From: Halobacteriovoraceae bacterium
GTDB lineage: Bacteria > Bdellovibrionota > Bacteriovoracia > Bacteriovoracales > Bacteriovoracaceae
NCBI GenBank assembly: GCA_002712005.1
Contig: PASP01000009.1
Location: forward strand, 116,638 to 180,637
Reading direction: 5' to 3'
DNA length: 64,000 nucleotides
This document shows positions 1 to 64,000 of this stretch, piece after piece; position 1 is the stretch's first letter; every line of letters starts with the position of its first letter. The notes beneath the pieces are model-generated. The model made no database searches and had not been told where the DNA came from. It was given only the letters and a program-made list of their open reading frames with translations. A program made the translations under genes and the position numbers.

Positions 1-1
1 A

Positions 2-664
2 ATTAGAGGTCAAAGTCAGGCGGAAAGAAACGCGAATGACGGTATCTCAATGATCCAAACCGCAGAAGGTGGTTTGAATGAAGTAGGAAATATTCTCATC
101 AGAATGAGAGAACTTTCTGTTCAGGCAGCTTCGGATACAGTAGGGGATACAGAAAGATCTTTTACTGATCTTGAGTATCAAAACCTGAAGCAAGAAATCG
201 AGCGTATTTCACAAGTTACTGAGTTCAACGGTAAGAAACTTCTAAACGGTGAAGGTGATACATACGATTTCCAAATTGGTATTAACAATGATGATTTTCA
301 AGACCGTATTAAGTTTGACACACAAATGCTTAATAGTGGTGTAGAAAGTCTAGGTGTAAGTGAGTTAGGTGTAACTTCGAAAGATGATGCACAATCAGCT
401 CTAGCTTCTCTTGACTCTGCTATCGAAAAAGTATCAGGACAAAGAGCGGAACTAGGTGCTAAGCAAAACAGACTAACATCTACAGTTCAAAACCTGCAAG
501 TAAGTAATGAAAACTTGAGTGCTGCTAACTCTCGTATTAGAGATACGGATTATGCTGCTGAGACAGCTAAGAATGCTAAACTTAACATTCTTAATGCTGC
601 TGGTACTTCAGTACTTGCTCAGTCTAACTCTCAAGGTCAAAACGCACTTAAGCTTATTGGATAA
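2..664 (+). CDS. fliC: Flagellin, C-terminal part (5' end outside window)
   Basis: This is the 3' part of a flagellin gene, which encodes the secreted subunit of the flagellar filament. The reading frame is open from base 2, and the first visible residues (IRGQSQAERNANDGISMIQT) match the end of the conserved D0/D1 N-terminal flagellin domain. The sequence then runs through NILIRMRELSVQAASD, a short variable middle, and the conserved C-terminal helix with SRIRDTDYAAETAKN and a hydrophobic end. The variable D2/D3 region is very small, as in short flagellins of about 275 residues. An intrinsic terminator follows the stop, so this is the last gene of its transcript. Predatory Bdellovibrionota often carry several flagellin copies, so the exact paralogue cannot be named. 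Confidence 0.95.
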   Translation: MRGQSQAERNANDGISMIQTAEGGLNEVGNILIRMRELSVQAASDTVGDTERSFTDLEYQNLKQEIERISQVTEFNGKKLLNGEGDTYDFQIGINNDDFQDRIKFDTQMLNSGVESLGVSELGVTSKDDAQSALASLDSAIEKVSGQRAELGAKQNRLTSTVQNLQVSNENLSAANSRIRDTDYAAETAKNAKLNILNAAGTSVLAQSNSQGQNALKLIG

Positions 665-696
665 TTCCATTAGCAACCTGAGATAATAAAGGACAT

Positions 697-725
697 AAAC
701 CCCCAGAATTGGGGGTTTTCTTTTA
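697..725 (+). terminator. Intrinsic terminator of flagellin gene
   Basis: The arms AAACCCCC and GGGGGTTT enclose the loop AGAATT and are followed by a T-rich tract (TTTTCTTTT). It lies 33 bases after the flagellin stop. Confidence 0.9.
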
Positions 726-727
726 AA

Positions 728-753
728 CTGCCCTACAACAATGGGGATAAAAA
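728..753 (+). repeat. Left terminal inverted repeat of the IS
   Basis: It shares CTGCCCTA and TGGGGATAAA, with a divergent 5-base centre, with the reverse complement of the right end at 1818-1843. If the preceding AAA (725-727) is counted, the match also extends outward on both sides. Confidence 0.8.
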
Positions 754-832
754 CTATCAAAAATAAAAGGGAGGTATTCAAGCCTCTCTTTTAATTTCAA
801 TAATTATCTTTCAACTTTTATTTTTCTTACAT

Positions 833-1714
833 TTACCGAATCAATCCTGAATTAAAAGCATAACAGTAAATATCCAAGTGCTTTTGAAGTTGCTCAATTC
901 GTTTCGTCGTATTCCATGTTCGTCTGAAGAGCCGGTTGATATTTGCCCTGAGCATGGCATTGGTATGATTGATACAAAAGAGGGGATCGAATTTGAGTTT
1001 CTTTAGTTCACCTTGACCGGCAATGCTTGATTTTCCTCCAGGGAAACTAATATGCGTCGCCCCCGGAAAATGAGTCTTCACGATTTGAGGATAAAATTTA
1101 TGCTCATCTGACTCAATTATTGCCAAAGGGTGAATATAGCTTTCTGCACTTTTAAAAAGTTCATGCATTTTTGGAATATGGTTATTAATTCGCTTTCCAT
1201 ACTTTTTTAAAGAAATCTTAGCGAGATGCCCAAAGGCGCCAATCGTTGCGATATTAGTCCCTAAAACTCTTCTTGTTTTCTTATCTACGATGACCGTAAC
1301 GGATAAAGGCTTTAATTTCGTGTGTTCAATAGTAATTAAATCATCAAATTGAACTTCGGTACATCTGTGATCTTGATACAAAGATTCAAGTAGCTTTTTA
1401 TTTTTTATCCGCGATCTCTTCGCCAAGTACTCAAACTTTCTCTTGATTGTGATGGGATGACATTTATGTAAAATAGCAGCACGGTTTTGACTGATTCCCG
1501 ATGCCAGTTGAAGAAGAAGGGTGTGATTAAAGCGTCTTTTCTTCTGATTCTTTGCCGGAGAAAAGGTGGCATTTGAGAATTTTTTAGAGCAAATCTTACA
1601 GCGATAACGCTGAATTTTTCTAGAATCACAACGTCTAAAGAAGAATCCATCCTTAACGACGAGAGTCTTTTGTTGGCATTTTGGGCATGTTTTTTTACGG
1701 CAGTTGGATCTCAT
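833..1714 (-). CDS. IS1-like DDE transposase
   Basis: This 293-residue protein would catalyse movement of the surrounding insertion sequence. The N-terminus has a zinc ribbon (CPKC near residue 10, then RRCDSRKIQRYRCKICSKKF), as in InsA-type DNA-binding regions, followed by a helix-turn-helix-like stretch. The second half looks like a DDE nuclease: FDD in VQFDDLITIEHTK, a second acidic site in IIESDEHKFYPQ, and a third conserved block INHTNAMLRANINRL, which resembles the RxxxxLR end of IS1 InsB. Unlike IS1 of enterobacteria, both parts are read in a single frame with no programmed frameshift. The frame is intact, so the element could still be active. Assignment to IS1 rather than a related unclassified family is uncertain. 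Confidence 0.85.
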   Translation of the reverse strand: MRSNCRKKTCPKCQQKTLVVKDGFFFRRCDSRKIQRYRCKICSKKFSNATFSPAKNQKKRRFNHTLLLQLASGISQNRAAILHKCHPITIKRKFEYLAKRSRIKNKKLLESLYQDHRCTEVQFDDLITIEHTKLKPLSVTVIVDKKTRRVLGTNIATIGAFGHLAKISLKKYGKRINNHIPKMHELFKSAESYIHPLAIIESDEHKFYPQIVKTHFPGATHISFPGGKSSIAGQGELKKLKFDPLFCINHTNAMLRANINRLFRRTWNTTKRIEQLQKHLDIYCYAFNSGLIR

Positions 1715-1817
1715 GCTCTCAGTACTGCAAGAGATCGTTTTTTAGAAAATGATTAAGCTATCGAAAATAAAGAGACGAAGTCACGGAGGGATAAAAAATT
1801 GAACCATGATGATCAAT

Positions 1818-1843
1818 TCTTTATCCCCACTCTAATAGGGCAG
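1818..1843 (-). repeat. Right terminal inverted repeat of the IS
   Basis: The reverse complement begins CTGCCCTATTAGAGTGGGGA and pairs with 728-753. It lies two bases from the stop codon (1846-1848) of the neighbouring GH31 gene. Confidence 0.8.
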
Positions 1844-1845
1844 TT

Positions 1846-4128
1846 TTATGGGCATGAAGAAGAGAAGAGGGGCATAACTTCTTTGGCCACAGATTGAAGC
1901 TCTAAGTTTTCTTTCTTGTAGAAAACAGCCGGACATCCAATCGGCGCACCGATTTTAATCCATTTCCCTTGTTCCACGAATATTTCTTTACCTGTAAGAA
2001 AGTGAGTCCAATGTCCTTTTGGAAGATATAGAGTTCTTACTTTTTCCTCATTATGAACAGGGGCCACGAGCATATCTTTTCCAAAGAGAAATTGGTCATC
2101 TAGCTCATAGGTATTGGGATCATCTGGGTAATGGAGAAAGAGGGCGCGTATAATCGGGATGCCCTTTTTCTGAGCCTCTTGATAGAGGGATTTTCGGTAG
2201 GGGAAGAGTTTGGAAAAGACTTGTGACCATTGGGAAAAACGAGTTAAGAGTTCTTCGTCTTCAAGTAGGGAAAGTTTTAAAGTTCCCATTCCTTCTTTTG
2301 TTCTCAAAAGGGCGCCGAAAGTTTCTTTTTCCATCCATCTATGCATGAGCTCTTTTGAGCGTTTGATACCGAAGGCTGAAAATTTTATGGCACCACCCAC
2401 ATCTGAATGATTAATGAGAATTCCACTAAGTCCACTCGTGATTCCCGCAATGGTAGTGGATTTTAAACCATCGTTTTCATCAAAGGTCGTCATTTGATCA
2501 CCTTGCCAATACATTTGATTATACTGCAAAGATTCAGTATGGCCGGAGCGGATAAAGGCCACGGCATCGCCATTCATATGTTGGTTGATGAGTTCTCTAT
2601 TGAATTGTGCCCACTTTGTAATGAACTTATGGCGTATGGCCATTCCGTCTCTTTCTCTTAATACATAATTGGTTTGAAGAGGAAGGGCTTCGCTGAAATC
2701 TGCATTCCAAAATTGGATTCCTGCAGGGATCATATATTTCTTAAGAATATTCATTAACTCTTGATAGGCATCTGGATTGAGTAGATCGACAAAGTAGGCC
2801 TTAATAAAGCCTAGGTCGGCAAAGACTTCGCTATCAAAATTTTTGATGAGGTATGATTTCTCTTTGAGATATTCATACATATTGAGATCGTGATGGCGGG
2901 CATCTTCAGCTTTCAGCTCTCTTGCTAGTGGATTGAGATAGCCTCCAATTCTAATTCCTCTTTCTTTGATAGCGGCAACCATGCTTTCCCAGTGAGGATA
3001 AAGAGTTCTATCCACTTCCCAATTCCACTTTAAGCGGCGAGAACCATCAAAGGTCCTATCGATTCCACTCCAATCTTCGATCCACATGGCCTTAGTGGGA
3101 ATATTATAATCTTCAATTTTTTTGAGAAGCTCGTATACTTTCTCTTCTCCCTCTAAGAAGCCGCCGACAACAACGCCTTCATGAAACCAATCAGGGGTTG
3201 GGTGAGGGAGTCCTGCTGCATGAGAAATTTTCTGTACCATTTTTAAGGGATGATCTTCTCTCATGATTTCGATTTGAAGGGATTCACTCAAACTCCACAA
3301 TCTCAAGGCAGAAGGCTCTCTAAAATCAAAGAGAGAATAGGATGGTCCTCTCAACTTATAAGCATTCCAAAATTCTCTTTTCTGCTTTGTGAAGAAACTG
3401 ACCACTGGAATGTAGCTAGAAAACTGATCTCCACCACTCAAACCTCGTGTTGCTATATCAAAAGGGAGGCTTGTCCAGTAAGAGCCACGGCCATGACCTT
3501 GTTCTTGGGCCATAAAGGGAATGAGACTTCCTTTTAAATTGAGCTTTGTAAATTGTTCACCTCCACCATAAATGGGAGAAGAGGGATTTGACGGGAGATT
3601 GAGTCCAAGCCAGAGGGATTGATTACTCTTCTTTCCTTCTAACCTAATTTTGAGTAGGTCGTCATCGACTTGAAAAGTCGCCGTATAAGGGATGAAGCAG
3701 TCTTTCCCATAGAGGTTTCCTTTCATGGTGATTTTCTCATCTCTTAAAGAGAAGGAATGGATGGTTTGTTCATGACAAGTGTGGCGACCGAGTTTGGCCT
3801 TGAGATAGACAGCACCAAAGCGATTACTCTTTATTTTAGGATTCTTATTTGCCGCGATAAAGAAAGCTTTCTCTTGAGTCTCAAGGACGGGGCCACCTTT
3901 ATAAAAGATGGAAAAACCATCATGGCTTAGTCGAAAGCGATACCCTTTAAGATTAAGGAGAGTTTCTCTCTCTTTTAAGTTTTTTGAAGTGAGATAGAAT
4001 TTGCCAGGCTCTGCGGATGAAAACTTGGTAAGCTCTTTCTTCCATGGAACAAGATTACCATAAGTCGATATTTGGAGAATAAAGAAAAGAGAACAGACCC
4101 AGATATTCTGTGAGATTGATTTTCGCAT
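1846..4128 (-). CDS. Glycoside hydrolase family 31, YihQ-like alpha-glycosidase, exported
   Basis: Predicted retaining alpha-glycosidase of family GH31 with a signal peptide (MRKSISQNIWVCSLFFILQI), so it probably acts in or beyond the periplasm. Starting at 4128 gives a GAGGGG Shine-Dalgarno; a longer start at 4161 has none. The order of blocks follows E. coli YihQ (sulfoquinovosidase): YGGGEQF, WIEDWSGIDRTFDG, RRLKWNW, nucleophile region FWNADFSEALP (Asp about 477), acid/base region MYWQGDQ (Asp about 544, the same 67-residue spacing as in YihQ) and LFGKDMLVAPVHNE. The Arg and Trp that contact the sulfonate in YihQ (recalled as R301/W304) seem kept as R365/W368, but the YihQ Gln is Glu here (E351). 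The substrate is therefore open. The IS right end abuts the stop codon. Confidence 0.9.
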   Translation of the reverse strand: MRKSISQNIWVCSLFFILQISTYGNLVPWKKELTKFSSAEPGKFYLTSKNLKERETLLNLKGYRFRLSHDGFSIFYKGGPVLETQEKAFFIAANKNPKIKSNRFGAVYLKAKLGRHTCHEQTIHSFSLRDEKITMKGNLYGKDCFIPYTATFQVDDDLLKIRLEGKKSNQSLWLGLNLPSNPSSPIYGGGEQFTKLNLKGSLIPFMAQEQGHGRGSYWTSLPFDIATRGLSGGDQFSSYIPVVSFFTKQKREFWNAYKLRGPSYSLFDFREPSALRLWSLSESLQIEIMREDHPLKMVQKISHAAGLPHPTPDWFHEGVVVGGFLEGEEKVYELLKKIEDYNIPTKAMWIEDWSGIDRTFDGSRRLKWNWEVDRTLYPHWESMVAAIKERGIRIGGYLNPLARELKAEDARHHDLNMYEYLKEKSYLIKNFDSEVFADLGFIKAYFVDLLNPDAYQELMNILKKYMIPAGIQFWNADFSEALPLQTNYVLRERDGMAIRHKFITKWAQFNRELINQHMNGDAVAFIRSGHTESLQYNQMYWQGDQMTTFDENDGLKSTTIAGITSGLSGILINHSDVGGAIKFSAFGIKRSKELMHRWMEKETFGALLRTKEGMGTLKLSLLEDEELLTRFSQWSQVFSKLFPYRKSLYQEAQKKGIPIIRALFLHYPDDPNTYELDDQFLFGKDMLVAPVHNEEKVRTLYLPKGHWTHFLTGKEIFVEQGKWIKIGAPIGCPAVFYKKENLELQSVAKEVMPLFSSSCP

Positions 4129-4399
4129 TGACCCCTCAATTGCTTTTAATGGAATAATCATTATTTAGAATTCTTTTGATCTTTTGAAAATTCATATACC
4201 TAAGACCGGTAGAATTTATAGAGGTCCCTTTTTTGGGAGTTGTTTAATAATTAGATGATGACTAGTGATTTCAGTGGTTTAGTTGTGTTGTTTTCCTTTA
4301 CACCATAAGTAAGCCTTACAAGGGCAGCTTATTTCTGCTCCAGAATCTTTACAATGGAAGGGAACAAATCATTTATTTAACTCATCTACAGGAGTCCCT

Positions 4400-5293
4400 A
4401 TGTTTAAGAAGTCGATTGCAGCTCTTTTAACTTTTGCTACTTTTCAAATTCCTGCGCAAGCTATTAATGGAATGCCAAATGCCTGTCATGTTGATCAAGT
4501 GCAAAAGGCGGCATGGGGTTTGAGTCAAACAGGAAGAGAGAGATTTCTCTCGGATGCGACCTTACCTGGAAATCTTTCTGTCTCAGATAATGAAATCTAT
4601 GAACGTCTTTATAGTGATATTAAAAAAACCTATGGAGGTGAGAAAGGAAATTTTGGAGATGCCGATTCCATTGCTCGTAAGATCAAGTGGGCCGCAGAAT
4701 GTACAGGTAACGACTTCACTATGTTGGCGGCCATAATAAAAGGTGAATCTATGTACTGCCATCTTCTTCATAATAAGTCGGGAGGAGATTCCGGTTGTGG
4801 TCAATTTACTTCGGCATCGATTAACTTTTTTAAAAACCAACTCCGTCTACCAGGAAAAATTGAAAATGGTCATCCTAGGATGAAAAGAACGATTGAAGAT
4901 ATTATGAATCGTTGTGCCCCCGGAAGTAGCTATGTAAATGAAGACTCTCTGGCAAATCTCTTTGCTAAGAGTAAAGACCAAATTCGTCAGGAATTAAGAA
5001 CAGGGAAGAATCTTTCCTTAGATATTCTAGCTACCGCCGTCTATTTGAAATTCTATTACTCAATTTCTGGCTTCTATTATAATGCGAATAGTTCAAAACC
5101 TGGAGCACTCTCTCGCTATAATGGAGGTGGAGTCGCAAACTATGGATCAATGGCCTACAATAAAGCCATTAAGATTAGCCATGATATTTGTATGAAGGAT
5201 GAGTCCTATTTAGAGTCGATGCAAGAGACAGCATGCTCTTTAGGAGAGGAAGCCAGTGCTTGTTCGATGAATATTGCGACGATTGAAATTTAA
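4400..5293 (+). CDS. Secreted SLT/lysozyme-fold protein, putative lytic transglycosylase
   Basis: This 297-residue protein has a clear signal peptide ending near AQA (MFKKSIAALLTFATFQIPAQ) and a good AGGAG Shine-Dalgarno. The middle contains a transglycosylase-like arrangement: a candidate catalytic Glu in MLAAIIKGESMYC, followed by GGDSGCGQFTSASINFF (the GxxQ(F/L) turn of SLT domains), and later LSRYNGGGVANYGSMAYN, which resembles the YNxG block where such enzymes bind glycan. It would cleave peptidoglycan in the periplasm or, in a predator, prey wall; the latter is inference. Cysteines near both ends could form disulfides. It is a single gene with no obvious operon partner. Confidence 0.72.
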   Translation: MFKKSIAALLTFATFQIPAQAINGMPNACHVDQVQKAAWGLSQTGRERFLSDATLPGNLSVSDNEIYERLYSDIKKTYGGEKGNFGDADSIARKIKWAAECTGNDFTMLAAIIKGESMYCHLLHNKSGGDSGCGQFTSASINFFKNQLRLPGKIENGHPRMKRTIEDIMNRCAPGSSYVNEDSLANLFAKSKDQIRQELRTGKNLSLDILATAVYLKFYYSISGFYYNANSSKPGALSRYNGGGVANYGSMAYNKAIKISHDICMKDESYLESMQETACSLGEEASACSMNIATIEI

Positions 5294-5313
5294 TTAATCT
5301 TTACCCATTGTTT

Positions 5314-5374
5314 AATCTCTCTTTTCTGAGAAGAGCTTAATGGCTCAGCATAATGAAGACAGAAAAGAGAGATT
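5314..5374. repeat. Perfect 15-bp palindromic hairpin with inner stem
   Basis: The left arm AATCTCTCTTTTCTG (5314-5328) is exactly complementary to CAGAAAAGAGAGATT (5360-5374). The 31-base loop holds further complementary pieces (GAGC/GCTC and an alternative CTGAG/CTCAG). No T-run follows on the plus strand, so it is not a textbook terminator. It may be a transcript-end structure or an extragenic palindrome. Confidence 0.7.
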
Positions 5375-5615
5375 CCTTTACCGGCCAGCATAAAATAGAG
5401 TAGGAAACCGTTGCTCTAACTTATTTAAAAGAAGCTAATATTAAATTCAACCTCATAAAATCCCTATCAAATTCACAAATTTCACATAGAAATCTTACTT
5501 TTTCATACTTTCGTCTAGAATATGTCAGGATTCGTTGACAGAAGCAGCCATAGTCATAAGACTATTTTAGTCATTTTTATTTTTTCTATCAGGATTTTCT
5601 TAAGGAGGAGGGTTC
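5375..5615 (+). promoter_or_regulatory. Leader region of the gliding-motility cluster
   Basis: This AT-rich non-coding stretch precedes a ten-gene co-directional cluster and so must hold its promoter if the cluster is transcribed as one unit. A TTGACA hexamer lies at 5535-5540, but no good -10 box is seen at the usual spacing (TAAGAC at 16 bases is weak). A strong Shine-Dalgarno, AAGGAGGAGG, precedes the first ATG. No gene was found in the stretch. Confidence 0.35.
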
Positions 5616-6323
5616 ATGAATCTTTTAGATGCTTTCTTAGCCGGTGGGGTATTTATGTACTTTATCGCAGCTTTCGGATTACTAACTTTAGCTTTTATCG
5701 TTGAGCGTTTTATTGCTCTTTACGTAACTCACAAAACAGCACCTGCTGATTTTCGCAAGAATATTCTTAGCTTTATCTCTCAAGGAGATTTCAAAGCGGC
5801 TCAAGACTATGTTGAAATGAGCGCTGGTAACACAGGTCTAGGTAAAATTACTAATGTTGCTCTTAAAATGAGAACAGTTGGAGCTGGAGATGAAGCTCTT
5901 CAGGCAAGAATGGATGAGCAATTATCTAAAGAGATCTCTTCTGTAGATAGAAGAACAGGATTCTTGGCCATGTTTGGTAACGTTTCTACTCTTTTTGGAC
6001 TACTCGGAACGGTTACGGGTCTTATTAGTTCTTTTGCTGGGGTTGCAGCAGCATCACCAGTAGAAAGAGCGAATCTTCTTTCTCAAGGTATTTCAGAAGC
6101 TCTTAACTCGACAGCATTTGGTCTTGTTGCAGCTATTCCTGCTCTTGTTGCTTTTGCTATTTACCAAAATAAAACGGAGCAAATTATTTCTTCTTTAACT
6201 GAATCGGCAAGTGAACTCTATCATGACTTTCTTTTCTATACGGAAAGTCACAAAGAAGACGCTCAAGCTGCTACTGCAATGGCCACGGATAAGAAAGGCG
6301 AGCAGACAGTTACAAGAAACTAA
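5616..6323 (+). CDS. TolQ/ExbB/MotA-family proton channel of gliding motor (AglR-like)
   Basis: This 235-residue inner-membrane protein belongs to the MotA/TolQ/ExbB family, whose members conduct protons with a TolR/ExbD partner to power envelope work. Three hydrophobic segments are visible: near the N-terminus (FMYFIAAFGLLTLAFIVERF), in the middle (GFLAMFGNVSTLFGLLGTVTG) and towards the C-terminus (AFGLVAAIPALVAFAIY). The middle GNVxTLFGLLGTVxGLI block is the family signature. The charged cytoplasmic segment between the first two is as expected. Two ExbD/TolR genes follow immediately, the same one-plus-two arrangement as Myxococcus aglRQS. The strong Shine-Dalgarno suggests high expression. 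The gliding role is inferred from the whole cluster; ordinary Tol or TonB energising is the alternative. Confidence 0.9.
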   Translation: MNLLDAFLAGGVFMYFIAAFGLLTLAFIVERFIALYVTHKTAPADFRKNILSFISQGDFKAAQDYVEMSAGNTGLGKITNVALKMRTVGAGDEALQARMDEQLSKEISSVDRRTGFLAMFGNVSTLFGLLGTVTGLISSFAGVAAASPVERANLLSQGISEALNSTAFGLVAAIPALVAFAIYQNKTEQIISSLTESASELYHDFLFYTESHKEDAQAATAMATDKKGEQTVTRN

Positions 6324-6355
6324 TTACTATATCATTTTAAGGAAGGGATTCCATT

Positions 6356-6838
6356 ATGAGACATAAAACAGGATTAGGAACAAAGAAGGAGCTTGACGCT
6401 CAATTGAACCTTACTCCCTTTATCGATCTTCTTTCAACTTGTGTGTGCTTCTTATTGATCACCGCTGTATGGATTGAGATCGGTACTGTTGAAGTCAAGC
6501 AAAGCCACGGCACTGAAGCTGCTGCTGAGAAGAAGGATTCTTTTGATCTTGATCTCGTTTTTCAGTCTCCGACTCAATTGAGACTTAATCTCAAGAAAAA
6601 TGGAAAACGTGTCCAAAAAATTGATGTAAAAGGTGAGGACTTTAACGGAATGTTGGCCAGTTTACAGACTAATATTGCTACTAAAGTCCTCAATTTCAAA
6701 AATAAGCCAATAGAGATTGCGACGGCCACAGTTACGCCACGTAGTACTGTTGATTATGGAAATCTAATATCAACGATGGATGTTTTGAGAAAGAATCAAA
6801 TCATCAATATTGGTATTTTAACGGCGAGAGGTAACTAA
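6356..6838 (+). CDS. ExbD/TolR-family motor subunit (AglQ/AglS-like), first copy
   Basis: This 160-residue protein has a single N-terminal membrane span preceded by LNLTPFIDLLSTCVCFLL. The Asp of TPFIDLL (D24) is the conserved proton-carrying residue of the ExbD/TolR family. The remaining periplasmic domain, of about 110 residues, ends with VDYGNLISTMDVLRKNQIINIGI, which resembles the TolR C-terminal fold. It follows the TolQ-like gene by 32 bases, and its last base is the first base of the next gene's start codon (taATG), so translation is coupled. It would form the proton path with the upstream channel. Confidence 0.9.
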   Translation: MRHKTGLGTKKELDAQLNLTPFIDLLSTCVCFLLITAVWIEIGTVEVKQSHGTEAAAEKKDSFDLDLVFQSPTQLRLNLKKNGKRVQKIDVKGEDFNGMLASLQTNIATKVLNFKNKPIEIATATVTPRSTVDYGNLISTMDVLRKNQIINIGILTARGN

Positions 6839-7353
6839 TGATTTTAAACCAAAGTATGGTGGCCGCTGACGCCTTTGAAAAACACCTTATTAATAGAAAG
6901 AGAAAGAAGAATTGGGCCGTTAAGGCAGCTGGCTTTACGTTGATGCTTACTTCAATGGTTGACATGTTCAGTATGCTTGTTGTTTTTCTCTTGCAAACCT
7001 TTTCAAGCTCTCCTGAAATCCTCGTGACAAAAGGTGTAGAGCTACCCAACTCGATTACACCTTCTCAGGTTAAAGAAGCTCCTGTTATCGCCTTATCTCG
7101 CGATGGAAATCTCTATCTTGATCAGAAGCTAGTAGGAGAAACAAAGGTTGTAAGTAAGAAGCCAGATATGCTCCTTAAGAAGTTAAATATTATTAAAAAG
7201 GAATGGGCATCTTCTCATACGACACCTTTTACGGGTGAAATTAATTTACAAGCTGACAAAGAAATTAAATCGACAACTGTGGCGTTGGTCATGGGGATTT
7301 TAACGAGTAGTCAGTTTCAGTCTATTGAACTCGCTGTTGTAGGCCAGCGCTAA
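6838..7353 (+). CDS. ExbD/TolR-family motor subunit (AglS-like), second copy
   Basis: This 171-residue protein is of the same family as its upstream neighbour but clearly divergent. A basic N-terminus (RKRKKNWAVK) precedes the membrane span LMLTSMVDMFSMLVVFLLQ, whose Asp (D42) is the likely proton acceptor. The periplasmic part contains VELPNS, ALSRDGNLYLDQKLV and a C-terminal SIELAVVGQR, all typical of ExbD. Having two distinct ExbD proteins beside one TolQ-like channel is characteristic of the AglRQS gliding motor. The start codon overlaps the previous stop by one base. Confidence 0.9.
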   Translation: MILNQSMVAADAFEKHLINRKRKKNWAVKAAGFTLMLTSMVDMFSMLVVFLLQTFSSSPEILVTKGVELPNSITPSQVKEAPVIALSRDGNLYLDQKLVGETKVVSKKPDMLLKKLNIIKKEWASSHTTPFTGEINLQADKEIKSTTVALVMGILTSSQFQSIELAVVGQR

Positions 7354-7425
7354 TAAAGCCTACACTTTGACTCCATGAGGGAGTCTTGAAATGAAAATAT
7401 CAATTGCGGCAAGGATGTCTAGGTT

Positions 7426-10380
7426 ATGAAACCGGAAACATTAAAATTAATTCTTACGATCTTAATTTTAGGAGCAACTTCTCTAATGAGTGGTCGCTCT
7501 TTTGCAAACGATACCGCCTATTTAATCCAAGAAATGGAAAGTTTAAGAGATTCTCTAGAACTTGATGATCCTGCTCGTATCGACCTTACGCTCAGATTAG
7601 CGGATCTCTATTTTGATGCCTCGATTAAAGAAGGGGATACTGAAGGTGATCCAAAAGTTCTCCGTCAGCAACGTATGAAGGCCCTAGACCTCTATCGTCA
7701 CTCTTTAAATGGAACCGATGGAGTTGAAAGAGTGGAAGGCCTAGACCGACTAAAGATTCAATTCCAAATGGCGCGACTTTTAAGTCGTTTAGGTGAGTAT
7801 GAGGAAGCTGAGGGACATTATAAAGATGTGGAAGCTCATAAACTTACACCTAAGAAAATGAGAGAACAGGCCAGTCTTGCTCTTGCTGAGTGGTACGAAG
7901 AAGATGCCCAGTATCCAAAAGCTGTTAAATTCTATGATAAAGCTCTGGCCCTATGTGAGGCCAAGGCCAGTTGTAATTACGCTCACTATCGTAAGGGATG
8001 GCTCTACTTTAAAGATACGAAGCTAGATAACGCTATTGCTGAAATGAAGGCTTCCCTTTGGGTTATAGATCCAACAGAGAAGAGTGAGGGAGAAATTCGT
8101 GAGTCTTCCTTACAGGATTTAATTCTCTTTATGTCCAATGCGGATACTAATGGTGAGAAAGAATTAGAGTATATGAGAAATCTTTCCGCTCAAATTCATC
8201 GCCCTGAATTGGTGAGAAAATTAGTGGAAGCCTTCTATGTTGCGGGTAACCGTCGAGCTGGTTCTCATATCTTAGCTTATATTAATGAAGAAAAACCTAA
8301 TCTCTACTACGAAGTTAGGCTTTTGGAAGAATTCTACGGTTTTAGAAATTGGGATAAAGTTGAAAAGTATCTCGCTGATCTTAAGAAGAGAAGTTCATCT
8401 GACTTACCTAGTAAGAAAGAAGAAAAAGAAGAAGTTAATAAAATCTTACGCCGTTATCTCGTACAGGTGGATTCAGAAGCTGAAGTTATTCCTGAGCTGA
8501 ATACTTTCTTAAAGAATTCGATTGATATCTATCTAAGTATTTATCCCAATGATGACCTTCGTAAAAAGATGCAACAAGGTTGGTTGAAAGCTGAGTCTGA
8601 TGAGAAATTAAAAGTGGCCCGTCTAGGTGAATGGATTAAAGAAGATCTGGCCTTGGGGATCAAGCCTGAAGAAATCAGAAAATTGCGTCAGACTCGTCTA
8701 TCGATGGCCCAGAAATTAAAAAATTCTGATGTTGTGATCGAAGAATCCCTGGCCATTGCCGATATATTAAAAAATACTTCAGAAGCTGATGAGTTTACTT
8801 ATGTTGCGGCTAGAGAGTTCTATGCAAAAAAGGAATACGATAAGGCCTTACCTCTATTTAAGAGTTTAGTGGACGGTGCCGTTACGAAGAAGAAAATCAG
8901 TAATTGGTCACTTCTCTCACAGAACTTATTACTTGATATCTATAATCATAAGAAAGACTTCGATAAAATTATTGCCCAAGTGGCCCTATGGAAAACTGCT
9001 GTCGCTAGTGCAGATATGACAGAAGTCGATAAGAATAAAAAGCTGAAAAAAGAGTTAGCTGCTGATACTGCGCAAATGGATAAGATTCAAATTGAAGCTC
9101 GATTCGAAAAAGCGGCAAAATTACAGGATTCTCCAGAGTCTCTTCAAGCTTTTTACGATTTCTGCTTTCAGGGAGTATTTCCCGATAAGTCTTGTCCCAA
9201 TGCTAAAGTTCTCTCTGTAAAGTTTGCAGATCAGGCGAAATTAATCTCGCTTCTTGAAAAGGAAGGGGATGAGCAAGCTCTTATGAATGAGTATGAGTTA
9301 ATGGGACGTTTTGCTGATGCCGCTAAATTACAGGAGAAGCTTGTCTTAAAAAAAGAGGGCAAGAAAGCTTCTCATGAACTCTATTTAAAAATTGCCCTTC
9401 TCTATGAATTAGATGAAGAGTTTTCTCAAAGAAATCGTATCCTTGGTCAACTTGTGCAAAAGATTAAAAGAGAGAAGTCGATTCCTGAAAATCTAGAGGG
9501 GGCCATCTTTTTGACCCTAGATGAAGCGGGGATGATTAATTCAAAATCTCTTTTTATTCCATGGTCTATGAAGAGAAAACTTTCTTTGGCCAATCGTCTT
9601 GAAATGGAGAAGCCTGGGAAGACCACTCAAAAACTCATTATGTCACAACAGGAGTCTCAGGGTCCTATCTGGTCTCAACTTCTATTAAAAGGAGTTGAGA
9701 AGAAATTTGCTCGCGTAAATAAGATTAAGTTCTATGGGAGAAGTTCAAAGTGGCTATTTAAGAAGAGAACCAAGGCCATCGAGAGATTTGTATCTACAGT
9801 TAAGCCAAAGCTTGAAGGAGCAGATCTTGAAACACGAATTTATCTCCTTCATATGATGACTCGTGTTTATGGAAAAATGACTGAGGATATTTTAGCGACT
9901 CCTCTTCCTCCAGACCTTGATGATGAAACTTTAGCTCAAGTTCAAATCCAGCTACAAACCATGTCCGAGCCCTTTGAAAAAGTAAGAAGTGATTATCAAA
10001 GACTTTTAGATGAACAAATGGCTTCCTTTAATGCTGAAGATGAGACTGAAATTGATATGAAGCAAAGAATTGCCAAGAATATTGATGAAATCACGGGTCA
10101 CAATTATTCAGAATTTATTGAACTTAAGCCGGTTCAAAAGGCAACAGTTATTGCTTCGCAATTTGAAGGTGAAAATCTTGATCAATGGAAGAATACTTTG
10201 AGTCGTGAGCCTAATAATTTAGCTGCTCTTAAGTCTTTACAGGTGTATTTCAAGGATCAAGGTATGTTGCGACTTTCAGCTTACTACTCGGGAAGAGTGG
10301 AGAGTATAGAACCTATTCAAAAACAGACTGAAGTTAAAGATAAAACTGTGGATCAACAAGATGCAGAGGAGGCCATATGA
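7426..10380 (+). CDS. Large exported TPR-repeat protein of gliding cluster
   Basis: This 984-residue protein has an N-terminal hydrophobic signal (LKLILTILILGATSLMSGRSFA) and helical repeats that look like TPRs, for example RLLSRLGEYEEAEGHYKDVE, ALAEWYEEDAQYPKAVKFYDKA, FYAKKEYDKALPLFKSLV and LMGRFADAAKLQEKLV. TPR arrays are protein-protein scaffolds. In the Myxococcus Glt complex GltE and GltC play such roles, and by position this is the GltE/AglT-like candidate. The length is well above the usual Myxococcus TPR members, so equivalence is loose. The stop overlaps the next gene's start by four bases (ATGA). It is probably periplasmic, linking the proton motor to outer-membrane parts. Confidence 0.75.
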   Translation: MKPETLKLILTILILGATSLMSGRSFANDTAYLIQEMESLRDSLELDDPARIDLTLRLADLYFDASIKEGDTEGDPKVLRQQRMKALDLYRHSLNGTDGVERVEGLDRLKIQFQMARLLSRLGEYEEAEGHYKDVEAHKLTPKKMREQASLALAEWYEEDAQYPKAVKFYDKALALCEAKASCNYAHYRKGWLYFKDTKLDNAIAEMKASLWVIDPTEKSEGEIRESSLQDLILFMSNADTNGEKELEYMRNLSAQIHRPELVRKLVEAFYVAGNRRAGSHILAYINEEKPNLYYEVRLLEEFYGFRNWDKVEKYLADLKKRSSSDLPSKKEEKEEVNKILRRYLVQVDSEAEVIPELNTFLKNSIDIYLSIYPNDDLRKKMQQGWLKAESDEKLKVARLGEWIKEDLALGIKPEEIRKLRQTRLSMAQKLKNSDVVIEESLAIADILKNTSEADEFTYVAAREFYAKKEYDKALPLFKSLVDGAVTKKKISNWSLLSQNLLLDIYNHKKDFDKIIAQVALWKTAVASADMTEVDKNKKLKKELAADTAQMDKIQIEARFEKAAKLQDSPESLQAFYDFCFQGVFPDKSCPNAKVLSVKFADQAKLISLLEKEGDEQALMNEYELMGRFADAAKLQEKLVLKKEGKKASHELYLKIALLYELDEEFSQRNRILGQLVQKIKREKSIPENLEGAIFLTLDEAGMINSKSLFIPWSMKRKLSLANRLEMEKPGKTTQKLIMSQQESQGPIWSQLLLKGVEKKFARVNKIKFYGRSSKWLFKKRTKAIERFVSTVKPKLEGADLETRIYLLHMMTRVYGKMTEDILATPLPPDLDDETLAQVQIQLQTMSEPFEKVRSDYQRLLDEQMASFNAEDETEIDMKQRIAKNIDEITGHNYSEFIELKPVQKATVIASQFEGENLDQWKNTLSREPNNLAALKSLQVYFKDQGMLRLSAYYSGRVESIEPIQKQTEVKDKTVDQQDAEEAI

Positions 10381-10667
10381 AAAGGATAAATCTCGTTAAA
10401 ATGATTCTTCTTCTATTTATGGTTTGTGCCACCACTACAAATAGTTTGGCCCAAAGTGCAACGGAAACCTTAATGAAAGGTAAGAATGTACGTTATAAAT
10501 CTCAAGGAAGAGTTGATTTCGAATCCCTACTTATTGAAGGGGAGAGGAAGAAACCTGAAATGTCCGTAGTGACAGGTAATATCGGGGAGAAAGACTCTGG
10601 ACTCTTAAAGTTTAGAAAAGACTTTTTAGATGTAATGGCAGACGATTTCGGGGAGAAAATACAATGA
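10377..10667 (+). CDS. Small exported protein of the gliding cluster, unknown function
   Basis: This 96-residue protein has a signal peptide (VKMILLLFMVCATTTNSLAQ) and a short hydrophilic mature part containing VRYKSQGRVDFESLLIEGERK. It overlaps the gene before by ATGA and the gene after by four bases, so it is almost certainly co-translated with the TPR and AgmX-like proteins. I do not recognise a family. The tight coupling suggests that it is a structural or assembly partner of the trans-envelope complex. Confidence 0.7.
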   Translation: MKRINLVKMILLLFMVCATTTNSLAQSATETLMKGKNVRYKSQGRVDFESLLIEGERKKPEMSVVTGNIGEKDSGLLKFRKDFLDVMADDFGEKIQ

Positions 10668-11872
10668 TTGCAGTAGAAACTGAATCTGGTGAATTAGTAA
10701 AAATCTTAAAGAATGTTGCCGATGGTGAATTCGGATTACACTCTAATTTTGGACTTATTGCTACAAAAAGAGCAAAAGAAAGAGTTGAGACACGTAAAAG
10801 ACAAGGTTTCGACTACACAAAAGATGAGTGGCATTGCTCTTTTAAGCTTGCAGAGGCGGAAGGGAGCTTTAATATTCTTGGGACTCAAAATTGTGATGCT
10901 CTTCAAACTTCAGAAGGATGGCTTCTTGAAACCCCTCTTGGAAAGTTTAAATTGGTAAAAGGGGGAGCTGATTATGTCAGCACACTCCTAGAAGACCATG
11001 AAGATGAAGCGAGTTGGTTGAATCGAGCTCTGGAGCTTATGATTCTCCTTACTTTTATTCTCTTACCTGTTCTTTACTATCTTCAAGAGAAACCTGTTGA
11101 AGAAGAAGAGGTGAAGAAAGAAGAAATCGTTGAGCCTATCACCGTAAAGATTGTAAAACAGCCTGAGAGAGTGGTTAATATCTCTAAGCCTGTAAATCCA
11201 AATATCAAAGTAAAGCCTCTGACAAAGGCCGAGCGTTCTAAGAGAGCGGTTAAGAGAAATCTAGGCTTTCTTGGAATGGTGGGTTCTAAAGATATGAAGA
11301 AAGTTGTCGGTGGTGTTCCTCAAGAGTTGAAAAAGGCCACTGCTGGCGCAGGTGCTGGTGGTGATGCTGGCTCAGGTGGAGAGGTTCTTACTGGGTTAGG
11401 TAAAGGTCTTAAGAAAACGACTGTTGGTAATACGGGTGTGAAAGGACTTGGCGGTATTGGTACCAAAGGTGCTGGTGGTGGAAAAGGTGGATATGGAAAT
11501 ACCATGGTTGCCTCAGGTAGTGGTAAGGGAATCTCTGCTATTGCCGTTTCCAATTCTGATGTTACGCTTGAAGGGGGGATTTCTCGATATGCCATTAATG
11601 CAACCATCGCAAAGTATCTCAATCAAGTTCGTCGTTGTTATGAAACTCAGTTGAAGACAAAACCAAATATTCAAGGTCTTGTTGAGATGAGTTTTGAGAT
11701 CAACTCTGGTGGTCGCTTAAATTTTGCCAATGTTCGAAGAACGACATTGAAAGATAAGCCGACTGAACAATGTATTCAAAGTAAAATGATGACCTGGCAA
11801 TTTCCTAAACCAAAGGGAGGAGTCAAGGTTCCTGTTAAATACCCATTTATGTTAAGACCGGTAGGTTCATAA
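10664..11872 (+). CDS. AgmX/PglI-like TonB-type energy transducer of gliding cluster
   Basis: This 402-residue protein has a cytoplasmic N-terminal region (about 1-120), one membrane span (ELMILLTFILLPVLYYL), an acidic/Lys/Pro stretch, a long Gly-rich linker (about residues 225-300, rich in GAGG and GKG) and a C-terminal AgmX/TonB-like domain. The C-terminal domain contains ISRYAINATIAKYLNQVRRC, CYETQLKTKP, GLVEMSFEINSGG and a closing WQFPKPKGG. This C-terminal family is typical of Myxococcus AgmX/GltJ and GltG, which span the periplasm and reach the outer-membrane part of the gliding complex. Unlike AgmX, no zinc finger or GYF domain is apparent in the N-terminal part, and no clear FHA fold is recognised. 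It overlaps both neighbours and so belongs to the same operon. Confidence 0.85.
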   Translation: MIAVETESGELVKILKNVADGEFGLHSNFGLIATKRAKERVETRKRQGFDYTKDEWHCSFKLAEAEGSFNILGTQNCDALQTSEGWLLETPLGKFKLVKGGADYVSTLLEDHEDEASWLNRALELMILLTFILLPVLYYLQEKPVEEEEVKKEEIVEPITVKIVKQPERVVNISKPVNPNIKVKPLTKAERSKRAVKRNLGFLGMVGSKDMKKVVGGVPQELKKATAGAGAGGDAGSGGEVLTGLGKGLKKTTVGNTGVKGLGGIGTKGAGGGKGGYGNTMVASGSGKGISAIAVSNSDVTLEGGISRYAINATIAKYLNQVRRCYETQLKTKPNIQGLVEMSFEINSGGRLNFANVRRTTLKDKPTEQCIQSKMMTWQFPKPKGGVKVPVKYPFMLRPVGS

Positions 11873-13503
11873 TGAAATTAAGAAAAACGAATAAACTTTT
11901 ATTATCCTTTCTCCTTGCTTCTAGCTTTCTCATGGGCTGTGATGAAAATCCTTACCCTGCTGGTGATGGAGTGATTGTAGAAACTCCAACTCTAGAAGAA
12001 GAGCCTCTTCCTGAACTTTCCCTCGCGGTTGACGATGTTATTGAATTTCGTGAAGGGCGTAGAGGAACTTATCTGATTATAGGAGCTGTAGCAGAGCCAG
12101 GTGAGCCTATTATATCTGTAGAAGACCTCCCTGCAGGCGCTACTTTTGATGAGAAAGAAAATCTAATCAAATGGATTCCTGATCACTTTGCGGGTAACGA
12201 TCCCAATGATCCTGGAATTAAAAGTCGTATTTATCCCATAATGGTAGAGCTGAGAAGTTCGGAAGATGAATTCCGTGCTGTAAGAAAGCAAGTGAATCTT
12301 CTGGTTCACGATGTTCCTCAATTGATTAAAATTAATACCGCCAGAAATGGTTCTATTGACGAAGGGAAGAAGTTTTCAAGCTCATTCACCATTGAAAACT
12401 CTGATTATCCAGATGGTCCATTTAAAGTTCTCTTAAAGGACATGCCGGCCAATATCGAATTAATTGCAGATGAAGATGATCCTACAAAATTCACTATGGA
12501 ATTTACTCCGGACTTCTTTCATGTCAATCGTGAAACAGATGGTCAGAAAGTTAAGTATGTAGGAACGATCTTTGTTTCTAACCCTGCAAATCATATCGAA
12601 GAGAAGCAATTTGAAATCACGGTAAATGATATTAGACTTGATTCTAAGCTTGTTGCTCCAAGTGAATTAGTTCAAGGACTCGATGTTTCGATTCAAGTTG
12701 CTGGTTATGATCTTAATAAAGAAGTAACCCCAAAGATTGAGCTCTTAGGTGGTCGAGCTGATCGTCCTCAATTTGGTACTTTTGATTTTGAAGTGATTAA
12801 GAATCCAGAGAATTATTCAAGTGTTCTCAATGTGACTTGGAAAGACATTCCACCTTCGCAAAATGGAAAGACTCATACCTTAAAGTTTAAGTCTTGTGTT
12901 CTTTCTTTCAATGGCTCTTATAATAACTGCTCTTATGCAGAGACCGAAGTTAAGTTTGTTGTTCGAGATAGAAAAGCTCCACTTATTTCTCGTTCCTCAT
13001 GGCCAGTAGATGAACTTGTCTATATTGGCTTTAATGAGAAGTTATCTAAGAATATTCGTGTGACTGATAGGGAAGACTCTAAACTTTCACCTAAAGTAGA
13101 GATTTTTCCTGAAGAGATGAGACAGTATGTTGAATGGGATAATGGATTTCTTACGGCACGTTTTGATAAAGCAGGAGTCTATCAGTTTAATCTAAAGGCC
13201 ACTTCTGACTATAATGTTTCCTCAACCGAGAGTTTTATATTAGAAGTATTCCCAGAAGAACGTTACAAGAATTTAATCTTTGCTGATTCAACCCGTGATC
13301 CAGAAGTTATCTTTTACAAAGAAAGATTTAAGGATATGCAGATGATGAATCCGGCCATCCAGCAAATCAATCCTCGTAATATCTCAGGCCGAGATATGCT
13401 TATCATCACTTCCAGTACTCTGCTTGATAAGTCTATCCAAGACAAGGTGATGGCAGCGATCGATAAAATCGATCATGTTGTTGTGGCTTCTCCGCTTATT
13501 TAG
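11872..13503 (+). CDS. Lipoprotein with Ig/cadherin-like repeats, interrupted by an in-frame amber codon
   Basis: This lipoprotein has a type II signal peptide ending LMGC (Cys23). Asp at +2 is an inner-membrane retention signal in E. coli, but that rule may not hold here. The mature part looks like tandem beta-sandwich modules with repeated phrases of the putative-Ig type: EEPLPELSLAVDD, DLPAGATFDEKENLIKWIPD and a similar DMPANIELIADEDDPTKFTM block. Such modules form extended periplasmic or surface stalks. Codon 544 is TAG (13501-13503), yet the same frame continues open for another 140 codons (13504-13923) with gene-like sequence. The full-length product would be about 683 residues. The first base overlaps the AgmX-like stop. 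As part of the gliding cluster it may be a periplasmic connector. Confidence 0.85.
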   Translation: MKLRKTNKLLLSFLLASSFLMGCDENPYPAGDGVIVETPTLEEEPLPELSLAVDDVIEFREGRRGTYLIIGAVAEPGEPIISVEDLPAGATFDEKENLIKWIPDHFAGNDPNDPGIKSRIYPIMVELRSSEDEFRAVRKQVNLLVHDVPQLIKINTARNGSIDEGKKFSSSFTIENSDYPDGPFKVLLKDMPANIELIADEDDPTKFTMEFTPDFFHVNRETDGQKVKYVGTIFVSNPANHIEEKQFEITVNDIRLDSKLVAPSELVQGLDVSIQVAGYDLNKEVTPKIELLGGRADRPQFGTFDFEVIKNPENYSSVLNVTWKDIPPSQNGKTHTLKFKSCVLSFNGSYNNCSYAETEVKFVVRDRKAPLISRSSWPVDELVYIGFNEKLSKNIRVTDREDSKLSPKVEIFPEEMRQYVEWDNGFLTARFDKAGVYQFNLKATSDYNVSSTESFILEVFPEERYKNLIFADSTRDPEVIFYKERFKDMQMMNPAIQQINPRNISGRDMLIITSSTLLDKSIQDKVMAAIDKIDHVVVASPLI

Positions 13504-13923
13504 AATTTTCCGCCGAAGTTCTACGATCGACTGGTGAATAAGTATGATATGTCTCCAATTGGTAGACTTTCTCAAATTCCCAATGCTCCTAAATTAGAAG
13601 ATGCTAAATTTCATTTTACTCAGCACTTTGACGTTCCCACTAATGAAATTGGACTCTTGGGAAAATCTTCATCTGCTTCAACAGACCCTATGATCTTCAA
13701 CGGGGGTCTTTATGATACAGAGAAAAATTGTAAAGGTGTTTTAGGTGTATCTGAAACTGATATTAACCCCTTTATCATTGGGTTGAGTTGTAAGAGAACA
13801 GAGCGCCTCGGTGGTGGTAGGATCTCTATCTTAGGTACTGAGTGGTCTGATTTAAAAACCAGTGAAGATGATAAACAGATTCCAGTTAAGTGGTTTGATA
13901 CCCTCTTAAACGAAGAGTTCTAA
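13504..13923 (+). pseudogene. In-frame C-terminal remainder of the lipoprotein after the amber stop
   Basis: These 139 sense codons continue in exactly the same frame as the gene at 11872, with natural composition and normal TAA termination at 13923. The junction reads ASPLI-stop-NFPPKFYDRLVNKYD, which looks like uninterrupted protein. The next gene follows after 19 bases, so operon spacing is normal. A GTG at 13534 is the first possible restart but has no Shine-Dalgarno, so independent translation is unlikely. It could be a recent nonsense mutation, a base-call error or stop-codon readthrough. TAG ends several other genes here (53585, 55109 and 57144), so code reassignment is not supported. 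Confidence 0.7.
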
Positions 13924-13942
13924 TAAGAGTTAAGGATAAATT

Positions 13943-14659
13943 ATGAATGTTTTAAAGAACGCAAAGAAATATTTAATGGTGATGGCCCTTGTTTCTACTT
14001 CTTCGTATGCTGCTGAAAGTGGAGAGGTCTCAAAACTAGAAAATAAACTCGATGCCCTCAATATTCCCGATGATAAGGTAACGCCTCTTTTGAGCCAGGA
14101 TCAGCTCTATATTGTGAACACTCGTTATTCGAGTTTAATCAATCGTCATGAAGTTACTTTAAAAGGGGGGCATAACTTTACTGCTGATAGCCACCTTGAT
14201 TCAAAGGATATTGCTCTCTCTTATCGTTATCACCTCAATAGTGATTGGTCATTTGGTGTACGTTATACCGAGTATCAGAATGATCTAACAGGTGCTGGAG
14301 AGAGACTCTTTGATGATCAGAAGCTTCTTCCCGACACTGATTATTCTGTAAATGCTAAAGAAATTTTTGCTACTTATAATACGATTTATGGAAAACTTCG
14401 TTGGTCTCAAGAAACGGTAGTTTATTTTGATCAATATATTTCTCTTGGAGTAGGGGAAATGGAGTTGGCCTCCGGTAAGACCAATCATGCTCTCGCCGAT
14501 TTAGGCTTGGCCTTTTGGATTGGTAAACACATGAGTGCACGTGTAGGGCTTAAGAATGAGTTCTATAATCAAACTCAGTTAACAGGCAAAGAATTTAAGG
14601 CCAATACTTTTGGCTATATTGAATTTGGTTACCTCTTTGGCTCTGGGGACAGAGGTTAA
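13943..14659 (+). CDS. Outer-membrane beta-barrel protein of gliding cluster (GltA/GltB-like)
   Basis: This 238-residue protein has a signal peptide (KYLMVMALVSTSSYAAE) and then alternating amphipathic strands: EVTLKGGHNFTADSHLD, IALSYRYHLNSDWSFGVRYT, LRWSQETVVYFDQYISLGV, MSARVGLKNEFYNQTQL and a terminal GYIEFGYLFG. This is the pattern of the outer-membrane barrel domain found in delta-proteobacterial and Bdellovibrio Glt-type clusters. A Leu-rich helix precedes the barrel (SKLENKLDALNIP). It would anchor the periplasmic Glt components at the outer membrane. The intergenic distance of 19 bases supports co-transcription. Confidence 0.8.
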   Translation: MNVLKNAKKYLMVMALVSTSSYAAESGEVSKLENKLDALNIPDDKVTPLLSQDQLYIVNTRYSSLINRHEVTLKGGHNFTADSHLDSKDIALSYRYHLNSDWSFGVRYTEYQNDLTGAGERLFDDQKLLPDTDYSVNAKEIFATYNTIYGKLRWSQETVVYFDQYISLGVGEMELASGKTNHALADLGLAFWIGKHMSARVGLKNEFYNQTQLTGKEFKANTFGYIEFGYLFGSGDRG

Positions 14660-14669
14660 TTGACACAAA

Positions 14670-16286
14670 ATGGGATCGGTCACGATGTTCAAAAGTAATT
14701 TATATAAAAAATGGAAATTGAATAAGCTCGCTAGCATAACTTGTGTAGCCGCTATGGTGTTCGCGACAAGTTCTTCACTTATGGCCTCTGAAGCCCAAGG
14801 CACAGGTGCCTTTAGTCAAATGGAAGGAGCTGATATCGATTTCTCGAAGCAGCTCACTCAAGCAAGGGCCCTTAAATTAGATGATCCTTTTCTCATTCAG
14901 CTCTATAGTCGTTGGAAGGCCTTAGGAGCGCTTGAGCCACAGACCAATGAGTGGTTCAACCTGATCTTTTCGGGAGAAAATGAAAAGGCCTTTGAGAGAA
15001 TTCATCTCTCTTCGATCAATGCGGATCGTAAAATTTCTGCTCTTACAAAGCCAGTAGAACTCTATTTACTCTATAAATTGGGATACTTTCAAACTTTCTT
15101 CGATGAATGGGCAAGCTATTCAGTGGAAAGTGGTTTTGCTCGTACGGAGCTTGGTTTGGCCTTGGATCATGTGGTATCGCCCCAGAGTTCTTTGATCTTA
15201 GTCAATCAAGGCTTCTTTGTTGATGCCAAATTGAAAGCCAATCTGAATTTACTTAAGAATATTGAGGGAAATATTAATTACTCTCTCCAAGGATTTAATG
15301 CTCTTCGCTCTGGAGATCAGTCTGTTTCTTGGATCGGTAAACTTAGAGATAATGATGAGCTTCGCTTACATTTGGCCCATACCGCCTTACTCGATTATGG
15401 TCGTCAAGGGCAGCTTGGAGCTTCTGGTAAATTAATTTCTAAGGTGGTTGAACCTTGGATTGAAAAGTCTGAAAAGCCAGAAGAAATCTCTCTGTATTAT
15501 ATGACTCTTGGTCGCTTACTTTATCAGGCCGGTGCTTATAAGCAAGCTGAGCATTTCTATTACTTAGTTCCTCAATCCTCTAAATATTTCTTAGAGGCGA
15601 GAACGGAAGCTCTTTGGGTTCAACTTCAAGAAAGAGATTTTCCAACGGCAAAGGGGCAGTTAGAAAGTTTAAAGATGAATGTTTTTACTGATCAATTCTA
15701 TCCTGAGGTCTTCCTTGCTCAGGCCATTGGTAACACTATGATGTGCCAATTCATTGAAGCTAGGCGTTCGATTCAGTCCTTCATTAACGTTAATAAGAAC
15801 TGGGCTAAGAAGATTGAACAGGCCGTAACGATGGATAATCCTCCTATGATTAAAGAGAATTTCTATGTTAGGGGAATTCGTGGTCGTGAAGATGCCCTAA
15901 AAAGAGAGGCTAAAGTCTTCTCTGAACAAGGTATTACGGCCTATGAAACTCGCCATGGTGAAATTCTTTCTGAGGCCAAAAGACAGTTAAGGGCCGAAGC
16001 TAAGAAGCAATGGGGTAATCGAAAAGAAATCTTAGATGCTGCTATTTATAAGATGGGATTTGTAAGAATTGAGCTTCTCAGTAGAATGAGAGCCGTTTCT
16101 CAAGGAATCAAAGATAGCTTTACTGCTGATAAGGTAAGTGTCTTTCAAGCGGCACCTGCTCGAGAGTCAAAGAATGAAATGAACTTTCCCAATGATGGAA
16201 TGCTTTGGGGGGATGAGCTTTTTAGAATGAGTGCAGAAGTTCATAATATGTGTATTCAAGGTAAATTTTATGAAAAGAAGAAATAA
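14670..16286 (+). CDS. Exported helical-repeat protein of gliding cluster (GltC-like)
   Basis: This protein of about 538 residues starts at 14670, or at the second ATG at 14685, and has a signal peptide (LASITCVAAMVFATSSSLMA). It contains alpha-helical repeats resembling TPRs, for example YYMTLGRLLYQAGAYKQAEH, EALWVQLQERDFPTAKGQLE and QFIEARRSIQSFINVNK. Late segments are basic and helical (SEAKRQLRAEAKKQW). By order in the cluster (barrel protein, then periplasmic repeat protein) it resembles Myxococcus GltC, but sequence identity cannot be judged by eye. Its 3' end overlaps the next gene's start by 17 bases. Confidence 0.7.
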   Translation: MGSVTMFKSNLYKKWKLNKLASITCVAAMVFATSSSLMASEAQGTGAFSQMEGADIDFSKQLTQARALKLDDPFLIQLYSRWKALGALEPQTNEWFNLIFSGENEKAFERIHLSSINADRKISALTKPVELYLLYKLGYFQTFFDEWASYSVESGFARTELGLALDHVVSPQSSLILVNQGFFVDAKLKANLNLLKNIEGNINYSLQGFNALRSGDQSVSWIGKLRDNDELRLHLAHTALLDYGRQGQLGASGKLISKVVEPWIEKSEKPEEISLYYMTLGRLLYQAGAYKQAEHFYYLVPQSSKYFLEARTEALWVQLQERDFPTAKGQLESLKMNVFTDQFYPEVFLAQAIGNTMMCQFIEARRSIQSFINVNKNWAKKIEQAVTMDNPPMIKENFYVRGIRGREDALKREAKVFSEQGITAYETRHGEILSEAKRQLRAEAKKQWGNRKEILDAAIYKMGFVRIELLSRMRAVSQGIKDSFTADKVSVFQAAPARESKNEMNFPNDGMLWGDELFRMSAEVHNMCIQGKFYEKKK

Positions 16287-17376
16287 GTATTTTTGGCTAT
16301 TTTCTCTCGTCTTTCTCCTAGGATGTGAAAGTACGTTTAAAAATGGTGAAGAATATGTTCACTATGAAACTCTTCCGCCGGAAGAGCAAGATAATCGTGT
16401 TTATCCCTTAAGTCTTTTACAACTGGATAAGAAAATCGATGTGATTCTGACGATTGATAACTCAGGAAGTATGTCTCCTATTCAGCAAAGTGTGATCGAT
16501 AACGCTAGGCTCTTCTTCAATGAGTTTGCCAAAGCTTCTTATGTGGATTGGAAAATCGGTCTTATTTCAACTGACTGGGAAGAGGATCCTTATCTTGGCT
16601 TTGATCGCTCTTTTGATTCTTCTCTTGTTACACCTAATGATCCTACTTCATTTGATCAAGTGGTTTCTGAATTTCAATACGCAGTAGGGCAGTTAGGTAT
16701 TAGTGGTTCTGCAACAGAGACAACTTTCTTACCCGTTCATTTAAAGCTTGAAGAGTATAAAGGTTCTCATGCTTCACGCCCTTCTTTCTTAAGGGATAAT
16801 GCCCACCTCGTTGTCATTAGTATCACGGATGAAGCCGAGCAATCTATGTCTTTAAGTACATGGGGAGCAAAACCTCCGGGCTACAATCGTAATCTCTATG
16901 AAGCGACTTCTTTCTATAACTTTCTTTCTACCTATATTAACTCTAATAAGATCCTTCGCTTCTACGGTGGGATCCAAAATAGAGAATTTGCAGGTTGTGA
17001 TAGAGATGGTGGATTTGGTGGAGTCAAGTGGGATGATACTGAGTATGCCAAGATCATTAAGATCTCCAATGGCTTCTATGTGCCTGCCTGTTCAAGTCGA
17101 TTTGGATCAGATCTCGCTCGTATTGCAGAAGATATAACTTCCTTAATTGGTAGACCTTCTCTTCTTTTAAGAAGAAGACCTAAGGTGGAAACTCTAAAAG
17201 TATACTATAAAGGTAGACTTCTAAAGCCTGGTCGCGAAGCTGAAGGTGGATTTTGGTACTATGATGAATCTTCTAATACGATTAATTTCTACGGATTAGA
17301 ATTTGTCGATGATATCGAAGCGGATACTTTTGAAATTGATTTCGAAGTAGATGATGGGATTATTCGTCAGTATTAA
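16270..17376 (+). CDS. VWA-domain lipoprotein, CglB-like adhesin candidate
   Basis: Lipoprotein of about 368 residues: MKRRNKYFWLFSLVFLLGC with lipidated Cys19. The start at 16270 is chosen because it gives a clean signal peptide and an AAGG upstream. A von Willebrand A domain follows with an intact MIDAS motif DNSGS (63-67) in VDVILTIDNSGSMSPIQQSV, a strand-helix pattern (WKIGLISTDWEED) and VVISITDEAEQ. Myxococcus CglB is a VWA lipoprotein adhesin that couples the Agl-Glt complex to the substratum, and this is the last gene of an Agl-Glt-like cluster. The C-terminus (RPKVETLKVYYKGRLLKPG, then beta-rich) may form a separate sandwich domain. Metal-dependent surface adhesion is inferred. Confidence 0.85.
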   Translation: MKRRNKYFWLFSLVFLLGCESTFKNGEEYVHYETLPPEEQDNRVYPLSLLQLDKKIDVILTIDNSGSMSPIQQSVIDNARLFFNEFAKASYVDWKIGLISTDWEEDPYLGFDRSFDSSLVTPNDPTSFDQVVSEFQYAVGQLGISGSATETTFLPVHLKLEEYKGSHASRPSFLRDNAHLVVISITDEAEQSMSLSTWGAKPPGYNRNLYEATSFYNFLSTYINSNKILRFYGGIQNREFAGCDRDGGFGGVKWDDTEYAKIIKISNGFYVPACSSRFGSDLARIAEDITSLIGRPSLLLRRRPKVETLKVYYKGRLLKPGREAEGGFWYYDESSNTINFYGLEFVDDIEADTFEIDFEVDDGIIRQY

Positions 17377-17431
17377 TCTTCCTTAGAAGTTTGATTTAAT
17401 TTAATTACTAAACCAATATTTATTTATGTCG

Positions 17432-17477
17432 AAACGTCCTTAAAATAGTGAAGTCATTATTCTAAGGACGTTTTTTT
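17432..17477 (+). terminator. Terminator of gliding cluster that also contains the next gene's Shine-Dalgarno
   Basis: AAACGTCCTTA (17432-17442) pairs perfectly with TAAGGACGTTT (17463-17473), and T7 ends at 17477, directly before the next ATG (17478). It would end the cluster transcript. The right arm holds AAGGA, the only ribosome-binding sequence for the downstream gene, so in read-through RNA that site would be hidden in the stem. Confidence 0.85.
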
Positions 17478-18947
17478 ATGGGAATTCTTAAGAAGGCCAA
17501 GAGTCTCTTATCGGCAGATATCTATAACGATACAAAAGCTTCTGACTATATGTATGGGAGAAAAGGCCCTTGGCCCCAGCCTTGTCCTGTTCATCCCTTT
17601 GGTGAGTCGCCAGCAGTTATTCACGTTCCTTGGTCGGAATGGGCCGATTGGTGGCTTCATATTGGTTCTCGTTATCTCCTTAGCTTAGGTTATACTCCAG
17701 TTGCCTTTTTAAAAGGCCTGTTAAGGCCTGGATTAGAAAAGGTGAGTGATCAAGAGTTCACTGAGTTCTTTGAACGCTCTATGATGTCAAAATTTATCAC
17801 CTCTAAAATTGATGAAGAGGATAAGATTAATTTCGGAAGTTATTGGGAGCAATGGAAAGATAAGTCAAAACTTTATATTGTCGATCTTTCTTGTATTTCT
17901 GTAGTGAAAACTTTTGAAGGCATCTATGCGAGTGCTACCAAAGTATTATTGAATGAAGTTTCACCCTATAAGTATGAAGTCTTGGGAATCTATGTAAAGG
18001 AATCACAAGAAGTCTTTATTCCTTCTGATCAAGGAGCATGGGAATTGGCCAAGTACTATGTGCTGCAAGGGGCTGCTATTGCGGCCACATTGGTGATTCA
18101 TCCGGTTCTTCATTTTCCTTTTGATAGTATTAATGCCATTACTAAGACGGCGCTACCTAAGGAGCATATCTTATTTAAACTGATCTATCCTCATTTAAGA
18201 TTTACTCTTCCCCTTGAAAATGCAGTTCTTAATTTTAAGTCTTCTTTATTGATGAGTAAGGCATGGATGAGCTATGCACCTTATCCTTGGGGTTCAGAGG
18301 GATTGAGGGATCTCTTAGTGGAAGGTTATCGCGGTATAAGAGGAAATGATTCCTATCCGGCGTTTCAATATCCTCTGACTCCGCATAAAGTTCATTCTCA
18401 CTATGGGGATTGGCAAGATCGCTACTACAAAGCTTTCTATTTATTTGTGAGCGATATACTTAAAGATGTAGAAAAGGGAGATATTTTTATTTGGAGATGG
18501 GCCAATTATATTTCTGCCCATGTACCAGGTTTTCCAAATGGGGATGAAATCTTTAAAGAAGATCGCCTGATCAAGGCGGTGGCCATGTATCTGTGGAATG
18601 TCTCCGTTGCTCATTCTGTAGATCACTACAATTATGGAAATATGGATATTCGAAAAGTTCCTCTGAGAATTCGTCAGGCTCCACCCCATAAAGGAGTTGA
18701 TTTAATGGATAGAAAGAAGCTCACAAAATTTTGGGACTATGGAAAATATGAGATGGCCCGTATTCTTTTCTTCAGGGCCAATGAGGTGACGTGCTTAATA
18801 GATTGTCAGTATGACTTTCAAGAAGAGCATCTACAAAGTCGAGTGGCCCAATTTAAAAGTCATCTTCATCAAATTGACATAGAGACAAAAGAAGAGGGAA
18901 TTCAATTTATCCCCCTGAGTAAAATTGCAGCGAGTATTCAATACTAA
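17478..18947 (+). CDS. Divergent lipoxygenase-family protein
   Basis: This 489-residue protein has no signal peptide. Its C-terminal half follows the lipoxygenase (LOX) catalytic domain: AWELAKYYVLQGAAIAATLV leads to a His pair (H208-PVL-H212), then HILFKLIYPHLRFTL, which closely matches the LOX HP(I/L)xKLLxPHxRxT block. A second pair H379-SVD-H383 is followed by a PLRIRQAPP stretch like the LOX (R/L)RxxPP. The first pair has three spacers, as in fungal Mn-LOX, rather than the usual four. His at the fourth ligand resembles mammalian 15-LOX. The C-terminus (SKIAASIQY) offers Ile487 as a possible terminal ligand. It would be about 100-200 residues shorter than typical LOX and lacks a PLAT domain. 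It would dioxygenate polyunsaturated fatty acids; the activity is unproven. Confidence 0.72.
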   Translation: MGILKKAKSLLSADIYNDTKASDYMYGRKGPWPQPCPVHPFGESPAVIHVPWSEWADWWLHIGSRYLLSLGYTPVAFLKGLLRPGLEKVSDQEFTEFFERSMMSKFITSKIDEEDKINFGSYWEQWKDKSKLYIVDLSCISVVKTFEGIYASATKVLLNEVSPYKYEVLGIYVKESQEVFIPSDQGAWELAKYYVLQGAAIAATLVIHPVLHFPFDSINAITKTALPKEHILFKLIYPHLRFTLPLENAVLNFKSSLLMSKAWMSYAPYPWGSEGLRDLLVEGYRGIRGNDSYPAFQYPLTPHKVHSHYGDWQDRYYKAFYLFVSDILKDVEKGDIFIWRWANYISAHVPGFPNGDEIFKEDRLIKAVAMYLWNVSVAHSVDHYNYGNMDIRKVPLRIRQAPPHKGVDLMDRKKLTKFWDYGKYEMARILFFRANEVTCLIDCQYDFQEEHLQSRVAQFKSHLHQIDIETKEEGIQFIPLSKIAASIQY

Positions 18948-19294
18948 GCTAGCGCTCCAAGAAGGATCTCAAAGTTAGGAGGCTTAGGATAGACAGTCTC
19001 TACGAGATGATGAATTTCATGGGAAGGATCAAAGTTTTTAACAAAACCCGTGATCATATACGCTTTTTTGGGGGCAAAGCTTTGGTTTTTTAGTTTTTGG
19101 AGAAGTTGAATCCCATTCATATTGGGCATCTCTAAGTCGGTAAAGATGATATCAATTTTTTCTCTTTTACATATATCTAAGGCCATATGGGCATGAGTGG
19201 CCATGAAGTAATTATGTTCAGGAGCAAGATTTTCTAATTCAAGCAGGTAGAGCTCTAAGATATCGGGCTCATCATCACAAAAGAGGATATTCAT
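18944..19294 (-). CDS. Single-domain response regulator (CheY-like receiver)
   Basis: This 116-residue stand-alone receiver domain has the acidic pair D7/D8, phospho-acceptor D53 in IDIIFTDLEMPNMNG, switch Thr82 in AYMITGF and Lys104 in YPKPP. There is no output domain, so it would signal by protein contact, as CheY does. The stop overlaps the stop of the convergent lipoxygenase gene (18944-18947), leaving no room for a terminator. The nearest histidine kinase is far away (38.6 kb), so the partner is unknown. Confidence 0.9.
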   Translation of the reverse strand: MNILFCDDEPDILELYLLELENLAPEHNYFMATHAHMALDICKREKIDIIFTDLEMPNMNGIQLLQKLKNQSFAPKKAYMITGFVKNFDPSHEIHHLVETVYPKPPNFEILLGALA

Positions 19295-19348
19295 TGATTT
19301 CTATTCCTTCGATGGAGGTTCTAAACAATATTATTCTATAACGTAATT

Positions 19349-20515
19349 TTATTCAATAGTGGTAGAATCGTATTCTTTTGGAGGATTTGTTTCAAAGGCG
19401 AAGGCCGGCAGGATACTGGTGATAATAGTGTAGATAAAAAGTCCTGTAATGAGAGAGGAGTCCACATGATATTTTTCAAGCAAAATAGAAGAGATAACAA
19501 GTCCGAAAATAAGAGTGGGCATAAGGCTTAACGAAATTTTCCAAGGAGAATAAACTTCTCGCCCTAAGAAGTTGATCGTGGTGAAGTTGGTAAAATAGAA
19601 GCGCAGGGGAATGAGGTATAAAGAGAGAAAGAGTCCAATAACGATTCCCTCCTTTGTAAGGATATCCAAAGAAAGCTTAAGTCCTGATTTATAGAAATAG
19701 AAAGGAATAAAGATCCCAAAGAACACAGAAAGGGATTCAAAGATATTCTTATCTTCCTTCTCATCCATAAAGTGTTTAAATCTTCCTGCAACAATTCCTA
19801 CGATAAAAGCACCGACTAAATAGTAGGTTCCAATTTTCTTAGTGATAACTCCACACAAGAGCGCCAAGATAATAAGAAACGCCACTTCAGATTTTGGGGC
19901 ATAGGGAGCGATATAGCGAATGAAGAGTTTAAAGACGATAGGAAGTCCAAACAAAAGGGTGACAAGGACAGCAATGGAGATAAGCAAACTTTTCAGATCC
20001 TGAGACTGCATAGCAAAGAAGAGCACGAGGACGGCCATCATTTCTTCTGAAATGGACTTAGAGCTGATCCAATACTTTTGGGAACGAGTCAGTTTGTAGG
20101 AATCCAAAGAGTTGAGAATGAAACCTGTGGAAGGAGTAAGAATCCCAAGAGAGAATATAACGGCCAAGCGAAATTCTAATTCAAAATAGTATTGAATCGC
20201 AAAGGAGAGCAGGAAGATAATCAAGAGGGCCACGCTTAGATGCTTGAGCAAGGGAAGTTTATTTTCTTTGAGTTCATCGACTTTGACTTCCATACCAGCA
20301 AAGAGGAAGAGAGAAGTAATCCCTAGGCGAGAGAGGAGGAGAATCAACTGATCATGTCTGAGTTCAGGATAGAGGGAAGAGGTGAGAATCCCTAAGCTTA
20401 AGCAAGTGATTCCCACCGGCACTTTAAAGCGCTGGATAATCTTCGGTAAAATCAATACCGAAGAGAAAATGATTAAATATTGAATCTCATGACCAAAGTC
20501 TAACATCTCAATCAT
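19349..20515 (-). CDS. Cation:proton antiporter, CPA2 family
   Basis: This polytopic inner-membrane protein of 388 residues has about 12 hydrophobic segments. The N-terminal LILPKIIQRFKVPVGITCLSLGI and LGITSLFLFAGMEVKVDELK blocks are typical of Na+/H+ exchanger (KefB/CPA2-like) proteins. Later, KKIGTYYLVGAFIVGIVAGR matches the conserved helix region of this family. No RCK/TrkA-N regulatory domain is attached. It would exchange Na+ or K+ for protons; the ion is unknown. A second ATG three codons in is an equally possible start. Confidence 0.88.
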   Translation of the reverse strand: MIEMLDFGHEIQYLIIFSSVLILPKIIQRFKVPVGITCLSLGILTSSLYPELRHDQLILLLSRLGITSLFLFAGMEVKVDELKENKLPLLKHLSVALLIIFLLSFAIQYYFELEFRLAVIFSLGILTPSTGFILNSLDSYKLTRSQKYWISSKSISEEMMAVLVLFFAMQSQDLKSLLISIAVLVTLLFGLPIVFKLFIRYIAPYAPKSEVAFLIILALLCGVITKKIGTYYLVGAFIVGIVAGRFKHFMDEKEDKNIFESLSVFFGIFIPFYFYKSGLKLSLDILTKEGIVIGLFLSLYLIPLRFYFTNFTTINFLGREVYSPWKISLSLMPTLIFGLVISSILLEKYHVDSSLITGLFIYTIITSILPAFAFETNPPKEYDSTTIE

Positions 20516-20576
20516 TATACTTTGGCCATGAATCGGGGGAGTCTCAAGGCCTAGGGGATTAAATATAGAATTGAGG

Positions 20577-20864
20577 CTAAGTCCTTAATTTTAGGAATTG
20601 CTCGATGAAGGAGATTTGATCGCACTTATCTTCGTAGATTCCGTCATTATCGATTCCGTTTTTGTAAATTCCCTCGCCATTTTCAGAATGGAAGGTGTTT
20701 TCGGGAATGATTTCTTGAAGATCTTCGAGGTAGAAAGCCTCATGAAGAAGACGGGTGATAACCCCTCTGAAGCCCACTAGAGGCATGTCTGAAGAGCTCT
20801 GAGTTGGGTTCGCCTGAGAATAAGTAGATGCAGAAGAAGAGTGTGTTGTGTGTGCTAAGTTCAT
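20577..20864 (-). CDS. Small hypothetical protein
   Basis: This 95-residue protein has a good GGGAGG Shine-Dalgarno. The N-terminal third is low-complexity and rich in Ser/Thr (HTTHSSSASTYSQANPTQSS). The remainder is acidic with a helix-like LLHEAFYLEDLQEIIPEN and a Gly/Asn/Asp stretch (NGEGIYKNGIDNDGIYED). No signal peptide or known family was recognised. It lies 61 bases upstream of the antiporter and may be co-transcribed with it. Confidence 0.6.
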   Translation of the reverse strand: MNLAHTTHSSSASTYSQANPTQSSSDMPLVGFRGVITRLLHEAFYLEDLQEIIPENTFHSENGEGIYKNGIDNDGIYEDKCDQISFIEQFLKLRT

Positions 20865-20890
20865 TATTCAAACCTCCCTGTATGGTGAAA

Positions 20891-21023
20891 ATGAAGCCTA
20901 TTAAATATTATTTTTTCTTCAAAGTTGGTCTAATTCTGGACGCGACTCAAAGAGAAAATTCTTCATAAAATTTATTCATTTTTTGCAGGATTAATTGGCA
21001 ATACTCGCTAGAGTATTGTTTTT
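20891..21023 (+). terminator. Plus-strand terminator preceded only by a tiny ORF; possible small transcript
   Basis: CAATACTC (20999-21006) and GAGTATTG (21011-21018) form a perfect 8-bp stem with a GCTA loop and T5 after it, oriented for plus-strand transcription. No plus-strand gene lies upstream within 1.9 kb. The only ORF leading into it is 25 codons (20891-20968, MKPIKYYFFFKVGLILDATQ...). This suggests an unannotated small RNA or micropeptide transcript starting inside 20865-20890. Confidence 0.45.
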
Positions 21024-21087
21024 CCAACTAACGTAAAATTAGAATAACTTACGCATAACTTGCGCACAAGTCGCATGGCGAAAATAT

Positions 21088-21633
21088 TTAGGAATAAAAA
21101 CGAGAAAAGTTAAAAAGCTCATCCATAACCTTGCCTACCTGATTTCCCTCGGCCAAATGGTGGGCATAGTGAAGATGCATGCACTTGATATGGTCAAAAT
21201 CATGAATCCCCCCAATACCCGTGGTACGAATGATTTCCGCCATCGGCTCAGGGATCTTATCCCAACTAATGCCTACTTCTTCTAGAAGAGCAATTCGATG
21301 GTCACGGTAGCGTTCATGGTCAGCTTTCAAGGCCTTGAGATTGTCCGAGTCCTTAGAAAAATATTCTCTTTCCAGTTTTCCTACCCAACCTTCTTTTTCG
21401 ATATGAGAAATTTCTTTTTTTAAGATTGGGCAAGTGAGCCAGTAGAGAGTAGGAAAGGGAGCCCCTTTGACCCAAGGTATGACTTGGATAACCATGGGAT
21501 GTTTCTTCTGGGGATGATATTTTACGACTTTATAGAGTCCATGAGGAGCTCTACCGATCAATTCCTTCGTTTGATCCCAATCAGATTGGGAATAAAGAGA
21601 TTTATATTCTTCCATGGGAGCTTTCTTTACCAC
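21088..21633 (-). CDS. DUF501 family protein
   Basis: This conserved protein of unknown function, 181-182 residues depending on start, has characteristic blocks PHGLYKVVKYHPQKKHPMVI, PFPTLYWLTCPILKKEISHI, the helical middle with RYRDHRIALLE, and the C-terminal GGIHDFDHIKCMHLHYAHHL with His/Cys residues that could bind metal. A GTG at 21633 overlaps the upstream DUF523 stop by one base and has GAGGA ahead, so translational coupling is likely. An ATG at 21615 is the alternative start. DUF501 is often encoded near ppx/gppA or cell-division genes in other bacteria, but not here. Confidence 0.8.
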   Translation of the reverse strand: MVKKAPMEEYKSLYSQSDWDQTKELIGRAPHGLYKVVKYHPQKKHPMVIQVIPWVKGAPFPTLYWLTCPILKKEISHIEKEGWVGKLEREYFSKDSDNLKALKADHERYRDHRIALLEEVGISWDKIPEPMAEIIRTTGIGGIHDFDHIKCMHLHYAHHLAEGNQVGKVMDELFNFSRFYS

Positions 21634-22043
21634 TAGTTCCTCGCTTCTACTTCTATCCCTTTCTCTTTTAAGAGTCGGGAGAATTCTCCATCCCCATGAC
21701 GAAGTTTTCCTGAAAAACTTCCATCGTAGATTTGGTCGACACCACACATGGGTGATTTACTTTTAAGAATTGCTTTATTGATTTCGCCCAAGCTTTTGGC
21801 CAAATCATAAGCTCTCTTAGCCCCTAATTTATATTCTTGGGTTACATCTTGTCCGGTTTGCGTTTTGTAAAATAGGCCCTGCTTTTCTGCTGGAGTGCGC
21901 GGAGTTGGGAGACCCCCTAGCTCTTCCGGGCACACGGCGATGGCCTCACCGTCATCCACGAGCTTCTTTAAGTCAATTCTCAATTGATCTTTACCGTCAT
22001 AGCGACAAGCTACACCAGTTAAACAGGCACTAATTACTAACAT
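21633..22043 (-). CDS. DUF523 family protein
   Basis: This 136-residue member of DUF523 has an N-terminal VISACLTGVACRYDGK (the SxCLxGxxxRYDG signature), then ICPEELGGLPTPRTPAE-like sequence (here AVCPEELGGLPTPRTPAE) and LKSKSPMCGVDQIYDGSFSG. These Cys-containing motifs are the family hallmark; biochemical function is unknown. It is coupled by a one-base overlap to the DUF501 gene. In some bacteria DUF523 is fused to DUF1722, which is absent here. Confidence 0.9.
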   Translation of the reverse strand: MLVISACLTGVACRYDGKDQLRIDLKKLVDDGEAIAVCPEELGGLPTPRTPAEKQGLFYKTQTGQDVTQEYKLGAKRAYDLAKSLGEINKAILKSKSPMCGVDQIYDGSFSGKLRHGDGEFSRLLKEKGIEVEARN

Positions 22044-22089
22044 GGAGGGCTTATAGCATAATAATTGACCCTAGTTCAATCGTAGGGAC

Positions 22090-22845
22090 CTAGTTTATAA
22101 ATTTTAACCGGATATGGCCTAGACTTAGGGGTTCAGGGAGGGGAGTTTTCTTCGTCTTCACTTCAACAAAATCTATGAAGCCCTTTCCACTAAAGAGGGG
22201 GGTATCAAAGGAGAGTTGAGACTCTCTTGCTCCAGATAGGGTGAGAATCTTGACCCACTTCGAAGTTTCACCAAAGGGGCGCAGTCCCACCTCTGCCAAA
22301 GCGTAGGCACCATTATCATGGGTGAGGACTTCATCGGAGTCTTGAGGCTGATAAGCATTGTCTATAAAGGTGAGGTGAGCATAGGGAGACTCCGAGGGAA
22401 AAGAGAGCCATTCATAGCGTGGATACTTTTGATATTGAGATGAGATCGACTCTTTTTTTAAAGATTTCTGGATTTGATCTAGGGAGTAGGGCATACCCTC
22501 AAGGGTGATGGTCAAACCGATTGGCCTATCGTTCATGCGTTTTTCATACCACTTCGCTAGCTCTCCATAGGTTGAGCTATCTTTTGAGTTCAAGGAGACG
22601 AGTTGTAAATACTGACCATTTTTAAGTTTAATTGATTGAACTCTTAGGCCTCTTTGAAATCCTTCTTTGTAGAGATGAGACTTCTTTAGGGTAAAGCCCG
22701 CCTTAGAAAGTTTCTCGGCCACTTGCTCCAAGTCCTTTACAGCAATGCTGAAATAGGCCACACGAGTGGTACGGGAATTTGGCCACGAAGAAAAAGAAGC
22801 TAGGGATACGACTAAGACTAAAGCTAAAAAGAAGAGCTTCTTCAT
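22090..22845 (-). CDS. Exported VOC/glyoxalase-like protein
   Basis: This 251-residue protein has a signal peptide (MKKLFFLALVLVVSLASFSS). The mature part starts with a VOC-like strand-helix pattern (RVAYFSIAVKDLEQVAEKLS, AGFTLKKSHLYKEGF, YLQLVSLNS) that resembles Glyoxalase_3-type domains, with a second copy near YAHLTFIDNAYQP. The usual metal-binding His/Glu set is not obvious, so it may not be an enzyme. It is next to, and co-oriented with, the split hydroxyacyl-CoA dehydrogenase genes, 9 bases downstream. Confidence 0.6.
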   Translation of the reverse strand: MKKLFFLALVLVVSLASFSSWPNSRTTRVAYFSIAVKDLEQVAEKLSKAGFTLKKSHLYKEGFQRGLRVQSIKLKNGQYLQLVSLNSKDSSTYGELAKWYEKRMNDRPIGLTITLEGMPYSLDQIQKSLKKESISSQYQKYPRYEWLSFPSESPYAHLTFIDNAYQPQDSDEVLTHDNGAYALAEVGLRPFGETSKWVKILTLSGARESQLSFDTPLFSGKGFIDFVEVKTKKTPLPEPLSLGHIRLKFIN

Positions 22846-22854
22846 GATTTCCCT

Positions 22855-23553
22855 CTATTTAAGAGACTCTCTCATAAGGAGGGGAGCACTTCTATAACGG
22901 GGATCTCCTGTTTGAGAATGCAGTGACTGAAGGAGCATAAGGATCGGTTTGATTCCTATTTTCTTACTCCAGGCAAATAAGCCGTGTGGATAATTTACTC
23001 CAAAACTCATGGCCTGATCCATATCTTCTCTTGTGGCCAATTCGTCTTCTAAAGCAAAATAGGCTTCATTGATGAGCGTGCTTACCGTTCTGGGGTAGGT
23101 GAAACCATGACCAGCAGAAGATACATTATACGAACTTAACTCAAGGGCGCTTAAGATTTTTTCAAGATCTGAGAGCACTCTTTCTTCCGTCGTCGACTTC
23201 GAATAAACTTCTACCTTCTTCTTAGGAGAGTAAAAAGATAGACTGCAAACGGCCGTGAGTGATTCATATTTTTCGCAAAGAAATTCTCCCCAATTGCAGG
23301 TGGTATCTGAGACTACTTGGTAGCGAGAAGTTAGCTTTTCTAGCCAAGTATCTTTGAGAGAATCTGATAAGAGTGTGAAGTCGAAAATATATTCAGTATC
23401 GGAAGAAAGAGAATCTAAGAAATTATGGAGATGGTCATGGGAGAAGTCCTTATCTCTATTACTTTGGAGACAGTGAGTCTGAAATGGCCCTTTTAAATTT
23501 TTAAATTCTAAGGCCAAGGGATGACTTTGATTGTAGATAATATTAATACTCAT
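22855..23553 (-). CDS. Protein with a solitary 3-hydroxyacyl-CoA dehydrogenase C-terminal domain
   Basis: Protein of about 232 residues. Residues from about 150 (GHGFTYPRTVSTLINEAYFA, then LATREDMDQAMSFGVNYPHG) match the 3HCDH C-terminal helical domain, including the DxAMxxGxNxPxGP-like motif. The first 140 residues lack a recognisable GxGxxG Rossmann motif and may be a decayed nucleotide-binding domain. The start at 23553 overlaps the upstream dehydrogenase by 11 bases (ATGAGTATTAA), which indicates translational coupling. Together the two proteins correspond to a PaaH-type enzyme with duplicated C-terminal domains, split into two chains. Confidence 0.75.
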   Translation of the reverse strand: MSINIIYNQSHPLALEFKNLKGPFQTHCLQSNRDKDFSHDHLHNFLDSLSSDTEYIFDFTLLSDSLKDTWLEKLTSRYQVVSDTTCNWGEFLCEKYESLTAVCSLSFYSPKKKVEVYSKSTTEERVLSDLEKILSALELSSYNVSSAGHGFTYPRTVSTLINEAYFALEDELATREDMDQAMSFGVNYPHGLFAWSKKIGIKPILMLLQSLHSQTGDPRYRSAPLLMRESLK

Positions 23554-24403
23554 AGAAGCCCCCTTTTGTCTTTTTACCCCAGCGTCCGCTAATGACCAAC
23601 TTCTCTTGGATGGCATGGGGCTGAAAGCGTGGCTCATAGTAGAAAGATTTCCAAACGGATTTGGCCACCTCTAAGTTTACATCGATACCGATAAGATCCA
23701 TAAGTTCAAAAGGTCCCATTCGAAACCCACCGACTTCTTTGAGGATGGCATCAGTTTCTTTTACTCTTTGAGTGGATTCAACTTTGATGATCCTTTGAGG
23801 TTCAACATAGAAACTTCTCGCCAAGCGATTGACGATAAAGCCTGGGCCATCGCTACAAATGGCAGGCTTCTTTCCCTGTTGGTTAAACCACTCCTGAAGA
23901 TCGCGAGAAAGATCTTCTTGAGTCCAATGAGATTTTATAATTTCGACCAGCTTCATTATGGGAGCAGGATTAAAAAAGTGCAGACCAACAAATCGCTTCT
24001 TTCTAGAGTCATCTAACTCTCTGGCCATCGAGTCGATAGGTAGCGAACTGGTATTGGATGCAAAAATCGTTTGCTCTTTAAAATGATGGTGAAGTTTTTG
24101 AAAGATATCGACTTTGATTTTTAAATTCTCAACAATGGCCTCAATCAATAAGTCAGAGTCTGAATCAAGATCCTCTAAAGAGGAAACGGCTTGCAAGGAT
24201 TCTTTAAAAGACTTCACTTGGTCATCAGTGAATTTACCTTTGGCCAAAAGCTTATCCCAGCTGGCGTGTATTTTTTCAATGGCCATTTGAGCCTGTTCCC
24301 ATTGAACATCAAAGAGCTGTACTTGAAGTCCACATTGAGCAAACCATTGGGCGATACCTGCACCCATAGTACCTGCACCGAGGACAGAAACTTTATTTAG
24401 CAT
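23543..24403 (-). CDS. 3-hydroxyacyl-CoA dehydrogenase (PaaH/Hbd family)
   Basis: This 286-residue enzyme oxidises 3-hydroxyacyl-CoA to 3-ketoacyl-CoA with NAD. The Rossmann motif VLGAGTMGAGIAQWFAQCG lies at the N-terminus, followed by ASNTSSLPIDSMAREL, VGLHFFNPAPIMKLVEII (catalytic His and Asn region) and the C-terminal 3HCDH domain with GFIVNRLARSFYVEPQRIIK and GGFRMGPFELMDLIGIDVN. The length is that of a single-C-domain Hbd enzyme. It is first in a short minus-strand set with the solitary 3HCDH_C protein. It likely serves phenylacetate, aromatic or fatty acid beta-oxidation together with the hydratase at 26.2 kb. Confidence 0.93.
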   Translation of the reverse strand: MLNKVSVLGAGTMGAGIAQWFAQCGLQVQLFDVQWEQAQMAIEKIHASWDKLLAKGKFTDDQVKSFKESLQAVSSLEDLDSDSDLLIEAIVENLKIKVDIFQKLHHHFKEQTIFASNTSSLPIDSMARELDDSRKKRFVGLHFFNPAPIMKLVEIIKSHWTQEDLSRDLQEWFNQQGKKPAICSDGPGFIVNRLARSFYVEPQRIIKVESTQRVKETDAILKEVGGFRMGPFELMDLIGIDVNLEVAKSVWKSFYYEPRFQPHAIQEKLVISGRWGKKTKGGFYEY

Positions 24404-24524
24404 AGAGAAAGCTCCTTTTGAGCAAGGTTGAATCAGTCAATCTTTCTATTGGTTTTCTATAATCGCAAATATTTTTTCCTTTATCAAAGACCCAATGAGG
24501 ACTAAATTGAATTGGGGAGAAAAT

Positions 24525-25250
24525 ATGATCTTTTTAACGAGTGTGTTAGGTGTCATGGCCATTTTTACTTCGGTTATAAGTGGTGTTGTCGGTATGGCCG
24601 GGGGGATTGTTCTCTTATCCTTAATGACCTTTTTCATTCCTCTACAACATATCGTACCTATTCACGGTGTCGTCCAATTAGTATCTAATGGTAGTCGCTG
24701 CTTCTTTTTAAGAAAGAAAATTGTCAAAGAAATTGCGCTCTACTTCTTCTTAGGAGCACCCATTGGAACTTTGGGGACTTATTTCTTTCTCAGTCATATA
24801 TCGGCCAAGGCCATTTTCTATTGGCCCATTATCCTTCTTATTCTCTACACATTATTTAAACCTAAGAAAATGCCTACATTAATGATCTCTCATAAGAATT
24901 TCTTCTTCTTGGGTTTGGCCGGAGGCTTTCTAGCTCCTTTAATTGGTGCGACTGGACCCCTTGTTGCGCCTTTCTTTTTACGTCCCGATTTAGAAAATGA
25001 AGAAATTGTCGCTACCAAAGCTTGTATTCAGATGTTCACCCATTTTCTGAAAATTCCTCTTTTTCTAAGTCTTTCCTTTTCTTATGCTCAATATAGTTGG
25101 GTCATTGTATCTATGGTAGTTGGCGCTATTATCGGAACTCGTTTAGGTGTATTTCTTCTAGGGAAAATTTCCGAGCTACTCTTTAAGAGAATCTATCAAA
25201 CGGCCCTCTTTATTGCCGTGATTCGCTTGATTGTTAAATTGTGGGCATAA
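24525..25250 (+). CDS. TauE/SafE-family sulfite/organoanion exporter-like membrane protein
   Basis: This inner-membrane protein of about 241 residues has roughly eight hydrophobic segments. The two TauE repeat signatures are visible: ISGVVGMAGGIVLLSLM near the N-terminus and LAGGFLAPLIGATGPLVAPF in the second half. The start at 24525 is preferred because GGGGAG lies just ahead; a longer start at 24495 is possible. The family exports sulfite, sulfoacetate and related anions, but substrates are poorly known. It is a stand-alone gene, convergent with the PaaA-like gene across a shared terminator. Confidence 0.88.
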   Translation: MIFLTSVLGVMAIFTSVISGVVGMAGGIVLLSLMTFFIPLQHIVPIHGVVQLVSNGSRCFFLRKKIVKEIALYFFLGAPIGTLGTYFFLSHISAKAIFYWPIILLILYTLFKPKKMPTLMISHKNFFFLGLAGGFLAPLIGATGPLVAPFFLRPDLENEEIVATKACIQMFTHFLKIPLFLSLSFSYAQYSWVIVSMVVGAIIGTRLGVFLLGKISELLFKRIYQTALFIAVIRLIVKLWA

Positions 25251-25253
25251 AAA

Positions 25254-25279
25254 AAACCGACATAAAGTCGGGTTGTTTT
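25254..25279. terminator. Bidirectional terminator between convergent genes
   Basis: AAACCGAC and GTCGGGTT form a stem around ATAAA, with A8 before and GTTTTTC after, so it can act on both strands. Confidence 0.85.
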
Positions 25280-25281
25280 TC

Positions 25282-26100
25282 TTAATGCTTGATAGCGAGA
25301 TTTTCTTCTTCACTCCAGTCTGGAATCGTTAATCCCATCTTTTCACAAAGTCCTTCAATCTCTTTAACGAATACGTCACGAACTTCTTTATTCGTTCTTT
25401 TCTTAAGGCCTAGTTTTACGTAAATATCATTGGCTCCACCGATCGTTTTACCAAAGACATTCATTACTCTTGGCCACCAAAGATTAAGTCTTTCTTGAAC
25501 AAACTTTCTCTTTTCGGGATCTGCACAAAGCTTCTTCATATTTGTGTCACCATGAGTAACGCGAAAGACTTCTTCTTTATAAATTCCTTCAATTCCTTTT
25601 TTCCAAGGAGTGTAAGAAGAATGAAGAGTATCTTCTAATTGGTGACCTGCGGCTCTATCCATTAGGAAGTTAAAAAGAATAAAGTCTTCCCAGTACTTGA
25701 TTTGGTAGTAGAAAATATTAACTCGAAAGTCATTTTTCATTCTTTGAAAACCAATATTGATTTCATCTTCTTCTAACTTCCAACCCATATCTGTATTTTC
25801 AATATGAGCTTCTGGGTTTTCCCCTAGATCGCGAAGCATCTTATAGATAACTTGTGAGTGGCGCATTTCATCTTTTGTAATTTGGGCCACGAGAACTTTT
25901 TCTTTTACATCGGGAGCTTTTTCAATCCAAGGCATATAACCGAGGGCTCCAGCGTATTCAGAATCTCCTTGCATCCACAAAAGATTCATAAGGTGTTTCT
26001 TATAAAGAGGGGGAAGTTCTTCACCTTTATCAAAGGTTCTTCCGTTAGCAATTTCGGAAAATAGTTTTTCTTCTTCTGGAGAGTAATCTACTGCTGCCAT
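25282..26100 (-). CDS. PaaA-like ferritin-fold protein (phenylacetyl-CoA epoxidase family)
   Basis: This 272-residue protein resembles PaaA, the catalytic di-iron subunit of phenylacetyl-CoA epoxidase, in layout: GDSEYAGALGYMPWIEKAP, KDEMRHSQVIY, a third helix IKYWEDFILFNFLMD, KEEVFRVTHGD, WWPRVMNVFG and a closing EKMGLTIPD. Candidate iron ligands E48, E78, H81, E138 and E177 are present, but the second ExxH motif reads E177-VF-R180, with His only at 183. No PaaB, PaaC, PaaD or PaaE gene is nearby, so the full epoxidase cannot be built from this locus. It may have another oxygenase or ferritin-like role. It precedes nothing on its strand and follows an enoyl-CoA hydratase gene. Confidence 0.78.
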   Translation of the reverse strand: MAAVDYSPEEEKLFSEIANGRTFDKGEELPPLYKKHLMNLLWMQGDSEYAGALGYMPWIEKAPDVKEKVLVAQITKDEMRHSQVIYKMLRDLGENPEAHIENTDMGWKLEEDEINIGFQRMKNDFRVNIFYYQIKYWEDFILFNFLMDRAAGHQLEDTLHSSYTPWKKGIEGIYKEEVFRVTHGDTNMKKLCADPEKRKFVQERLNLWWPRVMNVFGKTIGGANDIYVKLGLKKRTNKEVRDVFVKEIEGLCEKMGLTIPDWSEEENLAIKH

Positions 26101-26216
26101 GGGGTGTGCTCCTTGCTTTATTTCTTTACTTATTTTTAATTCTATCTAATAACCAACTTTATACCTAAATATAGCCTAATCTGTACGATTTTTGAAAAAA
26201 ATGACCTATAAATGGC

Positions 26217-27005
26217 CTAAACACCTCTGAAAACGGGCGTTCTTTTTTCAAAGAACGACTGTACTCCTTCTTTAAAGTCTTCACTTTGACCCAGAAAGCA
26301 TTGAGATTCCGTCTCATTACTCATGGAATCAAGAAAGCTCATATGGGCTGCTTTTTGAATATTCTTCTTAAGATGAGCTATAGAGAGGGGGGCCATTTGT
26401 GCTATTTGCTCACACCATTTTTGAGCAAATTCCAAGGTATTCTCTTCAATCTTATTGATCAGTCCCACTTTTTGGAGGTCTTCACTGTGGAGAGGTTGAT
26501 TAAAGAGAAAGAACTCCATGGCCATCTTTGGACCAAGGGAGTGAGTAAATGTGTGGGTGGATCCCGCATCGGGGACTAATCCCAATTTGGTAAATCCCGA
26601 AACGAAGCGCGTTTTTGGTGGGGCGACGATGAGGTCACAGGCCATGGCCACGCTAATACCTGCTCCAGCTGTAACGCCATTGATGGCTGCGACAACAATT
26701 TTGGGACAATTTCTGATGGCATTTACGAGAGGGTTCCACTCTGTCTTAAGAGTTTCTCCCAAGTCCTTCTTCTCTGTTGAGTCTTGGTTGGCCCTATCGT
26801 TAAGGTCTTGTCCTGAACAGAAGGCCTTTCCCTTGGCGCTCAAGATGATGGCCTTAACCTCTTGATCAAGACCCGCTTTTTCTAGAGCATCAATGAGTTC
26901 AAATTTTGATTGGCGATTGAGAGCATTATAAACATCTGGACGATTTATAGTGATGGTACAAATCGCTTGTTCAGAGTTTTCAACTGTTATGAATTCATAA
27001 TTCAT
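26217..27005 (-). CDS. Enoyl-CoA hydratase/isomerase (PaaG/PaaF-like)
   Basis: This 262-residue crotonase-family protein has ILSAKGKAFCSGQDLNDRAN (first oxyanion-hole block), AAINGVTAGAGISVAMACDL (second block) and FTKLGLVPDAGSTHTFTHSL. The Asp at VPDAGS in place of the hydratase Glu is typical of PaaG/PaaB-type isomerases acting on the oxepin or epoxide ring. It lies between the hpd gene and the PaaA-like gene on the same strand, with 39- and 116-base gaps, suggesting aromatic-compound catabolism. Confidence 0.9.
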   Translation of the reverse strand: MNYEFITVENSEQAICTITINRPDVYNALNRQSKFELIDALEKAGLDQEVKAIILSAKGKAFCSGQDLNDRANQDSTEKKDLGETLKTEWNPLVNAIRNCPKIVVAAINGVTAGAGISVAMACDLIVAPPKTRFVSGFTKLGLVPDAGSTHTFTHSLGPKMAMEFFLFNQPLHSEDLQKVGLINKIEENTLEFAQKWCEQIAQMAPLSIAHLKKNIQKAAHMSFLDSMSNETESQCFLGQSEDFKEGVQSFFEKRTPVFRGV

Positions 27006-27044
27006 GATTTCCTACTTTTTCTTGGGTTAGTTTTCTAAGTATCC

Positions 27045-28109
27045 TCACTTCATTTGATCCCTTTCAATGGCATCAAAGAGCGCCTGGAAATTACCTTCTC
27101 CAAAGCCCCAGTGGTTCTTTCTTTGGATATATTCAAAGAAGAGTGGTCCCACATAAGTTTCAGAAAAGTTTTGAATGAGATAGCCTTCTTCATCTCCATC
27201 CACTAAGAGTTGTCTATCTTCTAAAACGCTAATATCTTCCGTCACCTGAAAAGGGCGCTTGGGAATATCTTCGTAATAGGTAGAAGGAATATCGAGAAAT
27301 TTAATTCCTCTCTCTCTGAGGTCACCTACAGTGTCAATAATATTGGCCGTCATCAGAGCGATATGCTGAACACCAGCCCCTTTGTGAAGATCAAGAAATT
27401 CTTGGATTTGTGACTTTCCATTTTCTTGCTCAGGTTCATTGATAGGGATGATGACAGCATTATTGGCCAATTGAACAACTTCGGACTGTAGCCCTGTTTT
27501 TGAACCATGGATATCGAAGTAACGAGTCACTTTCATACCATATACACGTTGATAGAATTCAACCCACTTCTTCATTTCTCCATGGGGAACATTATTGGTG
27601 AGGTGATCAATGCGAGAAACTCTCTGATTTAATGGAGCCGCTTCGGAGTCTTCCGTTTTTACAAATCCTGAGCGAAAAGCATTCGCTGGGCGTTCCACGA
27701 ATTCATTGTGAACGTCACCAAAACCTTGAATACGAGCGGTCTTAATGAGTCCTTCAGGTGTTTCAAAAACTTGAATTTCTTGAACGACCTCGGCGCCTCG
27801 GCGAGCAGCTTCAGCAATAGCATGTTCTGCATCTTCTACGAGGAAGGCCAAGGTAGAGACACCTTCTCCGTGAAGTTTAAAATATTCTCTTGCATGTCCT
27901 TGCGTCTGAGCATTGAGTACGAAACGAACCTGACCTTGAGTAAAGAGTTCTTGAGAGGCTTCGCGATTTTCAGCGGTCTTGGTAAAGCCAAGTTTGTGAA
28001 AGAGTTCTCTGGTAGGAGTAGAGAGTGACTCACATGTAAATTCTAAGTGGTCAATGGCCTTAATCCCAAGGGGATTGTCTTCTCCAATAATGGTTTCACG
28101 TGCGCTCAT
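27045..28109 (-). CDS. hpd: 4-hydroxyphenylpyruvate dioxygenase
   Basis: This 354-residue non-haem Fe(II) enzyme converts 4-hydroxyphenylpyruvate to homogentisate in tyrosine breakdown. It has two VOC domains. The iron ligands are visible in the C-terminal one: His in SRIDHLTNNVPHGEM, His in GAGVQHIALMTANI and Glu in LFFEYIQRKNHWGFGEGNF. Blocks GIKFLDIPSTYYEDIPKR and LLVDGDEEGYLIQNFS are typical. The length is normal. An 8-bp inverted repeat (28108-28115 with 28145-28152) brackets its Shine-Dalgarno and start codon. No homogentisate dioxygenase gene is in the window. Confidence 0.96.
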   Translation of the reverse strand: MSARETIIGEDNPLGIKAIDHLEFTCESLSTPTRELFHKLGFTKTAENREASQELFTQGQVRFVLNAQTQGHAREYFKLHGEGVSTLAFLVEDAEHAIAEAARRGAEVVQEIQVFETPEGLIKTARIQGFGDVHNEFVERPANAFRSGFVKTEDSEAAPLNQRVSRIDHLTNNVPHGEMKKWVEFYQRVYGMKVTRYFDIHGSKTGLQSEVVQLANNAVIIPINEPEQENGKSQIQEFLDLHKGAGVQHIALMTANIIDTVGDLRERGIKFLDIPSTYYEDIPKRPFQVTEDISVLEDRQLLVDGDEEGYLIQNFSETYVGPLFFEYIQRKNHWGFGEGNFQALFDAIERDQMK

Positions 28110-28152
28110 AGGGGCTCCTATTGATTGAATTTTAGAAAATTAGCGCCCCTAT
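28108..28152 (-). promoter_or_regulatory. 5' hairpin around the hpd ribosome-binding site
   Basis: On the minus strand ATAGGGGC pairs exactly with GCCCCTAT. The second arm starts right after the AGGAG Shine-Dalgarno and includes the AT of the ATG. The loop is 29 bases. Folding would restrict access to the start codon; a regulatory role is inferred. Confidence 0.4.
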
Positions 28153-28176
28153 TCTTGCGAAAGTTTTATGCTTTGA

Positions 28177-28222
28177 AAAGGACCGCATGGCCAAGGCTAT
28201 TTGCTATGCGCCATATGCGGTC
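28177..28222 (-). terminator. Terminator downstream of the 28251-28640 gene
   Basis: On the minus strand GACCGCATATGGC pairs with GCCATGCGGTC (two-base bulge) across an 18-base loop and is followed by CTTTTC. It separates the small secreted-protein gene from hpd. Confidence 0.6.
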
Positions 28223-28250
28223 TTAAAAGAACTCTTTTGAAAAATCAATC

Positions 28251-28640
28251 TTAGAGGGTTGTGCGTTTGCAAAAGACCTCGTGTACTTCAACTTCATAGA
28301 TATGACCTTCTAAGGCCTCTATGTTCGGGTTTAGGTTAAAGCTATATTCGAGATTGACTTCGATTTCATTACCATGGGGAAGGAAAATATACTCTACACA
28401 AGAAGAAGGAAGATTCCATTGAGTGCAGTTCCCACGAATTTTATAGAGTCTATTTTGAAGATCTAAATTCACGCCATCATAGGAAATATGGTTAGGGTGA
28501 ATATAGCCACCATCATATTGGAAAATAATATTTTCAGGAGTTTGTTCTTCGCCCTTTGGCCAACATTTTAAGAGAACTCCACGTGCATGGACCTGTCCAC
28601 AAAGAAAAGAAAAGAGTGTCATAATAGAGATTGCTTTCAT
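28251..28640 (-). CDS. Small secreted protein, unknown function
   Basis: This 129-residue protein has a signal peptide (MKAISIMTLFSFLCGQVHA). The mature part is beta-rich by appearance and has four cysteines (LLKCWPKG, RGNCTQW, SSCVEYIF and FCKRTT) that could form two disulfides in an exported protein. No family was recognised. It stands alone, with its own terminator. Confidence 0.65.
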   Translation of the reverse strand: MKAISIMTLFSFLCGQVHARGVLLKCWPKGEEQTPENIIFQYDGGYIHPNHISYDGVNLDLQNRLYKIRGNCTQWNLPSSCVEYIFLPHGNEIEVNLEYSFNLNPNIEALEGHIYEVEVHEVFCKRTTL

Positions 28641-28752
28641 AAATATCCCCCCAGATATATTGATTCTGAGGGGAATATGGCATCTAAAAGACAGCTCTTA
28701 AAAGACATAGATAATCTAGTCTACATAACTAAAAATTATGAGTTCTCTTCTC

Positions 28753-29775
28753 TTAGTTACTTAATCCTAATATTTCTGAAATCTCACGGTTAAAGTCAAT
28801 GACCTCAGATTCATCACGTCCTTGAATCATTCCTCTGTGAGAAAGATCGCGAAAGACCCACATCGGATTCTTAACTTTTTTCTTATGAGGATTTTTGGGA
28901 CTAATAAAGTTATGGCCGAAAGCCTCAACACTTCGATGAGTTAGTTGATCATGGTTGATTTTTCTCATCCCTTTATCACCAGCTATGATGCCAATATACA
29001 TATTGGAAACACAATTATTAGTGAGGGTGTTATAAACGTCGAGCTCTCCATAGTAGGCCCTATGAGAGGCTGAGAGTAGGGCGTAGAAAGCTTTCTCAAA
29101 ATCTAGTCCAAAAGACTCGAGCTTATGTTGCGAAACATGAGTTGAACCTTCTTTGACATAGTCTTTGTATTCAATGGCCATATCTTCAATAGACATGAAA
29201 TTGTGGGTAATCACATAGTTCTTTTTAACTCCATCACCAAAGGGACTAAAAGTTTCTGACTTTATACTTTCTGGCTTAGCTGCAAACATAGCATAGGTGA
29301 AGTCTACCACTTCTTGCGCAGGAAGTTTGGGGTGGTAGAGCTTAATCGGTTCCTTTAAAAAGAACCGAAGTTGAGTATGGCCGGTGAGAACCACATTGTG
29401 TACGGGTTCTATAAACTTCTCAAACATCAGAAGCGAGTCTTTAATACTTCCTGGAGTATACTCAGCAAGATAGTACTTTCCTCCATGCCTAAAGTTTCCA
29501 AAATAGACCTTTCTTGAATCGAGCTGAATCCCATATTTCTTTTCAAGTTCTTCGCGCTGATCTTCTTTCATTAGTGATTTTTGAAAGACGGGAGAATTTC
29601 TGCGATAGAAATTATAAACACATTCTCCTTTATATTTTCCTTTTTTCATGACTCTTTCTTTATAAAAGATATCAGATTCTTCCACAGTTTGAGCAAGGCG
29701 CTCCCTACACTCGAAGGCCTGTAATTGGGCACTAAGAATAAGCCCAGTCATAAGAAAGAGAGATTTCAATTTCAT
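28753..29775 (-). CDS. Exported DUF4105-like protein (putative Cys-peptidase fold)
   Basis: This 340-residue protein has a signal peptide (MKLKSLFLMTGLILSAQLQA). The C-terminal part contains HRAYYGELDVYNTLTNNCVS, resembling the YxxxxNNC block of DUF4105 proteins, where the Cys is a candidate nucleophile, and a His-rich stretch before it (STHVSQHKLESFGL). Earlier sequence includes LRFFLKEPIKLYHP. The resemblance is to a short motif only. Its role, perhaps envelope or prey-directed, is unknown. The upstream gap of about 490 bases probably holds its promoter. Confidence 0.55.
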   Translation of the reverse strand: MKLKSLFLMTGLILSAQLQAFECRERLAQTVEESDIFYKERVMKKGKYKGECVYNFYRRNSPVFQKSLMKEDQREELEKKYGIQLDSRKVYFGNFRHGGKYYLAEYTPGSIKDSLLMFEKFIEPVHNVVLTGHTQLRFFLKEPIKLYHPKLPAQEVVDFTYAMFAAKPESIKSETFSPFGDGVKKNYVITHNFMSIEDMAIEYKDYVKEGSTHVSQHKLESFGLDFEKAFYALLSASHRAYYGELDVYNTLTNNCVSNMYIGIIAGDKGMRKINHDQLTHRSVEAFGHNFISPKNPHKKKVKNPMWVFRDLSHRGMIQGRDESEVIDFNREISEILGLSN

Positions 29776-30263
29776 AGAAGATCCTTATGTATAAAAGTTT
29801 TAAGTCCTAGATGAAATAAAGTTTAGCGGGGCCTTTGAGCCTAAAGGGATGAAGTGAAAAGTCTCTAAAGGCCGTTCAATCTTTTTACAAATTCTTTTCT
29901 TTGCTCATGGTTTTGAAGCCCAAATATAGACTTTAACGATATAAGTCTTTGAAATTATTGAAATGCTTGCGAAATGTTAGAAATCCAACGGCCTAAGAAG
30001 AGATTACAGGAAGAGATGTTACTAATGATTTGGAGCGTTACTATGGTCCCATGATTAGTAAATTATGGATTACATTTTGTCTGACTTGGTTAGTTCTACG
30101 TGTGGCTTCTGGAATAGAGGGTCTTAATGGAGATGCAAAGCAGAGGATCTCAGAATCATCTCGCTCTTCTTATAGTTTGCCTTCTACAGAGCGTTCGTAA
30201 GAGTTAATTCTTGGCTGTTAAGTTTTTATTTCGTCCACATGAATTCTTTAGGAGATTCGCAAC
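29776..30263. other. 488-base intergenic region between divergent secreted-protein genes
   Basis: The region must hold the two divergent promoters, but none is convincing. It contains a possible 49-codon plus-strand ORF (30051-30200), listed separately. No repeats or RNA genes were recognised. Confidence 0.5.
30051..30200 (+). CDS. Possible 49-residue secreted peptide
   Basis: ATG to TAA gives MISKLWITFCLTWLVLRVAS followed by a short hydrophilic Ser-rich tail (ending SLPSTERS). The N-terminal half looks like a signal peptide, which is unlikely for random sequence in this AT-rich gap. However, the nearest GGAG lies 15 bases upstream, so translation initiation would be poor. Treat it as a candidate only. 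Confidence 0.3.
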   Translation: MISKLWITFCLTWLVLRVASGIEGLNGDAKQRISESSRSSYSLPSTERS

Positions 30264-30683
30264 ATGAAAAAACTTTTCTTTATTCTATTACTTTCCCTTT
30301 CCGCATTAGCTCAGGCCAATATGTGTAACCAAACTAAAATGCGCTTTATTGGGGGAACTGACTTTTATAAGAATTTTCTTCGCTCTCATAATTCTATTAA
30401 GCAAGACTATACTTTCTATTATCAAAAAGTGGATGATGTACTTGAAGCGAATATTGAAAAAAGCTGTGGAAATAGAAAGAGAAGTACAGATCGGATGGAA
30501 AAACAGCACCTCAATCTTTGTAAGGTGACTTGTGCTGAACAAGCCAACCATTTTCATCGCAATGTGCTTAAGACTAAATTCTTTGTAAAAGGAAAAATTT
30601 CGAGCATGACACGCGAATGTCAGAGTGTCTGCGATATGAGCTTTAGTTGCGAAGACGATGCTCTCTGTAGAGCTGGATTGTAA
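30264..30683 (+). CDS. Small secreted Cys-rich protein, unknown function
   Basis: This 139-residue protein has a signal peptide (MKKLFFILLLSLSALAQA) and eight cysteines in the mature part (MCNQTK, KSCGN, LCKVTCAEQ, RECQSVCDM, FSCEDD, LCRAG), arranged largely as CxxxC and spaced pairs, suggesting a helical disulfide-bonded exported protein. No family was recognised. A strong terminator follows within 15 bases. Confidence 0.7.
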   Translation: MKKLFFILLLSLSALAQANMCNQTKMRFIGGTDFYKNFLRSHNSIKQDYTFYYQKVDDVLEANIEKSCGNRKRSTDRMEKQHLNLCKVTCAEQANHFHRNVLKTKFFVKGKISSMTRECQSVCDMSFSCEDDALCRAGL

Positions 30684-30694
30684 AAACAAAAAAA

Positions 30695-30718
30695 AAGAGA
30701 GGTTCGACAACCTCTCTT
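30695..30718. terminator. Bidirectional terminator
   Basis: AAGAGAGGTT and AACCTCTCTT form a perfect 10-bp stem with a CGAC tetraloop. An A-rich tract precedes it and a pyrimidine-rich tract follows. It serves the convergent genes on both sides. Confidence 0.85.
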
Positions 30719-30734
30719 CCAACTTTTCTTTAAT

Positions 30735-31523
30735 TTATAGGTTTTCCATTCTTTCTACAATTTCAGGAAAATCAATGAAAGGATTTCTATTTCCTTGAGC
30801 TTCCTCGATACCATCATTTCTTTCTCTTTCTTCTTGATCGACTGGATCTTCTTTGTGCCACTTTCTTAGATAGTACTCTTCCAATTTAGGAATATCATAT
30901 CCATATTTTGCCGAGACATAGAACATGGCCCTGGCCACATTTCCTCTATGTTCTGGGTGAGGCTGGAAGCCATAGGTATTGGTTGGTTTACCTGTATTAG
31001 GATTGATAATATCGCCTCTTTGAGATTGAGGACAATCACGTGTTGCATCCTTTCCGTCTACTTCACCAAAGGGATGGTTTCCACGAGCGGAGTTGGCCGA
31101 ACTATTGGTTGGAAAGAGGTGATGAAGATCACCGCGGGCAGGTTCACGTTTCGCCCCTTTAGATTGTGGCCACGTGTGTTCAGTATTCATAACATTATTG
31201 ATTGGAATTTTCTTAGGTCCAATATGGTCACGTACCATAAAGTCACAGTAAACACCTTTGATAAAATAGCTCCCATCACTTTCTTTATCGAGGTGAAGAT
31301 TTCCAAAAAGAATTTTTTTGGATCTCTTCTTATAGCCCAATGGCCTAAAGTTTCTATTGGCCACGTGGCGAAGATAGCCGCGAAGTTCCTTATCTCTCTT
31401 TGATCCTTGAGTAAGTTCATATTCCGTATTGTTGTCATAGTAAGAAGATGAAGAGGCTAGGGCCGTTTGTGTACTCATTGTTATTGTGAGGGAAAGGGCC
31501 GTTAAAAGGTAAGCGATTGGGCT
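30735..31523 (-). CDS. Secreted endonuclease I family nuclease
   Basis: Protein of about 262 residues with a signal peptide (MSPIAYLLTALSLTITMSTQ). The endonuclease I signature is present: NTEHTWPQSKGAKREPARGD, then LHHLFPTNSSANSARGNHPF, giving the EHxWPxS and DLHHLxP motifs with catalytic His and the metal-binding Asn. Further on are GKPTNTYGFQPHPEHRGNVA and ARAMFYVSAKY. It would degrade DNA (and possibly RNA) outside the cytoplasm, plausibly for nucleotide scavenging from lysed prey. ATG at 31523 has AGGAA ahead and is preferred to a TTG six codons earlier. Confidence 0.92.
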   Translation of the reverse strand, partial: SPIAYLLTALSLTITMSTQTALASSSSYYDNNTEYELTQGSKRDKELRGYLRHVANRNFRPLGYKKRSKKILFGNLHLDKESDGSYFIKGVYCDFMVRDHIGPKKIPINNVMNTEHTWPQSKGAKREPARGDLHHLFPTNSSANSARGNHPFGEVDGKDATRDCPQSQRGDIINPNTGKPTNTYGFQPHPEHRGNVARAMFYVSAKYGYDIPKLEEYYLRKWHKEDPVDQEERERNDGIEEAQGNRNPFIDFPEIVERMENL

Positions 31524-31917
31524 CATAAGTAATTCCTGCAAAAGTTAGAGGGGAACTCTATCGAATGCTTTTCAGAACGACAAGAGTTTATCCTTATGAG
31601 TTATATTAGGATAACATTAAGAAAGTTATGTAGCGTTGCGTTTAGTATCTGAAATTTGAATCGGATTGGGTCTTGGGAAGATGCATTACTTATTTCCGCT
31701 TAAATTTCTATTAGCATCGTCATAATATGGAGCCATTAACTCCCTATATAACGCTTATTCTACTCTATTGAACTTATTGAATTCTCAACTTTAAAAGATA
31801 GGATAAGAACTCTTGATTCGAAAATAGCGTTTTAGTCAGCTTTTTGGTACGCTTTTCGCGCTAGATTTAAAAAAATTCAAGAACTTATCTTTTTTAAAAT
31901 TATGATTGCGAGGATGC
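31524..31917 (+). promoter_or_regulatory. Intergenic region with candidate promoter for the indolepyruvate oxidoreductase
   Basis: This non-coding stretch of about 390 bases separates divergent genes. A candidate sigma-70 promoter is TTGAAT (31777-31782), a 16-base spacer and TAGGAT (31799-31804), on the strand of the downstream gene. Nothing else was recognised. Confidence 0.35.
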
Positions 31918-34900
31918 ATGACTACAAATAATCCTATTGAAATAAATAAAGAAGCTACTCAGGTGACGAAGGCCAATTATCAGATTCTTAATGGTAATGA
32001 ACTCATCATTCAAGGGGCTTTAGAAGCAGGGTATTCTCTTTATACGGGTTACCCCGGTTCACCTTTAGCGGATTACTTCAATATTCTTCATAAGAAGAAA
32101 AAAGATTTAGAGAGTAAAGGGATTCAAGTGGTCATCGCCAATTCAGAGGCGAATGCTGCCGCTATGGCGTCGGGTTCCAAGCAAGCGGGTAGAGATTGTT
32201 TAGTGGCCATGAAATCAATGGGGCTTCATGTGGCCAGTGACGCCTTAAGTGTGGGGAACTTTGCCAACCCTGGTCCTGTGGATGTAGATGAGGCCACCGG
32301 TGAGACTCGCTATCCTGGTGTGGTTATTGCTGTAGGAGATGATCCTTGGTCCATGTCTACGTCAACTCCTGCCGACAGTCGTTATCTTTTTAAACATCTT
32401 CATATTCCTTTTCTCGAGCCAAGTACTCCTAAGGAATTAAAAGATTGGATGGCCCACGCTCTTGAAATTTCAAAGAAGACTAGTGTTTATCAAGGTCTTC
32501 TTTTGACCACCTTCTTAGCGGAAGGAGGAGGGCGTGTTGCCGTAGGTGAGCCCAAGATTGTCGATGGCACTAAAACAACACTTGATCCGGCCAGTTTTGA
32601 TTTATCAAAGAATGTGATGGTTCCGCCTAACTCTTTGATGGCCGATCAAAGAATGATCTTAGAGAGATTTCCAAAGGTAGAAAAAGTATTAAAAGAGATG
32701 GGCCTAGATGAAGAAATGGGTTCAAGTTCTGATATTGGAATCATATCTTCCGGTGTGATTTTTGAAACATTGAAGCAGGTTCTCGAAGCTGGAGATTATC
32801 TCGATCGTTATAGTCTTTATAAAGTAGCTTGTTCCTATCCTTTAGTGACCGACCTTCTCCTTCCTTGGCTTAAGACTAAAAAGTCACTCATTGTTGTGGA
32901 AGAAAAGCGTGGCTTTTTAGAAGCAGAGCTTAGAAACTTCTGTCAACTGCATGGGTTGCAGATTAAGATCCTAGGAAAAGAATTTAATGTTGGGGAAAAA
33001 AGTGCGGAAGGCTTTCCCTCCCATGGGGGTCTGAGCTACGAGTTGGTAGAACAGAAACTTATTTTGGCCTTGGAGATGCTAGGAGAGAGCGCTTGTCCTG
33101 GGGAAGAGCAGTCGCAAAACCTAGGTGCCCTTTTTGGTGCAAATCTTCCTAAGAGGCTGCCGACCTTCTGTCCCGGTTGTCCTCACCGAGAAACACTATC
33201 GCTCTTAAAAGACTTAAGACAAACTTTAAAAGAGGAAGATGTCGATCTTATCAGTCACGGGGATGTGGGCTGTTATTCCCTGTCCTTTTTAGCTCCCTTT
33301 AAAGAAATGCATAACCTATCGGCCATGGGTCAGGGCGGTGCCCTTGGTGCAGGTCTCGATATGTTTACGAATAACCCCTCTGTTGTTCTAATGGGAGATT
33401 CGACTTTCTTTCACTCTGGAATAACGGATATCTCAAACTCGGTTCAAGCAGAACATAATATCACCTATATCATTCTCGACAATGACAATACGGCCATGAC
33501 TGGACATCAAATGACTCCAGCATCAGGTGTTAATGTTCAAGGTCATATTCGTCCCCGTCAAAGTATTCTCAATGCAGTCTATGCAATGGGAGTCCATTAT
33601 GCTGAAGAAGTCAATCCAAGTGATCGCTACTTTTATAAGAGCTTAATGAGAGATGTGATTAAAAAAGAGGGCGTAAAAGTAATCGTCTCTAATAAAGAAT
33701 GTGCTTTGACCTATGGAGGTCGTAAGAAGAGAGAAGAGCGAAAAATATTTTCTCAAAATAAAACTCTTTCTGAAAAAACCTTCTTTCAAATTAATACCGA
33801 TGCTTGTGAAGATTGTCGCGTTTGTGTCGATGCCACTGGATGTCCTGGCCTTGGTCAGATCAACGATGCCTATGGAACCAAGGTTTCGATAGATCCACAG
33901 ATATGTGTTTCTGATGGTTATTGTACCAAAATGAAGGCCTGTCCAAGTTTCGAAAAAGTAATCGTCAAAGATTACCATCCCTCTATGTTTAGAAATTCAA
34001 AGCTCTCACAATTTGACCAATTAGAAAGTGAACTGACCCTACCTCAACCCAAGGTTGATCTCGCGGCCATCGCTGCAGGTGAGACCTGGCGCATGGTGGT
34101 TACAGGAGTAGGGGGTTCCGGGGTGACCACGATATCTAGAGTGGTCGCCGAAGCGGCTAAAGAAATGGATGGTCGCGATGATCTTGAATTTAAATTTATG
34201 GATCAAAAGGGACTTGCTCAGAGAAATGGAAATGTTACAGGTCACCTGTGTATCCATCCCAAGGGAACTTCTAGCGGAGCTGTAACTCCTGTAGGTAAGG
34301 CATCGCTACTTGTTTCCCCTGATCTCTTGGACGGACCTAAGCAATCTCACTTTCTTAAAGAAGGTGGAGTTGGGATCTTCGATAAGAAATTTCAAATTCC
34401 TTTAAGTATTCTTCTCGATAAAGGAGAGGAAGCACCGGCTCTGAGTGAGGCTCAATTGAGACAGCAGGTTCGTGAGACATTAGGTGAGCAGGCCAAACTT
34501 TATCACTTCAAAAATATCTCAGAGTCCTTATTTGGAAAATCTGTTTATTCCAATGCCATGCTCTTAGGAGCTGCTTTCCAAGGGGGATACTTACCCTTTT
34601 CTCTTGCCAGTATGAAAGGAGCCTTTGAACGGGCCATTCCCAAAGCGGAAATCGAAAATAATTGGCTGGCCTTTCAATTGGGAAGAAAAGTTTATCTCGA
34701 AGGAGATCTCGATCTTCTTGATCAGCTTAAGACAAAAGTTAAGAAGACAAAAGAAGAGCTTCTCGTTGAATCTCTTAGAGAGAGCTTACTGCCGTGGCAG
34801 AATAAGAAAGTGATGATTAAACTCTTTAATCAGTCACTGGAAAAGCTCGTAAGTTACTTTCCTGAAATTCCAAGAGTTCATTTGGCCCAATATGTACACG

Positions 34901-35415
34901 ATATCTATATCTATGATCGTGGAGCAAAGATTACTCATTTTATCAGTGAAGCGGCTCAGTTGAGAGAGTACTTAAAAAATTCTCCTACAGAATTACCTAT
35001 GGCGATTCGAACTCTTGCTCGAACTTACTTTATTAAAGATGAAGTCTTTATCTCCCATATGATGATTTCTCCCATGAAGAGATCAAGAGATGAATCTTTC
35101 TATAAAGAACTGGGACGCGGGCATCGTATTGAGAGAATCAATCGCCCGGCCTTTGATATTTTTGGAAAGACAATTGAGTTTGATATTAGTCCAAAAGATT
35201 GGATGCTTAAAACCATGCGCCACTTCAGATTACTTCGTTCCTTCTTAAAGGGATGGCACAAGAGGGAAAAAGAAATTGCTCTTGAGATTAGAAGTAAACT
35301 TCTAGGGGAGATCACAAAACTTGATCCAAGTGAGGTCTATGGGGCCTTAAAGAAATTGGAGAATATTAAAGGATATCGTGAAGTCCGATATGCAGGAGCT
35401 CAAAAGCATCTGTAA
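31918..35415 (+). CDS. Fused indolepyruvate:ferredoxin oxidoreductase (IorA-IorB type)
   Basis: Enzyme of about 1165 residues that oxidatively decarboxylates indolepyruvate and related aryl-pyruvates to acyl-CoA with thiamine diphosphate and Fe-S clusters. In order: N-terminal pyrimidine-binding domain (GYSLYTGYPGSPLADYF), TPP-binding domain (FCPGCPHRETL, ISHGDVGCYSL, MGDSTFFHSGITDISNS), a ferredoxin-like segment with cysteine sets (DACEDCRVCVDATGCPG and QICVSDGYCTKMKACPS), then the gamma domain (VVTGVGGSGVTTISRVVAEA, DQKGLAQRNGNVTGHL). The fused size matches proteobacterial forms. ATG at 31918 has GAGGA upstream. With hpd nearby, it points to catabolism of aromatic amino acids. Confidence 0.95.
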   Translation: MTTNNPIEINKEATQVTKANYQILNGNELIIQGALEAGYSLYTGYPGSPLADYFNILHKKKKDLESKGIQVVIANSEANAAAMASGSKQAGRDCLVAMKSMGLHVASDALSVGNFANPGPVDVDEATGETRYPGVVIAVGDDPWSMSTSTPADSRYLFKHLHIPFLEPSTPKELKDWMAHALEISKKTSVYQGLLLTTFLAEGGGRVAVGEPKIVDGTKTTLDPASFDLSKNVMVPPNSLMADQRMILERFPKVEKVLKEMGLDEEMGSSSDIGIISSGVIFETLKQVLEAGDYLDRYSLYKVACSYPLVTDLLLPWLKTKKSLIVVEEKRGFLEAELRNFCQLHGLQIKILGKEFNVGEKSAEGFPSHGGLSYELVEQKLILALEMLGESACPGEEQSQNLGALFGANLPKRLPTFCPGCPHRETLSLLKDLRQTLKEEDVDLISHGDVGCYSLSFLAPFKEMHNLSAMGQGGALGAGLDMFTNNPSVVLMGDSTFFHSGITDISNSVQAEHNITYIILDNDNTAMTGHQMTPASGVNVQGHIRPRQSILNAVYAMGVHYAEEVNPSDRYFYKSLMRDVIKKEGVKVIVSNKECALTYGGRKKREERKIFSQNKTLSEKTFFQINTDACEDCRVCVDATGCPGLGQINDAYGTKVSIDPQICVSDGYCTKMKACPSFEKVIVKDYHPSMFRNSKLSQFDQLESELTLPQPKVDLAAIAAGETWRMVVTGVGGSGVTTISRVVAEAAKEMDGRDDLEFKFMDQKGLAQRNGNVTGHLCIHPKGTSSGAVTPVGKASLLVSPDLLDGPKQSHFLKEGGVGIFDKKFQIPLSILLDKGEEAPALSEAQLRQQVRETLGEQAKLYHFKNISESLFGKSVYSNAMLLGAAFQGGYLPFSLASMKGAFERAIPKAEIENNWLAFQLGRKVYLEGDLDLLDQLKTKVKKTKEELLVESLRESLLPWQNKKVMIKLFNQSLEKLVSYFPEIPRVHLAQYVHDIYIYDRGAKITHFISEAAQLREYLKNSPTELPMAIRTLARTYFIKDEVFISHMMISPMKRSRDESFYKELGRGHRIERINRPAFDIFGKTIEFDISPKDWMLKTMRHFRLLRSFLKGWHKREKEIALEIRSKLLGEITKLDPSEVYGALKKLENIKGYREVRYAGAQKHL

Positions 35416-35428
35416 AGGATATAAAATA

Positions 35429-37249
35429 ATGCGAATAGCATATTTTCTATTGATTCTGCCTTTTCTTTTCTTTACTACACCTACCGGGCAGTCCTTTTCT
35501 CTATGGGCCAATCCTATAGAGAAGGAGACTCTTTATCTTTCTAAGGAGATGTTGAAATTACTTCAGTCAGCTAAGGATTGTTCTCTACAAACTAAGGGAG
35601 AGGATTATATCGCCAAACTCTGTACCGGCATTACTTTAACAGCAAAGGATCTCAACTTTTTTAAAGGACTGGATAAACGTCGTTGTTTAGATTTTACAAA
35701 ACAATTGGGCTATCAAGTCTTTGACTTCAGTGCTTTAACCGAAAAGCAGAAGTCGATATTGGATATTTCTCCTTTAAAAGAAATGGCCCAAGAATTTAAG
35801 AAATCGACTAAGCTTGCTTATATTGATTATTCATTGAAAGCTGTCCTCTTTAAAGCACAGGCCAATAAAGGGGACTGTATTCATGAAGTTTTACATTTCT
35901 ATCAATACAATAGAAAGAGTGAAAGTGAGTTATCTGTTGCGAATCGCGCTCGTCTCCAAACCAAAATGCAAAAACAGCTGGAAAAAGAAATTTCTGTGGT
36001 GGAAAAATGGGAAAGAGAAAAGAATAAGAAGAAGGCCATGGAACGGGCCCGTCAATTAGGTCCTCTAATTGAACTCCAAAGAGAATGGGGCAAGATGAAT
36101 GATTGGCTCCATGAAAAGGAAGTCTATCAGTTTATGTTTGTCTTTTATAAAGATATGGGACTTGAGTTGCGAGACTTTGATGTGGCGGTAACGAATCTCA
36201 ATAAATATAAAGACACTCTTGATTGGCGTTGGCAAAATAAAGTCAATTATTCTGTACAGAAGCTTTTAAATCAGAAATATGATCAAGTAGAAATAAGTGA
36301 GAAGCCTGACTATACGGAATCAGCACTTAAACTTCTTTTTGAAAAAGGGGAAATTTCTCGCGATGAATTTGAAAAGAAAGTCATTGGTCTTCGAAAATAT
36401 CATGCAAAAAAAGACTTCGATAAAGCTCAAAGTCTCAAAGATCAACTCTCGGCCCTTAATCGTTTAAGAGAATTCAATCCGTCTGAACAAAAGAAATTAT
36501 CTCCTTCGTTTGAACTCTTACTTAGGGAAAAAGAAGATCGATTAGGTCTTCCTTTTATTTATTTAAATTTTGGAAAGTATCACCTTCCTTTCTTAGTTGA
36601 TCTTGGTGCCCAACAATCCCTTATGCCTTTGGCCTTTTTCGAAAAACTAAAATGGGATAAGAAAAGCTTAAAGGCCAGAGTGGTGGGAACAAAACTTATC
36701 CAAACAGGTCATGGGGGGAAGGAGCTTTCTTCTCTTTTGAAATTTAAAGATAAAGTGGTCTCAGGTAAGAGTTCTTTTCAAGGTCATGAATTTGCTGTGA
36801 TTCAAAATTCATTATTTAACGACTTTGGTATTTTAGGAATTGATTTCTTTAGAAGCTTTCCTGGAGTATGGAAATGGGACTTTGAAAAGAAAGTCATTAC
36901 TTATAAAGTTCGTCAGCAGCGTCCTAAAAAGGCAATTTCCTTAAGAGACAACGGTCTGCCTTTCTTTGATGCCTTGGAGTATTCCTGTTCCAGAAATAAA
37001 AATATTCAAATCCGTATAGATACTGGCTCCCAGGTCCTAGGGGACTATCGAGATAATTTAGTTTTAAAAGAATCATCAACCTGTCTAGAGGATATATCTA
37101 CTCTAGAGGCCTTACCTGCCCACTCCCTCTATTTCTCAAGAGGAGTTGATATCAACCTAGGTCATCCCTATTTAGAAAAATACTATTCTTCATTATTATT
37201 TAACCTGACAGAAGGTTGGATTCATTGGGAAGAGAAAGGAAAGTCATGA
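35429..37249 (+). CDS. Exported protein combining an HExxH motif with retropepsin-like domains
   Basis: Protein of about 606 residues with a signal peptide (MRIAYFLLILPFLFFTTPTG). Residues 152-156 form HEVLH in DCIHEVLHFYQYN, the zinc-binding HExxH of metallopeptidases; E231 in LHEKEVYQF is a possible third ligand. The second half resembles retroviral-type aspartic peptidases: YHLPFLVDLGAQQSLMPL with DLG at 391 instead of DTG, a GILGIDFFRSFPGVWKWD flap-to-end block, then a second site IQIRIDTGSQVL with an intact DTG at 531. The protein may hold two half-domains of one peptidase or a degraded copy plus an active one. It overlaps the NUDIX-MBL gene by ATGA. Substrates are unknown. Confidence 0.65.
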   Translation: MRIAYFLLILPFLFFTTPTGQSFSLWANPIEKETLYLSKEMLKLLQSAKDCSLQTKGEDYIAKLCTGITLTAKDLNFFKGLDKRRCLDFTKQLGYQVFDFSALTEKQKSILDISPLKEMAQEFKKSTKLAYIDYSLKAVLFKAQANKGDCIHEVLHFYQYNRKSESELSVANRARLQTKMQKQLEKEISVVEKWEREKNKKKAMERARQLGPLIELQREWGKMNDWLHEKEVYQFMFVFYKDMGLELRDFDVAVTNLNKYKDTLDWRWQNKVNYSVQKLLNQKYDQVEISEKPDYTESALKLLFEKGEISRDEFEKKVIGLRKYHAKKDFDKAQSLKDQLSALNRLREFNPSEQKKLSPSFELLLREKEDRLGLPFIYLNFGKYHLPFLVDLGAQQSLMPLAFFEKLKWDKKSLKARVVGTKLIQTGHGGKELSSLLKFKDKVVSGKSSFQGHEFAVIQNSLFNDFGILGIDFFRSFPGVWKWDFEKKVITYKVRQQRPKKAISLRDNGLPFFDALEYSCSRNKNIQIRIDTGSQVLGDYRDNLVLKESSTCLEDISTLEALPAHSLYFSRGVDINLGHPYLEKYYSSLLFNLTEGWIHWEEKGKS

Positions 37250-38586
37250 GAGAAAGTGTTTCAGCCGTTTTTATTTCTCGCAAAAATAAAACTCTATTTT
37301 CCATGAAGAGACAGGATTATCTCTCTGTATTTCCTGGTTATACTTCATTTCCCGGGGGGAAGGTAGACAAGTCAGATCGGGAGAGTCAAAAAACGGCTCC
37401 GGAGAAGTTTTCAGATAGCATAACGGATATTCATTGGAATGCTCTCAGTAGAGAAATGAGTGAGGAACTTCATTTTGATCTCAATGACCATCAAGATGAT
37501 ATCCTTGAAATTTATCTTCTCGGTACTGCTGTTACACCAGAATTTAATCCCTATCGTTTTAAATCCTATTTCTATATTGTTGTTCTTGATCAGGAATATC
37601 CCTTTGTCGTAGATGAAGGGGAGACTTATTCAAGCGAATGGGTGCAAGCTGAATCTTTGTTTGATCGCTATAATCGTGGAGAAGTTTTGGCGGTGCCCCC
37701 TACGGTTCAAATGATTGCAACCTTGGCCAGTGATTTAAATAGTCGAGGCCCTTTGGATTTTAAACTCGAGACAATTGAAGAAAGAGAAGTTCCCATGATT
37801 GAGTCGGTGAAGGGAGTTAAACAATTTCTTCCCCTAAGCCACACTTTTCCTCCCGCCAATCGAACCAATTGTTTCATTGTGGGCGACGATCCTGATCGCT
37901 ATCTCGTCGATCCTTCTCCAAGAGATCGTAATGAGTTTGAGAAACTTTGTCGCAGTATTGATCACTATGGATTCGATCATATTTTTATCTCTCATCACCA
38001 CCCTGATCATCATGAACATCTCAAATGGATGGTAGAGAGATATCAGTCCAAAGTATTTCTTAGTGCAAAAACAAAGGAATTGATTTTAAAGAAATATGGA
38101 AGTGACTACTTCGAGGGGATGGAACTTCACTTACTCAAAGAAGGGGATATCATAGGTACTTCTCTGGGTTCGCCTTTGGTTGTATATGAAGTTCCTGGCC
38201 ATGATGAGGGACAATTGGCCTTGGCCCCTAAAAACTTAAATTGGTTCTTTGTTGGTGATTTAATTCAAACCATTGGAACAGTTGTCATTGGTGGAGAAGA
38301 AGGGGATATGGCCAAGTATTTTTCTTCTCTTCAGCGAGTTATTGATCTATGTCCAAAGGTGCTTTTTCCTAGTCATGGGATTGCACTTGGTGGGGTAAAG
38401 AAGTTGGAGAAAACTCTAAAGCATCGCCTTTTACGAGAACAGAAAATTAAAGAACTTATGGGTGAGGGAAAGGATGAAGAGGAGATCCTGGCCATTGTTT
38501 ATGAGGGACTTGAAGATAAGCTCATTCCCTATGCTCGAAAGACGATTGCGGCGCATATGTGTAAAATACTTGCAGAAAAAAGCTGA
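37246..38586 (+). CDS. NUDIX hydrolase-metallo-beta-lactamase fusion protein
   Basis: This 446-residue cytoplasmic protein has two domains. The first (about 1-185) is NUDIX: FPGYTSFPGGKVD followed after an insertion by ALSREMSEELHF, giving the REx2EE core. The second is a metallo-beta-lactamase fold with FIFISHHHPDHHEHLKWM-like HxHxDH (here ISHHHPDHHEHL), VPGHDEGQLAL, FFVGDLI and FPSHGIALGG, closest in style to LACTB2-type hydrolases. The C-terminal helix (EQKIKELMGEGKDEEEILAI) fits that group. Nudix-MBL fusions are known in bacteria, and a role in hydrolysing acyl-CoA or nucleotide derivatives is plausible but unproven. The start overlaps the previous stop (ATGA), with AAGGAAAG ahead. Confidence 0.88.
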   Translation: MRESVSAVFISRKNKTLFSMKRQDYLSVFPGYTSFPGGKVDKSDRESQKTAPEKFSDSITDIHWNALSREMSEELHFDLNDHQDDILEIYLLGTAVTPEFNPYRFKSYFYIVVLDQEYPFVVDEGETYSSEWVQAESLFDRYNRGEVLAVPPTVQMIATLASDLNSRGPLDFKLETIEEREVPMIESVKGVKQFLPLSHTFPPANRTNCFIVGDDPDRYLVDPSPRDRNEFEKLCRSIDHYGFDHIFISHHHPDHHEHLKWMVERYQSKVFLSAKTKELILKKYGSDYFEGMELHLLKEGDIIGTSLGSPLVVYEVPGHDEGQLALAPKNLNWFFVGDLIQTIGTVVIGGEEGDMAKYFSSLQRVIDLCPKVLFPSHGIALGGVKKLEKTLKHRLLREQKIKELMGEGKDEEEILAIVYEGLEDKLIPYARKTIAAHMCKILAEKS

Positions 38587-38621
38587 TTTAAATTATGAAA
38601 TAATGACCATTCTGTGATCTA

Positions 38622-39560
38622 ATGGATTATATGAAGTTTTTGACCTATATTCGCAGCCTTATTCACCTTCAAACCTTCTTTGTAAGTTTTGGTATATCTG
38701 TCGTTTGGATATTGGGCACGGACTTCATTGTTCACAATTTGATCCCCCAAGAATATAACACGGAGCTCTTACAGAACTTAAAGGGTCTTTGCTATATCTT
38801 CATTCTCTGTATCCTTCTTTCTTGGCTTCATAAGAAAGAACAGAAATCAACCAATCTTCTGATGGCCAAGAAAAGTCAGGCGATGATTGGAGAGTTCTCC
38901 GGCATGATCGTTCATGAGGTGAAGAATCCTCTGCATTCGATTCATATATGCATCCAAAGAATTAAGGATCTCCTTAAGGTCGAAAATATTGATGGAGATC
39001 GTTATATTGACCTCACAGAAGAGTCTATACTAAGACTTGATGAAACCATCGATTATCTTCAGGGTCTATCTCGAGGTCAAAGTCTTGATCAGATAAAATT
39101 TGAAGAGGGTTTTGAAGTAAGCTCTCACCTTCATAAGACCTTCGACTTTTTAAAGAAGTCCTATTTTGCAAGTTTCTACAAATTGGATACTCAAGATATT
39201 TTTGATCTTAAATTGAAGGTCAATCATAGTTTAATTTCCCATGTTTTTCTCAATCTTATGAAGAACGCTATGGACTATATGAAAGAGCAAAAAATAGAAA
39301 ATGGAGTTATCAAGTTAAGTCTTGAAAAGAATTCTAAGTATATTATTTTAGGACTCGAAAATTCGGGAAATCCTATTTCTCCTCACATTCAGGCCAAGCT
39401 CTTTAATCACTTTACATCTAAGGTCGGAAGAAAGGGAACAGGATTGGGTCTTCTCTTTTGTCGTCAAATCATGAAGGCCCACGGTGGAGAAATTCAATAT
39501 GATAAAGAGAGTTCTACTCCTAAGTTCTTGCTAAAATTTCCAAGAAATCTCGTGGTCTAA
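38622..39560 (+). CDS. Membrane-bound sensor histidine kinase
   Basis: This 312-residue kinase has two N-terminal membrane segments (FFVSFGISVVWILGTDFIV and LCYIFILCILLSWL) and almost no periplasmic sensor between them. The phospho-acceptor His98 is in MIVHEVKNPLHSI. Then follow the N-box HVFLNLMKNAMDYM and the G2 box GTGLGLLFCRQIMKAHGG, which are complete. The short sensor suggests it reads a membrane or cytoplasmic signal or a partner protein. No response regulator lies next to it; the orphan receiver at 19 kb is a possible but unproven partner. Confidence 0.9.
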   Translation: MDYMKFLTYIRSLIHLQTFFVSFGISVVWILGTDFIVHNLIPQEYNTELLQNLKGLCYIFILCILLSWLHKKEQKSTNLLMAKKSQAMIGEFSGMIVHEVKNPLHSIHICIQRIKDLLKVENIDGDRYIDLTEESILRLDETIDYLQGLSRGQSLDQIKFEEGFEVSSHLHKTFDFLKKSYFASFYKLDTQDIFDLKLKVNHSLISHVFLNLMKNAMDYMKEQKIENGVIKLSLEKNSKYIILGLENSGNPISPHIQAKLFNHFTSKVGRKGTGLGLLFCRQIMKAHGGEIQYDKESSTPKFLLKFPRNLVV

Positions 39561-39582
39561 ACAAGTTCATAATACGAATCTT

Positions 39583-40185
39583 TTAAAGAAAGGTTTGATT
39601 GAGAAGGACCACAACCTTCATCCTATAGTCCTCAAAAGAAGTCCTTTTATAAATTAATTCTTCTTGAATAACCTTTTGGGTCCTTTCCAAATGGTGAGGA
39701 AATTCAAATTCATTAAGTGGGCCTTGAATTTGAAGATGATCAATCTCTTTTAATGAAAAGGCGTGCTTAAGGCCCTCTCTTAGAGAGAGAGAAAGAATAC
39801 CAAATGTTGATTCTAGCGCCTTGGCTTCAATTTTTCCTAGAGGGAGTTTCACAAGATCAGCAGCACTTTTATCACTGCCTCCTAATAATTTGTGAATCAG
39901 CAGAGAGAGAAAGTATTTTTCAAGATAGAGAAGGCCAAAATTCGTTTGTTCATGAATAATATGGAAAACCAGTATCTCTGTCATGGGTGACTCTAATTCT
40001 GGACTAAAGAGCGAATCAGAGTATGAGGCTTCTTTGACGAGGGAGATGCCCTTGAGTTCGAGAAGCTTTACTAGAGAGAGATTAAATTTCTGTTGAAATA
40101 TTTCTGAATTAAAGTGGGATTGATTCTTGGTTAAACCCTTTATATTACTTTTTTTGAATTGGGGATGAAGAGGGTAATCACTCAT
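39583..40185 (-). CDS. FliM/CheC-like protein, divergent
   Basis: Protein of about 200 residues. The middle contains YLEKYFLSLLIHKLLGGSDK and LPLGKIEAKALESTFGILSL, matching the pattern of the FliM middle domain (hydrophobic helix, GG(S/D) turn, then T/GxIE helix). The N-terminal QFKKSNIKGLTKNQSH is not a clear CheY-P binding EIDALL motif, and no SpoA domain is seen at the C-terminus, so it is not a standard motor switch protein. ATG at 40185 is used because the longer start is TTG and lies in the upstream gene. It follows cdd immediately. Its function is unknown. Confidence 0.5.
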   Translation of the reverse strand: MSDYPLHPQFKKSNIKGLTKNQSHFNSEIFQQKFNLSLVKLLELKGISLVKEASYSDSLFSPELESPMTEILVFHIIHEQTNFGLLYLEKYFLSLLIHKLLGGSDKSAADLVKLPLGKIEAKALESTFGILSLSLREGLKHAFSLKEIDHLQIQGPLNEFEFPHHLERTQKVIQEELIYKRTSFEDYRMKVVVLLNQTFL

Positions 40186-40187
40186 TC

Positions 40188-40616
40188 TCAAATGTCATAA
40201 AGAGAATCAAAGCTGTGAGGGAGAAAGTCTCTGAAACTCATTTGCTTTAAAATACCTTCTGCATTGGCAATATAAACGGGGAAGTCTTTATCACAGAATT
40301 CAGCAAGAACTTGCAGGCAAAGAGCACAAGGGTAGGTCGCTCCCTTTGTATTAGCAATGACGGTTAGAAATTCAATATTTTGCTTTCCCTTTGCAGCTAC
40401 AGCAGAAACTAGTGCTGTACGTTCAGCGCATATGGTTGCTCCATAACTTGCATTTTCTACATTACAGCCGCCATAGAGTTGATCATCACCAATAAATTTA
40501 ATACAGGCCCCAACCGGAAAATTGGAATAGGGAGAATGGGTATGAGACTGGGCCTTCTTGGCCACATCATAACTTTTTTCAACAAGAGCACTTACTTCAA
40601 TATGGTGTTTGGCCAT
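40188..40616 (-). CDS. cdd: Cytidine deaminase
   Basis: This 142-residue enzyme of pyrimidine salvage deaminates cytidine and deoxycytidine to uridine forms. The zinc site is complete: TICAERTALVSAV (CAE with catalytic Glu) and YPCALCLQVLAEF (PCxxC). The N-terminal AQSHTHSPYSNFPVGACI is typical. It has the length of the homotetrameric class. An AAGGA Shine-Dalgarno precedes the ATG. The gene sits between the DUF2797 gene (12 bases) and a FliM-like gene on the same strand, probably one transcript. Confidence 0.96.
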   Translation of the reverse strand: MAKHHIEVSALVEKSYDVAKKAQSHTHSPYSNFPVGACIKFIGDDQLYGGCNVENASYGATICAERTALVSAVAAKGKQNIEFLTVIANTKGATYPCALCLQVLAEFCDKDFPVYIANAEGILKQMSFRDFLPHSFDSLYDI

Positions 40617-40627
40617 GGTTTCAATCC

Positions 40628-41461
40628 TTAGGAAAGGGTAATATGGTAGCCTTGGTGTTTTCTCATATTGATAACACCAGTATCTAGTATAAGGTATTGA
40701 CCTTTAATTCCCAACAAGGTTCCTTCTATTTTCTGTTTTTTATCAAAAGAGAGGCTAGAAAACTTCTTTGGTACTTCTAAGATAGGATATTTGATTTCTA
40801 GAATATCTTCCTCTATATCATCTGCATCAGCATCATCGAGAAGATCACCATACTCTTCAAAGATTTGATCGCGAATGAGTTCGAGATCAACAAACTCATA
40901 TTCACATTTGAGCATATTGCGCCAGTTGGTTTTATCGGCCATGGTTTTTGCTAATTCAACTTCAACCATACCTGATGTCTTACGGTCAGCGACTTTGAGT
41001 ATGGGAAGAGCGTAGACAGCACCTTGATCAATCCAACGGGTAGGGACTTGAGTTTCCCTAGTGATACCAATTTTCACACCGCTGGTTATAGATAAATAGA
41101 TCACATGGGGAATGAAGCAATGTTCTTCGCCCCATTTGGGCTCGCGACATGTTCCTTTGTGATAATGGCATAATTCAGGTTTTACGATACAAGAGTCACA
41201 GCGGGCCAAGCTAATAAAATTCTTATAACTAAAGCCCTGGCCGTAGCTCTTCTTTATGCTCTTACCGTCATAAATATCATAAATACTCTCTTGATAGTCG
41301 AGAGTTATTTCCTTACCTAAGAAATCATTCATGGGAACAAGAATCTCTTTATCTAGATTGTCAGGTTCCTCAATATTTCTAAGGGGGAGATGGTATTGAA
41401 CGGGGTCTTCGCCGCTTTGAAGATCTCCCTTCATTTTTCTTATTGTTCCAGAATAGCTCAT
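40628..41461 (-). CDS. DUF2797 family protein
   Basis: This 277-residue protein matches the DUF2797 pattern: FISLARCDSCIVKPELCHYH with KGTCREPKWGEEHCFIPHVI (Cys/His set likely binding zinc), then YLSITSGVKIGITRETQVPT and RWIDQGAVYALPIL. The GITR region is similar to GIY-YIG-like nuclease cores, and the family is of unknown function. It is co-oriented with cdd and the esterase, with short gaps (11 and 26 bases). ATG at 41461 is used; a TTG two codons earlier is possible. Confidence 0.88.
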   Translation of the reverse strand: MSYSGTIRKMKGDLQSGEDPVQYHLPLRNIEEPDNLDKEILVPMNDFLGKEITLDYQESIYDIYDGKSIKKSYGQGFSYKNFISLARCDSCIVKPELCHYHKGTCREPKWGEEHCFIPHVIYLSITSGVKIGITRETQVPTRWIDQGAVYALPILKVADRKTSGMVEVELAKTMADKTNWRNMLKCEYEFVDLELIRDQIFEEYGDLLDDADADDIEEDILEIKYPILEVPKKFSSLSFDKKQKIEGTLLGIKGQYLILDTGVINMRKHQGYHITLS

Positions 41462-41487
41462 GCTCAAAATCTTTTTTATGTTTTATA

Positions 41488-42204
41488 TTATTTAATATTC
41501 TCTTTCAGAAAGTGAATAAGGGATTGTAGAATTCTTGGAGGAATTTCATGACCTCCAGGAAACTCATGGTAATCCACTTTATATTCCTTCTCGACCAATA
41601 TTTCTTTAAGTTTTCTTGCCATGGCCAGGGGAAGTACAGGGTCTCCGGTACCATGGGATTGAAAGATAGGAATTTTCTTAGCTTTCTTAGCCTTAGCCCT
41701 AGAAAGAGAAGAATTCAATCTTTCTTTGGCCACTAAAGTAGAGGAGAGAAGAACAAGGGCTTTGGCCGGCACTTCATAATTAAAGGCCAAATCACAGGTC
41801 ATCATACTTCCTTGGCTAAATCCTCCAAGGATGAGTTCCCCCTTAATATGTTCAGTAAGAAAGTTCTTTAAAAGTTGAGCACTCTCTTCCATACCTTTAG
41901 GGTATTGATCGCTAAATAAGTTTTCAAAGCCACCAGTCATCATGGCGACATTGAGTTGTTCCATATCAATAGGAAACCAAGCCTTTCCATACATATGGGG
42001 CCCTATCGGAACTTTAAGTGGGCCATCGGGAAAGATCCAATTGTATTTTTTGAGTTCCGGTAAGAGGGTCGCCAATGGAGCAAGGTCTTTCATATTGGCT
42101 CCATATCCATGAAGAAGAACAACTGTGGGTAGGTCCTCTCCATTTTTGATTTCAAGATAATCTAGGCTGTTATTCTCATTGTGGTAGGTATTTATAGTCG
42201 TCAT
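41488..42204 (-). CDS. Phospholipase/carboxylesterase family serine hydrolase
   Basis: This 238-residue alpha/beta hydrolase of the carboxylesterase/acyl-protein thioesterase group has the nucleophile elbow LGGFSQGSMMTCDLAF (GxSxG), the acid in FQSHGTGDPVLPLAM and the base in HEFPGGHEIPPRIL. The oxyanion strand VVLLHGYGANMKDLAPLA is conserved. There is no signal peptide, so it is cytoplasmic. It hydrolyses short acyl esters or lysophospholipids; the natural substrate is unknown. It is the first gene of the minus-strand set 39.6-42.2 kb. Confidence 0.9.
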   Translation of the reverse strand: MTTINTYHNENNSLDYLEIKNGEDLPTVVLLHGYGANMKDLAPLATLLPELKKYNWIFPDGPLKVPIGPHMYGKAWFPIDMEQLNVAMMTGGFENLFSDQYPKGMEESAQLLKNFLTEHIKGELILGGFSQGSMMTCDLAFNYEVPAKALVLLSSTLVAKERLNSSLSRAKAKKAKKIPIFQSHGTGDPVLPLAMARKLKEILVEKEYKVDYHEFPGGHEIPPRILQSLIHFLKENIK

Positions 42205-42336
42205 ATCTTAAGATTACCTTGTTCGGGGATGGTATTTCAAATGAAAACGCAGTGACAAAGTTGGATAAGTCTTTAGATATAGGGGAATTAAGAAAGCTTT
42301 TTAAATAATTGATGCTTATTGTCCGATATAGGGATC

Positions 42337-44007
42337 ATGAAAAAATATCAAATGAAATGGAAATGGTTATATATAGTTTTCGCACTGATCTCTCCTATGA
42401 GTTATGGAGAGGACGAGGTGATGGATAGTGAGTATTTTAAGAAGACTCATCACCATATGGTGCAACTCCTTCTTGAAGTCGAAAAGGACAATCAGTATGG
42501 CAGCCTATATCCTGTTGAAGGAAAGACCAGTTTTTATAAAGGAAAGTTGATCGATCTGCCTGACCCTGCCCTTGGACAACCTAAATTCTTCTCTTTGAAA
42601 AATCTCTTACAATTTAATATATATGCAGCTTCTCGTAATCTCTGCTTCTTTGGAGGTTGGCCATCTTATAAGAGAAGGGGTCTCTGTAAAGAGCCTTGGA
42701 AGTTTAATACGGATTCAAGTTTTGGAATGAGTTATGATCGCAATCACTATTGTGGCCATGACGATATGTTTCGCTGTAATCCGATTCTCTTTGGAAAAGG
42801 AGATGGGGAAAACTCTCAAGATAGTAATGGCTCGGGTATGAGTGCCGGCAAGTGTATTAATTTTAAAAAGAATGGCGGAAGTATAAAGACAGTCACCAAA
42901 CAGTGTTATGAAGAGACTCAAGATAATCTAGACTCTCTTTATGAACTCTATGCTGAAGATGAGAACTATCGCGAGAAATTTAATAAACTCAAAGAAGAGA
43001 TGACTCTCTTCTGTACGGAAAACTCACGGTATTCTGCTTGCGATTATCTTCTGGATCGTATCACGACTTTAGAGAATCGATTCTATTGTCTTGAAAATCA
43101 GGATTTAAATATTGGTGGCGATGCTATTGCTGCCTTAACAGAAATACCGGATCATTTAAAGGGAAGAAATCTTCGAGCTGCTCAGTTGAGACTGGAGGCA
43201 GAAACTCAAGAAGCTCCTCCTATTGAGTCTGTTCCTATTCCTAGAACAAGGCCAAGAATGAGAAACGATGCAGCTCCTGCAGTATCTATTAGACCTGTTC
43301 CAAGACCTGAAAGAGAGGTTGAGAGGGAAGTTGCCGGAGGTGAAGCCTGTCAATTCTACGATCGCTTCAAGCGCTCAGGTATCAATGATAAGGCCCTAAA
43401 GCAAGCCCTTTACTTCTATGAAAAAAATAAATCACGCCTAAGTAAAGAGCGCTATATTTCCATAGCTGACTATGGAATGCGTTCAAATCAAAAGAGATTC
43501 TATATTCTTGATATGAATACCGGTGAGGTGCAAACTGAGCATGTCTCCCATGGATCAGGAAATCGAAGCGGCAGGAAGATTGCTGACTCAAATCACGACG
43601 GTAGGCTAGAGCGCTGTCATCATGGAAATAATATTAATGATCGAACCAATATGACCAGGGGAGGATTCTTTATAACAAGCTCCCTAAGGAATTCACCTAA
43701 TCATGGACCCAGTTCATGGCCGTCTTTAGATGGAAGGGGCAACGATAGTATGTGGATGGATGGGGTGAGTCCTGGCGTGAATGACGAAGCCCGATCATCC
43801 TATGTGGTCATGCATGGGGCTTCTTATAATAGAGGCTCTATTATGGGGAGAAGTTATGGTTGCCCGGCCTTTAGACCTGAGCGAGCTTCATCAGTTATCA
43901 ATACCATTAAAGGCGGAAGTCTTTACTATTCTTATATTCCTCAATGTTCGTCCCTTCAATCGCGAGTTGATCGCCAAGTAGAGGGGTGGCAAGGAATGTG
44001 TCAGTAA
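42337..44007 (+). CDS. Exported murein L,D-transpeptidase-like protein (YkuD_2 type)
   Basis: Protein of about 556 residues with a signal sequence (WKWLYIVFALISPMSYG). The N-terminal half is Cys-rich (about 12 Cys) without a known family; a Pro/Arg-rich linker (VPIPRTRPRMRNDAAPAVSI) follows. The C-terminal domain resembles L,D-transpeptidase catalytic domains: FYILDMNTGEVQTEHVSHGS, GGFFITSS, VVMHGASYNRGSIMGRSYGC with the catalytic Cys in RSYGCPAF and a conserved His before it. Such enzymes cross-link peptidoglycan or attach amino acids and proteins to it; predators use them to modify prey wall. The start at 42337 has AGGG close ahead; a TTG six codons upstream is less likely. Confidence 0.85.
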   Translation: MKKYQMKWKWLYIVFALISPMSYGEDEVMDSEYFKKTHHHMVQLLLEVEKDNQYGSLYPVEGKTSFYKGKLIDLPDPALGQPKFFSLKNLLQFNIYAASRNLCFFGGWPSYKRRGLCKEPWKFNTDSSFGMSYDRNHYCGHDDMFRCNPILFGKGDGENSQDSNGSGMSAGKCINFKKNGGSIKTVTKQCYEETQDNLDSLYELYAEDENYREKFNKLKEEMTLFCTENSRYSACDYLLDRITTLENRFYCLENQDLNIGGDAIAALTEIPDHLKGRNLRAAQLRLEAETQEAPPIESVPIPRTRPRMRNDAAPAVSIRPVPRPEREVEREVAGGEACQFYDRFKRSGINDKALKQALYFYEKNKSRLSKERYISIADYGMRSNQKRFYILDMNTGEVQTEHVSHGSGNRSGRKIADSNHDGRLERCHHGNNINDRTNMTRGGFFITSSLRNSPNHGPSSWPSLDGRGNDSMWMDGVSPGVNDEARSSYVVMHGASYNRGSIMGRSYGCPAFRPERASSVINTIKGGSLYYSYIPQCSSLQSRVDRQVEGWQGMCQ

Positions 44008-44028
44008 AAATAAGGGAAAGAAAATGAA

Positions 44029-44074
44029 AAGGGGAAAAGACAATTATTGGAACAAATATTTATCTTTTCCCCTT
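44029..44074. terminator. Hairpin between convergent genes
   Basis: AAGGGGAAAAGA (44029-44040) pairs perfectly with TCTTTTCCCCTT (44063-44074) over a 22-base loop. No T-tract follows closely, so termination strength is doubtful. A T9 tract occurs further on at about 44152-44161. Confidence 0.55.
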
Positions 44075-44181
44075 CTACGAGGATTTTGAGCTAGTGTAGT
44101 TAGTTTACTACAAAAGTTTGGGTCGTCAAACTATATTTTGATATTTTTAACCTTTTTTTTAAAAAGGCCAAAATTTACTCT

Positions 44182-46086
44182 TTATAGTCCTGCTCCCTTT
44201 TTGATCTCATCCACAACTTCTGGGTTTAAAAGTGTTGATATATCACCAAGATTACTGACATCCTTAGAGGCCACCTTTCTTAAGATACGACGCATTATCT
44301 TACCCGAACGGGTCTTGGGTAGACCACTTACAATTTGGACCTGGTCCGGCTTAGCGATAGGGCCTATGACCTTAATGATGAACTCATTAATTTCTGTTTT
44401 GAGTTTATCAAGTTCAATCTCGGCTCCCTCATTTAAATTGATATAGGCATAGATTCCCTGGCCTTTGATATCGTGAGGATATCCAACTACAGCAGACTCA
44501 ACTACAAAGGGATGTTCATTAATGGCCTCTTCTACTTCAGCAGTACCAATACGATGTCCAGAGATATTCATAACATCATCCACTCGTCCAGTGATACGAT
44601 AGCGAGATTTCTCATCTCGTTTGGCCCCATCACCCGTAAAGTACTTACCTGGATAGGTTGTGAAATAAGTTTGACGATAGCGTTCGTGATTTCCCCAAAT
44701 GGTTCTCGCCATTCCAGGCCAGGGTTGAGTGATGCAGAGGTTTCCTTCAGCTGTCTTATCTTCGAGTTGAACTCCTTCATTATCAACTAACTGAGGAAGA
44801 ATCCCAGGTTGGGGATAAGTGGCGTAGCTAGGAATACACTCTGTTATGCCGGCCATGGGAGAAATCATGAAACCACCCGTTTCAGTTTGCCACCAAGTAT
44901 CGACAATAGGGCATTTCTCATTTCCTATTTCCTTGTGATACCACTGCCAAGCTTCTTCATTAATTGGTTCTCCTACAGAACCTAAAACTTTAAGAGAAGA
45001 GAGATCATGGTCTTTCACAAATTTTAGGTCACAAGCTTGAAGTGCCCTGATCGCAGTAGGAGCGGTATAAAAGTGAGTGATTTTATATTTTTCAACAATT
45101 TCCCAAAAGCGACCTGCATCGGGATAGGTTGGAATACCTTCAAAGATAACACTTGAAGCCCCATTGATAAGGGGACCGTAAGCAATATAGCTGTGACCGG
45201 TAATCCAACCGATATCAGCTGTACACCAATAAATATCATCTTCTTCCATTTGGAAAACATTTTTAAAGGTTTGACCGGCCCAAACCATATAGCCACCCGT
45301 CGTATGTAAGAGTCCTTTAGGTGTCCCTGTAGATCCTGAAGTATAGAGAATAAAAAGAGGATCTTCCGCATTCATCCATTCGGGCTCACATTGATCATCC
45401 GCTTGGGAGAGAAGTTCAAGGAGATCTAAATCTCTAGTTGAATCATAGTTAACGTGAGAGGCGTGAGTTCTCTTGCGCACAAGAACCTTATCCACAGTGG
45501 TACAACTCTTTAGAGCTTCATCAGTAATCTCTTTGAGGCCTATTGTCTTAGCTCCACGATAGGCTTCATCATTTGTGACCACGAGTTTCGCCTCACAGTC
45601 TTGAATTCTTCCCGCAAGGGCCTGAGCAGAGAAGCCTCCGAATACGACAGAGTGAACGGCTCCAATTCGGGCACAAGCAAGTACACCGGTTAAGAGTTCG
45701 GGAACCATCGACATATAGAAGACAACACGATCCCATTTTTTAATTCCTTGGTCTTTAAGAACATTGGCAAAGCGGCATACTTCACGATGAAGTTCATTAT
45801 AGGTATAGCTTAAGTGTTCATCATCTGGAGAGTTTCCCTCCCACATTACGGCCGTTTTATTTCCTCTTTTTTCAAGATGGCGATCAAGGCAATTATAAGT
45901 GATATTCAGTTGGCCATCTTCGAACCACTTAATTTCAAGATCATTGAAATCACCTTGGATAATTTTTTGAGGTTCTTTTTTCCAATCATAGCTCTTTGCG
46001 ATTTGGGCCCAATATTTTTCGGGCTCAGTAGTGGAGAGAGTATAGTGCTCTTCATAGTCATCGCGAGATGAAATATTCTGATTCAT
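44182..46086 (-). CDS. acs: Acetyl-CoA synthetase
   Basis: This 634-residue AMP-forming acetate:CoA ligase is of normal length. It has the P-loop-like PLFILYTSGSTGTPKGLLHT, TADIGWITGHSYIAYGPL, the acetate-pocket VDTWWQTETGGFMISPM, AYINLNEGAEI and the C-terminal catalytic Lys in LPKTRSGKIMRRILRKV, which can be acetylated in regulated homologues. It assimilates acetate and is consistent with an amino-acid-consuming metabolism. The ATG at 46086 has AAGGAA at the right distance; one two codons earlier lies too close to it. It is a single-gene unit with a divergent, promoter-bearing gap upstream. Confidence 0.97.
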   Translation of the reverse strand: MNQNISSRDDYEEHYTLSTTEPEKYWAQIAKSYDWKKEPQKIIQGDFNDLEIKWFEDGQLNITYNCLDRHLEKRGNKTAVMWEGNSPDDEHLSYTYNELHREVCRFANVLKDQGIKKWDRVVFYMSMVPELLTGVLACARIGAVHSVVFGGFSAQALAGRIQDCEAKLVVTNDEAYRGAKTIGLKEITDEALKSCTTVDKVLVRKRTHASHVNYDSTRDLDLLELLSQADDQCEPEWMNAEDPLFILYTSGSTGTPKGLLHTTGGYMVWAGQTFKNVFQMEEDDIYWCTADIGWITGHSYIAYGPLINGASSVIFEGIPTYPDAGRFWEIVEKYKITHFYTAPTAIRALQACDLKFVKDHDLSSLKVLGSVGEPINEEAWQWYHKEIGNEKCPIVDTWWQTETGGFMISPMAGITECIPSYATYPQPGILPQLVDNEGVQLEDKTAEGNLCITQPWPGMARTIWGNHERYRQTYFTTYPGKYFTGDGAKRDEKSRYRITGRVDDVMNISGHRIGTAEVEEAINEHPFVVESAVVGYPHDIKGQGIYAYINLNEGAEIELDKLKTEINEFIIKVIGPIAKPDQVQIVSGLPKTRSGKIMRRILRKVASKDVSNLGDISTLLNPEVVDEIKKGAGL

Positions 46087-46345
46087 AGTCATTTCCTTTG
46101 GTTTAAGGGGAGTGCATTCCTAAATTTTAAGCGCTTTAAAGGTCATGTGACAAATATAATGGGCAATTTTGGAGGCCGTGTTTAGGGTTTTTAAAGTGAT
46201 TTTAACCCTGTCTAATCAGTCACTTAGTTCCCTCTACCTCTTTTACTTGCCGCCATTTCTAGGTCTCAAGCCAGTCATGGCGTAATCTTATATTAAGGAA
46301 ATAAAGTAATTTGGTCAGTTAACCGATTAGTGATTGAGGATACTC

Positions 46346-49300
46346 GTGAATTTAGGATTGAAGGTTATGAAAATAGGTAGAATGTTAAAAGTATTAACTG
46401 TATCAATATCGCTGCTCTCAAGCACAATGCCTGCTTATGCTAATGACGGGAATTTTGTTTCGACATGGTGGGGCTGGCTAACCGGTAAGTCTTCCGATGC
46501 AGGAGCGGGTGAAGACGCTCTCGATGGCAATGGTGGAATTCCCCAAGCAGAAGATAATGTAGATGAAGGGAGCTATATCAACAATAGCAATGTCATCCTT
46601 TGTGCTAGAGATATTCCCCAAATTGAATTACATGGAGTAGGTCCTTTTATTACTGAGATCACAAGACTTTGTAATTCATCTAATCCTTCAGAAGCTTATA
46701 TAAGCAATAAAGATACTCAAACCAATCTTGAATTTTGCCAACAAATTCGTAATCAAAATAGAGATAGTGCTTGTTATTCAAATATTTTAAATGACCAAAG
46801 TTATGAGTCCTATCAAAATCAGTTTTATAATAATCCTCGTGTAAGAGAAGCTTTCATTCAAGAAGAGATGAAGCAGCTTGAGATGGAAAGAGAGAAGCTG
46901 AGAAATATTAGTTCTATTCAATTTACCCTCGCTTCAGATCCTCACACCGTTATGCAATTGAGAAAGATGATGATTGAGGATATGAGAGATGAGCGTAAAT
47001 TTAATAATTTAAAAAGAGATTTTAATCTCTCAGATGAAACGGCCAATAAGATTAAGTCAGGTGAGTTACCTCTTAATGAGTTTAGTAAATCGGTCTTCAG
47101 CTGTACTCCTAATCTCATTTCAAAGACTCCTCTTGATGAGGGGAATCGTATTGATAATAATATTCTTGAAGGATGTGATAATCCTAATGCTAATGAACTC
47201 GTTGAGGAAGCTCATTCTCGTTTGACTAATCAAATGGGTGCAGGACTCATGCATGATCAAGCAGCAGAGAGAGCGGTTAGGTATGCTAACTTTGTAGGGG
47301 ATGAATTTAAGCAACTCTTAAGTGATCGTATCAATGTTGAGGACGATAGTGATATGGCGAAAGAAGCCATTTCCAGTGCCTATTTACAAAAATCTACAGA
47401 CCTCATTGCTCTACTTGATGGTAACCGTAGAAATCCTGAGACGAATAATATTATTTTAATGGATGAGATTGAAAAAATTAGATCAAATCCAACGATTACC
47501 GGAGAAGCACTTCAATCTAAAATTAGAGGTGTGGCCTTAAGAGAAACTCGTCACTCAATGCAATTATATTATCAAAGTGAGAATATGGATAAACAAGCCC
47601 GTATTCTTGATATGATTTCAAATAAGTATATTTCTCAAGCGGAAAATGGAAATGTGAGTTTCCAAATTGGAAATAAGACTACTTCTCATATTATTGAAGA
47701 ATTAAAAGCAGACGGGAATTTAAATCCAACTCCCGAAGAAGAAAAAGAGATGCGAGGAATGATCCATCTTCTTGCTGCAGGAATGAGTGTAGGAAGTCAG
47801 ATTCATGCAAGTATGCGCATTAGAGATAATTTTTCTAATGATTTTAGTGAGACACGGGCATCCGAATTATTACCTCCACCTGCAAATAGTGACAACTCAT
47901 CACGTCTACCTTCCAGTAATTCCCATGGAGATAGAGGAGGAGCATTAAGAAGTGATGGTTCTTACGATGTTTTTAAGGATATGTTTGGAAGAAGTACTCA
48001 AGTGACAGAACTTCTCAATGACTTTGAGTCTTATATGAATTTAGGGCGCGATACCTTTCAAGATCGTCTCTCTGATGTTCAAGATACGGCCAGTTTATCC
48101 AATGGTGAACAATGTCTTGCTCCAAGTGTAAATCTCGAAGGTACTCTTCGTTTAATGGCCATTACTTTGGCCAAGGATTGTAATTCTATTGTGAACAAAG
48201 ATAAGGAAGAATTACAAAGAAGACACTGCCCAACCATAGCCAATCCAAGAGCATCCAATGCCATTTTAGAGGGGCTCATTGGTGATCCGACAAGTCTTGA
48301 AGGAAATATTTTAGATACGAAGGCCAATGTTATTGGCGCTTGTTTATCGATTGAAATGGAAGCTATTGCGGAAGCTGCCCGAAATAATCAATTAGCCCCT
48401 GAGGGCGAAGCCAATAAAGCCGGTGGAGAAGAAACGAAAATTGCGGATCAAGTTTGTGATCCTCTAAGAAATATGGAAACGATCTCAAGTGATTTGAGAT
48501 CTGACTTGGAAAATAATTTCTTTCAAGGAATGTGTAATAATGATGCTTATAATGGAAGGCTTTCTGATTACGCCGGGAGTGTGGCCAATGCCAGGGGAAC
48601 GGTAACGGTTCCGCCACCCGATATATCAGGGGGAGACTTTATTAAGAAGTCTGACGATGATTTCGATAGCTACACGAATCGTTTTGGTAATGAAAGTGGT
48701 ATTGTTTCCAATGGGGGATCGAATATTAATCCATTGGATACCTATAATGGGGAAACCATATCTTCTCCAGGTACAAGTCAAACGGTTACAAGTATTCCAA
48801 GTGGTGCTTCAGGAATTAATTCGAATATTTTTGATACCAACCAAGTCGTATCTCCAACGAGGGCGAGTAGTTTTTTACCAACCGTTGATACTTCAGCTCC
48901 AAGTGAAGATGAAGAGATTGTAAGCTCTGAACAACTTCGCTCCGAGTTTCAAGATAGTGAGGGGCGAATCGATCCTTCTATTCAGGCCATTCTTGATCGG
49001 TTAGAAGCTCGTGAAGAAAGGGAGAGGCAACTTCTTGCTGAACAAAATGAATTAAGAAATATGATCACTTCCATGAGAAATGGAGAATCTGAAAAAGATG
49101 ACTCTGAATTAGAAGATGCTCAAAAGAAGCTACAAGCCGTTACAGATGAGCTCAATGCTCTAAAAGAAGATATGCCAGGTCTTATTGCTAAAGTTAGAGA
49201 TCAGGCCAATACGAGAAATAGAATTTCTAATTTCACTCGTCCTTCAGCAACACCAACACCAAGTGGTTCACGATCGAGGCAACCTGCTTCTGCCAATAAT

Positions 49301-49816
49301 AACTTTGATAATGCGGGTGGAGGTTTTGGTGCTCCTGCTTCTTCAGGAAGTGGTGGGGGTGGTTCGGCCAGAGCTGCTGCTGGTAATGCTCAGGGGAATG
49401 CTGGGATCTCTGGTCCTGGTGGTGTATCAGCAGATGGAATTTCGGCTCCGGCCTACACGGCATCAGAAACTTTTGTTCTGACTCAGTCAATTCGCGACAA
49501 AGCTGAAATTGTTCCGGCCGGTGTTTCTATTGAACAAGCTGTTCTGGAGAGTAAAGGGGCCATCTTAGTTCCTTATGGAAATGGCGAATATATGTATGTG
49601 GAACCTGAGCTCAATGCAGATGGAGAAGTTTCGATTATCGATGGTCGAGTCGTCTATAAAGAAGTTCTCAAAGTAAGTGATCCTGAAGCTCTAGCCCAGG
49701 CCCAAGGGGTACAAGAGGGCTCAAGAGCGCCTGCTAGTGTTGAAGACTTCGATCCCGATCGTAAGGTCTATAAGTGGGATGATGTGGTCAACACTCTAGA
49801 AGACATGCAAGAATAA
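46346..49816 (+). CDS. Very large exported protein, unknown function
   Basis: Protein of about 1156 residues with a signal peptide (VLTVSISLLSSTMPAYA). The GTG at 46346 is chosen for its GAGGA five bases ahead; ATG at 46367 is the alternative. The mature part has scattered cysteines, a long helical region (about residues 100-480 with many Glu/Asn), a coiled-coil-like stretch near 900 (EEREERQLLAEQNELRNMIT), a Ser/Gly/Pro-rich linker with GGGGSARAAAGNAQGN, and a compact acidic C-terminal region (GVSIEQAVLESKGAILVPYG, NGEYMYVEPELNADGEVS). No known family was recognised. The size and linker suggest a surface or periplasmic structural protein. A small secreted-protein gene follows with a hairpin over its start. 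Confidence 0.7.
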   Translation: MNLGLKVMKIGRMLKVLTVSISLLSSTMPAYANDGNFVSTWWGWLTGKSSDAGAGEDALDGNGGIPQAEDNVDEGSYINNSNVILCARDIPQIELHGVGPFITEITRLCNSSNPSEAYISNKDTQTNLEFCQQIRNQNRDSACYSNILNDQSYESYQNQFYNNPRVREAFIQEEMKQLEMEREKLRNISSIQFTLASDPHTVMQLRKMMIEDMRDERKFNNLKRDFNLSDETANKIKSGELPLNEFSKSVFSCTPNLISKTPLDEGNRIDNNILEGCDNPNANELVEEAHSRLTNQMGAGLMHDQAAERAVRYANFVGDEFKQLLSDRINVEDDSDMAKEAISSAYLQKSTDLIALLDGNRRNPETNNIILMDEIEKIRSNPTITGEALQSKIRGVALRETRHSMQLYYQSENMDKQARILDMISNKYISQAENGNVSFQIGNKTTSHIIEELKADGNLNPTPEEEKEMRGMIHLLAAGMSVGSQIHASMRIRDNFSNDFSETRASELLPPPANSDNSSRLPSSNSHGDRGGALRSDGSYDVFKDMFGRSTQVTELLNDFESYMNLGRDTFQDRLSDVQDTASLSNGEQCLAPSVNLEGTLRLMAITLAKDCNSIVNKDKEELQRRHCPTIANPRASNAILEGLIGDPTSLEGNILDTKANVIGACLSIEMEAIAEAARNNQLAPEGEANKAGGEETKIADQVCDPLRNMETISSDLRSDLENNFFQGMCNNDAYNGRLSDYAGSVANARGTVTVPPPDISGGDFIKKSDDDFDSYTNRFGNESGIVSNGGSNINPLDTYNGETISSPGTSQTVTSIPSGASGINSNIFDTNQVVSPTRASSFLPTVDTSAPSEDEEIVSSEQLRSEFQDSEGRIDPSIQAILDRLEAREERERQLLAEQNELRNMITSMRNGESEKDDSELEDAQKKLQAVTDELNALKEDMPGLIAKVRDQANTRNRISNFTRPSATPTPSGSRSRQPASANNNFDNAGGGFGAPASSGSGGGGSARAAAGNAQGNAGISGPGGVSADGISAPAYTASETFVLTQSIRDKAEIVPAGVSIEQAVLESKGAILVPYGNGEYMYVEPELNADGEVSIIDGRVVYKEVLKVSDPEALAQAQGVQEGSRAPASVEDFDPDRKVYKWDDVVNTLEDMQE

Positions 49817-49834
49817 TCACCGCTAGAAAAGAGC

Positions 49835-49877
49835 GAACATCCTAGGTTATACTTAAACTATGACCAAGGATGTTCCT
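49835..49877 (+). promoter_or_regulatory. Hairpin sequestering the Shine-Dalgarno of the 49878 gene
   Basis: GAACATCCT (49835-49843) is exactly complementary to AGGATGTTC (49867-49875). The right arm contains most of the AAGGA Shine-Dalgarno of the gene starting at 49878. The loop is 23 bases. Confidence 0.6.
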
Positions 49878-50927
49878 ATGAGTAAGAAGCTCTCTCTATT
49901 TATTTTTATTTTCGCACTTTCTCTTTTATTTGATGGGGGATTACTCGCCAAGGGTCCCGGTCATTACTCTGAAGCTGCTGATATTTTCGAATTCATCGAT
50001 CATGCCTCGGGATGGCATGAAAAGAGTGATCAGGGCTATCGAACCGTTCTCTTGAGAGAAGGAAAGTTAACTTCAGCACAAGAGCAACTCTTGTCTCGCT
50101 ATGCTAAATTGAGAAAGAAAGAATATGAGAATTCCTCTATCCAATCCAAAATGATTAAAGAGGATGACACTTTCGGAAATATTCCTTTTGGTTATGATCA
50201 TTTCTCAAGATCGTTTTACTCAAGTAACACGATTAGAGAAGCCCTTCTCAATTTAAAGAAAGAGGGTGTTCCCGCAGAGGATATTCAGTTCTTAAATGAA
50301 TTATATAAGAGCTTTGCCCCCAAACTTAAACCTTTTATTAAAGAGAGTGCCCAATTTGCAGTAAAACTCATTGAATTCAATAAACAGTGGAAATATAGCG
50401 GAAGAGATCGAGCGCTTAAACTTACTAAGGGTTTTGTTCTTGGAAAAAAGGGAAGAAAGTGGAATCTCACTATGCTTCCTGTTTGGTCTCCCGGTACTGT
50501 TCTTCCGTCTGTAGATATTAGAGGGGAGTTTCTTATTCTTCGCTACAATCCTCTGACCCAAACTGAGAACTGGGATTATACCGACATTTTAAAGAAGGCC
50601 GTGGCCGCTGTTTTCTACGCCCAAGATTTGGAGCAAAGAGAAAACTTATCTAAACTTTTTAAACTCAAGTGCAATGGCCGCGAATATGAATTCCAAGAAG
50701 CGACCCAGATTGCATTCGGCGCTATGCTGCCTCGCTATATAAAGACTAAGCGTAAATTTAATCTCTATGAGCGTTGGTCGAGCAAGGTCTTTGTGGATGT
50801 TTATGCGAAGCTTCTTTTTCCTCTTATGGAGGAAAATATTAAGAATAAGGGGACATTTTCTGGCTTTTTCATGGAACAGTCGTCCTTTTTGTGCCGTCAA
50901 TTGCATCAATTGGCAATAAGACCTTAA
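49878..50927 (+). CDS. Exported protein, unknown function
   Basis: This 349-residue protein has a signal peptide (KLSLFIFIFALSLLFDGGLLA). The mature protein is basic and largely helical, with Trp- and Tyr-containing segments such as YSEAADIFEFIDHASGWHEK and FNKQWKYSGRDRALKLTKGF, and a late LYERWSSKVFVDVYAKLLFP. No catalytic motif or family was recognised. ATG at 49878 has AAGGA seven bases ahead; an upstream ATG at 49860 lacks one. The stop codon lies inside a terminator stem. Confidence 0.65.
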   Translation: MSKKLSLFIFIFALSLLFDGGLLAKGPGHYSEAADIFEFIDHASGWHEKSDQGYRTVLLREGKLTSAQEQLLSRYAKLRKKEYENSSIQSKMIKEDDTFGNIPFGYDHFSRSFYSSNTIREALLNLKKEGVPAEDIQFLNELYKSFAPKLKPFIKESAQFAVKLIEFNKQWKYSGRDRALKLTKGFVLGKKGRKWNLTMLPVWSPGTVLPSVDIRGEFLILRYNPLTQTENWDYTDILKKAVAAVFYAQDLEQRENLSKLFKLKCNGREYEFQEATQIAFGAMLPRYIKTKRKFNLYERWSSKVFVDVYAKLLFPLMEENIKNKGTFSGFFMEQSSFLCRQLHQLAIRP

Positions 50928-50940
50928 ATATAAGGTTTTT
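50921..50940 (+). terminator. Terminator overlapping the stop codon
   Basis: ACCTTA and TAAGGT form a stem around AATA, followed by TTTTT. The stop codon (50925-50927) lies at the stem-loop boundary, so the last codons are part of the structure. Confidence 0.6.
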
Positions 50941-51079
50941 AACGGTTTTTAGCTAAAATTCGCCCTAATTCATAACCCACTATCCCTAGACGTTTGGAGC
51001 TTCCCTCGTCATAATGACGCATCTGAAATTAATAAGATGGAATAGCTCAGGTATTCCAATGCCGAATGAAAGAGGGAAT

Positions 51080-52705
51080 ATGAATATCTTATCAACTCAA
51101 ATTGAGTCCCAGTCAGAGGGCTTTAAGAAGAATAAAGAACATAATCTAAATCTTTTAAATGATCTCAAAGAGAGATTGGAAAGAGTAAAAAAAGCAGGTG
51201 GCGAAAAATCTGTTGAGCGTCACCGTAGTCGTGAAAAAATGCTACCTCGTGAACGTATTGAAATGATCCTTGACGAAGGAAGTCCTTTTCTCGAACTCAG
51301 TGCCCTAGCCGCTGATGATCTCTATGAAAAGGAAGGCCCTGTTCCCAGTGCGGGGATGGTGACCGGAATTGGACGAGTCCACGGAGTAGAATGTATGTTC
51401 GTGGCCAATGATGCTACCGTGAAAGGGGGAACCTATTTTCCCATGACGGTTAAGAAACATTTGAGAGCGCAAGAAATTGCTCGTGAAAATAGATTGCCTT
51501 GTATTTACCTTGTAGATAGTGGAGGGGCCTTTCTCCCACGCCAAGATGAAGTCTTTCCTGACCGTGATCACTTTGGACGCATCTTCTACAATCAGGCGCA
51601 AATGTCGGCCATGGGGATTCCTCAAATTGCAGTGGTCCTTGGTTCTTGTACGGCCGGTGGTGCTTACGTTCCTGCTATGGCCGATGAGTCGGTCATTGTT
51701 AAAGGGAATGGGACTATTTTCTTAGGAGGACCTCCTCTTGTGAAAGCAGCTACCGGAGAAGAGGTGACTGCAGAGGATCTAGGTGGGGCCAAGGTTCATA
51801 CCTCTGAATCAGGTGTGGCCGATCACTTCGCAGAAAATGAAGAAGAAGCCCTATTGATCACTCGTAATATTATTGAAAATTTAAATTATGGTTCTTCAGA
51901 AAAGGCCAATATCAAAGTTGGGCAAACTCGTGAGCCTCTCTATCCAATGGAAGAGGTTTATGGAATTTTACCTGAAGACACGACAAAGACACCCTTTGAT
52001 GTACGTGAAATTATCGCACGCTTAGTGGACGGTTCTGAGTTTCATGAATTCAAAGAGCGCTACGGAAATTCTCTCGTTTGTGGGTTTGCTAAAATTCATG
52101 GTTGTCCAGTAGGGATCGTGGCCAATAATGGAATTCTCTTTAGTGAGTCGGCCCAAAAAGGTGCTCACTTCATAGAGCTTTGTGGACAACGCTCTATCCC
52201 TCTCGTATTTCTTCAGAATATCACCGGATTTATGGTGGGAAGAAAGTATGAGTCAGAAGGGATTGCCAAGCATGGAGCTAAAATGGTGACGGCGGTTTCA
52301 ACCGTTAATGTTCCTAAATTCACCGTTCTTATTGGTGGCTCTTATGGAGCTGGAAATTATGGAATGTGCGGTAGAGCTTATTCTCCTCGTTTCCTCTTTA
52401 TGTGGCCTAACTCACGTATCTCAGTGATGGGAGGAGAGCAAGCTGCTGGTGTTCTGGCCACTGTAAAGCAAGATGGACTTGCTGCTCGTGGAAAAGAGGT
52501 CATGAGTGATAAAGAAGTAGAGGAGTTCAAAAAGCCTATTCTTGAAAAGTATGAAACGGAGGGCTCTTGTTATTACTCAAGCTCGCGCCTGTGGGATGAC
52601 GGAGTTATTGATCCTGCCCAGACACGAGATGTTCTTGGGCTTGCGCTTCATAGTTCTTTGAATGCGCCTCTAGAGGATCTGAAGTTTGGTGTCTTTAGGA
52701 TGTAA
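51080..52705 (+). CDS. mccB: Methylcrotonyl-CoA carboxylase, carboxyltransferase (beta) subunit
   Basis: This 541-residue carboxyltransferase transfers the carboxyl group from biotin to 3-methylcrotonyl-CoA in leucine breakdown. Hallmarks are [100 protein letters not shown] and the C-terminal [20 protein letters not shown]. The glycine-rich oxyanion sites of both crotonase-like halves are visible. It heads the operon liuB-liuC-BC-BCCP-HMG-CoA lyase. Start chosen at 51080 because GAGGG precedes and the family begins there; a longer ATG at 51014 is less likely. Confidence 0.95.
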
Positions 52706-52772
52706 GAATATAAGAATGCAAGAATACCAGACTAAGAATAAGAAATCGTTAATTTAATCATGAGGAAAAGAA

Positions 52773-53585
52773 TTGGAAAATTTAAACACTCAAACACCTA
52801 TGTTCAAAGCTGAAAAGGATAACGAAAAAGGAATCATCCACGTTACTCTTAACCGTCCAGAGATTCACAATGCTTTTGGTGATGAACTGATCGCTAAAAT
52901 GACTGAATTCTTTAGAGGACTTGTTGAAGATAAGTCCATTAGGCTTCTTACCTTAACGGGAGAAGGAAAATCTTTCTGTGCAGGAGCGGATCTCAATTGG
53001 ATGAAGAGTATGAAAGACTACTCTGCAGAGGAAAATTATCAAGACTCTGTTGCTCTTTCTCAACTCTTTCAAAGTTTAAATGACCTACCCTTTCCCACTA
53101 TGGCCATCGTAAATGGGGCTTGCTTAGGGGGAGGTACTGGACTGATTAGTGCTTGTGATTTTGTTCTCTCTTCTGATCAAGCAAAGTTTGGTTTTACAGA
53201 GGTTTGCCTTGGGCTTGTTCCTGCTGTGATCTCGCCCTTTGTCATGAGTAAAATTGGCGAAGGTTATGCTCGAGCTTATTTTCTTAGTGGCGAACGCTTT
53301 GATGCTCATCAGGCCCAGAGAATGAATTTGGTTCAAAAGGTTGTGGCCCATGATGAATTAGAAGAGGCCATAGCTTTTCAAATAAAACGTTTCTTAGGTG
53401 CGGGACCAATGGCCGCACGTGAGGCCAAGGCCCTTATAAGTGGAGTTATGCAAAGAAAGGGCTCTGGTCCTGATGAAGTACGTGACTTTACCTGTAAGAC
53501 CATTTCTCGAGTTAGAATCGGTGATGAAGGGCAAGAGGGAATGGCCGCTCTTTTAGAAAAGAGAAAACCCAACTGGATTAATTAG
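52773..53585 (+). CDS. Enoyl-CoA hydratase, methylglutaconyl-CoA hydratase-like (LiuC)
   Basis: This 270-residue crotonase-family protein has TLTGEGKSFCAGADLNWMKS and MAIVNGACLGGGTGLISACD (oxyanion blocks), and FTEVCLGLVPAVISPFVMSK, in which the (E)xxLGLxPA context fits methylglutaconyl-CoA hydratase. It would hydrate 3-methylglutaconyl-CoA to HMG-CoA between the carboxylase and the lyase of the operon. A TTG start with GAGGAAAAG ahead is used; the next ATG is nine codons in. The C-terminal EGMAALLEKRKPNW is normal. Confidence 0.9.
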   Translation: MENLNTQTPMFKAEKDNEKGIIHVTLNRPEIHNAFGDELIAKMTEFFRGLVEDKSIRLLTLTGEGKSFCAGADLNWMKSMKDYSAEENYQDSVALSQLFQSLNDLPFPTMAIVNGACLGGGTGLISACDFVLSSDQAKFGFTEVCLGLVPAVISPFVMSKIGEGYARAYFLSGERFDAHQAQRMNLVQKVVAHDELEEAIAFQIKRFLGAGPMAAREAKALISGVMQRKGSGPDEVRDFTCKTISRVRIGDEGQEGMAALLEKRKPNWIN

Positions 53586-53612
53586 AACTCTCTAGCGTAG
53601 AGGAGAATAGTT

Positions 53613-55109
53613 TTGAAAAACTTTAATAGAATTTTAGTGGCCAACCGTGGGGAAATTGCCATTCGTGTAATGAAAACATGTCGCGAAATGGGAATTGAAT
53701 CGGTTTGCCTTTATACGGAAGAAGAAAGAGAGTTACCTCATTCGAGCTATGGTGATATTTCAGTAGCTCTAGGGGGTGGTCCCTTATCTGAAACTTATTT
53801 AAATATCGATAAGCTGGTCCAAATTTGTAAAGACTACAAAGTCGATGCCGTTCACCCTGGCTATGGTCTTCTCAGTGAAAGAGCAGCCTTTGCAAATGCA
53901 CTAGAAAAAGCTGGGATTACTCTAATTGGTCCACCTGCTGCCGCTATGGAAGCGATGGGGGATAAGAAGAGGTCTAAGCAAATTTGTGAAGAAGCAGGGA
54001 TTCCCCTGGTTCCAGGTTATCATGGAGAAAATCAAGAAGCAGACTTCTTATTCGAAAGGGCCAAGGAAATTGGTCTTCCTGTTCTTATCAAAGCTTCTGC
54101 CGGAGGTGGCGGAAAGGGAATGAGGATTGTAGAAAAAGAAGAGGACTTTCTTGATGCTCTTGGAGCTGCGAAAAGAGAAGCGATGAATGCTTTTGGAGAT
54201 GATATCGTTCTTCTTGAAAAGTTTATTGTTAATCCACGCCACATTGAAGTACAGGTCATGAGTGATGAGCACGGAAATCACTTTCACTTCTTCGAAAGAG
54301 AGTGCTCGATTCAAAGACGTTATCAAAAGATTGTTGAAGAAAGTCCTGCTCCTGGTATGGAGGACCAATTACGTCACGATATTTGTGCCGTTGCGACCAA
54401 GATTTCTGAATCCATAAATTACGTCGGTGCTGTTACCGTAGAATTTATTTTAGATGAAGATGGAAGCTTCTATTTCTTAGAAATGAACACTCGTCTTCAG
54501 GTTGAGCACCCGGTTACTGAAATGGTAACGGGAGCAGATCTTGTACGTCTTCAAATTGAAGTTGCCCAAGGTAAGAAGCTCTCTTTTAAGCAATCTGATA
54601 TTGAGCAAAGAGGACACTCCATTGAGGTTCGAATCTATGCTGAAGATCCAGATAACGATTTTATGCCTTCTATTGGTAAACTTCTCTTCGTAGGGGAGAG
54701 TCAACTCAACTCTGTGCGCTTGGATACAGGTTATAGAAACGGTAATGAGGTGACAGTAAGCTTTGATCCGATGTTGGCCAAACTTATCGTTCATGCGGAA
54801 AATCGTGATCATGCAATTGAGAAAATGCTTCAGGCCTTGAAAGATTATCCCTTTTTAGGACTTGTGACCAATCGTGACTATCTTTCTCGAATCTTAAAAT
54901 CAAAGCCTTATAAAGAAGGACCAACTTATACTCACTTTGTAAAAACTTATAAAGACATCCTAATGCCGACTGAAATCTCTGAAGAGATGAAGGCCATGGT
55001 CTTTGCCACCTATCAACTCTGTGATGGAAGAGGGGCTAAGACCCATACTTCGGCACCTGCCGCAATTGAAGGTCCATGGGAGAGTTTAAGCGGAATGAGA
55101 AACTCGTAG
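53613..55109 (+). CDS. mccA: Biotin carboxylase subunit of methylcrotonyl-CoA carboxylase, without BCCP
   Basis: This 498-residue biotin carboxylase is an ATP-grasp enzyme: NRILVANRGEIAIRVMKTCR, VDAVHPGYGLLSERAAFANA, glycine-rich loop KASAGGGGKGMRIVEKEED, EKFIVNPRHIEVQVMSDEHG, RECSIQRRYQKIVEESPAP and FLEMNTRLQVEHPVTEMVTG with the conserved Glu, Asn and Arg. It ends shortly after the carboxylase domain. The MCC alpha chains I know have the biotin carboxyl carrier fused at the C-terminus, but here the carrier is the next gene. TTG start with GAGGAG ahead. The product carboxylates biotin at the expense of ATP and bicarbonate. Confidence 0.93.
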   Translation: MKNFNRILVANRGEIAIRVMKTCREMGIESVCLYTEEERELPHSSYGDISVALGGGPLSETYLNIDKLVQICKDYKVDAVHPGYGLLSERAAFANALEKAGITLIGPPAAAMEAMGDKKRSKQICEEAGIPLVPGYHGENQEADFLFERAKEIGLPVLIKASAGGGGKGMRIVEKEEDFLDALGAAKREAMNAFGDDIVLLEKFIVNPRHIEVQVMSDEHGNHFHFFERECSIQRRYQKIVEESPAPGMEDQLRHDICAVATKISESINYVGAVTVEFILDEDGSFYFLEMNTRLQVEHPVTEMVTGADLVRLQIEVAQGKKLSFKQSDIEQRGHSIEVRIYAEDPDNDFMPSIGKLLFVGESQLNSVRLDTGYRNGNEVTVSFDPMLAKLIVHAENRDHAIEKMLQALKDYPFLGLVTNRDYLSRILKSKPYKEGPTYTHFVKTYKDILMPTEISEEMKAMVFATYQLCDGRGAKTHTSAPAAIEGPWESLSGMRNS

Positions 55110-55134
55110 CGATCATTAATTATTTGAGGAAATC

Positions 55135-55629
55135 ATGAAAAAGAAATTAATTCTTGCAGGAAATACAGAAGAATTTAACTTAGAAAGGATTGGCCCTGAC
55201 TCGGTTGAAATTCAATATCAAGATTCTAAAGTCTCCGCTCATAAAGTTATTAGCGGCGAAAGTACCCAATTTGATGTGATTAACATTAATGGGAGAAATC
55301 AACGAGTAAAGCGTGTTGGTGATTTTATTTCCATTGATGGGAAAAATTATAAAGTAGAAAACGCTATGGCCGCTCTCTCTAAGAAATCCGGTGCCGAGGG
55401 GAATATGACTTCACCGATGCCTGGTAAGATTCTTAAAGTGATGGTCTCAGCTGGTGAAAAGGTAACGTCAGGTCAGGGACTTCTTGTTATGGAAGCCATG
55501 AAAATGGAACATACGATTAAAGCCCCACAAGATGGCGTGGTAAGTGCTGTTCATTATAAAGAAGGAGATCTCGTTGATGGTGGAGTGGAGCTTCTTGAAA
55601 TGGAAGCCAATGAATCATCAGAAGATTAA
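55135..55629 (+). CDS. Biotin carboxyl carrier protein (stand-alone) of the same carboxylase
   Basis: This 164-residue protein has a C-terminal biotinyl domain: MTSPMPGKILKVMVSAGEKV and LLVMEAMKMEHTIKAPQDGV, with biotin-accepting Lys123 in EAMKM. The first 85 residues form a beta-rich domain (NLERIGPDSVEIQYQDSKVS, INGRNQRVKRVGDFISIDGK) that probably docks to the partner subunits, like the BT domain of fused MCC/PCC alpha chains. It is 25 bases downstream of the biotin carboxylase and 21 bases before HMG-CoA lyase. It shuttles carboxybiotin between the two active sites. Confidence 0.92.
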   Translation: MKKKLILAGNTEEFNLERIGPDSVEIQYQDSKVSAHKVISGESTQFDVININGRNQRVKRVGDFISIDGKNYKVENAMAALSKKSGAEGNMTSPMPGKILKVMVSAGEKVTSGQGLLVMEAMKMEHTIKAPQDGVVSAVHYKEGDLVDGGVELLEMEANESSED

Positions 55630-55650
55630 TCCTAAAACATAAAGGTAGAA

Positions 55651-56604
55651 ATGAACTTAGAACAATTTCCTAAAAAAGTTCGTATCGTCGAAGTTGGTGC
55701 TCGAGATGGTCTTCAAAATGAAAAGAGCGTTATCGATACGGCCGATAAAGTAGAATTCATTAAGAAACTAGCGGATGCTGGACATCAGTCTATTGAAGTG
55801 ACTAGCTTTGTAAGACCTGATCGTATTGCTCAGATGTCTGATGCAAAAGAGCTATTTCCTCTCGTTAAGAAAATCATCGATCCCGATAAAACTCAACTCA
55901 TCTGCTTAGTTCCCAATCTCAAAGGACTTGAGTTGGCCAGTGAGCTTGGAGTTAAAGATGTCGCCGTTTTTACAGCTACTAGTGACAGTTTTAATCTTAA
56001 AAATATAAATGCAACTGTTTCTCAAAGTTTTGATCGAATTGAACCTGTGATCGAAAAGGCCCTGGCCAGTGGAATGCGTGTCAGAGGATATGTTTCTACT
56101 GCATTTGGCTGTCCCTATGAAGGCGCCATGGATCCTAGAAAAGCGGGTCTTGTGGCCCAAAGACTAGATCAAATGGGATGTCATGAAATTTCAATTGGAG
56201 ATACAATTGGTACGGGGACACCTTATTCTGTTCACAAAGTCCTAGATGAAGTTCTAAAAAGTGTTTCTCAAGAAAAAGTGGCCTTACATTTTCATGATAC
56301 AAGAGGTATGGCCGTGGCCAATGTTATGGCCGGATTAGAAAGAGGTATCGCCCATTACGACTCTTCGGCCGGAGGCCTTGGAGGCTGTCCCTATGCTAAA
56401 GGGGCTACGGGAAATGTGGGAACGGAAGATCTCATATATCTCTTTCATACATTTGGAATCGACTGTGGAGTTGATTTAGACAAACAATGTGTGAGTTCTC
56501 TTTATATGCTTGAGAAGTTAGAGAAGTACACCACATCAAAATTTCTTCAGGCCTACTTAAATGGAAAAATGAAAATTTATATGCCTAGTCCCAAGGACTT
56601 TTAA
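55651..56604 (+). CDS. mvaB: Hydroxymethylglutaryl-CoA lyase
   Basis: This 317-residue TIM-barrel enzyme splits HMG-CoA into acetoacetate and acetyl-CoA, the last step of leucine degradation. It has VRIVEVGARDGLQNEKSVID (metal Asp in ARDG), SFVRPDRIAQMSDAKEL, VRGYVSTAFGCPYEGAMDP, ISIGDTIGTGTPYSVHKVLD, ALHFHDTRGMAVANVMAGLE with the HxH metal ligands, and the catalytic-Cys loop SAGGLGGCPYAKGATGNVGT. The length is normal. Acetoacetate can then be activated by the AACS gene at 63 kb. Confidence 0.96.
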   Translation: MNLEQFPKKVRIVEVGARDGLQNEKSVIDTADKVEFIKKLADAGHQSIEVTSFVRPDRIAQMSDAKELFPLVKKIIDPDKTQLICLVPNLKGLELASELGVKDVAVFTATSDSFNLKNINATVSQSFDRIEPVIEKALASGMRVRGYVSTAFGCPYEGAMDPRKAGLVAQRLDQMGCHEISIGDTIGTGTPYSVHKVLDEVLKSVSQEKVALHFHDTRGMAVANVMAGLERGIAHYDSSAGGLGGCPYAKGATGNVGTEDLIYLFHTFGIDCGVDLDKQCVSSLYMLEKLEKYTTSKFLQAYLNGKMKIYMPSPKDF

Positions 56605-56613
56605 GGAATAATT

Positions 56614-57144
56614 ATGAAAAAATTGATTCACTCTTGGTTTCTTCCTTTTATGCTCATTATCTCAAGCGTGGGAGCTGTAGATTATAAGCCTCTAGATATT
56701 GAAGATGGGCAATGGCAAATCGTTATGGATTTCAATAATTTTTTAACGACCAAGCAAAAGAAGCAAATGGAAGATGCTCTTAAACGCCTGGAAGAAATGA
56801 AGAAGAAAAATCCTGCAATGGCCGCACAGATGGAAGGAGTAACGAAGTCCCTTGGTTTGGAAGGGAATACCATCAAAAGAGAAGCCTGTTTTGAAAAAAA
56901 TGCTATGAAAGAAGAGATGGATAAAATGATGAGTGGACAAGTGTCTTCCGATAAGAAATGTGTGGGCAAGATCTTAAAGTCCACGGATAAAATGATTGAA
57001 GGTCAGTCCAAGTGTGGAGATAAAATTCACTACTATAAAATTACTGTGCAAAATAAGAAGAAGATGACGACGGAAATAACTTCTGCCGATGGTAAGAAAA
57101 TTATTGGTCGTATGAGTTTTGTTTCCTCTAATTGCAAGAAATAG
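56614..57144 (+). CDS. Exported DUF3617-like protein
   Basis: This 176-residue protein has a signal peptide (IHSWFLPFMLIISSVGA). The mature part starts PLDIEDGQWQIVMDF, as in DUF3617 proteins (the GxWxxxxxx opening), carries a Lys/Met/Gln-rich helix (KRLEEMKKKNPAMAAQMEGV) and four cysteines (EACFEKNA, KKCVGKIL, QSKCGDKIH, SSNCKK) in a pattern known from that family. Its function is unknown. It is nested in the leucine-degradation operon (9 bases after HMG-CoA lyase), though nothing links it to the pathway. Confidence 0.7.
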   Translation: MKKLIHSWFLPFMLIISSVGAVDYKPLDIEDGQWQIVMDFNNFLTTKQKKQMEDALKRLEEMKKKNPAMAAQMEGVTKSLGLEGNTIKREACFEKNAMKEEMDKMMSGQVSSDKKCVGKILKSTDKMIEGQSKCGDKIHYYKITVQNKKKMTTEITSADGKKIIGRMSFVSSNCKK

Positions 57145-57152
57145 GCGAGTCC

Positions 57153-57950
57153 ATGTCTGAGTCCATTATTCTCCAAGAAAAAGATCATATATTAACTCTT
57201 ACCCTCAATCGTCCTGAGGCTTCTAATGCCTTTGACCTTCCTATGATTGAGAAATTGGTAGAATCACTGGATCAAGCGGATCGCGACGATAACGTCAGAG
57301 TGGTTATTATCACTGGTGCTGGGAAACACTTCTGCGCTGGTGGTGATATCAAGGCCATGAAAGAAAAGAGAGAAATGTTCGCAGGCGAGTCGGATGAACT
57401 TCGTCGTCGTTACCAACATGGAATTCAAAGAATTCCTCTTATGATGGAAAAAATTCAAAAACCCATTATTGCCGCAGTTAATGGAGCGGCCATTGGGGCG
57501 GGCTGTGACTTTGCTGCTATGGCCGATATTCGTATTGGATGTGAATTCACAAAAATGGGAGAGACTTTCTCTAAACTTGCTCTCGTTCCTGGTGATGGAG
57601 GAACTTATTTTCTTCCGAGAGTTGTAGGTTATCCTAAGGCCATGGAAATGTTTCTTACGGGAAAGATATACGATAGCGAAGAATGTGAAAGAATGGGGCT
57701 GCTTAATATTGTTGTCACGGCCTCGAATCTTCAAGAAGAAGCTTTTCAGTGGGCCAAACAAATTGCGAGCAATTCACCCATGGCCCTACAAATGACAAAG
57801 AAGGCCTTGCGCATTTCTTACTTAAAAGATCTTCAAACTTCTTTGGATCTTCTTTCTGCTTACCAAGGAATTACGCAAAGAAGTTCTGATCACTTCGAAG
57901 CCCTAGATGCCTTCAATGAAAAGAGAAGTCCACGTTTCACTGGAAAATAA
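57153..57950 (+). CDS. Enoyl-CoA hydratase
   Basis: This crotonase-family hydratase of about 265 residues has VVIITGAGKHFCAGGDIKAM, AAVNGAAIGAGCDFAAMADI and FSKLALVPGDGGTYFLPRVV (PGDGG), and a standard C-terminal MTKKALRIS region with a closing EKRSPRFTGK. The VPGDGG block points to the broad enoyl-CoA hydratase group rather than LiuC, which has already been assigned at 52.8 kb. Last gene of the operon, 8 bases after the DUF3617 gene; the start at 57153 is preferred to an upstream TTG that overlaps it. It may act in branched-chain or fatty acid oxidation. Confidence 0.92.
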   Translation: MSESIILQEKDHILTLTLNRPEASNAFDLPMIEKLVESLDQADRDDNVRVVIITGAGKHFCAGGDIKAMKEKREMFAGESDELRRRYQHGIQRIPLMMEKIQKPIIAAVNGAAIGAGCDFAAMADIRIGCEFTKMGETFSKLALVPGDGGTYFLPRVVGYPKAMEMFLTGKIYDSEECERMGLLNIVVTASNLQEEAFQWAKQIASNSPMALQMTKKALRISYLKDLQTSLDLLSAYQGITQRSSDHFEALDAFNEKRSPRFTGK

Positions 57951-57984
57951 AAGATAGCTTCCTCTCTTTCAATTTGAAAAGAGT

Positions 57985-58014
57985 TTGACAATCCCTCCTG
58001 CGCTCTGAAACAAT
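57985..58014 (+). promoter_or_regulatory. Candidate sigma-70 promoter for the lipoprotein pair
   Basis: TTGACA (57985-57990) and AACAAT (58009-58014) are separated by 18 bases, about 46 bases before the TTG start. The -35 is perfect; the -10 matches four of six positions. Confidence 0.4.
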
Positions 58015-58060
58015 CTAATAAATCCAGGGACATAGGATAGTATCTACGGGAGTTAAGATT

Positions 58061-58435
58061 TTGGGAAAAGGATTTCCAAATGGAGTCATTGCCTTTTTCG
58101 TCATCGCCCTTCTTTCATTAGGGTTGAACTCTTGTACTCATATTACTTATCAATCTGATGGACTGATCCCCATATGGCTAACCACTCAGCCTGATCATCG
58201 ACATGATGTTGTTGTTGAAGGGGTTAAGGAATTCTACTTATGGGGACGAATTAATCCCGATAATTACGTCTATATTGATGAAGAATTCTACAATGAAGGT
58301 TACTTAAGTATCGGCTCACTCGAAGTACAGCAGTATCAAACCTTTGGTCAGTTTATGTCTGCTTTCTTTAGTCTCGGATTCTATATTCCCACCTCTTATC
58401 GCCTCATTGGTAAAGGAGCGAGAGAAGGTGAGTAA
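58061..58435 (+). CDS. Small lipoprotein, Bor-like
   Basis: This 124-residue protein has a lipoprotein signal (VIAFFVIALLSLGLNSC) and lipidated Cys25. The mature part, with HRHDVVVEGVKEFYLWGRIN, NPDNYVYIDEEFYNEGYLSI and FSLGFYIPTSYRLIGKG, resembles the layout of Bor-family lipoproteins (a D/E-F-xxxG strand, a middle Val/Tyr strand and a final G(I/F)Y(I/T)P turn). This is pattern-level evidence only. TTG start with GGAG about ten bases upstream. It overlaps the next lipoprotein gene by eight bases, so the two are co-translated. Confidence 0.6.
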   Translation: MGKGFPNGVIAFFVIALLSLGLNSCTHITYQSDGLIPIWLTTQPDHRHDVVVEGVKEFYLWGRINPDNYVYIDEEFYNEGYLSIGSLEVQQYQTFGQFMSAFFSLGFYIPTSYRLIGKGAREGE

Positions 58436-58805
58436 AAAGATCTTTATCATTTATATTCTTTTATTTCTTGGCCCTCTCTTTACCAGTTGTGCTGGGAATT
58501 TAAGTTTAAAGCTTGATGACTGCAATATTGCACAGACACAAATTGCACCGACTAACACTGTCTTTAATATTGATCGTAGTTTTACCACTAAGGTTTGGAG
58601 TTACGGTATCAGCTCTGACTCTAAGACTTCTCTTTCTTTAAAAGATATTCTTCGAGAGAAAGCTTTAAGTTGCGTCAATATTAAATATATCCGCTATACC
58701 ATCGGTCAGTCTTTTTGGGATCAACTCTTTAGTATTATTCCCTTCATTCAAAGATCGAGTATTAAAATCGAAGTTATGAAAACGGAAGATGCGGTAGGAT
58801 TTTAA
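58428..58805 (+). CDS. Small lipoprotein, partner of the upstream lipoprotein
   Basis: This 125-residue protein has a GTG start at 58428, signal peptide KIFIIYILLFLGPLFTSC and lipidated Cys21. The mature domain contains CNIAQTQIAPTNTVFNIDRS, a helix-like KDILREKALSCVNIKYIRY and a C-terminal hydrophobic QSFWDQLFSIIPFIQRSSI. It resembles the small lipoproteins that occur beside Bor-type proteins, but no family was firmly recognised. Tight overlap with the upstream gene and the shared strong terminator define a two-gene unit. Confidence 0.65.
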   Translation: MSKKIFIIYILLFLGPLFTSCAGNLSLKLDDCNIAQTQIAPTNTVFNIDRSFTTKVWSYGISSDSKTSLSLKDILREKALSCVNIKYIRYTIGQSFWDQLFSIIPFIQRSSIKIEVMKTEDAVGF

Positions 58806-58844
58806 TTTTAACTAAGTGTCAGGGAAGACCGTTGGCCCAAGGAT

Positions 58845-58897
58845 GGGGCATTTCACACTCAGAATGAGTGCCCCGGGGCCACGAAGGCCCCTTTTTT
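58845..58897 (+). terminator. Tandem hairpins ending in a strong intrinsic terminator
   Basis: GGGGCC (58875-58880), ACGAA loop, GGCCCC and T6 (58892-58897) form a canonical terminator. Directly upstream GGGGCA (58845-58850) can pair with TGCCCC (58869-58874), with an inner CACTCA/TGAGTG pair. The CCCC at 58871-58874 could pair with either neighbouring G-run, so alternative folds are possible. Confidence 0.88.
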
Positions 58898-58917
58898 ATT
58901 TGATTGTTTAGAGGGAA

Positions 58918-60954
58918 TTAATCATCAAGTAGGGAAGATAGCGAGGCAAAGGTACTTTTAATATGCTCCTCTTTCTCTTCTTCCGTAAGATGACCAAAAG
59001 TTGTGCGATCCTGATTAACGTAGAGGGGATCCATTTCATAGAGGAAGCGAGACGGATAGCGGGTGACTTTGCGCCCATAGATTTTACGCTCTTTACAAAA
59101 AGTCATAAAGAGTTTTTCTCGCGCTCTGGTGACCCCAACATAGGCCAAACGCCGCTCTTCAGAAATATCTTCACCATCAGTAATGGTTTTCTTATGGGGA
59201 AGGATCTCTTCTTCCATTCCAATTAAATATACGATATCGAATTCAAGACCCTTCGACGAATGAAGGGTCATCATGGTGACTTCATTCTTTCGAATATCTT
59301 CATCCTCTTCATCTTCTTGGCGGTCTTGATTGTCTTGTAAAAGGAGCTTTTCCACAAAGTTCTTTAGAGTGGCCTGATCCGATTGGAATTTTTGAAAACG
59401 CTCAGCTGATTCTAAGAACATCATAATGTCATTTTTACGGCGATCCGCTTGTTTGGCATTGTCATATTGTTTATCAATATATTGTAGAAATTTAATATCT
59501 TCTACGAAGACGGAACATGATTCTGCTAAAGAGTTTTGTTTAAACTTTTCTTGATAGGTGTGAATCAGTTTAACAAAGTCTTGAATATTTCCTGCCCGTG
59601 GGCCCGCCAGATCGGGATGGGCCTGCATGGCCTCAAAGAGAGAGACATTATTTTGCTCACTATAGAGGAGGAATTTATCTAGGGTTGCATTTCCAATTCC
59701 TCTATGGGGTACATTTAAAATTCGACGAAGGGCCATCTGGTCATAGGGATTCACCATAACGCTGAAATAGGCAATGAGATCCTTGATTTCTTTCTTCTCA
59801 TAGAATTTCTGACCACCAAGAACCGTGTAGGGAACTTGAGCAATTCTCAATTCATCTTCGATAGGTTGGGCTTGGGTATTAGAGCGATAAAGAATGGCAA
59901 TATCCCCTAAGTGACCACCCTTGGCCTGGAATTTTGCGATTTCATCCACAACAACTTGCGCCTCATGATCCGTATCACCCATGGCCCATAGAATAGGTTT
60001 TAAATTTGATTCCTTGGTAGACCAAAGTGTTTTGGCCCTTCTTTGCTTATTTTCTTTAATAATATGATTGGCCAAGGAGAGAATGGGGGAAGTTGAACGA
60101 TAATTCTGCTCGAGTTTTATAACTTTGGCATTGGGAAATTGTCTTTCGAATTCCAAAATATTGGTAATATCAGCTCCACGAAAGGCGTAGATAGATTGAT
60201 CATCATCTCCCACCACACAGAGATTATCATGCTTGGAGACGAGACCCATGATCAATTTAAGCTGGAGCCCATTGGTGTCTTGATACTCATCAATCATAAT
60301 ATATTGGAACTTCTCGGAATATTTCTCGGCCACTTCTGGATACTTATCAAAGAGCTCTACCACTAAGAAGAGGATGTCATCAAAATCAATGGCGTTGAAG
60401 AATTTGAGTTTATCTTGATAATAGCGATAGGCATATTCTGTGGCCAAATCATAGGGTTCTTCTTCGTCGAAATAGGGAGAGCTCAAAAAGTCTTCACTCG
60501 AAATCCCTCTATTTTTCATGGAGCCAATTTTAGAGAGGATTCTTTTGTGATCAAATTTCTTATCTGTTTGATATACCTTAAGGGCTTCACGAATGATCCC
60601 TAATTGGTCGCTTGTGTCATAAATAGAGAAGTTGAGATGATAGCCCAGCTTATCGATTTCCTTTTTGAGGATTTTTACTCCTAAGGAATGAAAGGTGGTC
60701 AGGGTGATACCGCGAGACTTCGTTTTGCCTAATAAGGCAATGACTCTTTCTCGCATTTCCTTTGCGGCTTTATTGGTAAAACTAACCCCTAATATATTCT
60801 TTCCTGGAATCGCCAGGTTTGAGACCATATGGGCAATACGATAGGTAATCGTTCTTGTCTTACCTGAGCCTGCTCCGGCAAGGATGAGGACAGGGCCCTC
60901 AATGGCTTCGGCAGCACTGCGTTGTTCTGGGTTTAAACCGCTTAAAGATATCAT
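58918..60954 (-). CDS. UvrD/Rep-family superfamily I DNA helicase
   Basis: This 678-residue 3'-5' helicase has motif I LILAGAGSGKTRTITYRIA, motif Ia VSFTNKAAKEMRERV, LTTFHSLGVKIL, motif II YIMIDEYQDTN, VVGDDDQSIYAFRGA (III), LEQNYRSTSPIL (IV), LHSSKGLEFDIVYLIGMEE (V) and RRLAYVGVTRAREKLF (VI), all intact. Its length is close to Rep (about 670), shorter than UvrD/PcrA, and the C-terminus lacks a clear PcrA-type extension, so Rep-like is slightly favoured. It would act in replication fork restart or excision repair. The ATG at 60954 has TAGGGA ahead; a GTG 13 codons earlier is unlikely. Divergent from the fumarase gene with about 140 bases between. Confidence 0.93.
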   Translation of the reverse strand: MISLSGLNPEQRSAAEAIEGPVLILAGAGSGKTRTITYRIAHMVSNLAIPGKNILGVSFTNKAAKEMRERVIALLGKTKSRGITLTTFHSLGVKILKKEIDKLGYHLNFSIYDTSDQLGIIREALKVYQTDKKFDHKRILSKIGSMKNRGISSEDFLSSPYFDEEEPYDLATEYAYRYYQDKLKFFNAIDFDDILFLVVELFDKYPEVAEKYSEKFQYIMIDEYQDTNGLQLKLIMGLVSKHDNLCVVGDDDQSIYAFRGADITNILEFERQFPNAKVIKLEQNYRSTSPILSLANHIIKENKQRRAKTLWSTKESNLKPILWAMGDTDHEAQVVVDEIAKFQAKGGHLGDIAILYRSNTQAQPIEDELRIAQVPYTVLGGQKFYEKKEIKDLIAYFSVMVNPYDQMALRRILNVPHRGIGNATLDKFLLYSEQNNVSLFEAMQAHPDLAGPRAGNIQDFVKLIHTYQEKFKQNSLAESCSVFVEDIKFLQYIDKQYDNAKQADRRKNDIMMFLESAERFQKFQSDQATLKNFVEKLLLQDNQDRQEDEEDEDIRKNEVTMMTLHSSKGLEFDIVYLIGMEEEILPHKKTITDGEDISEERRLAYVGVTRAREKLFMTFCKERKIYGRKVTRYPSRFLYEMDPLYVNQDRTTFGHLTEEEKEEHIKSTFASLSSLLDD

Positions 60955-61094
60955 GTCCCTACCATACCTAAAACTGGCCGGAACGGGAATCACTGGTTAC
61001 TATTTATGCACATTTTTTTTGATTAAAACCGATGATTTAGAGTTCGGTAAAATATTTTGAGTTTAGATTAATTTGAGCTAATAACGAGGATTTT

Positions 61095-62432
61095 ATGGCC
61101 AAGAAAAAAGCAACTAAGAAAGTCGCAAAGAAAGCGACGAAGAAAGCGACCAATAAAAAAGCAACCAAGAAAAAAGCAGCAAAGAAAAAAACAGCAAAGA
61201 AAAAAACAGCAAAGAAAAAAACAGCAAAGAAAGCAACCAAGAAAAAAGTGGCCAAGAAAGCAACTAAGAAGAAAGTCACAAAGAAAGCAACCAAGAAGAA
61301 AGTAGCAAAGAAAGCAACCAAGAAGAAAGTTGCAAAGAAAAAAACAGCAAAGAAAGCAACCAAGAAAAAAACGGCCAAGAAAAAAACGGCTAAGAAAAAT
61401 ATCACCCCCCAAAAAACAAAGAATCGCGTCGTAAAGCGTAAGGCCACCACTAAGAAAGTGGCAAAGAAATCGACAAAGAAATCGACAAAGAAAACAGCAA
61501 AGAAAGCTACAAAGAAAACAACCCCGCAACTGAGCTTCGACCCCAAAGCCCACTCGGCCAATCTTTTTGATTCCTTGCTAGAACTCATTCGTATGACCTC
61601 AGCTGAACTCCCCAATGATGTTCAAAAGGTTATTCTTGAAGCCCTCGAACGGGAAGAGAAGAATACCTCTGCCGAGTACGCCATGAATATCATCAAGGCC
61701 AATATCGAATTGGCGATGAAAAAGTCACAGCCTCTTTGTCAGGATACAGGAACGATTCTCTTCTTTGTTGAGCACCCTGCAGGTTTCAGACAAGGAGACT
61801 TTACTAAGGTTGTTCATAAGGCAGTGATTAAGGCCACGGAAATTGGTTATCTACGTCAAAACTCCGTTGATTCTCTCACTGGTGAAAATAAATGTATGAA
61901 TGTTGGACCAGGGCATCCTGATATCCATTTTCATGAGCATGACAAAGACACAGTTGAAATCCGTTTAGTTTTAAAAGGTGGAGGTTGTGAAAATGTTGGA
62001 GCTCAATATGCTCTTCCTCATACGGAGTTAGGCGCCGGTCGAGACCTAGATGGTGTGAGAAAAGTTATTTTAGATGCTGTTCAAAAGGCCCAAGGTAAAG
62101 GTTGTGGTCCAGGAGTTCTTGGCGTAACTATTGGTGGAGATCGCGGATCAGGTTATGTTCATTCTAAAGAGCAATTACTGCGTCGTCTTGATGATGAGAA
62201 TACGATTGAAGATCTCGCAACTCTTGAAAAAGATATTGTATCCACGGCGAATGAATTAGGAATTGGACCTATGGGATTTGGTGGTAAGACGACTTTACTG
62301 GGTTGTAAGATTGGAGTTCTCAATCGTTTACCGGCATCCTACTTTGTTTCTATATCTTACATGTGTTGGGCCTATAGACGTCACGGAATTGTTCTTAAGA
62401 AAGACAACTCCATTTCTAAAACACTTTATTAA
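61095..62432 (+). CDS. Class I fumarase alpha subunit fused to a histone-H1-like Lys-rich tail
   Basis: This 445-residue protein has two unlike parts. Residues 1-144 are almost only Lys, Ala, Thr and Val in near-repeats such as KKATKKKVAKKATKKK, like bacterial histone-H1-like DNA-binding tails. From about 146 the chain is the alpha subunit of iron-sulfur fumarate/tartrate dehydratase: ELPNDVQKVILEALEREEKN, QPLCQDTGTILFF (Cys215), LVLKGGGCENVGAQYALPHT (Cys298), GKGCGPGVLGVTIGGDRGSG (Cys337) and GGKTTLLGCKIGVLNRLPA. These three Cys hold the 4Fe-4S cluster in the family. No ATG, GTG or TTG with a Shine-Dalgarno lies between tail and enzyme, so the fusion appears real. The start has CGAGGA ahead. 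The beta subunit gene follows after 14 bases. Confidence 0.92.
   Translation: MAKKKATKKVAKKATKKATNKKATKKKAAKKKTAKKKTAKKKTAKKATKKKVAKKATKKKVTKKATKKKVAKKATKKKVAKKKTAKKATKKKTAKKKTAKKNITPQKTKNRVVKRKATTKKVAKKSTKKSTKKTAKKATKKTTPQLSFDPKAHSANLFDSLLELIRMTSAELPNDVQKVILEALEREEKNTSAEYAMNIIKANIELAMKKSQPLCQDTGTILFFVEHPAGFRQGDFTKVVHKAVIKATEIGYLRQNSVDSLTGENKCMNVGPGHPDIHFHEHDKDTVEIRLVLKGGGCENVGAQYALPHTELGAGRDLDGVRKVILDAVQKAQGKGCGPGVLGVTIGGDRGSGYVHSKEQLLRRLDDENTIEDLATLEKDIVSTANELGIGPMGFGGKTTLLGCKIGVLNRLPASYFVSISYMCWAYRRHGIVLKKDNSISKTLY
61098..61527 (+). repeat. Degenerate tandem repeats encoding the Lys/Ala-rich tail
   Basis: About 430 bases consist of imperfect repeats of AAGAAAGCAACCAAG-type units, purine-rich on the plus strand, encoding (A/T/V)KKxxKK heptad-like units. 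The motif is slippage-prone, so its length may vary between strains. Confidence 0.9.
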
Positions 62433-62446
62433 TAAGGAAGAATGAT

Positions 62447-63016
62447 ATGATCCGTTTAGAATATCCATTTTCAAAAGAGAAAGTTAGAGAATTAAAAGTA
62501 GGGGATATGGTTCTTATTTCCGGTAAGCTCTTTACCGGGCGAGATGCTATCCATAAATATCTTCACGAAGGTAATCCGAGTCCTGTGGATTTAGAGAATC
62601 AAATCATTTATCACTGTGGACCAGTTGTTCTAGAGAATGAAGATGGATCCTACGAAGTCAAGGCCGCAGGTCCTACGACTTCTATTAGAGAAGAGCCCTA
62701 TCAATGGGAAGTCATGAGAGATCATGGAATTGTTGGGGTTATTGGTAAAGGTGGAATGGGCCCTAAGACCTTAAAAGGAAATCAAGACTATGGTTGTGTT
62801 TATTTTCACGCCATTGGTGGTGCCGCACAGGTTTTAGCTGAAAAAATTAAGTCAGTAGATAATGTCTACCTTAAAGAAAAATTTGGTTCACCTGAGGCCA
62901 TTTGGGAATTAAGTGTTGATGAATTTCCCGTAGTGGTCACGATGGATGCCCATGGAAATTCTCTTCATGAAAAAGTTGAGAATGAATCAAAATCAAAACT
63001 TTCAGAAAGACTTTAA
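62447..63016 (+). CDS. Class I fumarase beta subunit
   Basis: This 189-residue protein matches the C-terminal beta domain of iron-sulfur fumarate/tartrate dehydratases: LKVGDMVLISGKLFTGRDAI, HKYLHEGNPSPVDLENQIIY, HCGPVVL, KAAGPTTSIREEPYQWEVM, VIGKGGMGPKTLKGNQDYGC and VYFHAIGGAAQVLAEKIKSV. It is the catalytic partner of the upstream alpha subunit; in one-chain fumarases A/B of E. coli the two are fused. With 14 bases between the genes and an AAGGAAG Shine-Dalgarno, it is co-expressed. The enzyme interconverts fumarate and malate in the TCA cycle. Confidence 0.94.
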   Translation: MIRLEYPFSKEKVRELKVGDMVLISGKLFTGRDAIHKYLHEGNPSPVDLENQIIYHCGPVVLENEDGSYEVKAAGPTTSIREEPYQWEVMRDHGIVGVIGKGGMGPKTLKGNQDYGCVYFHAIGGAAQVLAEKIKSVDNVYLKEKFGSPEAIWELSVDEFPVVVTMDAHGNSLHEKVENESKSKLSERL

Positions 63017-63043
63017 AGTAAATTAGAGATAAGGATCGTGATT

Positions 63044-64000
63044 ATGGGGCCATTGTGGACACCTTCTGAAGAAAGAGTCAACTCATCAGAAATGACTCGC
63101 TTTCAAAATTGGTTGAGTACTCAAGTTGGAAAGAACTTTTCAAGTTATTCTGAACTACATGACTATTCCATCCGCGAAAGCGATGCCTTTTGGTCTCATC
63201 TTCTCGATTATTATCAGGTTAAGGTTTCTGGAGACGCTTCTCTTGTTTGTGAAGACTATGGTTTTTCACAATATGGGTGGTTTCCTAACCTCAAGCTTAA
63301 TTTTGCTGAAAACTTACTGAGACATAGAGAGTCTTCAGATTGTGCTCTTCATTTCATTCACGAATCTTCCTTACAAAAGAAGATTTCTTATCAACAGCTA
63401 TACCGAGACGTTTCTTGCCTCCAACAATCTTTAAAGGGTCTTGTGAATAAGGGCGATGTTCTTGCTGCGTATATGCCTAATCTTCCTGAAACGGCGATCA
63501 GTATGTTGGCCTGTACTTCTTTAGGTGGGGTCTTTACTTCAACTTCTGCGGACTTTGGTATTGAAGGAGTCGTGGATCGATTTGGACAAAGTAAACCTAA
63601 AGTTTTAGTAACGGTTTCTAGTTACGAATATAATGGTAAACGCCATAGCCTTATTCCTAAGCTAAAAGAAATTACAAGTCGTTTAGAAGGTATTGAGAAA
63701 GTCATCATTGTTAACTTCTTAAATGATGATGAAGATATTAGTGAGATTCCTGGTGCTATTTCATGGTCAGATTTCTTATCGAATTCTAATACTGATGAAG
63801 AGATCGATTTTACACCTGTGGCCTTTGATGATCCTCTTTATATCATGTATTCCTCGGGAACGACGGGAAAGCCTAAGTGTATTGTTCACTCAACTGGGGG
63901 AACGCTTTTACAACATATAAAAGAGCTTGGTTTGCATTCTAATCTCAATAAAGATAAATCAATTTTCTTTTTCACTACTTGCGGTTGGATGATGTGGAAT
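63044..64000 (+). CDS. Acetoacetyl-CoA synthetase, N-terminal part (runs off window)
   Basis: The frame is open from ATG at 63044 (AAGGA eight bases ahead) to the window end, giving 319 residues. It is an AMP-forming acyl-CoA ligase of the acetoacetyl-CoA synthetase type: MGPLWTPSEERVNSSEMTRF (the AACS-specific N-terminal opening), YGWFPNLKLNFAENLLRHR, GDVLAAYMPNLPETAISMLA, FTSTSADFGIEGVVDRFGQS and the P-loop IMYSSGTTGKPKCIVHSTGG. It activates acetoacetate, the product of HMG-CoA lyase encoded at 55.7 kb. The gene is 27 bases after the fumarase beta stop, so it is probably co-transcribed. The C-terminal catalytic half lies outside. Confidence 0.92.
   Translation, partial: MGPLWTPSEERVNSSEMTRFQNWLSTQVGKNFSSYSELHDYSIRESDAFWSHLLDYYQVKVSGDASLVCEDYGFSQYGWFPNLKLNFAENLLRHRESSDCALHFIHESSLQKKISYQQLYRDVSCLQQSLKGLVNKGDVLAAYMPNLPETAISMLACTSLGGVFTSTSADFGIEGVVDRFGQSKPKVLVTVSSYEYNGKRHSLIPKLKEITSRLEGIEKVIIVNFLNDDEDISEIPGAISWSDFLSNSNTDEEIDFTPVAFDDPLYIMYSSGTTGKPKCIVHSTGGTLLQHIKELGLHSNLNKDKSIFFFTTCGWMMWN

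Follow-up and report, generated by a model that had tools for sequence, protein, structure and literature searches.

A ten-gene Agl-Glt-type operon with a VWA/MIDAS lipoprotein in a Halobacteriovoraceae bacterium and its relation to Bd2368-Bd2377 of Bdellovibrio bacteriovorus

Introduction

The locus described here raises the question of which kind of machine is encoded by a single operon of a predatory-type Halobacteriovoraceae bacterium in which a TolQR-type motor, Glt-type envelope proteins and a putative surface adhesin are combined. Bdellovibrio bacteriovorus glides (PMC3169522), and a 2026 review names the motor, the adhesins and the force path of Bdellovibrio gliding as a major open challenge (PMC13104615). 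Four Agl-Glt loci of B. bacteriovorus have been published, namely Bd0412-0420, Bd0828-0838, Bd1473-1483 and Bd2368-2377 (PMC2797640). Bd1483 appeared as a 'putative protein in gliding motility cluster' in a 2008 study (PMC2277423), and in 2024 it was described as a MIDAS adhesin (PMC11003981). That there are four sets, that motor and Glt genes form compact loci and that one of the sets includes Bd1483 is already in the literature. A statement that a MIDAS lipoprotein is a co-inherited part of the non-canonical clusters throughout the phylum and is missing from the canonical one was not found in the literature searched.

Materials and methods

The window analysed was a stretch of 64,000 nt (contig PASP01000009.1, positions 116,638 to 180,637 of the forward strand), and positions given without further label refer to it. 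Homology to Myxococcus proteins was judged through NCBIfam models. The AgmX/PglI tail was found by search in 90 of 94 genomes of the phylum, and 40 stretches from this search were annotated with profiles seeded from the window cluster and its two paralogues. One genome (G059) was taken to be that of strain HD100; its four Agl-Glt clusters sit at the expected positions of the published loci. HD100 locus tags were assigned by position and gene count, an assignment consistent with the signal peptides flagged in published data for Bd2369, Bd2370, Bd2373 and Bd2374.

Results

The open reading frames and their translations place ten co-directional genes on the + strand between positions 5616 and 17376, with neighbouring genes overlapping or separated by at most 72 nt. 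Eleven ORFs correspond to these ten genes, because ORFs 11872-13503 and 13534-13923 belong to a single gene. The genes that flank the cluster on either side (4400-5293 and 17478-18947) are not conserved next to it in relatives, which fixes the borders of the operon. The product of the latter gene, 489 aa long, is weakly matched by the lipoxygenase profile PF00305 (E 0.0034). Scans for promoters and terminators gave no more hits than shuffled sequences.

A preliminary description had proposed, from the sequence alone, a trans-envelope machine of the Agl-Glt type that includes a VWA (MIDAS) lipoprotein; Pfam and NCBIfam matches recovered it, with all listed parts present. The first gene (5616-6323) encodes an AglR-like proton channel subunit of the TolQ/ExbB/MotA type with 235 aa and three hydrophobic segments (PF01618, MotA_ExbB, 2.3e-26, over cut-off), whose core residues are invariant in an alignment of 36 cluster AglRs. 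It is followed by two TolR/ExbD proteins, an AglQ-like one of 160 aa (6356-6838; PF02472, 7.9e-14, over cut-off) with one transmembrane segment (22-40) containing an Asp, and an AglS-like one of 171 aa (6838-7353; PF02472, 1.5e-13, over cut-off), in which the transmembrane Asp42 is invariant in 36 of 36 cluster homologues. The gene at 7426-10380 encodes a GltD-like TPR protein of 984 aa with a signal peptide-like N terminus (TPR_7, 3.7e-9), and its slot is shared with other cluster types.

The small gene at 10377-10667, for which a role as new component had been suggested, turned out to encode CglF, a secreted protein of 96 aa also named GltF in Myxococcus (PMC4488436). Its residues 11-90 match positions 7-84 of the 88 positions of NF033764 (7.2e-8; 32 bits against an equivalog cut-off of 90), it could be aligned with 12 homologues, and its slot between GltD/E and GltG is the same as elsewhere. 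The next gene (10664-11872) encodes a GltG-like TonB-type transducer of 402 aa with one transmembrane segment (122-140) and a C-terminal AgmX/PglI domain. Only its residues 165-401 match the GltG model NF033760, at profile positions 412-649 (2.6e-38; 132 bits, under the equivalog cut-off), and the tail matches the AgmX/PglI model NF033768 with 98 bits at a cut-off of 40 (2.4e-28). No FHA domain was found on this GltG by profile search. The outer-membrane beta-barrel in the GltA/GltB slot (13943-14659, 238 aa) matches TIGR04565 (OMP_myx_plus, 7.9e-19, 68 bits, cut-off 60). The GltC-like protein (14670-16286, 538 aa) occupies the slot of GltC in other clusters, and its match to NF033756 (8.2e-9) is weak, with 35 bits versus 188 for the HD100 Bd0828-type GltC and far below the equivalog cut-off.

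The seventh gene of the operon (11872-13923) encodes a lipoprotein of about 670-700 aa in relatives, for which a tandem array of Ig/cadherin-like domains followed by an alpha/beta domain at the C terminus is predicted. In the window it is split by an in-frame TAG at 13501-13503, while six of six relatives carry one open gene; among carriers of the long form, a stop was present only in the window and in one further genome (G127, TAA). The 129-aa ORF 13534-13923 was ruled out as a separate gene by the single open gene of the relatives. A homologue from a relative (L011) was modelled with a mean pLDDT of 79.9 and gave cadherin-like matches (E 2e-17), the packing of its domains being of low confidence (pTM 0.42). 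It might be argued that the stop marks a decaying cluster that has lost its function in this genome, the more so as the gene is open in nearly all relatives and the cluster is patchily present in the family. This is very unlikely: all other genes are intact, and the break lies after the Ig domains, inside the C-terminal domain of a protein whose HD100 version is shorter anyway (386 aa). Moreover, the 129 residues past the stop are still similar to those of relatives (48-58% in the closer ones), so that the stop is either recent or a sequence error.

The last gene encodes a VWA/MIDAS lipoprotein that is likely a surface adhesin (16270-17376). The ATG at 16270 is a more likely start than the GTG at 16231 and yields a predicted lipoprotein signal, MKRRNKYFWLFSLVFLLGC, with the lipobox LLGC. 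The MIDAS motif D-N-S-G-S is located at residues 76-80 of the 381-aa ORF counted from GTG 16231. In the predicted model (mean pLDDT 79.7) the VWA domain folds like an integrin I domain (Z 15.4 over 193 residues, rmsd 3.2). Lipobox, DxSxS motif and, in the predicted model, VWA fold are thus all present, and a lipobox-like cysteine together with DxSxS was found in nearly all cluster VWAs, a few being divergent. NF052240, the model for MIDAS adhesins of Bdellovibrio, is matched weakly (6.9e-6; 25 bits, cut-off 700), and so is CglD. The CglB-like nature assigned to this protein earlier did not hold at the sequence level: the CglB model NF033757, run without a CglB-bearing control genome, matched neither the VWA protein at an E threshold of 0.1 nor the genome at one of 0.01. 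Judged by these profiles, the window VWA appears nearer to the Bdellovibrio MIDAS adhesins and CglD than to CglB. Searching the PDB by sequence with the VWA of the window and with two from HD100 yielded no usable result; for Bd1483 the structure is an AlphaFold model only.

The comparison with the AglRQS-Glt machinery and CglB of M. xanthus revealed a common set of TolQR-type motor, GltG tail, CglF/GltF, barrel, GltC- and GltD-like proteins and VWA lipoprotein, which is spread over several loci in Myxococcus and contained in one operon in the window. The window cluster differs in lacking the FHA domain on GltG, a GltE and the second barrel (one barrel in place of GltA and GltB). The core complex of Luciano et al. 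is represented by AglR with AglQ/AglS, the transducer with its AgmX/PglI tail and the weak GltC homologue, and the TPR protein occupies the GltD slot; a separate GltE was not found within the cluster. The profile check proposed beforehand (AglR/Q/S, GltA-K, CglB) was thus positive for AglR/Q/S, GltG, CglF, the barrel and, weakly, GltC, and negative for CglB and for GltH, GltI and GltK, whose models matched no gene of the window cluster; GltJ was matched through the shared tail only.

Two further Agl-Glt clusters with FHA-GltG, GltE-like proteins and a better match to the Myxococcus GltC model were found in the same genome. One of them (L024, G000:C18:60000-79500) is a second VWA-linked cluster, with a VWA lipoprotein of 439 aa that contains a Gly/Asp-rich repeat stretch. 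The other (L023, G000:C12:52000-70000) is without a VWA gene; its AglR/Q/S genes are located on the opposite strand, and AglQ is apparently split into two short ORFs. Additionally, a stray protein of about 135 aa with an AgmX/PglI tail is encoded outside of any cluster (L025, G000:C9:321312-321575).

These data bear on the reading of the operon as the organism's main motor for surface gliding, an equivalent of Myxococcus AglRQS-Glt in which the VWA protein replaces CglB. It would be in line with the AglRQS, CglF, GltG-tail, barrel and GltC homologues in a single operon, with the resemblance of the VWA to CglD and MIDAS adhesins, and with the gliding of B. bacteriovorus, which carries the same cluster (PMC3169522). 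However, the Bd0828-0838 type is the most Myxococcus-like (FHA-GltG with 234 bits, GltC with 188 bits) and was the best gliding candidate according to Luciano et al., the window cluster belongs to a separate clade, the two other clusters of the genome are the ones with FHA-GltG, GltE-like proteins and better GltC, and the CglB model was unmatched. A role as main gliding motor is consequently considered unlikely.

The closest counterpart was found in the HD100 cluster Bd2368-Bd2377 (L040, 2.27 Mb), which has the same ten genes with the same order and roles, the window reading as Bd2377 to Bd2368. Both share the VWA lipoprotein (Bd2368 by position and gene count), the additional lipoprotein, one barrel and a GltG without FHA. 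The lipoproteins differ in length, 386 aa in HD100 versus about 670 aa in the window type, and are alignable in the N-terminal part only. In four Bacteriovoracales loci (L009-L012) the set of ten genes is complete and identically ordered; two more (L013, L014), cut by contig ends, contain the remaining genes. As the order is kept in every complete relative locus of the window type, the arrangement is not due to chance. The expected conservation of gene order in Bdellovibrionota, including a glider, was thereby confirmed.

The linkage of motor and adhesin, on the other hand, is not the peculiarity it had been taken for: it is common in the phylum, Bd1483 already lies in such a cluster, and three of the four Agl-Glt clusters of HD100 have a VWA gene, Bd0828-0838 being the one without. 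Both Bd1473-Bd1483 and Bd0412-Bd0420 resemble the window in their linked VWA/MIDAS lipoprotein. The former type belongs to a more distant clade and differs by its VWA gene in first position and one 206-aa gene between it and aglR; in the latter, GltC is shorter and the lipoprotein is a different one. The MIDAS adhesin Bd0875 (Tyson et al. 2024, PMC11003981) shares the lipobox and the MIDAS VWA domain with the window protein but is located outside the four published clusters.

In a tree of motor proteins and GltG, the Bd2368 and Bd0412 types form a group with the window clade (99% SH-aLRT), the window clade being sister to both together rather than nested within the Bd2368 type. The VWA tree mirrors the machine tree, with the window VWAs in one group (100) and those of the Bd2368 and Bd0412 types in another (97). 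A VWA gene was found in 18 of the 19 clusters of this joint clade, the exception lying at a contig end, and in none of eight Bd0828-type clusters, which have two barrels each and a GltG of 650-740 aa; these counts come from related clusters and are not independent events, and one event may account for the absence in the Bd0828 type. A search with relaxed settings, together with a scan for the motif, did not turn up an overlooked VWA in the Bd0828-type clusters. In some type II loci (L052, L061) the VWA gene is missing within the stretch covered, and in another genome (L068, G086) two VWA lipoprotein genes (1770-3257 and 16414-17886) lie on either side of one Agl-Glt cluster. In the window genome the VWA family has just two strong members, and both lie in Agl-Glt clusters. 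Since these two sit in the clusters, the two trees agree and presence and absence follow the cluster type, the VWA protein is most simply regarded as a core component that the non-canonical Agl-Glt machines inherit vertically, and not as a chance neighbour. The window cluster type itself is missing from many sampled genomes of the family and is therefore dispensable.

Discussion

The machine encoded by the operon is probably a paralogue of the Agl-Glt kind and, in the Bacteriovoracales, the counterpart of Bd2368-Bd2377; its motor would move or load a metal-dependent VWA adhesin, most likely at a specific predatory stage. From the gene content we infer the following force path. AglR, AglQ and AglS would be the inner-membrane stator, powered by protons, and the TonB-like transducer GltG would relay force over the periplasm to GltD, CglF and GltC, which may join to the outer-membrane barrel. 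The barrel would present or drag the lipid-anchored MIDAS adhesin and the cadherin-like lipoprotein at the surface, and by moving or loading the adhesin the cell could slide over prey or other surfaces or hold on to them, for example at exit or contact.

This reading draws on the family matches, the gene order shared with Bd2377-Bd2368, the matching trees, the invariant AglS Asp and the I-domain fold. Moreover, in the exit phase nine of the ten Bd2368-2377 proteins, Bd2368 included, increase at least 4-fold (PMC12546842). In the other HD100 clusters, the Bd0411-0421 proteins peak at 45-60 min (PMC12546842), and attachment requires the AglS protein Bd0838 (PMC6561027). Against it stand the normal predation on E. 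coli after deletion of bd1483 (PMC11003981), the missing FHA domain, second barrel and GltE, the weak GltC, the patchy presence of the type and the interrupted lipoprotein gene. No published deletion phenotype for any Bd2368-type cluster was found in the literature.

Alternatively, the operon could encode an Nfs-like machine. Such a paralogous Glt system would act on a surface polymer in place of an adhesin, moving or depositing it, and the VWA and Ig proteins would bind the polymer. A Glt-related machine of Myxococcus serves sporulation, and duplicated sets have gained new functions (PMC3169522). Insertions in Bd1481 and Bd1483 reduce predation on biofilms (PMC2277423) and three Agl-Glt clusters are up in axenic growth (PMC2797640), both of which would fit a matrix role too. 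Nevertheless, there is neither a polysaccharide gene among the cluster genes nor a conserved neighbour, and a conserved integrin-like MIDAS lipoprotein suits adhesion better, which makes a polymer machine quite unlikely.

A putative stage-specific adhesin motor of a VWA-bearing class is the best reading of the window cluster. As a wider and doubtful possibility, the VWA-bearing clusters of Bdellovibrionota might constitute a distinct class in which a proton motor loads a MIDAS adhesin, with paralogues for entry, life inside prey and exit, and with the VWA-free Bd0828 type serving general gliding. The steady co-inheritance of the VWA protein with the motor is worth testing. The conserved pairing of motor cluster and MIDAS lipoprotein names Bd2368, Bd1483 and the HD100 gene at L037:5616-6887 as candidates and predicts which adhesin may be assigned to which motor.
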